Shown: one piece after another, positions 1 through 64,000 of the stretch
How the letters are laid out: each line of letters begins with the position of its first letter
How positions within the stretch are numbered: position 1 is the stretch's first letter
From: Diprion similis
Lineage: Eukaryota; Arthropoda; Insecta; Hymenoptera; Diprionidae
DNA: 64,000 bases
Direction: 5' to 3'
NCBI RefSeq assembly: GCF_021155765.1
Contig: NC_060117.1
Coordinates: forward strand, 6,352,001 to 6,416,000
Notes under the pieces: model-generated
Seen by the model: only the letters and a program-made list of their open reading frames with translations
Database searches by the model: none
Told to the model about the DNA's origin: nothing
Position numbers and translations under genes: made by a program

Positions 1-86
1 GCAAGAGCGAGAAAAAAAAACTACCAGCAATAAACAAAATGTCCGATTAATTTGGAATTGAACTTCTATTTATAAAATTTATAATG

Positions 87-360
87 TTGGAAAACTTTCT
101 CATGACATCAGAGCCTGGTTAGCGGCGCCATTTTATGATCACATAACCTAAGTTTTTTCCAATTTTAATGGAAGCAAATCATAATTCTTGGGGTTACAAA
201 TTATTTATGTCACATAAATTGATCGATCATAATCAATAATGTATCTGTTCTATTATTCAAACGCGAAAAAAAGACTGTCAACGGTCAGCTGTCAGCCTGG
301 TTGAATTAGTTTGATTTTTTTTCCACCAGATGACGCATTGCAAAGTAACAATCTCAGTAA
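87..360 (+). repeat. Interspersed repeat family S, copy 1
   Basis: This stretch matches 1591-1865 (same orientation) and 15943-16203 (opposite orientation). Shared landmarks in order are TGACRTCAGAGCCTGG, GGCGCCATTTTAT, CACATAACCTAA, a TCACATAAATTRAT block, CAGCTGTCAGCCTGGTTG, and CACCAGATGACGCATTGCAA. The copies differ by scattered substitutions and small indels, so the family is dispersed and not recently amplified. I see no coding potential, no clear target duplication and no obvious tRNA-like head, so the class (SINE or degenerate MITE) is open. Confidence 0.8.
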
Positions 361-768
361 CGTAATACAACGAGAATATCTGTTGAATCGCCTCCATAGA
401 TTATTATTATTCTTCAATCATTACTACACCTTTGGTCGTTTCATCAAGAACGACTAAGGAAAAATGTCTTATCAGCATATTCTAGGAAAATTAGGAAACA
501 AGGATAGAAATACAATTTGAAAATATTCGATCCGATCATTTCGAGATATCAATAACAATACATTTTATATACCGCATCAAAAAACAATATACAAATTACT
601 AAATTTTCCTTTAATCACTACAGCGACAAAGTGTTTTCACTCGTTTTCAATTCAGTCCTAAGATCTTCTCAACATTTATGATAAATGCGAACCTGCCGTT
701 ACAGGTGTTGAAAAATTTTCATCTCCACGTTTTTTTGTCGTCTCTTTAATCTCGTGCAGATTAGACGA

Positions 769-1002
769 TCACATAACAGACGGAGTCGGCTTGGGTTTTC
801 CCTCACTTTCATCCAGAAACATCGTTATTTCTGTGTTTCCATAGCAGGTTTCGCGTGCCACAGGAGTAGGTAGAAACTCCGGTATCGATTCAGCCTCCGT
901 GACTTTGACTATTTCTTTCTCTTCTCGAGTTGCTCTCGATTTTATGTCGCCTTTTACAGCCATTCCGTTCACCACAATTAGTAACGAAAGTACCAAAATC
1001 AT
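769..1002 (-). CDS. Small secreted protein, 77 residues, unknown family
   Basis: A complete ATG-to-TGA reading frame in one exon. The N-terminus is a short hydrophobic signal peptide (MILVLSLLIVVNGMA) with a plausible cleavage after residue 15. The remainder is charged and rich in Lys, Glu, Thr and Pro, with a single cysteine near residue 53 and a Pro-rich C-terminus. Upstream on the same strand lie a TATA box (1177-1184) and a TCAGT initiator (1157-1161) about 25 bases apart; the implied 5' UTR of about 157 bases contains no ATG, so the first AUG would be this start. ATTAAA-type poly(A) signals occur at 743-748 and 608-613. I do not recognise the family. One cysteine makes a disulfide-rich antimicrobial peptide unlikely; a secreted venom, cuticle or immune peptide is possible. 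The promoter and signal peptide argue that the frame is real. Confidence 0.6.
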   Translation of the reverse strand: MILVLSLLIVVNGMAVKGDIKSRATREEKEIVKVTEAESIPEFLPTPVARETCYGNTEITMFLDESEGKPKPTPSVM

Positions 1003-1156
1003 AACGGAATGTTAATTACTGCAGTTAAGTTGCAGATTATCAATTAGCCAAACGAACTGCGAGGCTTGAGCCGGAGTTTGTAACTGCAGATTGAAATCCG
1101 GAGTCGGCGAAATATACGGCGGTGTTATCGAATATGTTTTACAATTCTTAGTGAAC

Positions 1157-1184
1157 ACTGATTGCACACGTATGGACTTATAAA
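1157..1184 (-). promoter_or_regulatory. TATA box and TCAGT initiator of the 77-residue secreted protein gene
   Basis: Read on the minus strand, TTTATAAG at 1184-1177 is followed about 25 bases later by TCAGT (A of the initiator at 1159). This pairing is typical of arthropod core promoters. It lies 157 bases upstream of the ATG at 1002. Confidence 0.55.
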
Positions 1185-1206
1185 TCGCGCATTCTTCTTA
1201 CCGCTG

Positions 1207-1215
1207 CGTATAAAA
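1207..1215 (+). promoter_or_regulatory. TATA box facing the opposite direction (candidate divergent promoter)
   Basis: GCGTATAAAAC on the plus strand lies only about 25 bases from the minus-strand TATA box at 1177-1184, so the two face away from each other. The plus-side transcript would start near 1238 and first meets a 24-codon ORF at about 1305. I see no convincing product on that side. Confidence 0.3.
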
Positions 1216-1590
1216 CTTTTGCACGTGTATACTTGCAGCAGTTGTTTGTACAACTTCTTGACAAATAGGTATTAAAATATTGATTTATTAAGATATATTA
1301 CAATAATGATCATAAAACAAGGAATTTTTTATGCCAATAGACTGTACGCATTATTAAAATCCACAGTTTTAGCGTTTTAGAATCCAATCCGTGCATTCCG
1401 AGGAAAAATTCACCGAAGAACTGCGAAATTTATAAAACTGTATAGAAATAAAATACAACGATAAATTAAAAAAATTATCATTTGTCACTGAAAATTTCAG
1501 GTACGCGAAGTATTTTTGAGTTGTTTGTAAAGCGTCATTTCCAATAAGGATGGAATGAGAAATATTTAACGATTTCATTGGTGTAAGCTG

Positions 1591-1865
1591 GTTGGAAAAT
1601 GTCCTTATGACGTCAGAGCCTGGTTTTCGGCGCCATTTTATCACCACATAACCTAAATTTTTCATTTCAATAGAGGCAAATCATAATTCTTGGGCTTTCA
1701 AATTACTCATGTCACATAAATTAATTAAACATAATCAATAATATACCTGATCCAGTATCCATACACGAAAAAACACGGTTAACGTTCAGCTGTCAGCCTG
1801 GTTGCATTAGTTTTATTTTTTTTTTTTTTCACCAGATGACGCATTGCAAAGTGGCAATCGCAATA
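1591..1865 (+). repeat. Interspersed repeat family S, copy 2
   Basis: Same family and orientation as 87-360, about 1.5 kb away, so the pair brackets the small secreted-protein gene and its promoter. Shared landmarks include GACGTCAGAGCCTGG, GGCGCCATTTTAT and CAGCTGTCAGCCTGG. The 88-codon frame that begins near its right end (1836) owes its start to the repeat and has no other support. Confidence 0.8.
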
Positions 1866-2236
1866 GTTAAGTTTACGTTTATCAAGCTATACAAGACTCA
1901 TCGATACGTTATAATCGCATTGTTCCAATGTTTAGAAACGATATACAAGCTTAATAAATCAGTCGATTACAGTAGAATTTCAAATTTCAATACATGTGAG
2001 TATTCGAGAAGGTTGATGTCAAAAGTGCAAGTATATTTTCTCGCACTTGTGGCCTATATTGCAGTTTTTTTCAAGTTACGTGAGTCAAAATGGGTGCGTT
2101 GAGTCAACGGTAACAGAAGTGAAACTCACGAGTCGATTATATGTACTTGTTTTTTATATTTTTTTATTTTTTTTTACCCTGGGATCGTCATGGCACAGAC
2201 AGAGAATAATTTAATATTAATAGTAATTTTTTGCGT

Positions 2237-2246
2237 ATAAAAGCTT
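2237..2246 (+). promoter_or_regulatory. Isolated TATA-box-like sequence, no gene recognised
   Basis: GCGTATAAAAGC is a canonical TATA context on the plus strand. The next 500 bases contain no signal peptide or reading frame I can support. The 1.1 kb between 2.1 and 3.2 kb otherwise holds only repeat pieces (see 2461-2660 and 2750-2850). Confidence 0.25.
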
Positions 2247-2460
2247 GTTATTCTGCACTTGACATCCAACATACACGCGTCTTTGGCGATTGAAACAGTT
2301 TTCTCATCTCCACGATTCAGTCTAAAGCCTGGTTATTATAATCGTTGATACAGTTATTCGTTATTTGATTTAATTCAAGATTGAATGAATTTGTACTAGA
2401 AGTTCTGCTCCGATCATACTAATTACATCAATAATTATCACTTGGATGTATTTAAACAGC

Positions 2461-2660
2461 AATAGAAATTCTACTTATCGACGGTATCTGGGAAATTTTT
2501 TTTTAGTAATTTTTTTTTTCAAGTAGTTTGTCAATCCGACATGTGAGGACATAATTCGATGTAGAATTTTCCCCTCTGCACGATGGTCACGTCATTTTTC
2601 ATATATGGATAGCAGTTTTTGAGGAAGACTCAAATTTGAGTTTCTGAGGGGCGATAATCT
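2461..2660 (+). repeat. Interspersed repeat family Y, copy 1
   Basis: The block containing TTCTACTTATCGACGGTAT, then ACATAATTCGATGTAGAATT, then a TGACGTCATTTTTCAT-like stretch, recurs in reverse complement at 59230-59432. Element ends are unclear. Confidence 0.65.
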
Positions 2661-2749
2661 TTGTACATCAAAATGCAGCCAACCGCAGCCGAATATTCTG
2701 AATTCTTATCTATTTCTACTGAACTATTCTTACCAACGTGCTTAAAGGC

Positions 2750-2850
2750 ACTAAGGATGGCCAAAAATAATCGATTTTTGATTCCATCGATTATTTTTCA
2801 AACCTGATCAATCGACCAACTCGATTATTTTTCCTCACAATCAGTTTTTG
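2750..2850 (+). repeat. Interspersed repeat family W, copy 1 (AATCGATTATTTTTC-rich)
   Basis: Repeated ATCGATTATTTTTC words separated by short spacers, resembling 32810-32935, where the same words occur in the same order and are followed by a CAATTAGTATTTG-like stretch. Divergent copies, no coding content. Confidence 0.45.
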
Positions 2851-3189
2851 TTTTGACTTTCATAAAATTCATTCCCAGGGACTTCAGTACACACAAATAT
2901 GATGGTATCCTTGAGCTCACTGAACAAGCCATTTTGGAATGTATTATAAAAAAAAGCAAAAAATATATATCAAAGTGTAGGAATTTTCGAAAAATATTTT
3001 CTTAACACGAGGAAATTATGTCGCATTAAATCCAGACGTTGATTTATAACTTTACTCTGATTTTTACTATGAGTTTGAGATATCGATAAATAAATAAACT
3101 TTGTTTAACACGATTTTACACATGTTCATTACAATTCTCTATACGCAAAATTTGTTCCGGACATTAGACATCATGTTTTTCATTTCATT

Positions 3190-3195
3190 TTTATT
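3190..3195 (-). terminator. Poly(A) signal of the peptide-precursor gene
   Basis: AATAAA on the minus strand, six bases past the TAA. The short distance is unusual but acceptable for a compact peptide transcript. Confidence 0.45.
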
Positions 3196-3200
3196 TATAA

Positions 3201-4066
3201 TTAACCGCAGCATCCTGGATCAGCTGAATTGTTCGATTTGGTGTTAGGAGATCGCTTTATCAGATGCGAAGTTTCAGTTTCACCAGATAGTTGAATTATT
3301 TCCTCTGCGATGTGATGCGGACTTCCTTCGTCTGCAACGGCTGCTGGAGCGTGGCGACGATGAATCTATTTTATAAAATAAAGTTTGAATTTTGTTTTGC
3401 GAACAGATATGAAAACAATCGTTGAATTTCCACAAGTGCAGAATAGACGAACGAAAATATCGACGAAAATTTCTATAGTTTTTATTAAAAAAATATACTT
3501 CTGAGTAGCAAATGAATTTCAAGACCTTGTTGAACCGAAAAAATCTGTTCAAAAGTGATTAAAAAAATTTGAGAAAATCAGTAATTTTTCTTAAATTCCA
3601 AAATATCGTTCTGGTTTTAACAAAAGCAAAACTTTATCTGACGAAACTTTTTTTTTTTTTTTTTTTTATTACTTACGCGGATGAAATAAAAATTTATTTA
3701 TTTGAATATAAACTCAAGGCAAAAAAAAAAAAAAGATTTTCTCGCGTAATCATAATCATTTCTTGTACCAAATTGTCTTGTAATTTCAGCAATATTCAAA
3801 CCGCGATTATTATAACGAAACGATATTTAATAGAATTCGTTGTAAAACTATAAAAAAGTCAATTTTCCTCAAAAAAAAAAAAAAATAAATAAATAAAAAA
3901 TTCAAAGCACTTGATAAATTTATAATATAGACATTATTACTGGGTTGAAGAGAAGCGAAATTGGATCTGCTTCGGGTGAGGCATCCTTTTCTTGTTGAAG
4001 ATGATCGACGTTTCGAGCAAGTGCCGTGCTGCACGCGACGATCAAGAAAACAAGACGGAACGACAT
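3201..4066 (-). CDS. Secreted peptide precursor with dibasic sites and C-terminal Cys-Cys-Gly (two exons: 4066-3941, 3365-3201)
   Basis: Exon 1 (126 bases, 42 codons) starts at the ATG at 4066 and encodes a clear signal peptide, MSFRLVFLIVACSTALA, followed by an acidic spacer. It ends at a GTAATA donor in phase 0. Exon 2 (165 bases) follows a TAG acceptor at 3366 and stays in the same frame to a TAA at 3201-3203, giving 96 residues. The second half has Arg-Arg near residue 45 and Lys-Arg about 17 residues from the end; the terminal peptide is SPNTKSNNSADPGCCG. In peptide precursors a Gly right after the last residue is the usual amidation donor. A TATA box (4147-4156) lies about 90 bases upstream of the start, and AATAAA (3190-3195) sits just after the stop. 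I know no named family that fits. Neuropeptide, venom or immune peptide are the options. The weak pyrimidine tract before the acceptor is the main doubt. Confidence 0.55.
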
Positions 4067-4146
4067 TTTGCAAGAATGATATTGCAGCAGCTGAATCAGT
4101 TCCTCGATTGCAAACAGTGTCTGAATTAGCAGAGACGATGATGGAG

Positions 4147-4156
4147 CTTTTTATAC
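4147..4156 (-). promoter_or_regulatory. TATA box of the peptide-precursor gene
   Basis: GTATAAAAAG on the minus strand. About 33 bases downstream (4120-4124) lies TCAGA, an initiator-like pentamer. The implied 5' UTR of about 56 bases has no ATG before the start at 4066. Confidence 0.55.
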
Positions 4157-4269
4157 GATTTTCAGCAGTAAACTCCAGTGCACAGGTCTTTAGAAACAAC
4201 GCAGGATGGTAATAAAAAAAATGAAAAAAGTCAATAGATTCGTTAAAATTCTTGGCCTTTTTCATATTT

Positions 4270-5750
4270 ACGAGACAGTCGATACGTCAATGTCACAATC
4301 GTGGTTGTGATTACGTACTCATTTTATCACTTTCGAGCCAGAAACAATGCTATTAAACCGTTCAAACATAGCAATGGGCTTTTTTTTTCTCATAAAAATT
4401 GCCGAGCTTCGGTTAAGTTAGACGTGGAATTTTTCGAAAAAAAGTTTTCAATTATATGCTTTGTAGGAGCAAATACTTGTGACAACTTCACATAGAATTG
4501 AATCGAACTTTTGAATGCATAATTTTTTTTGTTTAGATCTTTTGGAGACGATTCGAATTTTCTACAGTTTTTCAAAACCATCTTCAACACCAAGTTTGAA
4601 AAAAATTAGATGCATTTGTACATCAATTTAAATATCTAGAAACCTGGATTCATGCTTTCTTCGTTTGTATAAGGTTTCATAACAAATTCAAATTACTTTA
4701 TCCGTATGTATCTAACTTCCTACTCGACTGCCCGGTGTTATAAGTATCTCTAAAGCTACTTCCGTATCGAGAAAGTTCGCCACCTAGTAGCCGTTTATAG
4801 TACTAATATGCTGACGTTTATCATCAATATATTCTGTACTTGTTTCAAACAATTTTTGGTGTTTCTTTCTTTCCTCGTAAACAAATCAGTGCAATTATTG
4901 TCTAACTTTGTTGCGAAAACAACAAAGACAAACTTTTAATCACCTTTCAGAAATTCCATAAAGAAGTAGTGTCTTTTTAGTAGTCAACAGTATTACGTAC
5001 AATCCATTCTGCAAACTTTGGTCAACACGAACGAGACTCGACAATAATGTACAACGTTTTTTATTTCGGATACTATATATTCCCCAACAACGTTCTGTAA
5101 CTATTTGAAATTAATAAATATTGTAGCGTTTATTTATAATATATATATATATTTATATGTATATATATATATATATAGTTTTCCCAGCATATTCTCACCC
5201 TCGCCTCGCGACAATGCTCAACAATACATAATCACATTATAAATTTATACTATATTGTCTTGGTTTGTAGGTCTAACATTTGTACATATATAAAATACCG
5301 GGTCTCAAGGCACCCTTTCTCCAAAATGATTTCCTAGACAACAGTTGAGTCGTAGTCCTAACAACGCTAAATCACGCATGTTAATCTACATTTTATCCAA
5401 TTTCTTGAATTACTTGACTGAATTCATGGAGCATCAAAACTCAAGGAAAAGGGAAGGACGCGATGTAGAATTTTAAAGTTTGAAAAAAAATTGTGCAACA
5501 TTTTTTCCTCCGCTAATCTGAAAAATAAGAGTGAGAGTATTCTTCGGAGATAATTACCAGTGTCCTTCTCTTGAAATTTGAAACATCCTTTCATCTGGAG
5601 GTCGGACTACCCCGAAGGACCCAATTTTAGTAACTTAGAAATTTTACTACCCATTTACTGGTCATCCACCGTGAATCGTGTTTCAGGTGCCTCTGAGCTA
5701 ATCAGTAGATATATGAATATACAAACATTTTATAACAATTTTATAAATAT
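4270..5750. other. Intergenic region between the peptide precursor and the transporter
   Basis: AT-rich and without a supported gene. It holds a partial match (about 4540-4590, CGATTCGAATTTTC...TTTTTCAAAACCATCTT) to the foldback element at 37312-38024, and a (TA)n run around 5135-5178. The short ORFs here lack splice, promoter or composition support. Confidence 0.6.
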
Positions 5751-8700
5751 CTATTTTGATGCTTCGTCGTAGGAAAGTATTGGTACTTTGTCACTTGATT
5801 GACCCAGAGTTGCACCCCATTTTGCACCCCGACCAGCCTCCGGGGTGGCCATTAAATTTGACCGAGAATTCGGCGACGTAGCTTCTTTACTATGATGAAT
5901 TCCATACAGGAAGTAAACAAGCATACCTGAACAACAAAATTGATTTGTGAAAATTATTCAGTTAGTCACATTGACTCGTCGCTTCACATAGTTACTACAT
6001 TGCTAAGAATAGCTATTTATGTCGCATGTTCTTAAACCACCTGTTTTTTTAGCAAGGATAAAGATTTCAGGACGAGCTGAAGGCGAGCCGGGAACGAGTA
6101 CTGAAATTATCCGAGCCAAAAAACGGTTTACGGGCATTCCACATACAATATTTTTTACGGTATGGGCATTGAAAAGTAAAACGAAGAGTGAGGTTATGTC
6201 GCGATCTGTTCGACGAAGCTACTTTATTCGGCAGTTTGGGATGCGCACTTCGAACTGCGCATCAAAACTGCGGAATAAAGACTTTATTCCGCAACTTTGT
6301 TCGCTGCTGTATAAAACGTCACTTTACGGAACGAAAACTGCCACACAAAGTGAAATTTTTAATGCCTATGCCGTTAAAACGTTTTTAATGGTTAGGCTTA
6401 AAATAGGATAGTAGCGAATGGTTCAATGGTATTCGTATCACGAATTACAGAAGACATATGTAACATAGTATTGTTGAAAGAACCCACCTAGTATCATCCA
6501 TACAAAGAAGCGAATCCAAGTCAAAGATGACAAGTGAAACATTAACCCAATGTTGCAGAAAATGCTCAATGCTGGAACGAATGGAACCAGTGGCACACGA
6601 AACCTTGCATTGAGTCCCGGAGTTTGTTGATGGCATCCAATCACGAAAAGACCTATGAGAACCATGTGAGGTACTCTTTGTGTTGAATTAAATTTTCGCG
6701 ATAATTTTTGCGACATCTGTTCATGTCTAACAGTACTTACAGATGATCAGCAGTAACCCAAGGAAAACGAAGGCGAAATAATCGCCAAGTCGTAACTGAG
6801 TGGACGGTTTGAACGAGATGTGTAGCGCTGCACACATCGGAACACAGAGAAGGGCGAACAAAAGTGTAGCTATTGTGACACATTTTCCTGGTTCAAAACG
6901 ACCCAACACCCATGCCAACCAAGAATATCGGGGCTTGAGCCTTCCAGTTCCTTCACTCAAGTCTAAAAGCTGTTGAAAACGGAATAGATAGCGTTACGAA
7001 ATCACTTCCAATCAGTGAATATACGATATCAGTGTCCTTCTTCATTTTTTCCAAGTTTAGATTGAACAATCTTACATTCTGACAGTAGATAAGTTGTGTA
7101 TGTTTCACCAATATTTGCAAATTGGACAAAAAAGTGACTTTCGATGTTTCGATTCCAAGAAATTCATCGTATCCTATCATCAAGTCATCTTTACCTCAGC
7201 ATTCGATGAATGGATGCTATTGCAGTCACTTCCCGAGTGTGAGTCTGGACCCTCGGTCATAGAAGAACCTGGAGTGCTGGGAGTAATGGCTTCGGTAGCA
7301 GAAGTCGATGTTACCTCGGGACGATACCTCAACACAATCACACTCGCTGAGACGATCGTGTAGGCCAAAAAGGTTCCAATTGACATGAACTCTACGAGGT
7401 GTTCGAGGTCGAAGTAGAACGCGATTGACGAACAACACAATCCGGTGAATATCAGACTGAAGATCGGTACTCTCGTGAACGGAAATATCTTGGCGAAAAA
7501 GCCAAACAAGAGTCCATCGCTTGCCATTGAGTACATAGTCCGTGGCAGGGAGAAAAGTGATCCAAAGAGTGTCGTGGTCATGCCGCACAAGGCACCAATG
7601 CTGCGAAAAGATGTTTTTTCGGTCATAGTACAATATCTCGTCACGCAGTTCAAGAAACCGATTCAAGGCTGATCCAGAACTTAACAAGTAGCTGGAATTT
7701 ACCTGATAACATATTTCGCCCAAGGCAGAACCCCGGAAAAAGCGTCCAGTAGTGCCGTGGTTGGATTTATTTCCCGGAATGGTACAACCGCAGTTAGGGT
7801 TCCACCTATAACGACGTAAGCTGTGGTCACTACTACCATGGCAATGATTGTGGCAATTGGGATACTTCTGGCTGGTTCTCGAGCCTCCTCTCCAGCGGTT
7901 GCGATTGAGTCGAAACCAACGAATGCGTAAAAGCAGGTGGCCGCACCTGTAAAATAACGAGAAGATGATCTTCCATTGTTTATCAGATACGGATCCATCA
8001 TTCCAGTCTCGTCAAACGTCCAGAATTACCTGCCAAAACACCGTTAAATCCAAATGGAAGAAAGCCGTCTACGTCATTGACCCAATTATCGATATCTGCG
8101 TAATAGAATCCCATACCGCCGATCATTATTATCACTACCAGATTCACTAAGGTCAGAACTGCGTTCACCATCGCTGACGCTTTTACACCAGCGGCAATTG
8201 GAATTGTGTAAAGAAGACACACGGCGGCGGCTAGAAAATCGTAGCAGGGAGGATCGTCTGTGTTTCTGTAGCCACATACCAGGTGGGATGAATAATTGCT
8301 CAATAATCCGCCCGTCAGAGAATCAACGTACGCACTCCAGGCCCTGGCAACGGAGGCTGCGCCTGTAAAAGATGACAGAAAAAAGGTCCATATAACTAAA
8401 ATCTTGTGATACTGTATCAAGATTCACTTCAGCTTTTATAAAAAGAAAATGGGAAAGACAAGTTTCTTACAAGGAAAGTATAGACCAAAAACTAAGTGAC
8501 ACATTTTTGTAAGTAACACCCTTTGACATGCCTTACTTTGGAGGGTGGTTTCACCCTTTCGCAGTGCTTAATGGCAGACAAAAAGAAATACGTGTTGCTT
8601 AGTTCTTAGTCTACAATAACATATTACAAAAGAAATGAAATCGGAGAGATCGACTTGGGATACCTTCCTTATGTTAGTCTCCTTAAATTCGAAATAAATT

Positions 8701-9201
8701 TTTTCCAATACATGGCTCACCGATCATGTGCTCCAACATCACGTTCCATCCGATTATGAAGGCCCAAAACTCGCCGATGGAAACGTATGTGTAGACGTAT
8801 GCACTGCCCGCTTTTGGGACCCTTGCACCAAACTCTGCGTAGCATAGAGCTGCCATCAGTGATGCGAACCCCGCCAGAAGAAAACTTAGGACAATTCCTG
8901 GACCAGCGATATATCGAGCAACGATTCCAGTCAGGACGTAGATCCCTGCTCCGACCATATGACCGATTCCTGATGTCATGTGAACGGAAAACCATACAAA
9001 CATGAAATGGGATGGATTGGTTTCAAAATTGAAGTAAAAATACCGGTTATATTTCATACCCAGCAAGGTGATTTCGAAGGTGGACAAGCATCGTTTTAAA
9101 GGAGTTTCCATGACGTTTCCTCGGATCTTTTTCATCCGATTCATTTTGGCGCACGTGTCACTCAACACGTGGCCCAAGATCATCCTTCTGACGCCCGGCA
9201 T
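5751..9201 (-). CDS. Cationic amino acid transporter, SLC7/CAT family (eight exons, complete)
   Basis: Exons on the minus strand: 9201-9060, 8969-8721, 8362-8030, 7946-7703, 7600-7195, 6969-6741, 6652-6488, 5926-5751. All introns are GT-AG and phases close to 1,944 bases, 647 residues plus stop, a usual CAT length. The family moves arginine, lysine and ornithine across membranes. Visible landmarks: [14 protein letters not shown] before the first helix; [13 protein letters not shown], the substrate-binding glycine segment of TM1 (residues about 50-62); [67 protein letters not shown]; and a C-terminal permease domain from about residue 470 (TM12-14). The loop encoded at the end of exon 5 (Ser/Thr/Gly-rich, about residues 425-458) is the usual variable cytoplasmic loop. 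The last exon gives a short polar tail. An AG sits at 9217-9216, so an upstream UTR exon is likely. Intron 7 carries a composite repeat (6013-6390). The exact paralogue cannot be told from sequence alone. Confidence 0.95.
6013..6390 (+). mobile_element. Composite two-hairpin element R, copy 1 (in transporter intron 7)
   Basis: Matches 49300-49680 in reverse complement at high identity. Two hairpin modules lie side by side: one bounded by RCATGYYCKTAAACCRCCTG and GCGGTTTACGGGCATKCCACAT-like ends, the second bounded by TTTTACGGYATGGGCATTG and AATGCCYATGCCGTTAAAA. Inside the second is a GC-rich palindromic core around TTGCGGAATAAAG and CTTTATTCCGC. The long open frame across it (6019-6411) is conserved between copies only because the DNA is; it is not a gene. 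Confidence 0.75.
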
Positions 9202-9858
9202 GATCGTTTTGTTACCTGGACAAAATACACGAATGGATTATAATGTTTCTAAAGAATTTTTTCCTTCTTGGTTTCAATATTCAATTACCTTTTTTACCGT
9301 TATTACTACAGTATTCAACTACTTTCTTTTATTTTAGCTTCTCAGACTTTTCAAAAATGGCATGAGATCCTAACGCTTCACCAATGAAGACAAACAATTC
9401 AATGATAGATCGAATTGCTTCCGAAAGGCATTGCAGCAAATGAAAGTGAACTACCAAAGTCAAATTGTCATAAAACTGATGTAAAATCAATTCAAAAGTA
9501 GACAGAAAATATTAGTTTTAAGATCATGCAATCGCGAACGAACGTCATGTTCTCTCGTCAATTTCGAAACCCGATACGATTCGTTCTGAAAATGAATGGA
9601 GCAGAGTATGATTGGAATAGCTCTCCAAAAAAGATGATTTGCTTTGGGTGGAAAAATGCAGCAAAATGATTGCACAGCAATGTTATCAGTAACACAAATG
9701 ATGTCATATGTGACTGCCTCAATAATTGTCGAACCGAAACTCTAGCAATTTGTGGGTTTGTCCGCGAAACTGCCGTTAAGTTCGAGCATAATTGTATCTT
9801 TATCTTCAAGTCAAGGTGCATGTTTAAAGCAAAGAAGGGCATTAACTGTTGACTCACC

Positions 9859-10060
9859 TTGGGATGCTATAATTTAAATGAAATCGCTTATAAAAGGCAA
9901 ACCGTACGGGTTACACAAAATCGCAATGGTTGCTTACCAGCGTCCGTAACGTCACGTCTCACCACTTTTACTGCGCCAACTCAGAAGCTAATCGATAAAG
10001 CCCAGAAACCAGTTGCGCACTTTGCGTGCATTCGTTCGAATACTAAGCTCACAACTTTTC
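9859..10060 (-). other. Candidate 5' untranslated exon(s) of the transporter
   Basis: Two good minus-strand donors occur here: CTG|GTAAGC after 9938 and AAG|GTGAGT after 9858. Either could splice to the acceptor CCAG at 9219-9216, which lies 14 bases before the transporter start codon. The stretch 9940-10060 is more GC-rich than its surroundings. A TATAAAAG also lies at 9889-9896 on the plus strand. This would be two alternative leaders; transcript data would be needed to choose. Confidence 0.35.
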
Positions 10061-10299
10061 CGAAACTTTGTTAAAAATTGAAAATTATAATAAATCCGCA
10101 AGCTCATGTCTATAATCTTACAAGTTTATATAACACTGCTGTCAAAATTTGCTTCAAAGATTATTATTGCGAAGTTGAGTGTAGTAGAAGCTTCCAAATG
10201 TGAATACTAAAATCTTCTTTAACCCTTTCATGCATACGTTTTACCTTACATGCGATTCACTTGACATTTTGCATTCATGGGAGTTTAGGTAGGCTGATT

Positions 10300-10460
10300 A
10301 GGAATCTGAACTTGAAATTCGAAAATTTAAAATGGTGGATCCAATATGGCGGATGTATATTCAAAAAGTTATTTGATTTCAATAAAAGTTTATGTAGTAG
10401 AGTTTTTGGGGTCACTGATTACAAATCTGAATTCGAAATTTTGAAAATTCAAAATGGCGG
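10300..10460 (+). repeat. Two units of an AAATGGCGGATCCAATATGGCGG-type repeat
   Basis: Two ~120-base units carry TCTGAACTTGAAATTCGAAAATT, then AAAATGGYGGATC, then AATATGGCGGA. Related units occur at 17640-18000 (some inverted) and as a longer array at 24238-24880. Confidence 0.6.
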
Positions 10461-11025
10461 ATCGAATATGGCGGACAAACAAAACCAACAAGAACAATTG
10501 TGAGAAGAATTTGTAAAACTTTTTTGGTGTGTTGCATTGCTCGCACCAAATTAGCTTTGAATTTTATTTTCTCAAAAACCATGCAAAGAGATTCTTCCCA
10601 ATTAGCGTGTAATAACGAGTTGTGGCATATCCTGGCTTTTCTCATTGCCTAAATTTTATCATCAGCTACCACATTCTTGATACCAGCAATTGCACAATCT
10701 GTATTACCGACCTTTACCGGTAACTCTGCCCGATAAGCATCGTAGATCCGTATTTACCAGCAATGTGGTTGCAGGGACCTGCATCAAGTTTCTCCCTGAG
10801 AGAGGTGAAAATTTAAATATTTCATTTAGTATAATTAACACACACATTGTAGACTGGATACTGTACCTAAAAAATAATCACTCTGAAAAATTAAACTAAC
10901 TAATAACTTTCCAGTTCGATAAAAATTCAAGCACGACGAACTTTTTCTAAGGTGAAAAAAATTTGGTTTACAATGAAATCATTTATACACTTGTTTCGAG
11001 TGATCTTTATATCGCGGCGATGATC

Positions 11026-11544
11026 TTAAGGGGTTTGTACACTTGCAAGGCCAAAAAACAAACGTTTTTTCGCGGTGCGTAACGTAACTCATGACTGGAT
11101 CATCTGAAACAAACAAAATCGCTGGAATTAGTTAAAAACAATATTCTCTTGTACTTGACGGTAAAACATTTTGAATTTTCGATTCATTTTTCTTTACAGA
11201 ACCGAAAAATGCAAGATTTTCATACTGACAAAAAATTTTCTTTAATTTGTACATCCGCCGTTTTGTCAAAAAATTAAACTTTCATAAAATCTCACTGTCG
11301 AGTATAAGAGAATATTGTTTTTAACTAATTCCAACGAATTTGTTCGTTTCAGATGATCCAGGTATGAGTTACGTTACGCTTGTTGTTTATCACTTTTTTT
11401 TACATGAAAAAATTATTATAACTTCTCGAAATGTGTGTCTTTTAAACTGATAAATATTAATCAATTAATAATGAAAACTGTCTTCAAAAAAAAGTTTAAA
11501 AAGAAAACGTTTTTTTGGCCTTGCAAGTGTACGTAACACCTTAA
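11026..11544. mobile_element. Foldback element T1 with TTAA-GG ends (~519 bp)
   Basis: Begins TTAAGGGGTTTGTACACTTG and ends CAAGTGTACGTAACACCTTAA-like. The inverted arms extend deep inside, with GTTACGTAACTCAT, GATCATCTGAAACAAACAAA and ACAATATTCTCTT each mirrored on the other side. No ORF. The TTAA at both ends fits a four-base target duplication of the piggyBac type, though canonical piggyBac ends start with CCC rather than GG, so the class is uncertain. Confidence 0.75.
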
Positions 11545-12952
11545 GCATAATTTTTAGTATAAACTCATCATGTCAGTGAAACACAGACTCGGTAATTATG
11601 TCAGGAATTCAGTTGGGATAGTTTATTAGAAAACAGTACAAAGTTATTTTGGCTGACAAAACAATTACATCTGTTTTGAGTTTGAAGTTCCCGTCGTAAT
11701 TTAAACATTATGTTTTCAGATTATCTTGCTGTTAATTTTATCTCATTTTCGGCTCTGGACGTGTTGAAGAATTATACGACCTTTGTAACAGCTGCATAAC
11801 TACGATACGAGAAAAATTATTTCCGATAAATACAACAACCAGATTAAACGTTGCTGAATTCTCTAAGCGGATTATTTACGCGTGTAATTCATGACGAGGT
11901 CTATACATGCAATTACGAATGGGAAGAGAAATTTGTCAGTCATATGATATCGGAAATGGAGTTGTGATAATCGTTGTAGAAGTTAATAGTTAGAGAAATG
12001 AAAATAGATATATTATGTATAGTCTAATAATGGACTTATTCACATCATCGCGCATTTTTATAATACATAAATAATTGCGTCATCACGAGTGATGGAAAAT
12101 TGGGTTACTAATTATATCATGTTTAATGCGCCACCTTTTTTGTGCATATAATAACAAATGGACCCATTTGTTCGAAACTACGTTTAGAAAACAGACTACA
12201 TCGGCCAAACAAGCCAAGTTTTTTACTTGTTACGTGAAATCCGATTATAGAAAGAAGCTCAGATTTAGTGGTTGAATTATATCTGAACTGTATAATATAA
12301 ATAATCAGGCAGGAGAGAAGAAATGCTTAATTATTAAACTTTCGTAGAATCCTAGTCAAAAACTGTACCGGATCATGTGTTTGTGAAAAATAAACTGAAA
12401 ATAATCCAAACCATGAAGATATTGTCGTTCAAAAAAAAATTAAACTTCTTTTTCTCACTTTAGTTTAACATTACATTCATATTATAGTAGTAAAAAGTAG
12501 TAAAAACAGCCATTTCTTGACACCGGCAGAACAGTCTTGATGAATTTATAACCGTAGAGTAATCGATGGACAATTCATAAATTCACGTAAGTCGTAGTAC
12601 TTATAATAATAATAATTAATCGTTATAGAGTATACAATTCCATTTCATTTCACTTTTTCGATTTTCAATTCTTCCTTTTCAAAATTTTCAACAAAACTAC
12701 GGGGCAATTGCCTATACGTAATAGAGTAATATTTTTAAAGTAGTGGCTGTATAGATTGTAATTATAGTTCTGTAATTACATTAGTAGAAATAGTGGAGCA
12801 CTTCTACATGTAACGTAACGTACAACCTACTTGTGCTTACATCACATATACCCGCAATATTACACCTACATATATGCATATGTTACATGTTACTTGCGGC
12901 TAGTTAACTTGCAAGAATTCCGTTGAATAAGATGAAAAAATTCATCAGATTA
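11545..12952. other. Gene-free AT-rich stretch
   Basis: I see no supported gene, promoter or repeat with clear ends between T1 and T2 beyond scattered A/T runs and short TAATAATAAT tracts. Confidence 0.55.
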
Positions 12953-13510
12953 TTAAGGGATGATCCCAACGTAACGGATCGAAAAATAGCTGATTTTCGC
13001 GATTTTTATTTCCTTGATTAAAATACGATAATCAGTCTAATTTTTCATGATTAGACCAAAGAACAGAGAATAAATTTGTAAACACTTGTTTTTTTTTACG
13101 GTTTTCTCGAAACGTGGTTTTTCTAAACGGTGTACAATCTCAAGGAAAAGAGTTTTCAAATTCGGACACAAAATTCTTCACACCATTTTTGAAATCTTAT
13201 TTTTTTTTTTTTTAACGAAAAACTGTCAAAAAAATTGGCTAAATTAGATAGTTTTTTCTCAAACCGCCGCCATTTAGTCTATTTTGTTAAAGAAAAAAAA
13301 AGCCTTTTTTTTTCGTCGCCATTTCCAACCGTTAAAATAAAATGTAAAATAGAGTAAAATTGAATGTTTCAAAATTCACTTTCTGTTCTTCACGAGTGCT
13401 TTGATTTGACATAAAAAAAAATCAAGACCGATTAGCGTATTTTAACCATAGAAGAGAAAATCGCAAAAAATGGTTATTTTTCGAACTGTTACACTAGGAT
13501 GATCCCTTAA
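12953..13510. mobile_element. Foldback element T2 with TTAA-GG ends (~558 bp)
   Basis: Begins TTAAGGGATGATCC and ends GGATGATCCCTTAA. Arms continue with RTAACGGATCGAAAAATA, GCGATTTTTATTTCC and TTAAAATACGATAATCAGTC, mirrored at the right end with few mismatches. Same terminal design as T1, T3 and T4 but unrelated internal sequence. Confidence 0.8.
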
Positions 13511-14825
13511 TATATTCAAGCATTGTCCGGCTTAGTACAGACTTCCGGTATAACTAGCCACACCGACTAAATTTCCTAGTTCTAATTACTATACTTTATA
13601 TATTTTTTTATTTTTTTTTTTATACGCGATTTTAATTTTTCATCAAAACCAAAAAATACAATTTTTTGAGTACAATATTAAAATTAAATTTGAAACTGTT
13701 ATAACGAGAAAAAGTAATTATTTTTGATTACGATCATTCGTACTCTATTTTCTTGCTGGTAACTATTGCAAGAATTTGTTCTTGATGTAACGATAAATTA
13801 ATATCGAGGCTTGTTTTAATTGAAAAAATGTAGTCAATCGAAGAAAACGATTTGACTTTGCAATAAACAGAAATGTAGTATTGGCGACTATAATCGAGGC
13901 ATTCCATGTTAAATCAAGCATTTTGCAGGTAAAATACGTTCGATTGACAGTTTTAATTCATTTGATTTTTTTCATGTATTCTGCTAATGAAAAAAAGTTG
14001 GTATTCACATTTTCATTACATGACTCGAATTTAGAATTTCAATTTTGATACTCGCCCTCTTGTTCCAGTGGCTATACCTTCAAAAGTAATGAAGTTAATT
14101 GGACAAAACAAAGAAGCATCTGAAAGGGTACGAAATACTCTTAAAAGTAACATTTAGTACAAATTTTTTTTCCTGTACAAACAATTGGCTCTGAATTTCA
14201 TAAGTTGAATTCTTTTTAACTTTACTGTTGCCTTCGACAAGCAATTTTGAAATTCTAAAAATCATGTGACTGTATTCGTTTACTGATCACATATTAACTC
14301 ACCATTTTTCAAAATTCACCTAGGATGAGATCTTTTTGATGAAAATCGATCCTCTTACCTCACGACAATGTGCCTCAAAGTACAGGATTCATTTTTTAAA
14401 TTACCTTAACTAATTTATTATATTAACGATACCCGTTTTAATGAATTGTACTTTTGAGAATAAAGGAAGTAACTCATTTCGTACTAATTTCGTATCAACG
14501 TAACATATGCATATGGAGTGTAAAACATAAAGTCACATGAGGCTGAAGTTAGTAACGTAAGCGAAGCGAAACGTCGAAAAGAAAAAAGTAACTATTACAA
14601 AATTTTATAGTGACGTCAAAGTGACTAACGTTTTCAAAATATCAATTTCTTTTGCCTGATTACAATTTACTGCATTTCAGACGATCCAAAAATCGGGAAA
14701 TGGCGGTTTCTCCGAACCGTTAATCATTACAACAACGTTACTAACTTCAACTTCAACCTCGCGAAGTTACAGGACCGTTTATAGAATGGCACTGAAGTAG
14801 TAGGACTGTGCGAATTTATAGACCG
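13511..14825. other. Gene-free AT-rich stretch
   Basis: No supported coding region. It contains A/T runs and the reading-frame fragments expected by chance. Confidence 0.5.
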
Positions 14826-15198
14826 TGGTGTGAGTATACATGGTGTGCCTAAGAGTGCAGTTTCCTTTTCCAAAAAAGTTTCTTTCTCTCGCACTGGACT
14901 TGACTTAACTAAGATGTGTACCAACGGCGTCAAAATCCCCTAGATCGGTGGTGATTAATTGTTACGACGTTGAATCTGCGTGGGGAAAAAATGAGCGTCA
15001 CTTTAAATAACTCACACATAGTCGTGCTACACACGATGGCATTACCAAGCAGGTTAGCGTTCGCCGGAAAAATAATTCCCTAGCAATATAGGGATTTCTT
15101 TTAGACAGTTGGTACACGTCTCACTTAGAGACTTTAACCTCGAAAAAAGGTTCGTTTCTTAGGAGTTCTAGACACACGATGTATACTCAAATCACACT
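14826..15198 (+). mobile_element. MITE family V, copy 1
   Basis: Left terminus TGGTGTGAGTATACATGGTG, right terminus CACACGATGTATACTCAAATC (degraded). Shared interior landmarks are ACCAACGGCGYCAAAATMCCC, GGTGGTGATTAATTGTTRCG, GAATCTGCGTGGGG, ATTCCCTAGCAATATAGGG and GGTACACGTCTCACTT. Flanks TATAGACCG (left) and TATAAGACG (right) are similar and could be a decayed target duplication. Confidence 0.85.
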
Positions 15199-15236
15199 AT
15201 AAGACGCGGAATGATTTCATTATCGTCTATTGTATA

Positions 15237-15311
15237 GTGTATATATATATTATATGTTTTATGTATTACATAATGTAGTAGGTATATATATAATATATAT
15301 ATATATATAGG
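15237..15311. repeat. (TA)n-rich microsatellite
   Basis: Alternating TATA runs interrupted by a short TGTAGTAGG segment, just past the end of the GTPase gene. Confidence 0.8.
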
Positions 15312-15401
15312 CTAAACTGCTACTTAATTAACTTTCAGGATTTTCATTTATTTCTTCACATTAATCGTCAGTCTATTATCGGCGCTACGTAACTTACAGG
15401 A

Positions 15402-16652
15402 TTAGGAAATAACGCATGAATTTCTCTTGGCGTCGGTTCGTTCGCGGATCTGTTGGAGATGCTGAAGCTGCGAAGGCGACGGCACGTGGGCGCTGCTCAC
15501 TCTTGAGCTAAGATGCTGAGGGGGTGGTAAGGATTGCCGTCGTCTGCGGCGCAAAGCTGGACTCAAGTTGTACTTCACCTTAGCCTGTATCAACAGCTCC
15601 TTGAACACCTGGTTTATGTTCGTGTTCTCCTTCGCTGATACCTCCACGAAACCGTTTTCCCAATCGACGGTCACCAACGCCTCTGTGCTCTCCCTGTCCA
15701 CCTGGATTACCCCGATTCAATCAATTCTTCGTCGAAATAAGTTTTTTTGTTTGTTTTTTTTTTTTTTTTTTAGTTATCGACAGGTATCGGTTTAAATTTT
15801 GTAAATTTACAAAAATTTTTTTCGCATTTACTAACAGAAATGTTACAAATAGTACAAATACAAAGTGGACCTGCTGAAACGTTATTTTTAACGTTTTTTA
15901 AACTTTTCCAACAGTATACGGCTGACAAATCGTCTCGTGTTATTGGGACTGTCGCTTTGCAATGCGACATCTGGTGGAAAAAATTCAAACTAATTCAAAC
16001 AATTTAACAGCTAATCGTTGAACGTCTTTTTCGCGTTTGAATAATAGAACAGATATATTATTGATTATGATTAATTAATTTATATGACATGATTGATTTG
16101 AAAGTTCAAGAACTACGATTTGGCTCCATTAGAATTTCAAACTTAGGTTATGTGGTGATAAAATGGCGCCGACAAAAAGACTCTGACGTCATGAGGACGT
16201 CATCGAATAATTACCTCGCGATTTTCGTCAGCCAGATCGACTTTGTTTCCAACAACGACGATCGGCACCGCGCTGTAACCTTTGGTCTCGAGTATTTGGG
16301 CCCGAAGAACCTTCGCCTCAAGGAAGGAATTAGAATCGTTGACATCGTAAACCAGAATGAAGGCGTCAGCTGAGGAAATGGAGAGTGCTCGCATAGCCGG
16401 AAATTCGTAGGCACCGGAAGTGTCCAATATATCAAGAGTTAGCTGGATACCGGAAACATTGAAGTCGCCATGATGCATTTCTTCTACGGTTCGTTTGTAT
16501 TTAGCTGAGAATGTGTTGTAGAGAAACTGGCTGATGATCGATGATTTTCCAACTTTCGCTGCTCCCATTACAACGATTTTGTGACGAAACGAGCTTTCCG
16601 TTTGCTTCCTACTGTTGCTGTCCGCCTCTGATAGCCTTTCGGTGCTGCTCAT
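15402..16652 (-). CDS. Ras-like small GTPase with CaaX motif (Ras-dva/Rhes-like subgroup; exons 16652-16215, 15701-15402)
   Basis: Exon 1 (438 bases) and exon 2 (300 bases) join in phase 0 to 245 residues. G-domain motifs: P-loop GAAKVGKS (30-37); switch I segment YKRTVEE (52-58); G3 as DTSGAYEF (77-84) instead of DTAGQEE; NKVD (136-139); VSAKEN (167-172). It ends RNSCVIS: a CaaX box with Ser at X, which predicts farnesylation and membrane targeting. A run of five arginines lies in the tail (ALRRRRRQS). The DTSG form with no catalytic Gln is shared by Rhes/Dexras and Ras-dva type proteins, so slow intrinsic GTP hydrolysis is expected. The closest groups by eye are insect Ras-like proteins related to Ras-dva; the exact orthologue is not certain. 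Start chosen at the ATG at 16652, because the longer frame upstream has only TTG. The 513-base intron holds repeat S copy 3. Confidence 0.93.
15943..16203 (-). repeat. Interspersed repeat family S, copy 3 (inside the GTPase intron)
   Basis: Reverse complement of 87-360 and 1591-1865: GCATTGCAAAG, CACCAGATG, GGCGCCATTTTAT, CACATAACCTAA and GACGTCAGAG are all present. Its end lies within about 12 bases of the exon 1 splice donor at 16214-16213. Confidence 0.78.
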
Positions 16653-17273
16653 CGTCAATGCAAAGTGGATCAAACGAGATCAGCATTAATTCGATATCAG
16701 TCCTTTAAAAAGTCCGATCACGGATCGCGCTTTGCTTCGACTTAATCCCGATGAAAATAGGGGCGCGAAAATCGACTTGGAAGGAAAAACGAACCAACTT
16801 TTCACGTTCGAAAATTCCCTCACGATCCGATGTTAGTGAATTTAAATCCTTGAATAGATAGTGTTTCTCTGTTTTGTAAATCGTTTTAAATTCAATTCCA
16901 GTACATTTAATCTTATATTTTTTATATTCAAATAAAATTTTTATTTCTTTATTAGGAATGAGTCGGGATAATCATATCCAGAGGAAATCGAGCCCAATTG
17001 TTATAATGGATTTAAAAAACTACGATTTATGATCGGATCTTTGATTTTTGTCTTTCACCTTTATATCGGTTAATGTATATTGTAATAAGTGACAGGTCAA
17101 AGCTTGTGGAATATAAATGTCGGTTTGTTGGTTTTAGTATTAGCATAAGCGAGACTCGCCCGGGTGCTGAGAAAATAAAAGTTTTACGGTGTACGTTTGC
17201 ATATAAATAATTCATACTTTGACAGATTCTGGTGTATAATATATATTTGTTTAAGTAAAAGCTCTCCGTGGTG

Positions 17274-17304
17274 GATGCTGCTGCTGCTGATGCTGATGCT
17301 GCTA
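17274..17304. repeat. CTG/ATG trinucleotide run
   Basis: GATGCTGCTGCTGCTGATGC-type trinucleotide repeat, immediately downstream (minus sense) of the candidate exon at 17314-17431. Confidence 0.7.
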
Positions 17305-17313
17305 TTTTCTCAC

Positions 17314-17431
17314 CTATTATTCTTCGGCAATTCTTCTTCTTGTTCCTCCTTGAGAGAAGATGGCTGAAGGCTAAAACGTCGACGAAATTGATGGCGGCTC
17401 TTCATCATGTTTCTTCCCCCTTTTAATATCT
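17314..17431 (-). other. Candidate exon upstream of the GTPase gene
   Basis: Read on the minus strand, a TTTACAG acceptor is followed by ATG ATG and an open frame starting MMKSRHQFRRRFSLQPSS, rich in Arg then Glu, ending at a good AG|GTGAGA donor (17313). It would leave phase 2. Joined to the GTPase first exon through the nearest acceptor it is out of frame, so it is either a leader exon with an upstream ORF or belongs to another transcript. Confidence 0.25.
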
Positions 17432-17501
17432 GTAAATATGAATAATTCGTCCAAGTTCAGATATCAGAGTTGCACCTGAATGTAATATAATATTATAAAC
17501 A

Positions 17502-18165
17502 TTAGGGTGATCCATAAAAAGTTAATATTTGAAATTCGACCGGCTCACCTTCGGATCAGTTCCGAATAATTTAAAAATAATTTCCTCATTTTTTCAGATT
17601 TTTTTTATCTCAACTCTAACCCGTGCCCGTAAAAGGGTGGATTTCCCTGTTTAACCCTTTTAGGAGCACATTAAATCCACCGAAAGGATTTCGATAAAAG
17701 TTGGTACAGGAGGATTTCTTGGGTCACTGATTACGAATTTGAACTTGAAATTAGAAAATTCGAAATGCTGGATCCAGTATGGCAAAATCAAGTGACTTTT
17801 GGTATTTTGGTGCACTATATATTGTATCCGCGATTTTAAACTTCGTAATTTTGAGTTCAGATTCGTAATCAGCTACCTCAAAAGTCCTTGAGTACCAAAT
17901 TTCACCAAAACCGAGTGACTTTTTGGATTATGGTCCACCATGTTGGTTCCACCATTTTGAATTTTCAAATTTTCAGTTCAGATACGTAGTCAGCGACCCA
18001 AGAAACTCTGGAGAGAAATCCAAAAAATCCAGTCTCCTGCGATCACGGGTTAGAGTTGAGATAAAAATCTGAAAAAGTAACGGAATTACTTTCAGATTAT
18101 TTGAAGCCGATTTCGGAAATGGGCCGATCGAAATTCAAAAATAATCTTTGCAAGAACCACCCAAA
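17502..18165. mobile_element. Foldback element with TTAGGGTG ends, carrying inverted ATGGCGG-type units
   Basis: Left arm TTAGGGTGATCCATAAAAAG... and right arm ...GCAAGAACCACCCAAA; inside, TTTTTCAGATTTTTTTTATC and CAACTCTAACCCGTG are mirrored by CACGGGTTAGAGTTGAG and ATAAAAATCTGAAAAAG. Between the arms are units related to 10300-10460. Confidence 0.65.
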
Positions 18166-18431
18166 TATGTATATATAAAGTGAATTGCTTGCGATTGAAT
18201 GCTTTAATGCGCATGCGCTGAAATTCGAGGGCAAGAGTAGTTGACTTTCCAGGACAACCAACGGTCGTAAGTTCAGACGACAGGTCACCGCGATGTATTT
18301 AACCTGAAAAATGTTGGTCATCCTGACAAAGCAACTGTTCTTGCTCTCGAGTCTTAGCGCATGCGCATTAAGCCATTCGATCGTTATGCATAATAAACGA
18401 TGTTATATTGTATAATTCCTTAGCACCAAAC

Positions 18432-18770
18432 CATGATGTGAGTACACATGGTGTGCCTAGAAGTGCAGCTTCTTTCTCAAAAAAAATTTCTCTCTCGCGC
18501 TGGACTGGACTTAAATAAGATGTTTACCAACGGCGCCAAAATACCCTAGATCGATGGTGATTAATTGTTGCGACGTTGAATCTGCGTGGGGAAAAAATGA
18601 GCGGGACATTAAATAACTCAGACCACAACTACACACGATGGGATTACCAAGCAGAGTAGCGTTCGTCGGAAAAATAATTCCCTAGCAATATAGGGATTTC
18701 TTTAGACAGTTGGTACACGTCTCACTTGAAGGCTTTAACCTCGAAAAAAGCGGCGTGTCGCAGGAGTTAT
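18432..18770 (+). mobile_element. MITE family V, copy 2 (right terminus lost)
   Basis: Begins CATGATGTGAGTACACATGG and follows the V interior closely (ACCAACGGCGCCAAAATACC, ATTCCCTAGCAATATAGGG), but stops after CGTGTCGCAGGAGTTAT without the right terminal repeat. Confidence 0.85.
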
Positions 18771-19013
18771 AACACCACAGCAGCAAACAGCTGAATAGCA
18801 ACTATCACTCAATAATAATAATTTGACAGCATATTTGCAGCTTTCTAATTGTTATGTATGTACAGTTGTAATGTAATTTCTCGAGCCGAAAAAGTGTTCG
18901 CCGCAAGTCGAAAAGTTGAAATCGAAAGAGTCGAAAAGAAGTTTGTCAGTGATAAAAAAGGGATTCGTTTTTCTTATCGTGAATTGGCGGCGGTCGCTAT
19001 ATGTAGCAAGTGA

Positions 19014-19166
19014 ATGTCCATTGGACCCGCCATCCTTGGGGCCAATTTCGAGTCGCTTCGATCAGAGTCCTTTGAACGTTCGCAAAGAGGTTCTTTGTCC
19101 GCCCACACATTGTACAACACCTTCGAACCTGAAGCTCGAAGAAGAACGCGAGATAAAAAAAAATGA
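19014..19166 (+). CDS. Candidate small ORF, 50 residues, unknown function
   Basis: ATG at 19014 follows directly after an in-frame TGA, so this start is the only one. The product begins MSIGPAILGANFESLRSESF and ends Arg/Lys-rich. Codons are much more GC-rich at third positions than the surrounding DNA, which is the main argument for coding. No signal peptide, TM segment or family is recognised. It lies about 2.4 kb upstream of the GTPase start on the opposite strand. The overlapping 121-codon frame in another phase (18916-19281) starts with TTG and looks less likely. Confidence 0.3.
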   Translation: MSIGPAILGANFESLRSESFERSQRGSLSAHTLYNTFEPEARRRTRDKKK

Positions 19167-19764
19167 AACTTTTCACGATAGTCGAATTATCTCACGATGG
19201 TGGATGGAAGAAAAAAATCAATTCAAAAACCTCATATTTTCGATGTCTCATATATTTTTCAGCAAATCATTGAATATCTAGCGATAACTTGAATCCATGT
19301 GGCTCGATGATTCGTTTCACGAAACACCATTTTTTATGAAAATATTACGACTTTAACTCGAAATTTTATCTAGTAAAATTTATTTCATAACTTTTAGTTA
19401 TAAATTTTATATGGGTAATTCCATAATTCGATTTTCGATTGAAATGTCGCACTTGTGTCACAATATACATATATGTTGTTATGTTTTGTAAAATTTTGAA
19501 CAATATCGAATTATCTAAAACCGATATTCACGTCACGATTTTGAATCACGTGTGATCCGATTCGTTTACTCAATTTTCCTTCGTTCCTCTTCTCGGATAA
19601 GTGAATGTTAAATTCATTTTCAGAGGATCGAAAACACGCGATCTGCGAATGAAAAATCACCTTTGAACTTTTCTACCACGAGGCTAATTCGTTTTAAATT
19701 TTACGTCAACAAGTTGTATGTACAGTACACATTTGATAATCATTACAGTACGAATTGTACGCGT

Positions 19765-20481
19765 TTAAGGATGAATTGGCTATACATTCTCTACCAAAAG
19801 TGAGTCTAGTCGAAAATATTTCGATACTTTGTGATAAGATGAAGATCTGGAAAAAAATCGACGACTATAAAGATCATAAGAAAATTGAATTTTGATATCA
19901 ATAATGCCAAAATTTGCCGATAAATTGTTTAACAGAAACATTGTATAACAAATTATCAGGGAATATTTTTTCATCTCTAATGTGAGATGAATACGTTGAT
20001 TTTTGTGAATAAACACGAATTTTGAAAGAATATTCTCACATTTTTGAATCTTCCGTTTTTCAAAGTTATAAAAAAATTTTGAAAAATGGAAGAAAAGTCT
20101 TAAATCTTGGTAGAAACGTTGTTCATTAAAATTAAAAAGTTTCCAGGTTACCGAACGAATACTTTGGTAAATACAGCCTTTTTGCAAACCTTCGAAAACG
20201 AAAATTTCCAATGTATAAAAAAATTCATGTACATTCAAAAAAATCAACGAATTAATTTCACACCACAAGAAAAACATTCCTTGAAAATTTATCAAGCAAT
20301 CTTTTGTTTAGATAATTTATTCGTAACTTTTGGTGCATCATTATTACTTAAATTAAATTTTCTTATCGTCTTTTATTATCGTTGATTTTTGTTTATTCAG
20401 ATCTTTATCTTATCACAAAGTATTCAATACTGCGAACGAGACTCACTTTTGGTTACGAATATACAGCGATTACATCCTTAA
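19765..20481. mobile_element. Foldback element T3 with TTAA-GG ends (~717 bp)
   Basis: Begins TTAAGGATGAATTGGC and ends GCGATTACATCCTTAA. The motifs ACCAAAAGTGAGTCT, TACTTTGTGATAAGAT and AAGATCT near the left end are mirrored near the right end. Long frames inside (171 and 92 codons) are A/T-rich by-products of the palindrome, not genes. Confidence 0.78.
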
Positions 20482-21111
20482 CTAAGAGCCCGAGTCTGCA
20501 TGAACGAAGAGTGTAAAATTATGTACACGTTGCTTGTCCAACATTAATGTTGTATTCCTGTGTCCATCGATTTTGGGTTAGACGTCTCCTTGCACGAAGC
20601 AACTTCACGAATATACAAGGTACATGCATACAAATACATACATACATACATATATACATATAGATTCACGAACGATGGAGTAATATGGCCGATGTATAAT
20701 AATAATGTGCATTAAGGAACATTTCAGATCGCGTTGCTGAGTGGTTCCGCCTACGTTGGAATACGGTGCAATTAGTTTCACTCTGGCCATTCATTCTTCT
20801 TGAGAAATGGAAATCCCTCAATTCTGCAAAACTGCGAAACTCGAGAGAAAGATTAAATCGTAATTTATTAATCATAATGTTCTTCTGTATTAAAGTTGAA
20901 AATTAATTGAATTTAGAAGAAAAAAAAAGTTCATTTCGAAATATCGAATCAATGTGTATTTTTGATAATTTATGTTGTAAATAAAATCCGTGTGAAACCT
21001 CTTAGACTTGACCATATTGAAATTGAATTTATTATAAAAATTGCTAGCTTTCACTTCTGAAATTGACAAGAATTATAGAATACTAGAAAATAGTAGAAAA
21101 TAAGTAATTCA

Positions 21112-21988
21112 GGCCAAATGGGGTAGCCTTAAATTTTTATAAAACAAATTTTGTTTATTAAAATGTTTTTTTCAAACAGTCAAAAATTACTTCTATCAAC
21201 ATTATTTTGAATTTTCAGAAATTTTCAACATATTTTTTTTTCCATTCCCTGACATCTGAAAATCATTTTTATTTTCTTTGGTTACAATTTAAGAAAAATA
21301 AAAAGATTCAGCGTATTTTATTTGAGAAACCAAAAAAAAAAAGAGCATATTTTTGTGATTTTTTTTTACAGAGTGCCTTATTTATTAATACTTTAAAACT
21401 TATTTTACATTATTAAGCATTATTCTAAGAATATTCTGTCACATTTTCATTAAAAAAATATTGAAAATTCAGCCATTGGTAGTTGTGATAACGAAGTAAC
21501 CTCAAAAAAAAGTTTCCATGCGGTAGTCAAAATTTCTCAAAAACCTTCGGACCGATTTCGCCTAAACTTTGTACACTTCATTAACATACTAAATACTAGT
21601 TTCTGAACGAAGGATTTTTTTTTTTTTTCAATTATAACTTATTTTTTAATCAAACAAAAACATCAAATCAAAGTTTAAATCAGAGTTTTTTGATTACACC
21701 TCCACCAAAATTTCAAAAATGAATATTTTTTTAATTCCTTCCTCTAAATTCAAGATAAACTTATGTACCAAAGAAATCTTTTTGGTTTTTTAATTTCACA
21801 TGAAGCAATCACGAGTTAATATATTTTTATGAAAATGTAGCAGAATATTCTTAAAATATTGCTAAACAATGTACAACAAGTTAAAAAATATTAATAAATA
21901 AGGTACTCTGTGAAAAAAAAAATCACAAAACCTATGCTTTTTTTGGTATCTCAGATCCTCATCCCCCCTTAAGTGCCCCGATTTTGCC
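21112..21988. mobile_element. Large foldback element (~875 bp)
   Basis: The left-arm series TTTTTGTGATTTTTTTTTACAG, GAGTGCCTTATTTATTAATA and AAGAATATTCTGTCACATTTTC is mirrored on the right by GAAAATGTAGCAGAATATTCTT, ATATTAATAAATAAGGTACTC and TGTGAAAAAAAAAATCACAA. The outer ends GGCCAAATGGGG / CCCCGATTTTGCC are less well matched. No coding content. Confidence 0.65.
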
Positions 21989-22528
21989 TTCATCCCCTAT
22001 ACGACACAACTTTTGTAGTAGAAATTTCAAAGCTCAGAAGGAGTCCAAAAATTTCACAAAGGACCTGGCAATCGCATACGATAGAACTTTTTCTTGATAC
22101 ATTGAAATGAAATATTGATGCGAAGACGCCTTGAGGGACAAATTCGCTATACTTGTTGCGATAAAAAAAAAAAACAGCCCTCGGCGACCCCTCGATGAGA
22201 ATTATGGAAATCGAAGTAAAAAAAAAACAGAAAAAGAAAAAAGAAAAAGCAAAAAAAAAAAAAATATATAAAATCGAAAGAAAAAGAGATCTGCGTGGAT
22301 TATTTCTTTCCGGATCGTATCTAATTAAATCCACCTGTAAACGGATGAGACACTGTGCTTGTGTATAATAATAATAATGAAAACGAAACTGTTTCTTGCA
22401 AAGTGTAAATTTGTATACGGTGTGAAATTTTTCGCGGAACTTTCGTGCGATGGTTACAGTGAGGCAAAATACTTTGTGCGATTATATTCTTGCCCCGTAA
22501 AAAGAAGTAAAGTAATATCTAACCAAAC

Positions 22529-22547
22529 GGGGGGGGGGGGGGGGGGG
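22529..22547 (+). repeat. Poly(G) run of 19
   Basis: Nineteen consecutive G, striking in such AT-rich DNA. May be a G-quadruplex former, or its length may be uncertain because homopolymers are error-prone in sequencing. Confidence 0.9.
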
Positions 22548-22845
22548 AATAAAAGTAAAAGTAGAATTGACTTGCTTGGACATCGAGCGAAAGGTTTCGA
22601 ATCTATAAGAAATGTAGCGAACCAACGATATAATTAACCTGATACTGAAGCTGCGGAATGAGATCCAAGACAAGGAAAGAAAGAAAAAAAAAAACAAAAA
22701 AAAAAAAAAGACATCACGGTAGAGGAGAAATTGAAAGAAAAATACGATGGTATTGTTAAACGGAAAAAACGTTCTTCTTTGGTCTTTCATAGTATTCTTA
22801 ATTATCGATGAGGACATCATCTCGTGTTGCACAATTTTTTAAACT

Positions 22846-22848
<3 letters not shown>

Positions 22849-22893
<45 letters not shown>
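22849..22893. repeat. (TA)n microsatellite
   Basis: About 22 uninterrupted TA units. Confidence 0.9.
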
Positions 22894-22895
<2 letters not shown>

Positions 22896-24237
22896 TAAAA
22901 CTTTATATGGAATGGAAACTTTGAAAGGAAAATTCGACATCCCATGGAGAAAAAAAACAACTATATCCTACTGTAATGTGAATATAGATTTACGTATATT
23001 TGTTATTCTGAGTAATAATCGTGAAGTTAAATATTTAATTTGAGATTCAAAAGATTCACAAGCCTCAACGAGATTATCGCCAGGCTACGAGTTAAAATCG
23101 TTACGACGCTCGTACAGAGATAAGAGGAATAATGAAAATTCGTCGTTCCGGTTATATTATTGTGAAAAAAATTATCTACCTGACATCGTGAGTTTCTTTT
23201 TCCGAACTGCGAGTAAAAATTGAAACGAAAAATTTTCAACGACAGGGAATAAACCAACGATTTACAAATAACGATTTTAACCGAGTATTTTTTTAGAGGA
23301 TTTTTGTATTTACTTGTTTTTTTTTTGTTTTTTTTTATTCAAATTTCAAATTCATTCTATATGTTATCCAAACTTTCAAAGTCAAAGCTAAAACAACATT
23401 TCCAAAGAAATGTGAAATTTTCTTTTCTTTGATCAGTAAATTTAAACGATTTACCGTTACAGTTTCAAAAACATTATCCATTTTGAAACCAGAACTGTTT
23501 ATTTTAGTTATGATAAGAAATGGAAATAGTTATAAGGACTGTACAATGACTGCAGCCAGATGTTTCGTTCATTCGCACTGAATACCCGAGCGGATTTTGA
23601 TGATTTCGAACTTTGTTAATTTTCCAAAAAAAAAAAAAAATAAATAAATAGTAAAAAGCAGAATACAAATACCGTGTAACTGAATAAAAATAAAAGAATT
23701 TTGAAATTGTTCCAAATAAAAATATATAATACTCAAAATCAATGCAGCGTAGATTATTTCAATGATTTTTTATAAATACGATAGACGCCAATGCATGGGA
23801 ATAAAAATGTGTTTGACGTAGGTCAGGATTCGCTGTGTTTTAGGTTCAGTAGCTTGAAAGTAGGGCTGGCGTAGAGCCAAAAGTGGCATGTGGCGTCGTT
23901 GAAGAAGAAGTAACATTGCAATGCGCGCTGATAATTGAGAGGTCAAAGAACCTGCTGAGTGAACGAGTAAGTAGGGGTGAAACAGTTGAGAATAATAGGG
24001 AACAAAGAGCAAGTATTTAAAGGGTTTAAAAAGCGTCTATTCTCGACTTAGTCGAACGCTGCTAAAAATGCTCGATTGATTTTTTCAGTCACAGTGAAAT
24101 ACTCAACGTCCCAATACAAAAATTTCCATATCCTACCCTTATTACAGTTTATTTACAATTTTAAATGGTCTTTGTTACCTTGAAGGATTATTAGAATATG
24201 GAAACATTTAATTACATAGTTTTTCGATTTTACATCC
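22894..24237. other. Gene-poor AT-rich stretch
   Basis: No supported gene. A minus-strand frame near 23917-23770 with an ATG gives 48 residues (MLLLLQRRHMPLLAL...) downstream of a TTTAAATA element; this is too weak to call. Homopolymer A/T tracts are frequent. Confidence 0.5.
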
Positions 24238-24880
24238 GTTATATCGGGTCCACCATCTTGGATTTACCAATTATCGAATTCTGACTTCAGATTCGGGATC
24301 AGCGACCCCGAAAACTCCCCAAGTAACAAGTTTCCGCTAGAATCATTGAATTTTGATAATTTTTCCGATTTTACATCCGTCATATTAGATCCGCCATATT
24401 GAATCCGCCATCGTGGATTTATAAGTTATCAAATTCTGACTTCAGATTTGGAATCAGCGTCCACAAAACTCCCAGAGTAACAAGTTTTCGCCGGAATCAT
24501 CAAATTTTGATAGTTTTTTCGATTTTATATCCACCATACTGGATCCGCCATCTTGGATTTATAAGTTATCGAATTCCGACTTCAGATTCGTGATCGGCGA
24601 CCTCAGAAGCCTCGGTGAAATGAGTTTCCGCCAGAATCATCAAATTTTCATAGTTTTTTCGATTTTACATTCGTCATATTGGGTCCACCATCTTGGATTT
24701 ACAAAATTTCAAATTCCGAATTTAGATTCGTGATCGGTGACCTCAGAAGCCCCCAAGTAATGAGTTTCCGCCAAAATCATCGAATTTTAATAGCTTTTTC
24801 GATTTTACGTCTGCCATATTGGATTTATAAGTTATGTAATTTTGACTTCAGATTCGTGATCAATTGTTCTAGAAAAGAGC
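24238..24880 (+). repeat. Tandem repeat, ~140-bp unit, about 4.5 copies
   Basis: Each unit reads TTTTTCGATTTTACATCCGT, CATATTGGATCC, GCCATCTTGGATTTA, TAAGTTATCGAATTC, CTTCAGATTCGTGATCAGCG, then AGTTTCCGCCAGAATCATC. Units differ by roughly 10-20%. The CCATCTTGGAT core links it to the ATGGCGG-type repeats at 10300 and 17640. Confidence 0.85.
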
Positions 24881-26320
24881 GAGTAACAAAATTCAGGCCA
24901 AAATATTAAGTTGAAAAATGTGTGTCTGAAAGGGTTAGCTTCTGTTTCCCTTACAGTTCTTTGGTAAAGGCATTCGCGTGAAAGCTCTGTGCCTGCGTTA
25001 TTTATCTGTTTAATAACTCGTCTGCAGGGAACGATTTTTTATTCAGCCCGGCTAATTAAGAGGTTTCATTATTCATGCTGAAGATGGATCGTCCTGGAGA
25101 TGACGGATGATACAGACAATAAGACAAAACCCAAAACCACGCCTAAGTGATTATCTAGTATAAACCAGGCTCAGCAGGGTATAAATTCGGCTCGCAATCT
25201 ACGCGCGACAGAATTTTTTTAAACTCCCCCAGAAGCTTCTTTCTTTTCTGTTTCTTCTCATTTAAAAGCCGAATGGCGTTGAGAAGCTTTACACTATGTC
25301 GTACAAATAAGACAACATTATTTCATAGTTTCTTTCAATTTTTATGAACAATCGTTTATTTCTTTGGAAATAAGTTCCTAGTAAATCGTTTGGGACGTAT
25401 TTTTTAGTATTCAACAAATTATATATTCACTTGAGAGTAAAAACTGAGAAAAAATTGCTTTCATGATCGTCGCGTTAACTGCTTTCAATCAACTTTACTT
25501 CCATCCACTTTGGTTTTGCTTTTGATTTTTTTTTATGCCAGCATGAATAATTTTTCCGAATCGCAAGAAAATGGTTTTAAAGAAATAGCACAAAAAAATT
25601 TCGTTGGTTTTCGATTCCATAATCGTTGTGCTCGCGAATGTAATTCGCACTCTTTACAATTCCGTAACTCTGACCTCGGATTAAATTGTTTTATAATAGT
25701 AGATAGAAAAAAAATCTGTCCTCATAAAGGAGTCTAATTAATTAGTTGAATAGAATCTGTAAGAACTATTAGCAGTAGTTCAGTAGTTGCAGGAAAAGCT
25801 TCCTTTTATGCAGTGGTCCCATTGTTCTAAATTCCGTTGCAGTCTTCTTCCTCTTTTATTTCAATACTTTGAGGTGTAGAGTATGTAGTGCAGGTGGACT
25901 GCAGGGAATAAGAAACTTCCCAGTTTCTTGAGGGCTGTTATCTGGCAAGTTATACAAACCCTCCGTGACTCGTGGCTTTGCCGGTAATCTCTCGAGAAAG
26001 TCCCACTTGAACGAACTCGCCGAAGTCCTCGTGCGGATTTTTACATGTTCTTTTTTCTCTCCTTGTTTCCAGTTTTCACCATGGTTGAAGTACACTTGTT
26101 AAGCCTTCCCCGGGATGCGGTGCCGACGAAAATTGGTTAGAAATACTCTCACACTCGCGAATAATAAACGTTCAACTCGCTCTTTTCGCTTGCACAAAGA
26201 TCTATTTTTTTTATCCTTCCTAAAAGTGCATCACGCCTGACGCAGAACGCCGTCAGCCACTTTTATATTAACATAACTATAGTTTATAGCTGCTATAACA
26301 ATCCAGAGTTAGCACAGAAG

Positions 26321-26468
26321 ATTATGTCAAAATTTCATGACACTCGCTTCAGCAGTTTTTGAGACTATCAGCAACAAACACTATCGATAACAGACTTTTC
26401 AGGTCTGTTTTACCGATATTTGTTCCCCTTAGTGCTAGGCAATCCAGCATACTGCGGCGTTTACTCAA
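26321..26468 (+). repeat. Interspersed repeat family M, copy 1
   Basis: AAATTTCATGACACTCG, then CTATCGATAACA, then GGTCTGTTTTACCGATATTT, then AGGCAATCCAGCATACTGCG. Copy 2 (26590-26735) repeats the same order; a shorter match lies at 50560-50640. Confidence 0.7.
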
Positions 26469-26589
26469 AATCGAACAAGCAGTTTGTCAAATTATCGACA
26501 ACAAACAAACGAACCTTGTCTTTTTATAATAGTAGAGTAGATAAATTCGGTTCATAACATCCATATTACTTCGTAAACTCTGTGGAAAC

Positions 26590-26735
26590 TAGTCGAAATT
26601 TCATGACAATCGTCCCAGCAGTTTTCGAGATTATCGGTAACAAACGTTATCGATAACAAGCTTGGTCTGTTTTACCGATATTTCTTCCCCTCATTGTTAG
26701 GCAATCCAACATACTCTACGGTGTTTACTATGTAG
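26590..26735 (+). repeat. Interspersed repeat family M, copy 2
   Basis: Same orientation as copy 1, about 120 bases after it. Shared order of GAAATTTCATGACAATCG, TATCGATAACAAGC, TGGTCTGTTTTACCGATATT and GGCAATCCAACATAC. Confidence 0.7.
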
Positions 26736-28792
26736 ATTTTCTCTCCTACGAACAATTGCAATTCAATGCAACTTTGTTTCAAACAAATGTTCAACGTCTC
26801 CTAGATTCGTGGATGTGTAAAATTCGCATTATGCAGCCTCATAAACGTTATTCATCCATTTTAAAGACCGTATCAGTATCTCTGCGTTTTAATTTCCGAT
26901 TTAAACGTGACCGTCGCCGTGTTTTATCGTCACTCCTGGTGTCACCGAGTCGAGCTCAGCGGCTTTATCCTGCAAGGCTGGCGAATCGAATTTGCCGTGT
27001 TTACACCGTAAAGCAAACGGATCCTGCTGAAGGCATCTCGTCTAACGGGGTAAAAAGTGAATTGCTCGGTTGATTCAAGAAGATTACGCGTAGGCTGTAT
27101 AGGTATACCTGTGCAGAAAAAAACGGATGAAGAATCTCGAAGCGAACGCGGTAAATTGAAAGGGAAAGTTCGGGGTCGAGAATTTCCAATCTTCGGAATA
27201 AATTGCATCCGTTTCATAATTCTTAATAGCTTTTTTTTTTACACCAAGTTGAAAAATTTTACGCTAAAAATATTCACCTCCACGCTCAAATACATTTTAT
27301 GAAATTTAATATCCTGTAAGCTTTCCGGATGACTGACAGACGATTATTATAAAGTATATTCGACAAGTCTATTAAGCTCTGTAGCGTTCGATGATCCTTG
27401 ATATATCATTTGATTCGAACGATCGCCTTGACGAAATTCAATCATTCCTCAGGAGTGTTAATTTTCTCCAACTACACTTGAAAGATACTTAAAACTTCAA
27501 CGAAGCGAAACGATATCACGATGTAATAACATTAAAAATAACTAAAATTTGAATTATACCAGATCTTGTAAACAGAGATTGTAAAAACCATTTTTACATC
27601 ATTTATCGGTATCCATTGATTCTTATATCGAAAAAAAAAATTCTCAAATTTTATTCCTGTATTGCGTAAAGGTATAACTACATGACGGAAGAAATTTTCA
27701 GTAGAGAAATTGTTTTCAAATATTTTCTTTCGTCGACGCCCGCTGCGAAGGTTTCTCGCCCCTGAACGAAACGATCAGTGCGTAAAAAAAAATTGCTTCT
27801 GCTTATTTTATCCCCGACCTTTTTTTTTTTTTTTTTTTTCGCCCAACGAGTTTTCCTCCTCATCTTGCAACCGGGTTTGCTTATTTATTCATGTATGTAT
27901 TATTTATTTATGTACATACATACCTATGATATAAGCACGTTAAACTCTCCTAAGCCAGCTCATTGTCACCAAGGCCACGTCCGGTTATCAAAAGACATTG
28001 TCGGATTGGCTGGGCTCAAGGGGAACAACAAACGATATTCACCCACAGGCACTTCTGAAGCAAGGCTTCAGGCTTCCAAGCGTATATTATAGAGCTTTCT
28101 GAGTTCAATCATGCGTAGGGATGGCTAAAGGCGTGGAAACGAGATTCTGAATATCTGTGAAGCGAAGTAAGCCTCTCGGTTGTAATTTACTACCGAGAGA
28201 AATTTAATAACGATGACAAGTAAATGCAGTCATCATCCTTCGTCAAGTTTATATGCAAAAAAATTTTCTTCACCCTGAGATATTTTTCCAGGGTGAAATT
28301 CGTCAAGAGATCATCGGAGAGATGAGTTGAAAATCTGTCCCGTCAAGATTTCAAAGTGACGAAATTTTTTTACACATTCGTTTAAAACTAGACAATTTTC
28401 TATCCTGATCATCGAGAAATTAAAATCTTTTGGAAAAATGCGAATAACACATTATAGAAGTGGAATAAAATCGTCGATCGAATTGTAGAATGTTTAGGAT
28501 CTGTGGGATCTATAGAATCAGATTGGAATACCCGGTACACAGTACCATTCGATTCGTATTGATGGTAACAGATAAATTCTGCTTATTTCACCTCTCATAT
28601 TTGATATATTGTAACCTTTCGATTTTTGTGGGTAACACGTGACTTTATACAGAGCAACATCAAGTTGATCGAGGGGGAAAATAAAGGGAGGGGAAGGTGA
28701 GAGGAGCATTCCCGCTGTGCACCTGACCCGTCAACGTTTTCCCAATTTTGGCAAACGCCGTATACAATATACGGTAAATTCTCGTAAAAGTT

Positions 28793-28876
28793 TCATGCCC
28801 CCATGAAAGACTTCGCGGGGTCCCCGGTGGTCGCCATAACTCGCTGAATCACATCCCCGATTACATCTCTGGCCAT
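28793..28876 (-). other. Candidate 27-residue small ORF or exon
   Basis: ATG to TGA frame beginning MARDVIGDVIQRVMATTGDP with GC-rich codons; the open frame extends 13 codons upstream of the ATG. No flanking promoter, signal peptide or clear splice sites, so it could be chance. Confidence 0.2.
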
Positions 28877-30241
28877 TAACTTCTCATACACGTACACAAA
28901 AATATCCAATGGTCACACCAAGATTTTTGTAAATGGTGTTTCATGTCGTAATTTCCCCCCACATGAAGGTTCCTTTTATCGGAGAAAAAACCTGAAAATG
29001 ATTTCCCAAGAAAAATTATGTGTGCTTTATTAAAGATCCGACCTGCTGTGTATAGTATAAAGATGTTTCGTTTCTTTGAACGATCACCGTATACGTTATA
29101 CAACACGTGTCTTGTTATTACATAATGAATGCAAAATAATTCTAGGAGAATTAATCGAATGAGTGGATAATCATTGGGAAAATAATTCATTTTCGTGGGT
29201 AGATTATACTGATTATGTTAAAATTTGAACACATGAATAATGTATGAATTTCTTGAGAGTACATTTTTTGGTTAATTAATGATTTCCAACAATTTTTAGA
29301 CGTGTTTTTTTTTTTCTTCCTTTCTTTCTTTCTTTGAGAAATAAATTTCGTTCGATCACATCGTGCAGAAGAAACGAGCGATTAACTGCAATTTATTCAT
29401 GAGTTTGTAAAGGTATAAGAAATTTGATAGATTCTTGTTACGTAGGAGAAAAAAAAAAGAAAGGTTAATAGAAGGAACTCAATGTTATCACTGTTTTTGT
29501 CAAGTTCAATGGGAAATTTGGAACTGTCAGTAGCAGAATCAACCGAGATTGGTAGGTAGATACAAAATCATTATCTTCGAGATCCAATTTTAGGGCTCGT
29601 CAGCAGCACCTTAGTGTTTGAAATCGTATATAAGTAATTCATTTTCCCATAGATTTTATAAAGAGTGAAAGAAATTAGTCTATGACTTTAGAAAAGATAA
29701 GATATATACGAATTTTTCTAATTCATTAGACTCTCAGAAAGCCTAGTTAATTTAATTAAGCCTCAATTCGAAACCCATTGAAAAATAAATTCTGATCTGA
29801 GTTAAAATAATTATTTGTCTTAATTTCAGTATTTGACTCTGTCGATAATGTACATCAAAGCTCGTCGTTCCGACCACCATGAATCATGGGTTATCATCTT
29901 CCAAATTACGAAAGCTGCGGAAATTCGACGAATCAGCTGGATGTGTACTTTGATATCGGATAACTAGTGGTTTCTTAATTGGGATAAACAGTCCATTCAA
30001 CACCCTTAAATTCAGTTCGATTCTCTACGCTTCTGATCAATTTTCAGGCGAAAAGCAAATACGAGAATGACCGTGAATAATTGCAGCAATTATACCCTTC
30101 GAGAAATTTCTACTGGAACTTGACGTGGAAATTTCGGTTTTGTATACAGTGTGTCTATGAGAAAAGTGCACACTTTATGCGCATGCGTCAAATCGTTCGA
30201 ATTTTATTGGCCGACAGTTAACGCCTGATTGAACATCTTAC

Positions 30242-30337
30242 GCAATACCAATCGCGACCACCAGAAAATGTCCCTAGGAGTCGACCCTTAGCTGTGGACT
30301 CCTAGGGATTTTTTTTGGCAGTCACGATTGGTATTGC
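30242..30337. ncRNA. 96-nt hairpin, pre-miRNA-like
   Basis: Two ~41-base arms, GCAATACCAATCGCGACCAC... and ...GTCACGATTGGTATTGC, pair with about five mismatches around a ~14-base loop; the inner stem is TCCCTAGGAGTC / GGACTCCTAGGGA. Size and bulges resemble a microRNA precursor, but a tiny palindromic transposon remnant is equally possible. Confidence 0.35.
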
Positions 30338-31846
30338 ATCGGGTAATATTCGGAAATTACATTTATTTTGGTGGAACTAGAGAGTGCCGAACTGTAGAAC
30401 GGTCAGAATTCCTCTCGATAATGTAGAATCGTATACAGATTCTCGACTTCGCCATTTTATGTTTTGACCTTTCTATGCTTCGTGATTCTGTACTTGAACT
30501 TCCCACATTTTTAAATTTTATGAATAAGTTTTTGGGGTAGATAAAAATTCGATATTCTGATCCTTGAATCAATCGACAAATCCAGTTTTTTTACCTCTAC
30601 TCCAAAAGATTTTCCGTGATCTTAAAAAAAAATATCTACGACAACACGAGTCCACAAATTAATTTGTTAAAAAAAAGCGAAAAGTCTTACACGAACGCAG
30701 GTATCAACGGAGGAAATGAGGCAGCCAGAGACCGAGAAATAATCGGAAATAGAATGCGAAGAAGAGAGTGAAATGGGTTTAAGTACCTGCAAGGAGAAGA
30801 GTCGAATGGTTGGCGCCTGCCTGCCCATACCTCGAGGTCTTCTACTTGTTACCGCCTGATCACCTCGCCTTCAAGGATTTCGCGGATGAATTCATATCGT
30901 CACGGCTTTTATATTGCAATATAAAGACTCTCCTCGAATCCCTCCGGCGTGGCGTGAAATCTCGGTCAGAATAAGGCAGGGTTTATTAAATAACTAAATT
31001 TTCAACTCGGAGGATATCCTTCACAGGCAATTGCAGATGTATATTGAAGAGAATCGAATCGACATAATTTGAATAAGAATAATAATGATTTCTCAGGCTG
31101 ACTTAATTTGTCAAACAAAAGCGCCGCTCGACGGTTTTTTTTTTTTTCTTTACTTCTACACAACACTGTTTATTATTGTTATTATCATCATTATTATTAT
31201 CATTTTTTAAAGAGAATTTCTTTGACCAAAAATCAATAATTTTTTGCAAATTTTATTCCCGACTCAACCATAATGTTAACTTTTTTGACCTGAAAAGCGG
31301 GACGAAAGTAGCATATCATTCCCTCTGAACTTTTTTTCCCTAATTCGGACTTTTGCAAAAGTAGCACTTTTTTCCCGTATTTTTGGGAAATATGACTTTG
31401 GTTATGATTTTTTTTTTTTTAGTAAAACAATCGCGTTCCACTTAGGTCGGTATAATCACCCTTGGGAATAAACTACAACTTTATTCCCTTTGCCGGAATG
31501 AATTGTACAACTAAAGTCAGAATTGGTGGAGAATGGAATTGTCGGGGTTTTAAATAACAACACGGTCATTTCGCGGTTAATTTAGTGACGATAATTTGCT
31601 TGGGCGTAAAAACCCTTACGAAGAAGAGAAAATGCCCGGGCGAGCCAGTTAGTAATAACAAATTTACTTGGCAAAAGTGACATCAGACTTGATTACATGA
31701 AAGTGAGGACCGCTAGCGGTCAACCTTAACCTCTAACTTAATGGACGCCACCCAAGAGAGCTCTCTTATTTTAGTTTAATGATCCTGTGAGGGACGGTCT
31801 TAATAGTAAGAAAAACAACACTTGGATCAATGTGTAGTCGCAAAAA

Positions 31847-32213
31847 GGGTGTACCCCATGGTGTGCCTAGGAGTGCAACTTTTTTCTACAAAAAAGTTTC
31901 TCTCCCGCGGTGGACTGAACTTAAGTAAGATGTGTACCAACGGCGCCAAAATACCCTAGATCGGTGGTGATTAATTGTTGCGACGTTAAATCTGCGTGGG
32001 GAAAAAATGAGCGGGACTTTAAGTAACTCACACCACAACTACACACGATGACATTACCGAGCAGGGTAGCGTTCGCCAGAAAAATAATTCCCTAGGAATA
32101 TAGGGATTTTTTTAGACAGTTCGTACACGTCTCACTTAAAGGCTTTAACCTCGAAAAAAGGGCCGTGTCGTAGGAGTTCTGGGCACACCATGTATACTCA
32201 CACGACGGTCCGC
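31847..32213 (+). mobile_element. MITE family V, copy 3
   Basis: Left end degraded (GGTGTACCCCATGGTGTGCC), right end intact (GGGCACACCATGTATACTCA). Interior very close to copies 2 and 4. Confidence 0.88.
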
Positions 32214-32809
32214 ACTCGTTCACTGCCGAAACTTATCTACCAAAATTCTCGCGCTCGCGGTTATCAGGTCGTCAAACGACACTCGCCTGCCCTCTGGTTA
32301 TGAGCGCTGAAACTACAGACTAGTCGAGGGGCAGCACGCCTCAGGCTACACTGAGGGCGATAAAGGAGCGAATACCCTTGTGACATAAAGTAATATTATT
32401 ACAAGATGGCCACGGATCGAGTATTTATGAAATTATTCTATTCGGGAGTTACGGAGGTCCTTTTAAAAATTGAAAAATTTATGCATTTATGTACGTGCAT
32501 GTATTTATGTACAGAAGATTATAGAGATTCGGAAGAAAAGATAAGCGGATATTTGATGAATTTCAAACTTTTAATTAATCTAACAAGGGACCACGTATGG
32601 AGCTGCAACTAATTATTGCAGGCTCACAACGCGACGTATGTAATACACACGTGAATATTTTCTACAAGTACTTTATACCTCGCACTACACACTTTCGTTT
32701 TTATCTTTCTTTATCGTCAGCGCGATAAGCCGGGCAAAATATCTGCAACCCATTACTTATGTTCAATAAACGATGGAAAGCAGGTGGATAATTTCGACTG
32801 AAAAATTTG

Positions 32810-32935
32810 ATGAATTTTCTGGAAATCGATTTTCGATTGCATCGATTATGTTTTCCGAATTAATCGAGTATAATCGATTATTTTCCACACTCAATTATTT
32901 TTCCGCCCAATTAGTATTTGTTTTTTTTTTTTACT
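32810..32935 (+). repeat. Interspersed repeat family W, copy 2
   Basis: Contains ATCGATTTTCGATTGCATCG, ATCGATTATTTTCC, CAATTATTTTTCC and CAATTAGTATTTG in the same order as 2750-2850. Confidence 0.45.
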
Positions 32936-34580
32936 CCCATGATCGATGCGGTAGAATATTAATTAAAGTGATTAAAATATCAATTATTATCATTATCTTA
33001 CTTAATAAGTACCTATTTGATATAATGATTGAAAGATAAGTGAATATTTTCATCGGAAATTGAACAATATTTTGAATGAAACTATACAAATTATCAAAAA
33101 AAAAAAAAAAACAATTTCCGCGATTAAGACTACGCACTGAAATTTGTAAAATTTTTGGTTTCAAATACACTGTTTCAAAAAATACAAAATAATCGATTAA
33201 TATTCACCAATTTAATTGAGTTAGTTTCCTCGAATATTTTTAGCTCAGTGGCCAATAAAGTGATAAAGTTTCAAAAACTCTGACTGCAAAATTTCGTTCC
33301 AGGCTGTGAAAACTCTGATGAAATAGAAAAATCTTATTCAAATCAGGGTTATATGGAGCATTGTTTTCCTGACAGCAGGAAAATCCGAAATATAAACGCT
33401 TATGTGACACCGGGCTTTGCGGGGTGCGAAAATTGAAGATTTGCCTTCAGGATCTAGCACGACTCAACCTTTATCACCATTTTTACACCTCGATGATTCA
33501 CTTTCGAGAAGCTTGAAAATTTACACAATCCAAGAAAAATAATATAAATATGCTTAGGCCGAAACGTTTATGTAAAAATTTACAAAAATAGATAAGAGTG
33601 CTTAAAAAATTCGAATAACCCAAGCTAATCGTAAGATATCATCAATTTGAGAGCTTTTGTAATCATATTTTTAGAAAAATCAACCCAAAAACATGAGAAG
33701 AAACCAAAATGAAACACGTAATCGCATTAGAAGATACTGTGATTTAAATGCTTAATCACTATGAACGTTCTACTTATAAAACCTTGTTCCAAATGTCTGG
33801 AATGAATATTAGCTTTCGTGTCATTCGCATTTGCTCAGCTTCCCGTTTTTTTGGTATACAGTATTAGAGATCCGAACAGTACAAAAATCAGTTACTAAAA
33901 AAAATTGAAAGAAGGTGTTTTAAGACTCGATTTTCCACCTCTAAAAAATATCCTTACGCGCCCAAAAGATATCTTCCCGAATTTTTGAAGGTGAAAAAAC
34001 TGGTCGCAAAGCAGCTTTTTTTAAAAGTTTGTTTTTGATGATTTTTTGAGTAGTGGTTTTTGCACGGGTTGTTTCACCGAAACGATCGAGGCGTCAATAT
34101 CATTGAAAATCATTTCGTAATCTCCGAAATCACACTGAAATAAGTAATTCTGGATTAGTAATCATCGAAGTATCATTATTGGTAGTCGTGAAAAACCATT
34201 TAGGATTACAGGAATCTCTTCGTAATCTTAAGAAGTGATGAGAAATCACGTGATCAAAGTAAAATTGATTTGTCAGTGAATCACTCAAAAAAAAAAAAAT
34301 TAAAATAGGTAATCACGAAATAAACGGTAAAAACAACCCTTTGGTGTAATTGTGTAATAATTTTTGTCGAACTTCCGGTTGAAGTTTAAAAATAAAATAC
34401 AACTGGAATACAATGATCGGCAAAGAAGGGGGTCAGAAAATGAAAGACCGCTGAAGTTGGTCTACCGTAAATGGTAAATTCCTGGCAGTGTTCGCCGGGG
34501 GTTGCCGCAGTGCAACGAGCTGCAGTTGCACCGCACGGCCGTGGGAAACTGGAGTAGGGCAACGACCCAGAAATACGGGA

Positions 34581-34799
34581 TTATAGTATCCAATCGCCTC
34601 CGTTCGTTACACCCGCAAACGAAACCCCGGCACCGCGGCGCCAAGGCGCGTTGACTGCTCTGCCCTGCCTGGCAGCACCGAAACCTACGAGGATGTCGAT
34701 GCCCGAGGGTGTGCCAGACCACATCATGTGACACTCGCTGTGCAGGTCTCGGATTGCTGGAAATGTTTCTTTTTCCCACCGACACAGCTTTCGAAAATG
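34581..34799 (-). other. GC-rich island with candidate coding exon (72 codons)
   Basis: On the minus strand a CACAG acceptor (34801-34800) opens a frame of 72 codons to TAA, with segments such as KETFPAIRDLHSECHMMW, SGTPSGIDILVGFGAARQ and AGVTNGGDWIL. GC content is far above the surrounding DNA. However, other minus- and plus-strand frames are also open across it, as GC-rich DNA tends to be, and I recognise no family. It could be an exon, a remnant of a mobile element, or a promoter-associated island. Confidence 0.3.
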
Positions 34800-34836
34800 C
34801 TGTGTTTTGTTTTTAAGGGGATGCTAAAGTCAGTCT

Positions 34837-35304
34837 TTACCGACCGAGTAAAATGTCACTCAATTTTTATGATGTCGAAGCCCTGAACGTGAATACCCAA
34901 GAAAAGCTGTTTGTTTAAATGTAACGATAATAAAACCCCCCTGTTTCGCTGTTCAGAGTATGTTCTCTCAGTAATTACCGACCGAGTAAAATTTCACAAA
35001 GCCGTATGTGTATAACCGATGTGAAAATACCGTAGTCAGTGCGATTCTATACACAGTGTGAAATATAAAGTGAATATCCAAGAAAAGTTATTTGTTACCG
35101 ACCGAGTAAAATGGCACGATTTTTAATGATAATGTTGACGAATGGATTGAATTTTTATCACGAAACAAAAAAGCATTTCCACATTTTTCTTCGATATTGC
35201 ATTTAGAATTACGCCGACTACTGCATTTTTAGATAAGTGCTGAGTAGGCTTTGATAATAGTCGAGACGCGATTTTTTAAGCAGTCTTTACCGACCGAGTA
35301 AAAT
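34837..35304 (+). repeat. Four direct copies of TTACCGACCGAGTAAAAT
   Basis: Identical 18-mers at 34837-34854, 34975-34992, 35095-35112 and 35287-35304, spaced 138, 120 and 192 bases. Between them only AAGAAAAG(C/T)TRTTTGTT is loosely shared. The first and fourth copies also share CAGTCT before the 18-mer. Confidence 0.9.
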
Positions 35305-35400
35305 TTTACATCAACCTTAATACTATTCACGCTTGCAAGTATGATATTCGAGCGAAACATGTATAACCAGGGCTTTTGTTATGTTTGTAACCTATATACA

Positions 35401-36010
35401 TATGGGGCATTCCACGTCAAATTAGCAGCTCATGAACCTCATACTCTTCGAGTTTAATCATTTTTTAGTATGATGTTCATATCGATCCAAAAAGTTCTCA
35501 GAATTTTTTAAAGATGTTTTATCCACCGGTTAAACTTGAGAAAAATCGAAGAACCATTTCCAAAAATTCCATTTTTTTTCAAATCTGAATAAATTCACAT
35601 AGATTCTATAATTTGAAATGTGATTTTTAAGCACCACACAATAATGGGATATCAATATTTACTATTTTTTCGCAAGTTTTTAGTTTTCGATATCAGTGTT
35701 AAACTTTTTTTTCCATCCTCTAATCTAAAGAAACAAAAAAAATTTTGACATGGAAGAACTGAAAATTTGCGAAAAAATAGTAAATATTGAGATGCCATCA
35801 TCGAACGTGCGGTGCACAGAAATCACATTTCGAATCATAGAAAATTCGAATGAATTTTTTCAGGTTTTTAAAAATGGCTTTTTCGGAATTAATTTAGCGA
35901 TTTTTTATAAAAAAAAAATCTAAAAAAATTCCCGAGATTCTTTAGGGTTGGCAAGGACAATGAACTAAAAAAAATCAAAACCGAATGGGGGAAATGTGGA
36001 ATACCCCATA
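35401..36010. mobile_element. Foldback element with TATGGGGCATTCCAC ends (~610 bp)
   Basis: Left end TATGGGGCATTCCACGTCAA, right end ATGTGGAATACCCCATA. Inside, AATTCACATAGATTC, TGTGATTTTTAAGCACC and ATATTTACTATTTTTTCGC are mirrored. A single left-type end without a partner occurs at 47192. Confidence 0.78.
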
Positions 36011-36301
36011 CACATTGCCGGGCATTCGATGAAGCGCGGCGATATTTTGATTTGATTTTTCTCACAAAGTTCATCGGATCAGAAAATCCTTTCTTTATTC
36101 GAATCTACGTCACATAACGCGGGATAATATCGTGCGAAAATTGAATTCTATTAAAGTTTAACATTCACGGCATGGTAGGAGGCGTATAAACTCTCCGGGA
36201 TGAAATCGACCGCAAAATTAAACGATGCATTTCACTCGATATATACATTCGATATTGCATATTATACTTTGGTATGAGAATTGATACAGATTTATAGTCA
36301 A

Positions 36302-36897
36302 TAGGGTGTAGCAAAAGAACCGACTATTTTTTTTTTATTTTTTTTTTATTTTTGAGTCTCGTGTGACAAAATGTTAGTTTTCGATGTTTTAAGAGCCCAC
36401 TCCGAAGGGCAGCTCAAAAAAAATTTTTTAAGAAGTCGTTCCACATTTTTTAAAACGTCAAAAATCATAAAAAATCGAATTTATTTTTTTTCTCGTTACG
36501 GTATAATTTTATGAACCAAAAGAAAATAAGTTTCTGAAAGTTTCAGTTCGAAATTTGAATTTTGAAAGTTCGCTCATAATTTTTTTCTAATTTGTTAGTG
36601 CATTACTTTAGATTTTTTCAAGCGACCATTCAATATTCATATTAAAATATCATAAATTTTTTTTTTCTTTTATTTAGTAGAAGAAAAAAAAACGGACAAA
36701 ACTACACCACGACATGAATTAAAAATCAAACAAAATACTGAAAATACAATTTTTTTAATTCAATTTTTTGACGATTTTTGACATTTCAAAAAAATTTGGA
36801 GTGACGTCTTAAAATTTTTTTTTCTGAGCTTTCCTTTGGCGTGGGCTATTAAAACATAAGAAACTAACATTTTTTCACACGACACTCAAAAAAAAAT
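36302..36897. mobile_element. Palindromic MITE family P, copy 1 (right end truncated)
   Basis: Begins TAGGGTGTAGCAAAAGAACC, then GAGTCTCGTGTGACAAAATG and GATGTTTTAAGAGCCCACTC; mirrored at the right by GTGGGCTATTAAAACATAAG and TTTTTCACACGACACTC. The final GGTTTTTTTGC..CCACCCTA is missing. Confidence 0.82.
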
Positions 36898-37311
36898 ATA
36901 CTTCGATACGATACTTCGGATGCTCCGGCGTTTTCAGCGCAGGTTTCAGTCCATAAATTCTTACCCTTCACAGCAAGCTGAACTATTTTATTCTATCGAT
37001 ATACATACATATATATATGTAGGTGATGGCTTTCTGTTTGCAACAAACACAAGCAAAGAATTCCAATGTTCTACTCACGATTTACATCCTCTACAAATCC
37101 TTATAGCCTGCTGCTCGCCTCTGATGATTTCCCGAGATAGCGCACGTTGCACGAGGTTCAACGTACTATTATAGGTACTTTACAAGTATATTTTCAACCA
37201 GGTTATGGAAGCGATATATATATATATATATATATGGGTCAACCCAGCTCACTCCGACCTACGTAGACTCGTTGACCTCTCGAATTTGGCTGGCAATTTT
37301 TTACATAACTG

Positions 37312-37513
37312 TTCTCCCTCTGAAAAGTACCAATTTTGTTTTTGTTTTTTCTTTTTTATATTTTTCGTACACGATTCGAATTTTCAACAATTTTTCAAAA
37401 CCATCTTATCGATCGATGTAATTTAAAAATTGTCTGTCGGATGTATAAAAATTTTCAAGCTTAGAACCGAACTCGGGAGATTTTTTTATTCTCACTGTTT
37501 TCAAACTTTTTCT

Positions 37514-37548
<35 letters not shown>

Positions 37549-38024
37549 GTTCAAAAAATTTAAAAGTGGGAATCATTTTACTGTATATCATTTTCATACG
37601 TCATAGCGGATTTTAGAAAAAAAAAATTTTCAGATATTTCGGAACCATTTTACGATTTGGAATTTTTTTTATCAGACAAATGAAGAGGGAAAAACAAATT
37701 TCTTGCGAAAAGTCTGAAAAAAATTCTCAACAATCTGGTGTGAAATATGAAAATGTTTCAGCAACTATCCATGGTAAAACAAATCCGGCTTTTAGTTTAT
37801 TGAACGTTTTTTTTTCTGAAAAAAAACGTGAAAAAAGTTAGAAGAAAAAATCTCCATACTTTGACTCTAAGGTTGAAAATATTTTACACATCTGACAGAC
37901 AATTTTTCAGAATTTTGTCGATCAACAAGATGGTTTTATAAAATTCTAGAAAATTCGAATCATGTCCAAAAAATCTAAAAGAAAAAAAAGAAAAAAAATT
38001 AGTACTTTTGAAAGGGAGAACAGC
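37312..38024. mobile_element. Foldback element with TTCTCCCTCTGAAAAGTACC ends (~713 bp)
   Basis: Left TGTTCTCCCTCTGAAAAGTAC and right AGTACTTTTGAAAGGGAGAACA. Arms also share GATTCGAATTTTC and TCAAAACCATCTTRTYGATCG. A 28-A run sits at 37517-37544. A fragment of the same sequence lies near 4540-4590. Confidence 0.78.
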
Positions 38025-38688
38025 CTGTTGTATTCATGACGAACCGTTTTTTCTATTCTAATTTTTTCTGTTTCTCAAAACGTGGTTTACTCCAGTTCTC
38101 ATATCTATAGATTAATAAATGCGGACCTCATGGTTAAACGCCATCAATCACCCCCATTATTTCACTGATATTACAACCGACTCGTACAATTCACCCCATT
38201 AATCCTTGTTTTCAAACGACGTGACAAGAAGAATTAACACGACTGTTCCAATGTCACCATCAATCTAGTCCCATTTTATTGTAATTTTTTCTTTCTCTTT
38301 GCATTTACTTACTTCCACATTCGTCCTCACGTCATTGTTATTTATTATTATGATTTTCTTTGTTACGAAATTTTGCTTCTTATCGCAGTGAGGTAAAATT
38401 GGCACTATGCAAAACTCTCCATGCAGTGGGAAAAAAAATTTTTTGTTTCATGGTTACCATGTAACAATCCTTCGGTAAGTATTTTTATTTTCAATCCATA
38501 ACCGTAAAGAATATATTTCAATGTAAAAAATGAAAAATCTAGTATCTGTTACAACCTGTTCGTAATAATTGTCACTTCTATCAAATTTTCTTGAAACACT
38601 TTTGACAATTTAATGTTAATGCGACTGTAAATTGACTCGAATTTTTTTCATCCGCAATTTCGACTGAGTAAATAGTTTTTTGCAAATA

Positions 38689-38905
38689 TATGTAAGGGAA
38701 TGTGGGGCAAAGTGGACACCTTAAAAATTTTGATATCTCGAAAAACTTGGGGGCAAAGTGGGCCCTCAGAAATTTTTTAAATAACAAGGTCTAAAATTAA
38801 TCACCTGAACTTTTTATTAAATATGAATTACTCTTAAGATTTTATTCTGATTTTAAGAATTATTATCTCAAGGGTCCCACTTTGCCCCACCCTCCCCTAT
38901 ATACA
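38689..38905. mobile_element. Small palindromic MITE with GGGGCAAAGTGG arms (~217 bp)
   Basis: Left GTAAGGGAATGTGGGGCAAAG and right CTTTGCCCCACCCTCCCC, flanked by TATATG / CATATG-like TA-rich DNA. The interior mirrors TTAAAATC / GATTTTAAG. Confidence 0.7.
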
Positions 38906-39440
38906 TATGTGTTGCATACAAGTAGACATACGCAAATGTCATGGTGGAGATTATCGGTTTCCCATTAATCCTGAAATGACCAATTTGCCAATACCATTCG
39001 ATAGAGGAAATGGCTTACCACGTTGACGTTTACTTTTTGATCAATATATCATTACTTCTTTTGCAGAATTCACGGTGAAAAATCACTATGGATAATCTGA
39101 AGCCGCAAGCTGATCGGATAACTTTCCCGGTTCCAAACCGAACTTCCAATTTCCGTTGATCGACGAGGTTCGAAATTCGAAAGAATCCGTTCCACGCATC
39201 GACTGAAGGAAAAAAATGCCACCGATATTTCCACCGGATTGATCTATACACCATGCATATTCGCGCAAAACCTGACACGCATCTGATACTGTCGAGCCAT
39301 TAGACGCGACTTACCCTTCGAGATGGGTTTCTAGTCCTCCAGCGACAAACCATTGCCAGAACGACATAAATCAGGGGGAAAAAATAAACTGAAAAGTCTC
39401 CGGGTCACGGGTTGTAATAAAAATATATACTATATGTATA

Positions 39441-39993
39441 TTGGGGTGGCTCAAAAAAAACCGACTATTTTTTTTGTCCTCCAAAGGACAGTTCAAAAAA
39501 AAATTTTTAAGTGGTCGCTCCAAATTTTTTTAAACGTCAGAAATCGTCAAAAATTGATTTTTTTTTTCTCAATTTTTTTTCTCGTTACGGTATAATTTTA
39601 TAGACAAAAAATAAATGAGTTACCGAAAGTTTCAGTTCAAAATTTGAATTTCTAAAGATCGCTCATAATTTTTTTTCGTGCATTTCTTTAGATTTTTTCG
39701 AGCGACCTTTTAATATTCATATTAAAATTTCATAAACTTTTTTTCTTATATTTAGTAAAAAAGAATCGATAACAATACACCACGACATGAATTAAAAATC
39801 AAACAAAATACTGAAAATATAATTTTTTTAATCCAATTTTTTGACGATATTTGACATTTCAAAAAATTTAGAGCGACCTCTTAAATTTTTTTTTTAAGCT
39901 GTGCTTTGGAGTGGGCTCTTAAAACGTCAAAAACTAACATTTTGTCACACGAGACACAAAAAAAAAAATAGTCGGTTTTTTTGCTCCACCCTA
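39441..39993. mobile_element. Palindromic MITE family P, copy 2
   Basis: Left TTGGGGTGGCTCAAAAAAAAC, right TTTTTTGCTCCACCCTAA, flanked by TA-rich DNA as expected for TA insertion. Interior GTCGCTCCAAATTTTTTTAA and AAAAATTTAGAGCGACC are mirrored. Confidence 0.85.
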
Positions 39994-41326
39994 ATGTATA
40001 TATTTCCTGCAGATCCCTTGGTTCTATTCATTCTCTTTTACAACCACGACAGCACGTACCGCAGCAGTTTTTCACCCCCCTTTTTCGAAATTCTCGTTAT
40101 GAGCTACAGCAGGCGAGATTCTTTTCCAAAAAACGTGTTGGAGTTAATTTCTGCAATTGCTTAACCCGGAGGGTATTTATAATGTGATATTAATCCTCGT
40201 GTGTTGATTCTGAATATCAACCCTTGTTTCATATATAAAAGAACTCGAGAACTCGTGAGTCGTGATTTTTTTCCAGTTTAATCTTAAATGTGATAAAATA
40301 TGCGAAAGTAAATCAGGAATTACGTCGATGATAATCCGATGACGTACTTTTCCTTTCTTGGTAATAAATTTGCAAAGAGATTTTTCCCGGGGCTGAATTG
40401 CAAAATTATAAATTGCGTTTTCCGCGTCGCGGGGCCAATCGAAGCTGACCGTGATTCTTTCTGCAAGCTCATTTGTCAGTGTGACCTTGATTTACGATCA
40501 CGGCGCCTTTGTGTTATACATATATATATATATATATCTATGCCTAAGTGTCACTGGAAAGAGTAAATAAAATTAAAAGTTTCCCCGGATATTTCGGAGG
40601 GTCGTAAATCACGCCCCTCTTGACCCGTAACAGCGAACGAAGCTCGAGGGTTGGAGTAATTCAACACATCCGCCAAAGAATCCAACAAAAGCCTGCAACA
40701 CCCTGTTGCTGTTGAATAAGTTTCGAGACGGGGGATAAAAATGACGAGCAAGAAATAAAAACAAGCCGCGAACAACGACTTTTTTCGAATTACTCATCCG
40801 GCGAGGAACAAGATTGCAAGATATCAGCGAATCAAGGCTCCAAGGAATTCACCCGAGAGTCCCACGCATAGAACACCTCGAATCTCCCAATCTACCACCT
40901 ACGGTTGGTTGGACAATCTCGAACTCGATTCCCGGAAGAAACGCATCGATCCACAAAGTTTCCCAGATACAGCTTTCGAATTTCAGTCTTCCCCGCAGTT
41001 CCTAATCTGCTTTCCATCTTTATTTTTACACCTGATCTGTTACTACAGCCGATTTTACCCCCCCGAGCACGGAAATACGCGCGAATACTTCGTGAGCCAG
41101 AGGCAATTTTCATACAGTTGAAGAAATTTCAATTGACTTACGGTTAACAAATGGTTCTATGATTATACAATTTTCTGATCATGAGGATCCGAAAATCGGT
41201 ATCATTACCATTACAACGGCCATTAAATATTGTTAGCAGTATAAGAAAATTTACTGAGATTGTATAATTATTTAGTGTGGATTATAATTTTTTATACACT
41301 AGATTTTCTGGTTTCAAGAACATTAC

Positions 41327-41679
41327 GTGGTGTGAGTATATGGTGTGCAGCTTCTTTCTCTAAAAAAAGTTTCTCTCTCGCGCTGGACTGGATTTAAGTA
41401 AGATGTGTACCAACGGCGCCAAAATACCCTAGATCGGTGGTGATTAATTGTTGCGACGTTGAATCTGCGTAGGAAAAAAATGAGCGGGACTTTAAGTAAC
41501 TCACACCACAACTACACACGATGGCATTACCAAGCAGGGTAGCGTTCGCCGGAAAAATAATTCCCTAACAATATAGGGATTTCTTTAGATAGTTGGTACA
41601 CGACTCACTTAAAGGCTTTAACCTCAAAGAAAGAGGCGTGTCGTAGGATTTCTAGGCACACTATGTATACTCACACCAT
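41327..41679 (+). mobile_element. MITE family V, copy 4 (best preserved ends)
   Basis: Both termini are intact: TGGTGTGAGTATATGGTGTG and TATGTATACTCACACCA. Length 353 bp, no ORF. The left arm has lost the CCTAGAAG block present in other copies. Confidence 0.9.
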
Positions 41680-44600
41680 GATCTGTTCGTGGACTTTAGT
41701 GTATGCTTTTCAATTCAACAAGGTGCAAACGAAAATCTGTCTGAATAGTTTAGATTAAACAAAAAGTCCAGTAACAGGAACTCGATTTTCTTCTTATAAA
41801 GAAATTGCAAAACTAATTTCCATAAATCAATAAACTGTTCTCGGAACAATATTTTTCGAAATTATGGCAACTGGAAATGTCTATCGCAGCGTAAATATTG
41901 CGGTTCAAACTATTTCAAAGTCCGGTTTGAAATCGCTGAAAACATTTGTCGTGGATTTATTCACGGGTCGTAATCACTGTTCCTATGGAAATTTTTCAAC
42001 CGAGCGATGATATCAGAACCGTATTTGCACAGATTGCGTCAATTGCCACCCCGTGCGATACGGTCAATTAGAGCGACTGCTATACTCGGGCAGACGTATA
42101 ACGACTAGAGATAGAGTCTAATTGTTCCCTCAAGTGAACCGCGGAACTTGCCACACGGGACAAAACGACGTCCCTCTGCGAGGTGGTGACTGTGGTAATT
42201 AATTAATTAACTAATTAATAGCGAGTTCCAAATCCCGGCATTGAAATGAGCGTCTATATATGTAATCAGAACTACGATTTCATGGTCCTTGATTCCTTTA
42301 ATTACATCAGACCGATGTAGGAAATAATTTTTAACCACCCTGTGATGCATATGCGGATTTGTTCGATCATTAAACTGCAATTCCTCAACCACACGCGTGA
42401 ATTTGGTAGATTCTAGGGGAAAAACTAGCCCTGCATTTTTTTTTTTTACTCTACTAAATTTTTCATGTCGTTGCCGAATTTTAAAACACGTGCCACAGCA
42501 TCGCGTGAAGTATGGATACCCACAAGCTGACGCTGCACGGAAGGAATTCAAAAAAATGGAAAAAACATTCTCATCAAGAGATAGTAAACCCACAGCAGAG
42601 CGGATGTATAGCCAAGGATGAGTGCTGTCCGTATAACTCGAAGCATTGCAGTGCGCCTTTTATCATCCGGAGCATTAAAAATGTATCTAGTCCCGGATAA
42701 TAAACTCGACTACTTTACCTTGACAGAGACTGGTAGCAGAACTAAAACGCAACCACTTCGTGCATTTCAAAGGACAACTCAACCACTTGGTATTACACTG
42801 TGGCATAAATTTTCACATGGAAACCACGAGCGTGATTCGGCTCTGGCAGTTTTCGCTTGAATGAAATAAATATGATGTTCAAATGGCCGATGATCATGAC
42901 CGTTTAAATCACTTATTTTAATTTTACCTCTCGAAAAATCATCCCACGTTGGATTTTTACCGATAATAATAGGTAACCAAGGCCAGTTCTGAGTATAGAA
43001 AATTCCCTTACCGACACTTAGCCAAGACACAAACCCTTTTCAAGAATGCTCGATCGACAAATGTCGGTACAGGAATCTGTAACCGGAATCGGCTTTGTCT
43101 AACTCCTAACGACTATGAACTCGAAAAGGAGTCCCAACATAATATCATGGCACTACGTAACGCCTACCGTCGTCTTAGCTGACACAAATGTAAATTTGTT
43201 CGAGGGTTCCAAGAGAAGGTATGTAAAATACTGTTTGACTTAGCAGTGCTGACCCAGCTAATTCGCTAACTAGACCGTGACTTGGGATTTTATACACTGA
43301 TAACAAACCTGAACCCTACCGGCCAAAAGATGGCGATGAATACCAATGCCGTTATTTTGACGGATATACTGGACTGATTGCTCGACTTTGGGCACGGTCA
43401 GTCGGTATAAAAAGAACCTAATTTCACCTGACAATTTATCTGAGCTAATAGATCATCGGTTATTGAATATTTTCTTCATTTTTTATTCTGCTTCACAAGG
43501 GAAGACAATGAGTGGAATTCGACTATAATATGACTTATATCGTAAAAGTTTCTTTGATTCTCAATTCTACATTATTGTTCCCGTTCTCTTATTTGTTGTT
43601 ATAAATCATCGTACAAGTTATCTTACAGCAGAAGATATTAATAAGTTTATTATTTGCACAACACGATCGTTTCTTGAGCAAAAAGTAATCCATCTACCGC
43701 CACGTTTCTACTATTAGTAAACGCTTGGAATTGAAGTCACAAGTTGTAACTAAAGTTTACTCGTTATGCATCAAACATTATATTATACTTATACTGTCCA
43801 ATTCTATACGTGCTTGTGCAAGTTTTATTCAAGTTTATCGAGTTAAGCTCGTTGTAATAAAATGTTGAAGAAAATATATATAAAAAAAAAAAAAAAGAAC
43901 AAACAAACCACCGCGAGAGATTTTTACTCTATGACGCCGATACATTATTGAGAAAACTTCAAATTGAATTTATCAGGCAGGTTGATATATAAGGTTTCTC
44001 GTCGAGGAGGAAACTCAACAAGTGGAAATAATTGCTTCCTTATTCAAAATTTAAACGTCCAAGAACTGTGTTCTGCTCCTTAATGACTTGTTCGATTATA
44101 TTCATATATATATATATATATATTTATTCAGTTAAATAATTCGTTCAAAGATCTATCTTTTCATGGTTCTTGAATTAAAATGTACCTCGTACCAAAAAGC
44201 TGCGGTTTAAAATCGGTACCCTGCACGACTTCCGGTCAAGCATTTCACTTGATGATAGCTTTCGAGTAGAACAAAAAAAATCACAACAATGGGTGGTGTA
44301 AAAAAAAAAAAAACCACGCGTGTAATTATTATTTGGAATAAAAATAATAAAACGAGTAAATATCATTCTAAACTCGCGTTTGTTCGATTCATTTTCACTT
44401 TTAATTGAATTTTATTTCAACAAAGGAAACGTTTTAATTGTTACGCTAGAAAACAAAGGATTATTTAATTTGGATTGAGGAAATCGCAGTTTTAATAAGT
44501 GTGAATTTGTTCGAACCATAATTTCTTTCCGTTCGATCAACTAGACGAATTGTTTTTTTTGTTTTTTTCAAAAAAAAATCTCTTCTTTCGGTACTCCGTA

Positions 44601-45240
44601 ATAAATTAATATCTGTCGATCGAAGAAAAACTTGCTAGTAATTCAGAAAGATTTCTATTTTTGTGAAATGATTAAAAGGATTCTTAGTCTAGAGATGACA
44701 ATTTCGCGAGATAAAAAAAAAAAAAAGAGTAAATCTAAATTATTTATCCACTATTTAAATCCATTCAATTTCTATTTCAGTGTAAAAAATAAAATCAAAA
44801 TTGTAAATTCGTCTCCATCGCGTAGTAGAAATTTAACGAACTAAAACCACCGACGAAAAGACGCGCAGCTGCAGATAGTATACAAAACAACACTTTATCC
44901 AGCCGCAAAACGAACACTAGACTTGCCTTAAAGGCAAGTCGATACGGGATTGAGAGTTTCCCAATCCGTACGAAGTAGAAAACAAAAAAAAAAAAAAAAA
45001 ATAACACAAATTTACCCTGCCAAATCGAGTCTCGATAAAAATTCCTAGCATTTCAATTATCGACACAGAGAAATATGACTAGATAAAAACAAAAAAAAAA
45101 AAAAAAAAAAAAACAACAACAACAAAAACAACAAAACGTGCAGAAAATTAATTATTATCGACTAGTAAGAAACATTAATTGATTGCAAAGACTTGCCTGA
45201 TCGAAATGCACACAAGATTTTCACCCGCAAGCAAGCGTTG
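41680..45240. other. Gene-poor stretch
   Basis: No supported gene. ORFs of 60-130 codons here (for example 42207-42593 on the minus strand) lack a signal peptide, splice context or a recognisable family. Poly(A)/poly(T) tracts and TA runs are common (44106-44124). Confidence 0.5.
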
Positions 45241-45254
45241 TTCAACAAGGCGAA

Positions 45255-45283
45255 GTGGTGGTGGTGGTGGTGGTGGTGGTGGT
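45255..45283 (+). repeat. (GGT)n microsatellite
   Basis: About nine uninterrupted GTG units, leading into the GC-rich island. Confidence 0.9.
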
Positions 45284-45289
45284 CAACAG

Positions 45290-45389
45290 GTAGAAGCGAA
45301 AATCCGCTTCCGTCGGATTTGAGGAAGCGAGCGGCGAAAAACCGGCCGTCGTTTTATAAAGCCGAGGTGTGAGAAACAGAGATGGAGAA

Positions 45390-45420
<31 letters not shown>

Positions 45421-45760
45421 ATGACGGCAGGGGAGGAAGAGACGGAGAAAGAGATATAGAGAGAGAGAGAAAGGACGAGGGGCAATTGCGAACCGAACTT
45501 TTTCCACCCCCGAGTCAATCAGCAAGCTCTGACGCGAAGAATCCTCGACGCGGCTCGCGGCGTGAGTGACGAGCTAGCTGTGTCCGGTACGTTTTGCCGG
45601 ATTCCCGGCACGGCTATCGAGTCGGCGGCTGCGCTTTCGCCTCCCGCCCCTCGTTAAGCTCGCTACCAGGCCTCCGCGCCGCCCCAACCCTTCCTTTTAT
45701 ACGTAACGTAACGTAACATAGCGAGGCCTCGGCCCTCCCTCCGGCCGCGCAGCGGAAACT
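45290..45760 (+). promoter_or_regulatory. GC- and GA-rich promoter-like island with a first-exon donor
   Basis: TTTATAAAG (45352-45360) is followed by a GAGAGA tract (45385-45475) and a GC-rich segment ending at a strong plus-strand donor, GCGGC|GTGAGTGAC (after 45560). A (CGTAA)n run lies at 45700-45718. GAGA tracts are common in arthropod promoters. This looks like a 5' UTR exon of a plus-strand transcript whose next exon I cannot find in the window. Confidence 0.4.
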
Positions 45761-45999
45761 CCGAAAGTTGCAAGAGGCCTTTCTTTTCTCGAAATATACA
45801 TATATGTATGTATGTATGTATATATTTATATACATACATTTATTGGGGTGGGCCGGATTTTTTTATTTTTTTTCTTCCTTTAGTTATCGTGAAAATATAT
45901 CATTATTCAAGATGACGTAAAACAAATTCTGTGAAAGTTTGAGAGTTGATATTGAAAGGTGGCTTATAGTTCCAAGGAGTGTTTCTTTTTTCGAAATGG

Positions 46000-46033
<34 letters not shown>

Positions 46034-47191
46034 TAGACTGTTTCAAAATAAATCGATAATTTTTTTTTTTTTGCTTTACACAATCTTAAACTATACTTGG
46101 ACATCAAAAAATAATCCTCGCGAAATGAGGGGCCGGTCCTTCAATATTTAGAGGTGTCTCATCGGACTTTTGTCTTTTTTTTTCATTTCGTCAATACGTA
46201 AATAATTAATTTTCATGGATGGAACAAAAACATTTTTCTTGTCCTAAAATGATGAATATATTCCAAACTTATGTATAAATACTGAATATACTAGAAAAAA
46301 CGAACTTGATGATCGCAGCAACCATTATCGGTCGATATATACGTCGATAAATGCAAAAAACAAAAAAAAAAAAAATACAAGAATCTTCGTAAAATTGAAT
46401 TTTTCACTATCGTCAATAATCTTCAATGAATACATTCATTGATACGCTGTTACGATAATCATTTTCGGCTACAAAAAACTTGACTTATTGCAATTGGGGT
46501 ATTTTTGTCTATGGTCTTGAACTATTTGAAACAAATATTGTTTTTGTTCCTCATTTTTAGTCAACAAATTATTATATTCCTCGACAAGGGCTATCCACGT
46601 TCAGCTGAATCATTTACTACTTTCATTTGTGAGAAAACCCTTAAGCACGTTTGAAAGCTTTCAGTAGATTCCCATTGTTTGAGAGGCTCATCCAGGAAAT
46701 TATGGGGCAATTCACATTGTTGAAATAAACGCTAAATAAGTATCAATTAATGTATTCATTTAAAATCGATTAGAAGTGATTATCGAGGTAAAAAAAATCT
46801 GAACAAAAACAAACGAAAATAAAGATTGTATACCATGGTGTAAAAAAAAAAAGTGAATGATTTAACTGCCTCCCCGTTTGTTTTGAAATTTTTTTAAACT
46901 TCGGTACAACATTTCGGGGATCGAAAAAATCACCCCCGTGAATTGTTGCAGATTTTTTATACCACTGGTTAAAAATTTGTCTTAGTTTCGCACTAGTTTA
47001 ATTATTATAACTTTAGATTGTATTCACCGAGATTTCATTTATACGTCTTACTTCTCTCAAGTATTCGACAAGACTGATGAACTGATGAGGCGCTGCAGAA
47101 CAAGATTCGGTTATTACCTGTCGCTCCGGACACACAAGAGCGTAATATAAACGTAAACAATCCGAGGTTAGTTTTTGTACGTATACCCATG

Positions 47192-47260
47192 TATGGGGCA
47201 TTCCAAGTGAAATCGAGGAGTCATTTCCCTCGGGTCATCGTATCCTTGCATAACTTTTTT
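47192..47260 (+). mobile_element. Single end of a TATGGGGCATTCC element
   Basis: TATGGGGCATTCCAAGTGAAA matches the left end of 35401-36010, but no mirrored right end follows. Confidence 0.5.
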
Positions 47261-47473
47261 TACCGCATTGATTCCACTCGAAAAAAGCTGAATTTTTTTG
47301 GAACAATTTCCTCGCTACTCCTTCAGGTGGCGCGACGATCGTTTTCGTGTAAAAAAGGTTTAACAGAAAAAACACCATTTTTTTAAATTCTACAATTTTT
47401 TCCACAGACTCTGACTCGTAAATAAGCAAGATCTGTCATGATTAGAAAATAGGACACAGTTGCTTCACATTCG

Positions 47474-47641
47474 ATTATTATTATTATTATTGTTTATTTT
47501 TTTTTCAAAATCAGTCTAAAATCGCGATTTTCATGGTGTTCGTCATCGGTGATTTGCATGAAATTTTCACCACGGATAACACCATGAAAATCGCGATTTT
47601 AGACTGTTTTTGAAAGAAAAAAAAAAAAACAATAATAATAA
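47474..47641. repeat. Near-perfect 168-bp hairpin
   Basis: Arms of about 65 bases: TCTAAAATCGCGATTTTCAT then GGTGTT on the left, AACACCATGAAAATCGCGAT then TTTAGA on the right, extending through poly(T)/poly(A) and TTATTATTATTG / CAATAATAATA. The loop is 37 bases. Pairing of the inner 30 bases is essentially perfect. Confidence 0.85.
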
Positions 47642-47699
47642 ATATAAATTATAATAAACAATAGACATAATTTATAATATATAATAATAATAATAAATA

Positions 47700-49295
47700 G
47701 CAATCTTTACAATCTTAGAGAGAGAGTTTCGGCTAGAGATAGAGTCCTTTAATGGAGATTCCTATTTATTTATTTATTTCAAAACATTTTGAGGCTAGTT
47801 GCGGTTAAATTTCGAAAAACTCCAGAATAAGAGCCACCCTATTGATTGCATTGGTTTATGGTCAGATTGAGAAAGCCTCTGGACCAGAATACACCCTTAA
47901 TTTGAAATGATAATCGGTTTTATGTTTCATCAATACGATCATTCGCTATGTGAATTCCAAAAAAGTATCCGTTTCGGCGGACAATCCACTTGATTGAGTC
48001 TAAGAAGCGTTTTTTTTATTCAAATATATTCCTTAAAAAGATAATCTCTTCTACACGAAAAAAACTATGTTGTTTTTTTTTTTTTTTTTTTTTGCTCTCC
48101 ATTTTTGCTTCACATCAAACTAACAGATTTGAAGAGAATATTTTGTGATAGATAATAAATTTTCTGGCTCTAATTCTGAGTGCAAATTCGAAGAGGTTAT
48201 TAGTCGTATTATTCAGATTTTCTCAAATTTGTTTTCATCATACGGTATAGATGTTTTTTAATTCGCGTTCATTAATATTCTCGTAAATGAAATTGCTCAA
48301 GATTTCTCTAACAGTTTTTTTTACTCTGTTCCTGACTTTGACTTTGGATTCAGGCATTGGTGGTCCATCCATTATTAATGGGAAACGTCTGCGAAACGCC
48401 TCCAGACTTTTTTGTTTACCGTGAAATTTTAACTATATCAATCAAGTTTTCTGCTACCTGAAACATGTATTCTGCTACCCGACTTATCGCCTGATTGTAT
48501 TCATCAAGTTCCTATAGATATTTGCTCAAATAACTTCGAAAATTGGCATTCGTTAAAAGCTATTTGCGTCATAATTTTTACCTGCTGAAAAAACCAAAAT
48601 CTGACGATTACAAACTTATTTTCAATTGATCATATAATTCACGAATAAATCTTCGGTTCGTAAAAGACTGACAATCTCGAAAAATTTTATTTCACTTGCA
48701 ATTTTCATATCGTTAAATCGAAGATATTCATTGACTCTTTTTCAATTCCCATTTTGACTTTGATTTTCAAATAATTAGTGACATAATGCAATATTATGCC
48801 ATTGTAAATTCCAGCAATAACCAACGTTTCAAAGGATTTCGTTACTGGGGAGAGAAAAATTGTGTAAAACGCGATTTGCTCAATTCTTTTCGGTACTTCG
48901 ATATCTCATTAAAAAAAAACTAATCCTCCTCACTAACAAATTGAAAGTAATTCATTAGAATATATTTTCATTACAGCTGATTGTTAAACCTCGTTTTGTT
49001 CATTACGGGAACGTAGAGAAGGTACTGGGCATCGTTATGCATTCAGATGCATATCTGCACGTGATTTGCATAGAAAACACAGAAGAATAACGTTAAGTAT
49101 ATTTCTAGAACGTGTGTGCTCAATTTGCCATCAAGAATACACTGCAAGTTTGCCAATAAGTAGAAAAAAATGCAGAATAAAAATTTCCCGTGATGAAAAT
49201 TTATGCGAAATTCCAAGTGATTCCAATTGCCAAATTTTCAAAGTTTTCATAAATCATTTGGACTTGAAAAAACTAAAAAATGAGAAAAGTTATCT
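47700..49295. other. Gene-free AT-rich stretch
   Basis: No supported gene or bounded repeat; one poly(T) run of about 20 near 48073. Confidence 0.5.
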
Positions 49296-49299
49296 TCAT

Positions 49300-49680
49300 A
49301 ATATTTTTTTTACGGCATGGGCATTGTAAAATCCACTTTTTGTGGCAGTTTTCGTTCCGTAAAGTGACGCTTTATACGGCAGCGAACAAAGTTGCGGAAT
49401 AAAGCCTTTATTCCGCAGTTTTGTTGCGCAGTTCGAAGTGCGCATCCCAAACTGCCGAATAAAGTAGCTTCGTCGAACAGATCGCGACATAACCTCACTC
49501 TTCGTTTTGCTTTTCAATGCCCATACCGTAAAAAATATTGTATGTAGCATGCCCGTAAACCGTTTTTTGGCTCGGATAATTTCAGTACTCGTTTCCGGCT
49601 CGCCTTCAGCTCGTCCTGAAATCTTTATCCTTGCCAAAAAAAAAACAGGCGGTTTACGGGCATGCCACATAAATCGCTAT
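49300..49680 (-). mobile_element. Composite two-hairpin element R, copy 2
   Basis: Reverse complement of 6013-6390 with few changes. It shows the structure more clearly than copy 1: TTTTTACGGCATGGGCATTG mirrored by CAATGCCCATACCGTAAAAA, then GCATGCCCGTAAACCGTTTT mirrored by GGCGGTTTACGGGCATGCC. Confidence 0.8.
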
Positions 49681-50559
49681 TATAATCCTGTAACTGTTTT
49701 GAAATTCGACCATTCGGGATGTTGGAAAATTTTGTTTCCTTCAAACAAATACTTTTTGAAAAAATTGTAAGCACGTCACAAATGCCAGTCGCGTGTATAC
49801 TGTGAGAAAATCTCCTCTATGCCCATCTAATTTCACTGCAATCTTTGCCAAAGTGTTTAAAATTGTCAAACAACTTAATCGAACATTCGATGTGCTTCTA
49901 TCAAAATTCGAGCGACGAATCGTTTACGACACGTGCAGAATGACCTTTATTAACCGACAGGGATGCTTTGCCAAAGTCGCAAGAGACCCTGCAGGTGGGA
50001 TTAGCTGAGGCTTAACGAGGGTTGGAATCGGCAAAGCCCGCAAGATTCGACAAACGATTCTGCAAGTTGTAGGACGAGCCTCTTAAAAACCGTTGAATTC
50101 CGTTTATTTGCGAAGGCTCGGACGATGCGTTGTTATCCGTATAATCCGTCACGCAGCCGCGATTGAGCGAGAAGAATCGTAATTAAATTTATGCAAATTC
50201 TTCTAATATTCGTTGGACACGTTAAACCCTCCTTTTCAAAGCGGAAATCCCAAATTTTGGATCTTATTTGAAGCTTCGAAAGCATCACCTGCAGGAATTA
50301 TGGAATTATAATACACATCTGATTTCAATTTCGTCACTTGTACAAAGTGTTTCGGATAAACATCGCAGTACGACCGGTTGCCTACCGCTAAGGAGAAAAA
50401 ATATCGGTAAAACAGACGTACTTAGTTGTTGATAGGTAAAGCGTTTAAAGTCCTCACGAGTGAACTGGAACTGCCGGTATTGTCAAATTGTGTGGATTTA
50501 GCTAAGCAGTTGTTGATTTGTTTATAATCATGCTGAAGTGTTCACGTTAATGTGATTAT

Positions 50560-50640
50560 ATGTCTTGGTAGGTCGATTTTACCGATATTTATTCCCCTCA
50601 GTGGTTGGCAACCCAACATACCGCGGCGGTCACTGTGAAA
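50560..50640 (+). repeat. Interspersed repeat family M, partial copy 3
   Basis: TTTTACCGATATTTATTCCCC, then GGCAACCCAACATACCGCGG, matching the right halves of the copies at 26321 and 26590. Confidence 0.6.
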
Positions 50641-51970
50641 CACAGTGCATACTGTGATTTATTCTACTTCTTGAAACTTAATTACCTTCACGTTGTACGA
50701 TGCGAATTACATGAAATTTTTTTTCTTTGAAGAAAAATTTCTTTGCTCCAGCAGATAAAACTTAAACTTCAGAACCTAGACCAGAAAAAAGTAGGAGATA
50801 AACTTTTTCTACACCCGATCAATAACAATCAGCTATGCAGTAATCCGACGATCGGTTCGAAAGGTAAAGATTTTTTTGCCAAAAGAGAGGTAAAATTGAA
50901 TTTTCATCAACTGCGCAGCACTAGTGACCGCATTGAAACGAACCTCATTAAGTGGAGAGAAATGCTCCTTTCAATTCGTCCTGACTGCAAGTTGCACGTA
51001 TAATACCAAGAAAAAGGAAGGTAATCCATTGGACGATGATTACTTCTTTTGATTCGCGTCGCTCTCACCTTACATGGCAAATCCCCTAAGATTTGATTAG
51101 AATAAAAAAGATGAGAGCAGTCTGAGTAACAGGTCCAACACAAGTGTCAGGAGTTGGAGCGCGTCTAATAAATCGTAGCAACGGAGCTTACAGACATAAT
51201 CTCATGGAACACATGTGCCCAGTGAGGATTTTTTTCTCATTTTTTTTTTTCCCCCCTCTTTCTGCAGATGAATTACTCGCCAGACTTTCGACGCCGACAC
51301 GAAGCGAAGTTTTGCCGAATTAGATAAAAAAAAACTGTTTTAAAATTCTGCAACACGTATGGCAACTTGCAAAAATTGCGCCAATTGGATTTGCTTGCAG
51401 CTGTTACATGTAACGTACGACGAAAATGATAAACGGAAGCGGAAAAATTGTCCTCGCATATGTTTTAACTGATATATTATACCTATTTGTAAAATGTGAT
51501 GAAAGGTGAGAAAGAGTCACAAAATCAATTGAAGGAACAGCAGGTGGTGAAAAGAATTTTCTCAATGTGTATCTACCATTTGACTTTTTTCTCAGTGCGC
51601 AGAAACGTCAATTTCAAACGCGATTCGAGACGGTCCGGAAACTTTTTTCGAATCCGTAAAAAAACAATTCCATTTGTCGATGAGACAGCCACTGCTGTCA
51701 CTGAAACTAGCTAGACCAAACTTATTTTCAAGACAATAGGAGAAAAAAGTTTGTCTCCTTACCGAAGAAATTCCGTTGACGAAATTTCTTTTTCCCACGG
51801 TATGCTGCAAGTTATTTTTAGATTTCACTTGACTGGAGGCAACAATCATTCTTCAAAACGTCTCGAACTGGTTTTTATTTCGGGACTAAAAATATTGCCA
51901 CCGACAATTGGAGAGTAAAAAGTATCCCGAGTCGTCCACGTCATGTGGGATGATAAAATAGGAGGTGCAG

Positions 51971-52754
51971 TTAAGGTGCTTATACAGACCCGTTGTACAC
52001 CTCGAAAATGCAGGGATGCAAAACTCCTATACCGCTCAAGCGATCAGAGTGAAACTTGGGCAATTAATGCCCTATTTTGGCACAAAGTAGAGCGTCTTTT
52101 TACTTTTTGAAAATTTGGAAAAAAAATTTACAGATTGGTTACCACTCACAGAAATTGGCCAAATTTTCACAGTTGCACTGAATGGATCGACCTATCCGGT
52201 ATGATGCCACTCGGCGGTGATAAAACACACATTTTGAACCCAGTCCCATGAGATTTGATGGTGAAATGACGAAATAGCAGCTGATCTGATTTTCGATTAC
52301 AAAGTACACCGAAATCTCATTTTGGCGACATTTGTTACCGACCTTTCATGCATGCCGGTAATTTTTTACCGACATTACACGCATACATTACCGGCATGCG
52401 CGTAATGAGATTTCGGTGTACTTCGTAATCGAAAACCAGATCAGCTGCCATTTCGTCATTTCACCATCAAATCTCATGGGACTGGGATCAAACTGTGTTT
52501 TTCATCACCGCCGAGTGGTATCATACCGGATAGTTCGATCCATTCAGTGCAACTGTGAAAATTTGGTTAATTTCTGTGAGTGGTACCCAATCTGTAAATT
52601 TTTTTTCAAAATCTTCAAAAAGTAAAAAGACGCTCCACTTTTTGCCAAAATAAGGCATTAATTGCCCAAGTTTTACTCTGATCGCTTGAGCGGTATATGA
52701 GTTTTGCTTCCCCGCGTTTTCGAGGTGTACAACGTTTCTTTATAAGCACCTTAA
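51971..52754. mobile_element. Foldback element T4 with TTAA-GG ends (~784 bp)
   Basis: Begins TTAAGGTGCTTATACAGACC and ends TTTATAAGCACCTTAA. Arms of about 370 bases are highly similar, for example ACACCGAAATCTCATT / AATGAGATTTCGGTGT and GATCCATTCAGTGCAACTG mirrored. The centre holds several TTACCG/CGGTAA words and GCATGCCGGTAAT. No transposase. Confidence 0.88.
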
Positions 52755-54480
52755 TAGTGATGGATGCGTTTCTTGCCTATGTGAAGAAGATGAAGAAGAG
52801 TAGAGTAATCGTTCAGTTTTAAATTGAATCGTCTGAAAGCTATGAAAAAATTCTGATCGTTACGTGAGATATTTATTACTCAGATACACCCAAATATGTG
52901 TTTGAATCAAATTAACTCATGTAGAACTCGCTTGGCTCGTGATTCACTTCCGAATCTAGGCCACCTACAACACTTGTCTCATGAATAGGTAATCAAATCA
53001 GCTCAGTCCGCAGCTTAATCTTGAGTCAACAAAAGCGAGGAACCTCGTTCCAAGTAAGTTTCCTTGAAAAAATCCTTGACTCATTATCCATTGGCAAAGT
53101 CGAAAAGCCTGGAATCGTATAATTTGTACGAGAGGTTATATTGCCTTGTTAAAAAATCCTTCGGAATAATTGTTACACGGTGATAAACCAGGAGAGTTGA
53201 AAACCGTCTTTAAGAATTTAATTACACACGACTGTGATGTTCGCCGTTTTTACAGTCCAATCGTGTTTTCGCAATATCCCGTGAATTGGTTTCTGGACCG
53301 AATTACTTTGCCCTGAAAATGAAAAAAAAAATTTGACAAATCAGAACGGTTATCAATAATTTCGATGTGGAAGTAGTGTGAGTCAATTATGATTTTGGTA
53401 ATCCATCTGGTTTCGGTAAAAAACTCAATACTTTTTTAACAGTAATTGTTGTCAAGTATTGTTAAGACATGTAACAAAGGAAAATAATAAAATTTATTCC
53501 TACCACCAAAATACTAGTAATCTAAAATGCAAAACTGACTTGATTTTGAAGCCCTAATTTAATAATAAAAATTGGGTCACTCTTACCCTTTGCATAATAC
53601 TCCTTTGAATTGTTTAAAGAGGTGAAACCGTAGCTCGTGAACTCTGATTAGCTGACGATGAATGGTGTTATTGTCGGCACGACAAGAATGTTCTTCACCC
53701 TCCAGCTGCAAATTCTTGTTTACCCCATTTAAGCTCATTACACGGAGAGAATTTACGTGAGGAGAGGAAATGTATTACAAGCAAACGGTAAGTATGAGCA
53801 GCAATGAGCGAATGAAAGCCTTGTCACAATATTGAACTTGGAGTAAAAATGAAGAAACATTGTAATATTACGAAAAAAACGTAAAAAAAGCTATTATAAC
53901 TGTCGGAGTTGCGAACGAATTTTATTTCTCACCTGATGTTTCTTTACATTTCCCCTGACTCTTCATCATTCGTAACTTTTTAGAGTGTAAAAACATTCCA
54001 TTTGTTTATATACAGTCTATATTTGATTGCCGGTATATGTAACCAGTTTTTTTTTCTCCTTTCTTTCCTTCTTTCTTTCTTTATTTAAATTATCTGACTA
54101 CAAGATGAAGATGTGAATTGTGATATCGATAAAAATTTCAATTCAACCTTGACTTTAACCTGAATCGCAATTTATTTCATCCATAATCCGAGGAAAAAAA
54201 TAGTTTTACTAAAAGATTTTCGTCTCCATCGTATACCAAAGAGGCATGGAAGAGAAGGAAAAAAAATCTATATGTATATAGGTCTATATTACGGAACATC
54301 TGGTATAACTATCGATCTTTTTACGAGCCCATCAATTATGTATTCCGCTAATTTATCAACTCCTACGGTTTTATTTCAAACACCTCTGCATCCGGCACGC
54401 TGATATTATTACACCGCGAGAGTTTCGATTCTATAATAGTTTTTTTTTTTTTCCTCCGCTGTAGATGTGAAAGCGTAGTC
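52755..54480. other. Gene-free stretch
   Basis: No supported gene; ordinary AT-rich DNA with short homopolymers and a CTTTCTTTCTTT tract near 54070. Confidence 0.5.
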
Positions 54481-54484
54481 AAGT

Positions 54485-54495
54485 ATTCTTTATTA
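54485..54495 (-). terminator. Candidate poly(A) signal for the membrane-protein gene
   Basis: AATAAA within TTAATAAAGAATAC on the minus strand, about 370 bases past the stop at 54864. Confidence 0.3.
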
Positions 54496-54863
54496 ATTTT
54501 ATACATTTTCATCTACATAATTTATATTATATGTATAATAAACTCTGATCTGTCCCTCTGAATATCATCTATACACATGTATACATATATATGTACAATT
54601 ATTATATACAATTTTGTGGAACGATTATCTATAACGTGAAAAAAGAAGAAGGAAAGTGACAAAGAAAAAATAAAGAGAAAAGAAGAAAGAAAAAAAGAAA
54701 GAAAGAAAAAAGGAAAAACAACTTCACAGAGATCAACACTTATGAAAGAAATATTCATTCTAATCGCGTAACAAAACATACACGCCAGTTGAAGCGTTAA
54801 TATTGGTATCAGGTGAGTAGAAAAAAAGAAGAAAATCATTCTCCGTCTAAAGATGAGTCGACG

Positions 54864-54989
54864 TTACGTAACGTCTTGAAGCGCTTTCCGCAGCTCGTTC
54901 GTCGTTGTAACGCGGTCGACGTTATTGATGGGCATCGGAGCGTTGTTGACCACGTTCGCCAATTCCATGGCAGAAGCACGTCTCGCTGC
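54864..54989 (-). CDS. Terminal coding exon of a membrane-protein gene (41 codons plus stop)
   Basis: After a TTTCAG acceptor (54991-54990) the frame reads AARRASAMELANVVNN, APMPINNVDRVTTTN and ELRKALQDVT, then TAA. Third positions are GC-rich compared with the flanks, as in real exons here. The exon starts in phase 0 and so fits the phase-0 donor of the exon at 63764-63582, 8.6 kb upstream on the same strand; together they would give a helix-rich protein with a basic then polar cytoplasmic tail. The longer overlapping frames on both strands (54813-55313 plus, 54836-55135 minus) have no splice or start support. I do not recognise the family; linkage of the two exons is inference. Confidence 0.5.
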   Translation of the reverse strand, partial: AARRASAMELANVVNNAPMPINNVDRVTTTNELRKALQDVT

Positions 54990-55196
54990 CTGAAACAGGA
55001 TGCGAAATTTATTACCCCTGATCTGCGTCGTTTCGTCTCGTATTCGAATCGTGAATATATAACGTATGAACCGGAGCGAGTGTACCGACGACGGTTACGA
55101 TTGAAGATGAGAATCGAAGACGGCAATGAGGGCATTTTTTTTCACATTAAAAAGGCACTTAAGAACTTTTTTATTTCGAAGAAAAAGAATTCAAAA

Positions 55197-55979
55197 AAAA
55201 ACTGTAAGTGCCTGAAGTTGAGAATTAAAAATGACCATAAGTGCAGTTTTTTTTTTAAACCAAACACTTACGGCCTTTTTTATTTCAAAGAAGAGAATTT
55301 AAAAAAGCTGTAAGTGCCTGAAGTTGAAAATTAAAAATGACCATAAGCGCATTTTTTTTTTTTTGTTCAATTAAACACTTACGGCCTTTTTTATTTCAAA
55401 GAAGGGAATTTAAAAAAGCTGTAAGTGCCTGAAGAGGAGAATTAAAAATGACCATAAGCGCATTTTTTTTTTTGTTCAATTAAACACTTACAGCCTTTTT
55501 TATTTCAAAGAAGGGAATTTAAAAAAGCTGTAAGTGCCTGAAGAGGAGAATTAAAAATGACCATAAGTGCATTTTTTTTTTAGTTCAACACTTACGGCCT
55601 TATTTATTTTAAAGAAGAGAATTTAAAAAAGCTGTAAGTGCCTGAAGAGGAGAATTGAAAAAAGCTGTAAGTGCCTGTAGTAGAGAATCAAAAAAACCAT
55701 AAGAGCCTGAAGAGGAGAATTAAAAATGACCGTAAGTGTAATTTTTTTTTAGTTGAACACTTGCGGCCTTTTTTATTTCAAAGAAGAGAGTTTAAAAAAG
55801 CTGTAAGTGCCTGAAGAGGAGAATTAAAAATGACCATAAGTGCGATTTTTTTTTAGTTAAACACTTACGGCCTCTTTTATTTCTGGGAGGAGAATTAAAA
55901 AAAGCTGTAAGTGCGTGAAGTGGAGAATTAAGAAGGCCATAAGTGCCTGAAGAGGAGAATAAAAAATGACCATAAGTGC

Positions 55980-56010
<31 letters not shown>

Positions 56011-56085
56011 CTACATTCAAAAAAGCACTTACGGCCTTTTTTAATACTCCTCTTCAGACACTTACAACCTTTTTTAATCCTCCTC
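55197..56085 (+). repeat. Minisatellite, ~105-110-bp unit, with inverted terminal units
   Basis: About eight units of AAAAAGCTGTAAGTGCCTGA, GAGGAGAATTAAAAATGACC, ATAAGTGC, a T-run, then CACTTACGGCC and TTTTTTATTTCAAAGAAG. The spacing of GCTGTAAGTGCC is mostly 103-111, with one 36-base short unit. Each unit can fold (AAGTGC with GCACTT). The last two units (56022-56085) run in the opposite direction. Confidence 0.9.
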
Positions 56086-56643
56086 TTCAATTCGTCCAAG
56101 TAACGAACACATATCGAAACTTGTAATATGTTTCCGGAACTAAACTCTTCAAGTTCAATTCCTCATGTGTATTATGCTCAATATTTACACACCGGCGTGA
56201 ATAATCGCGGTCGGAGTTTGTTTCGAAATTCAGACGATGATGGAAAAATCTTTGAAAGCTCAACACGAGCTGTGATCGTATTCAGATTTTGCAGAAAAGA
56301 AGAAGAATTTTTGCAAACAAATCTGTTAGCAATAACGCCCTCAGACTAATGAAATGCTCTCTTGATCGATTATTGTATTTTCGACAATATTTACCAATTG
56401 CTTTACAATCGCAATCTTTTATCTTTTTTTAAAAATTACTCAACGATTTTCATCACGTGTCGTTGCAAACTTTCAGCCAATCTATCAAACCATTCGATCA
56501 ATGTTCTCGCCACCATGTGACTAAGCTTTTACCTAAGCTGACGAAAATCTTTCTATTAAATTCTGAAAGGGTATAATTAACCCTGGAATTAAAATTTCGT
56601 TTCAATAATCCGATTATATATGTATGTATATATATAATATATA

Positions 56644-57247
56644 TTAGGGTGGCGCAAAAAAACCGACTGTTTTTTTTTTCTTTTGAGTCTCGTGTGACAA
56701 AATGTTAGTTTTTGATGTTTTAAGAGCCCATTCCAAAGGACAGCTCAAAAAAAAAAAAAATTAGGAGCTCGCTCCAAATTTAAAAAAATGTCAAAAATCG
56801 TCAAAAAATTGTATTTTCAGTATGATTTTTAATTCATGTCGTGGTGTATTGTTATCGATTTTTTCTTACGAGAAAAAAAAAGAAAAAAAAATTATGAAAT
56901 TTTAATATGAATATTAAAAGGTCGCTCGAAAAGATCTAAAGAAATGCACTAAAAAATTGAAAAAAAAATGATGAGCGACCTTTCGAAATTCAAATTTTGA
57001 ACTGAAACTTTCGGAAACTTATATTTTTTTTTGTCTATAAAATTATACCGTAACGAGAAAAAAAAAATAAAAAATAAAAAAATCGATTTTTGACGATTTC
57101 TGACGTTTTAAAAAATGTGGAGTGACCTCTGAAATTTTTTTTTTTTGAACTGTCCTTTGGAGTGGACTCTTAAAACATCAAAAACTAACATTTTGTCACA
57201 CGGGACTCAGAAAGAAAAAAATGTGGGTTTTTTTGCGCCACTCCAAT
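56644..57247. mobile_element. Palindromic MITE family P, copy 3 (both ends present)
   Basis: Left TTAGGGTGGCGCAAAAAAACC, right GGTTTTTTTGCGCCACTCCAA, flanked by TA-rich DNA. Arms share GAGTCTCGTGTGACAAAATG, AAGAGCCCATTCCAAAGGAC and TTTTTGACGATTTCTGACG-like words. The interior contains TTATACCGTAACGAGAAA, as in copies 1 and 2. Confidence 0.88.
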
Positions 57248-57249
57248 AC

Positions 57250-59225
57250 ATACAGGAAATTTCCATTTCGAACAAACAATTAGACTGAATGTAGCGAAAA
57301 ATGATTTACATCGCCAGCGTAAACAATTAGAAAAATTCAAACCCCAGTTCACTTCAACCTCACTAGGCCGCGTGAAAATAATCTCGGAGTGATGAATGAG
57401 TCTAAAAAAAACAGTCCGACCTTTCCGAATGTGTCATTCGTATTGGAGTAAATCCTCCGAAACTGCCAGAAACAAAACCACATTTTATCGAAAACTTTTG
57501 TCCTGTCGTCAATGCGAAAGGGATGAAAATAAATTGTTTTTATTTCACAGTGGATGAAAAAAAAAAAGTTTGACATTTCAGAGTATATCGCTAATAAATT
57601 TCCAAATTGAGGTAAGAATGTAATAAAGGGAAAAAAAAAAAAAAAAAAAAACATAATAATAATAACAAAAATAATAATAATGGTAGTTAAATCGGTAAAA
57701 AAAATGTTTCAGAGATGTATAAAATATTATGAATATTAATAAAATTCGAGATATCGATGAAAATTTCAGACAAAATTTCAAATTTCCACCGTAAAAAGTT
57801 GGCCGAAATTTGATCGACAGAAACGGACTTGTCGTCGTAATGCGAAGAGAAACTCGGGGGCGAAAAGTTTGAGAACTCGACACGTGTATCACGTGGAGAT
57901 CATATCGTGGTTAGGGACTAAAGTGCTCGTGCCAAAAATATCACCTGTAGCTTTTGTCCCGCTGTTTATGACACTTGACGAAGAAAGAAGCCTCGTGGCA
58001 GAATCGGCAAGTGAGAGGAGTAAGAAAAATCAATGCTGACAACGAGATGAAAGAATATGTCCTTCCGTTATATATATGTATATGTATGCATACGTTGCCT
58101 TACGTCTGTTCAATAGGAAAAGAGCAAAAGATAAAGACCCCCGGCTTTATTCTTCTCGGGAGAAATTTTTTTCCCTCAATATTTATTCCACGTTTTATGT
58201 CAATATCAGTGAATAAAAAAGCTTCAATCGAATGAGGAAAGTGGTTTCCCTTGATTCATCGTATTCTCATAACTAAATCATTCTGAAATTCGATCAGGGG
58301 ACCTGTGTGGAATGAAAATTGTGTCCTGCAGGATCGTTTTTAATGAGAAAAAAATTTTAGATATTAATTTTGTTTAATTTGAAAAAAAAAAAAAAAAATT
58401 TTTTTTAGGTAACATTTGGTATCTTTACAATTATAACGGATGTAGTTATATCATATATCGTTCAAATTTTTGATTAATCTAAAAAATTGTTTAATCTGTT
58501 GCGTTATTTTATTTTATTTTTTTTTATTTTTTTTTTTTAAGTAATTCCTCTCAACGTCAAATTATCGCAATAATCAGAGAAAAGATTTTCTATGTGGTAC
58601 CAAAAAATAAAAATTCAATTTTTCATCCAAAATGGTATTTTTTGTTTTTTTTTTTTTGGGAATGGTAAAAAATTTCGGTACGCCGTGTCAACTGGACGCG
58701 TATTTTAATTATCCCATCCCGGTTTAACCTTGACACGTAACTCAGGGCTGCGGTAAAGCAAAGGTAAGGGAGCGTCTTTGCGTGGGATTGAGGGTGTGTT
58801 TACACGCAGTGTAATCCCCTTTCGTTAGCCGTTAAGCAGGAAAATTGAATTCAAAATATTAGACAGCGGTAAAGCCGGGTGTAATAACACTTTCACCTAA
58901 ATTATTATAGATCCTCACGTCAGGTTTGAAATTTTGTACCTGTTATAATATTTTCAACTAATCCTAGGCTGTGACATGGGATAAATGTGTCAGATTTACG
59001 TAGGTGCACGTGATATATCAGTAACTTGGATCGAGAATTGATTTGAATCAATGGTAAAAAACAAAACAAAAAAATTTGAATGGATTTACTGATAGTCAAG
59101 TAAAAATTGGTCTGCATTCGAAATACTCGGCTCGTGGCTACATTTTGGTTTTCAGGGGTGTTTTCAACCATCAGCAACTCAGATCTGAAGTGATTTTTGA
59201 ACTACGTTGTCGGAGATTTGAGAAA
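57250..59225. other. Presumed intron of the membrane-protein gene, no exon seen
   Basis: AT-rich, with poly(A)/poly(T) tracts. ORFs here (57349-57892 minus strand) are driven by poly(T)-encoded Phe runs and are not credible. Confidence 0.45.
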
Positions 59226-59229
59226 ACAG

Positions 59230-59432
59230 TGTAATTTTACGTTTTTTGCGTTTTTCTCAAAAACTGCTGTCGATAGATGAAAAATGACTTGACCACCGTG
59301 TAGAGCGGAAAATTCTACATCGAATTATGTCCTCATATGTCGGAAACGAACTCGGATTAACTAATTATGAAAAAAAAACTGTTTTACAAAAATTCCCTAA
59401 ATACCGTCGATAAGTAGAATTTCTATTTTTTA
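59230..59432 (-). repeat. Interspersed repeat family Y, copy 2
   Basis: Reverse complement of 2461-2660: AATTCTACATCGAATTATGT, ATACCGTCGATAAGTAGAA and GATGAAAAATGACTTGACC are the clearest matches. Confidence 0.65.
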
Positions 59433-59850
59433 ATTTTTTAATCGGACTCATTTTCCGTCATGTAATGATTACAAATATAGCCAAGAGTCGAATATTTTTA
59501 ATTCAAACCTATTTTGATCGGACTATAAGATTTATTACATGCGATAAACATAATCGTCAAATCGCCTAGATTTTTAAGAATTTTTTATTTTTGAGACTAA
59601 AAATGAAGCGTCAGTATCGTAAGTTTGTGTTTATAATTTCAATACGTTCTATATTCATATTTTCAAAGATATATCTGCAATTTTCACTCAACATACGAGT
59701 ATCTCGTATAACAAAATTAATAAATAAATTATAGCAATAATTTTCAGTTAAGCAGCCTCCTCGAGATTATTTAGAAGAATTCGTGATCGTCAATTGCTTG
59801 TGAGTAAATACGCGATAAGTTAGGTTGAATTTCATATTAACCCAACCAAT

Positions 59851-60641
59851 GACTGACCCCCACATTTTTTGATTTTCTTGAAAAAAATTTTGGCAACTGA
59901 ACCAACTCTGAAACAGCACCCTGAATTTTTTCAACTTTTTCATTCGACTGGTTGATTATTTATAAATATTGAGAGTGATTTCGAAAAGGTTCTTTTTAAA
60001 GGCTTTTTTTAAGGTTCTCAAAATATTGTAAAAAAACTGTGTTTTATTTTCCAAACGTTTCAAGACCAAGCCTATGATGGGCCGATTGTTTTTTCTGTTT
60101 TATTTTAGAACTTTTGATTTTTCTGATCAACCAAAACATCGTTTAAACCGTCTGAAAATTCCAAAAAACTCCCAAGTCTTCCTTTTTTCACTTAGAGAAT
60201 TTCTAGACCGGTTTCATTATGATGTTGATAGAAATAGTTTAATGTACCAAGAAATAAACAAGAATTGCTCCACAATGGGACCGGTCTAGAAATGTTTTCA
60301 TTGAAAAATAGCAGTTTTGAGAATATTTCGGGAAATTTCCAGACTATTCAAACAATGTTCAAGTTGACCAAATAAAATCTGAGTTCTGAAAAAGAAAATT
60401 GGAAAGAAAATTGGCCCATCGTGGGCGCGGTCTTTAAATTTTTGGAACAGAAAATACAGTTTCTGCGAGATTTTTTTGAGAATTTTGGGAAAAGTCCTTT
60501 TCAAAATCACTTTAAATATTTACAAATAATTGAGCAGTTGAATGAGAAAAAAATCTAAAAAAAAAATCAAGGTACTATTTCAGAGTTGAAACAATTGCAA
60601 AAACAAATTTAAACAGAATCAAAAATAGTGAGGGTCAGACA
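59851..60641. mobile_element. Foldback element with GACTGACCCCCAC ends (~790 bp)
   Basis: Left GACTGACCCCCACATTTTTTG, right ATAGTGAGGGTCAGAC. Inside, CATTCGACTGGTTGATTATTT, GATGGGCC and AGACCGGTTTCATT-type words are mirrored around a centre near 60240. No coding content. Confidence 0.75.
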
Positions 60642-60903
60642 TACCTGCAATATTATTTCTCAAAAGTTGGAGATTATAATGCATTTCAATTATAAATTAT
60701 TTTATAACAATACATTAATGCAATCCCTTCTTCTGCCGACTTTGTACAATCCAGAAATTTTCTTCAATCTATCTCTCTTTAATCTTCACTCCAATTTGTA
60801 GAAAAGCGAGTCTGCTACTTTTCGACGATACCAGCTCGAGACTCGACTTTTTTAATCTACCGCAGAGTTATTTAATATAGCACACGTGCAATACACGGAA
60901 ACG

Positions 60904-61151
60904 TGGTGTGAGTATACATGGTGTGCCTAAAACTCCTACGACAGGCTCCCTTATTCAAGGTTAAAGCCTTTAAGTGAGACGTGTACCAACTGTCTAAAGA
61001 AATCCCTAAATTGTTAGGGAATTATTTTTCCAGCGAACGCTATCCCGATCGGTAATGCCATCATGTATAGTTGTGGCGTGAGATATTTAACGTTACAACA
61101 ATTAATCACCACCGATCTAGGGTATTTTGGCGCAGTTGGTACACATCTTAC
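60904..61151 (-). mobile_element. MITE family V, copy 5 (truncated at an internal TTAA)
   Basis: Reverse orientation relative to the other four copies. The right terminus is intact (TGGTGTGAGTATACATGGTG then CCTAAAACTCCTACGAC). It stops at CTTACTTAAG, where other copies continue into the left arm. Confidence 0.85.
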
Positions 61152-61836
61152 TTAAGGGGTTAGGGATAGTCAAAGCCGGGAAAAAATGAAAGTTTTCAAT
61201 AATTTTTTTTCATAGTAATTAAATGAATTTTATAAAACCAATTATGTAAAATTATTCTTTGATGTTTCAAGTATATTTCTACCAAATTAAAAAAAAAAAA
61301 AATTAAAACGTTCGACTGAGTTATCGCCATTTTCTCCGACAATGATTTTTGAAACATCGTTTGCAACGACAGCGATTACAGCCGCCTGGTTTACCCGAAA
61401 TCAATCAGATAAGAATAAATCATTAGTTAAATAGTTAATCTAGTTTTTGGTAAAAACTTTTTTGATGTTTTTCAAAATTCCCAAATTCGCGATTTGTCAA
61501 TTTTCTCAGGTCGTGTTGATTAGAAAATTGCTTCAACTAAATTCTACTCGATTAAACTCGGTAATTATTGTAATTTTGAAAGCTGCATTTGGTCGCGTGA
61601 ATTTTTGAGTGAGAAAAAAAACACAATAAAATGCAAAAAAAATCACAAATTAATCATTTCCCGCATTAAGTGCTCAACGCCAGGTGTGAATTTAAATAAT
61701 ATTATACGTACAAAAGTGCCCGAACAGCCGGTCTGTTGCGGTATAAGTGTGCTTGAAATATTAAGGATAAAACGAGAGAGCGCACGAAAAAAATGGTCGT
61801 AAAAATTTAATTCGCGTCTCAACCTCAACCCCTTGA
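61152..61836. mobile_element. Candidate element T5, TTAA-GG left end inside MITE V copy 5
   Basis: TTAAGGGGTTAGGG starts exactly at a TTAA internal to V copy 5; a loosely mirrored CAACCCCTTGA lies at 61826-61836. Long arms are not evident, and the missing half of V does not resume after it. Confidence 0.35.
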
Positions 61837-61839
61837 CAA

Positions 61840-63400
61840 AAGTGATGCAAAAAATTTGAAAGAATTTTCTTCTGATAAGTAGAGAATATCAGAAGTTATT
61901 GGGAAAGTTTTGTAATTTTTGAGAAACTCGTAGAGTCCGAATAATGAGATTCAAAAAAGCTCTTTGTTCCTAAAAGCTTAATTTTAAGCCGGCGAAATGA
62001 GCCTTTCAAGTATTTTTTTTTAACAACTTTATTGTAATTTTATTTTACAATAACAGCAATCGAGGTAATTTTTTTTTTTTAGTAGAATTCTATCGCCAGA
62101 TTTTAGTACTTCGTTTATTGTTTATCTTTCGATTCAATTCACTGTATTTGTTCACCGGGAAATGTCGAACTTTTTTATTATAAAGACATCTTCCTGATTC
62201 ATGAGATAAAAGTTTTACCTTAAATTCGTATATTTCGAAGGGGGATAAAACCTCATCCTTAAGAATTTATACGTTTTAGGTGTATCTTTTTCGAATATTA
62301 TTCATTAACAACGAATTTTGTACGGAATACCAATTGAAATAAAAAATTTTGTATATCAGTATTTACGACGTTTAATGAAAAATAGGACTAAATAAAATAT
62401 GAAATCAAGGGAAAGTCTACGATTGATCTGAATCGTGTGGCAACATAATTTGTTTATCGGCCAGTCTGTCAGTCAAAAAATTTGACGTAAATTAAACAAC
62501 GGCGTATTGCCTCTTTATTGAAATCGAAGAAACGTTATTTGTTAAACCGAAGTAGCCTGGTTCGTCGAATCTCAGATCGTCGTGTTTATAAATCGACGTG
62601 TCTGACCTACTTCAACGTTTTTCATATTTATTGAATTCAATTTCTAAGGGAAACGCATTGCTTCCATCAATCTCCCAGATCTTGTTCATAGTTATTCGCC
62701 AATTTTTAACCGTGAAGATTAAATTCCAGTAATCGAAAGCACGTGGAATTTGAAGATTAATTCCAGTAGGCAATCGATTTAAGGATCGATAATTTTCAAA
62801 CCATGTTTCAATATTTGAGGACAGATGAGTTGTCGGTCCAAAGAAATTTTAAGAAAACTAAACACGCCATCAAAAAAATCCGTCAAAAATTTTTGGACAA
62901 AATCGATCAAGTTGAATTGCTTTTTTTTTTTTTTGACAAAACCAACAACTCAATTTAAAAGCAATTACGTTACTTTATAATTATTTTTTTTTTGTTTGTT
63001 AATTATTACAAGCAATAGTTAGTGAATTCATGCTTTATGAACAAAGATATGAAGGTTTCGAATGAATTTGAGACGAAAATAAACACCGATCCATCAAATT
63101 AAGTCGAATCTAAAATCGAACAATTTTCAATTTACGATTTTTACTTTTCTTTTGAAAATATATTCTGGGCAAAATTCGACGAAATCAACTTGATTAATTA
63201 CGATTTTTATATTGTTTGGTGAATTCGTTTTTACTGGTTTTTTATGCGATATAAATCCTAATAAAAGAATATTTGCAAAATCTCGATAATAAATATTATT
63301 TGCACTAATAATAGTGAACAGGAATAAATAAGTAACATCCCTATTAAGAATATCAAATAGAAATGAATCTCAGCAAATTCTAATAACACAAGCTATAATA
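61840..63400. other. Presumed intron of the membrane-protein gene, no exon seen
   Basis: AT-rich sequence with no bounded repeat or coding segment that I can support. Confidence 0.45.
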
Positions 63401-63581
63401 CGATATTAATAATTCAAATAAAATTTCCGACAATTTGATAAACAATTTTTTCCCTTTTTCCGGACTTCTGAACTCCTGCGTTGGTCCTAATTCCACGCTT
63501 CAAGAGCTCGTTGAAAAAACGCATGCATCGAAGAAGTTTCCGTATTCGGTGAAACGGAACAACGTCGTTTACGTTACTCAC

Positions 63582-63764
63582 TTTTTGCCTGTCTCGTCTG
63601 GCTGAGTAGAGGACCCAGAGGACGTAAATCGTCATAATTAGTGCCGGGACGAAAATTCCTGCAAGGCTGGAGGATCCGCGCATAAGGACATGGTGAAGAG
63701 CGAGTAGAGTAACGGCGAGAGCTGTTCCTCCGGCAATGTAGCGTCCTGTTCGCCGACGTTCGTC
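63582..63764 (-). CDS. Internal coding exon of a membrane protein (61 codons, gene continues past the right edge)
   Basis: Minus-strand exon between a CTCTGCAG acceptor (63765 is its last base) and an AAA|GTGAGT donor, open in phase 0. It encodes DERRRTGRYIAGGTALAVTL, then LALHHVLMRGSSSLAG, IFVPALIMTIYVLWVLYS and ARRDRQK. Two hydrophobic helices (about residues 8-27 and 36-54) are separated by a short polar turn, with basic residues on the outside of both, so both flanks are probably cytoplasmic. Upstream exons must lie beyond position 64000. The only phase-matched downstream exon I found is 54989-54864. The family is not recognised; nothing indicates a channel or receptor signature in this fragment. 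Confidence 0.55.
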
Positions 63765-64000
63765 CTGCAGAGGAACGAAAGCTGTCGGTTAAAGACTGTC
63801 AATTAGGATAAATATGGCCGATGTAATCCTTCGAGAATACACTGGATCATCTGGACTCACATTCTTCAACTTGGATGGAAAATAACTGTTAAACAGATTC
63901 GAAATTCGCGCGCTTCTGGCCCTCTGGCGGTAGTTTGAGATGTTAATAGGTCACGTGATATAACCTAATACTCAAAGTTTTTCTAAAATAATTTTTTGTT

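Follow-up and report, generated by a model that had tools for sequence, protein, structure and literature searches.

Does the minus strand at positions 3201..4066 of the window, the whole 64,000-nucleotide stretch of Diprion similis DNA that we analysed, encode the precursor of a secreted, amidated peptide belonging to no known insect family? Judged from its sequence signals, the locus most likely represents a taxonomically restricted secreted-peptide gene. For the fuller proposal, that this is a real single-copy gene of restricted distribution whose 96-residue secretory prepropeptide gives rise to an amidated extracellular peptide with a Cys-Cys ring or a Cys-Cys dimer, we consider the chances to be about even.

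Layout of the locus and its splice sites

An earlier note on this DNA had listed a TATA box, a signal peptide, a pair of phase-0 exons, Arg-Arg and Lys-Arg sites, a short tail, a stop codon and AATAAA at this locus, and all of these elements are present, on the minus strand. The TATA box (TATAAA) lies at 4150..4155, and an initiator-like TCAG, a consensus match only, lies at 4121..4124 with its A at 4122, 33 bases downstream of the T that begins the TATA box; a second TCAG is found at 4094. The predicted transcript has its ATG at 4066, and the coding part of exon 1 (3941..4066) encodes a signal peptide, MSFRLVFLIVACSTALA, followed by RNVDHLQQEKDASPEADPISLLFNP. By a simple rule, the signal peptide has a hydrophobic core with a mean hydropathy of 3.45 and small residues before the cut. 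Splicing would remove a 575-base GT-AG intron in phase 0 (3366..3940), whose donor, CCA/GTAATA, is weak. The coding part of exon 2 together with the stop codon (3201..3365) comprises IHRR, an acidic spacer, KR and a terminal peptide; the exon ends in GGATGCTGCGGTTAA, and the 16-residue terminal peptide itself, SPNTKSNNSADPGCCG, is encoded at 3204..3251. The intron closes with an in-frame TAG, so that the open frame of exon 2 begins precisely at the acceptor and runs to the stop codon. With the exons joined, the predicted precursor reads MSFRLVFLIVACSTALA-RNVDHLQQEKDASPEADPISLLFNP-IHRR-HAPAAVADEGSPHHIAEEIIQLSGETETSHLI-KR-SPNTKSNNSADPGCCG, 96 residues in all. The AATAAA poly(A) signal (3190..3195) follows the stop codon after a gap of 5 bases, which is unusually close.

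Neither of two kappa-B-like patterns was found in the 1500 bases upstream of the peptide gene, leaving an immune-induced promoter without support. The next recognised gene upstream, represented by amino acid permease exons at 7180-9237 of the window (minus strand), shares the orientation of the peptide gene. Some 12 kb past the peptide gene, the locus L044 contains, on the other strand, a frame of glycine-rich repeats (1141-1713, plus strand), perhaps coding for a protein of cuticle or silk type.

The gene model is most open to doubt in its splicing. For the donor at 3940, 5 of 9 positions agree with the consensus; with both strands of the window counted, 2730 of 6559 GTs score as high or higher. 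Two of the other donors before the end of the exon 1 frame, at 3932 and 3910, were tested as well, and with them the product shrank to 67 and 48 residues, respectively. When donor 3940 was kept, six other acceptors gave products of at least 60 residues: those at 3544, 3500, 3497 and 3472 yielded 61 to 86 residues with ends resembling translated AT-rich DNA, the acceptor at 3525 lengthened the product to 123 residues and gave it an unrelated end, and the acceptor at 3302 yielded 75 residues with the Lys-Arg tail unchanged. By eye, the acceptors at 3500 (TTTGCTACTCAG) and 3544 (CTTTTGAACAG) look stronger than the one used in the model. An internal exon combining a better donor at 3676 (GTAAGT) with an acceptor near 3848, the only one considered, by hand, was rejected, as it contained an in-frame stop. 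Judging from these sites, alternative transcripts using positions 3500, 3525, 3544 and 3676 of the intron (minus strand) are possible.

Base composition, chance and coding signal

The main argument in favour of the gene model is a step in G+C content at 3365. Exon 1 has a G+C fraction of 0.492 and exon 2 one of 0.473, compared with 0.231 in the intron between them. The 500-base flanks have 0.344 (upstream) and 0.292 (downstream), and the window as a whole has 0.351.

In order to gauge the anatomy against chance, we scanned both strands of 212,216 bases from 41 of 45 sequences (the window, L044 and a number of loci obtained for other purposes), leaving out four loci that repeat the peptide gene. 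A model consisted of an ATG with a signal peptide by the simple rule, a GTR...AG intron of 50-1200 bases, a product of 60-150 residues, a final Gly and Lys/Arg-Arg located 6-35 residues before the end; as controls, the sequences were shuffled three times in 60-base blocks. This loose anatomy yielded 30 models in real DNA versus 10, 18 and 23 in the shuffled sets, which is not clearly beyond chance, and a signal peptide with a dibasic site and a final Gly is, by itself, common by chance.

One alternative is that the locus encodes a real, lineage-specific small secreted protein (of a gland, seminal-fluid or cuticle-associated type), possibly spliced somewhat differently, from which no amidated C-terminal peptide is released; the Lys-Arg and the final Gly would then be incidental. 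The rate of loose Lys/Arg-Arg and final-Gly models in shuffled DNA, between a third and three quarters of the real rate, is consistent with this, as are the absence of a repeated mature unit, the lack of any paralogue in our searches and the existence of alternative splice sites. However, the elements stand in the order signal peptide, acidic spacer, Lys-Arg, short polar tail and Gly-stop, which is the usual layout of a single-peptide prohormone, and this argues for processing. We regard an unprocessed protein as a serious possibility, though a doubtful one.

Requiring an exon-intron G+C contrast of at least 0.15 left 2 of the 30 models in real DNA and none in any of the three shuffled sets. 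When the TATA/initiator was added to this filter, a single model was left, the peptide gene, versus 0, 0 and 0 in the shuffled sets. Because the rules were post hoc and the sequences a non-random sample, this outcome is an indication and does not amount to a probability.

Codon usage was scored with a model built on 5760 codons of kinase loci. Of 30 such loci fetched, 26 were used; L024, L026, L031 and L042 were excluded because of stops inside their matches. In its frame, exon 1 scored above 2000 shuffles (p = 0.008), with one antisense frame scoring higher, in what is a weak test on 42 codons. The score of exon 2 was indistinguishable from shuffles (p = 0.10, a weak test on 54 codons), and the coding frame was outscored by a further sense frame and by one frame on the antisense strand.

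It is also conceivable that there is no gene as drawn, and that a chance combination or a decayed gene brings together an orphan 48-codon frame (exon 1) and an unrelated G+C-rich island (exon 2). The weak donor, the lack of a codon signal in exon 2 and the failure to find a protein relative in the database all point this way. Against it, the frames of the two islands join in phase 0, the islands are closely bounded by G+C steps, the TATA/initiator and AATAAA, and such a model appeared in none of the three shuffled sets. We consider a chance or decayed structure unlikely.

Search for relatives and the intron repeat

The D. similis genome (269,008,206 bases in 60 contigs) contains no detectable paralogue. 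At the protein level, only the two exons of the peptide gene itself matched, and at the DNA level all 56 of the non-self matches listed fell in the intron part of the query. These belong to a dispersed repeat located at 3541..3695 (minus strand), for which the genome holds at least 57 matches including the locus itself, the other 56 being 72-91% identical. Some copies elsewhere are MITE-like: parts of the sequence around the repeat are self-inverted at the loci L002 and L008, in a palindromic arrangement; no such self-inversion was found around it in L003 and L005. Elsewhere in the window, two near-identical frames lie on opposite strands, at 6013-6411 (plus) and 49296-49676 (minus), and probably represent the same mobile element, present twice. 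The recurrence of an IFFT.WAL stretch in an overlapping plus-strand frame (48988-49329) suggests that the element has inverted ends.

A Pro-Gly-Cys-Cys-Gly end followed by a TAA or TGA stop occurs at 3 places genome-wide, including the peptide gene, and at 1 in the reversed control. The other two places were set aside: by eye, the last open frame before the motif contained neither Lys-Arg nor Arg-Arg.

No relative was found in a large protein database with either the full precursor (candidates of ~53-168 residues) or the exon 1 frame (candidates of ~26-84 residues). This database includes insect entries, with at least one Neodiprion fabricii protein and many from bees and ants. A neighbouring Rap-like GTPase exon (16200-16679 of the window) was 97% identical over 92% of its length to a Neodiprion fabricii protein, and the named protein ranking next in score, one of the bee Tetragonisca angustula, was 82% identical over 90%, both among the best 120 of 595 hits. 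In simulations with independent sites, a 96-residue relative shared the three words needed for detection in 86% of cases at 60% identity, 46% at 50% and 13% at 40%. An annotated relative of similar length and 60% identity would probably have surfaced. The database covers annotated or predicted proteins of similar length only, and short spliced genes are often missed by annotation. The absence of a match thus speaks against a conserved annotated gene, mildly so for diprionids, and does not speak against a fast-evolving or unannotated one.

Profile and structure libraries gave the same result. The precursor matched no Pfam family at E<=10, whether of peptide hormones, toxins or antimicrobial peptides, although short, fast-evolving families may escape profiles; it likewise had no match in NCBIfam, a bacterial and archaeal library, or in the PDB. 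The window had no match in Rfam, and when exon 2 was compared with viral contigs, 22 stretches fitted a pattern and none was a relative. In the portions available to us of the literature surveyed (on the end motif, vicinal-cysteine amidated peptides, Neodiprion neuropeptides, sawfly venom, orphan Hymenoptera precursors and the Diprion similis genome), the peptide is not described. The earlier note knew of no insect family with this C-terminal end, and the searches of the D. similis genome, the protein database, Pfam, NCBIfam and the PDB likewise found none.

Several known systems resemble the peptide gene in part. Insect single-copy amidated neuropeptide precursors share its signal peptide, spacer, dibasic site and short terminal Gly-stop peptide, whereas the peptide gene lacks a known mature motif, places adjacent cysteines at the very end and has no relative found. 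C-type allatostatins (AST-C, AST-CC) likewise come from small precursors whose last peptide has a pair of cysteines close to its C terminus, but there six residues separate the cysteines, within a conserved C-terminal ring; in our precursor the cysteines are adjacent and that ring is absent. Conotoxin-type precursors and vicinal-disulfide spider toxins resemble the predicted product in their cuts at basic residues, their vicinal cysteines and, in many cases, their amide. They are prepropeptides cut at basic residues, often with a C-terminal amide, and have many more cysteines; the peptide gene, in contrast, has far fewer cysteines, no Pfam or PDB match and an insect genome as its source. Antimicrobial peptides of Neodiprion lecontei include hymenoptaecin, abaecin, tachystatin-type and hisnavicin peptides, and 95% of their genes are said to sit in clusters (PMC10542623). 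They resemble the peptide gene in being small secreted products, whereas the peptide gene has no Pfam match, a polar and near-neutral tail, and no paralogue found.

That the locus belongs to one of the known insect peptide families and has merely diverged far from it is very improbable: the spacer SPHHIAEEII locally resembles a honeybee brain peptide containing HHMADELL, but this 22-residue peptide had no match in the D. similis genome (an insensitive test), its letters had no occurrence in the literature searched, Pfam returned no family, and the cysteines lack the spacing of the C-type allatostatins.

The reading we prefer, a taxonomically restricted gene for an amidated peptide, is supported by the core promoter spacing, the signal peptide, the closure of the exon 2 frame at the acceptor and the nearness of the stop codon to AATAAA; by the rise of G+C in both exons, the uniqueness of the composite model relative to shuffles and the codon usage of exon 1; and by the occurrence of the exons once in a genome in which the intron carries a repeat and processing-enzyme domains are encoded. 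It is weakened by the weak donor, the better-looking acceptors upstream, the longer frame from 3525, the codon score of exon 2 and the higher-scoring other frames, the lack of a homologue in a protein database that includes at least one Neodiprion fabricii protein and, on this side too, the closeness of AATAAA to the stop.

The predicted peptide and its significance

The Lys-Arg directly precedes the last 16 residues of the precursor, and Gly is the final residue. Domains of the kind needed for processing are encoded in the genome: the convertase P domain (Pfam P_proprotein) has 5 matches, and Cu2_monooxygen has 8 matches at 4 places, the latter domain not being specific to the amidating enzyme, as it also occurs in other monooxygenases. 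The proposed chemistry of cleavage, amidation and cysteine pairing is plausible. The signal peptide would be removed near Ala17, and a proprotein convertase would cut the acidic proregion at Lys79-Arg80, and perhaps also at Arg-Arg. The freed C-terminal SPNTKSNNSADPGCCG, with its final Gly, could then be converted by peptidylglycine monooxygenase to SPNTKSNNSADPGCC-amide. The calculated [M+H]+ of this amide is 1491.595 with an intrachain disulfide and 1493.611 when reduced, that of the reduced Gly-extended acid is 1551.616, and a covalent dimer would appear at the same m/z of 1491.595 as a doubly charged ion.

Only two cysteines, adjacent to each other, follow the signal peptide, so that, if they pair at all, their possible partners are one another, the cysteines of a second chain or those of another protein. 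The adjacent cysteines of SPNTKSNNSADPGCC-amide may form an eight-membered ring or link two chains, and the product may act extracellularly as a peptide messenger or gland product. Because the tail is polar and near neutral, a membrane-lytic antimicrobial role appears unlikely. Going further, we speculate, with low confidence, that the gene is the founding member of a peptide hormone family restricted to pine sawflies, whose 15-residue amide, with an active C-terminal Cys-Cys ring or interchain dimer, would have no counterpart in other insects.

Should only the gene prove real, it would count as another orphan among small secreted proteins. If it is also expressed and processed as predicted, a small lineage would possess a messenger or gland product of its own, with an unusual C-terminal Cys-Cys-amide. 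Such a peptide would lend further weight to the view that a lineage can give rise to secreted peptides of its own, and it would offer a simple test for vicinal-disulfide amides in insects.
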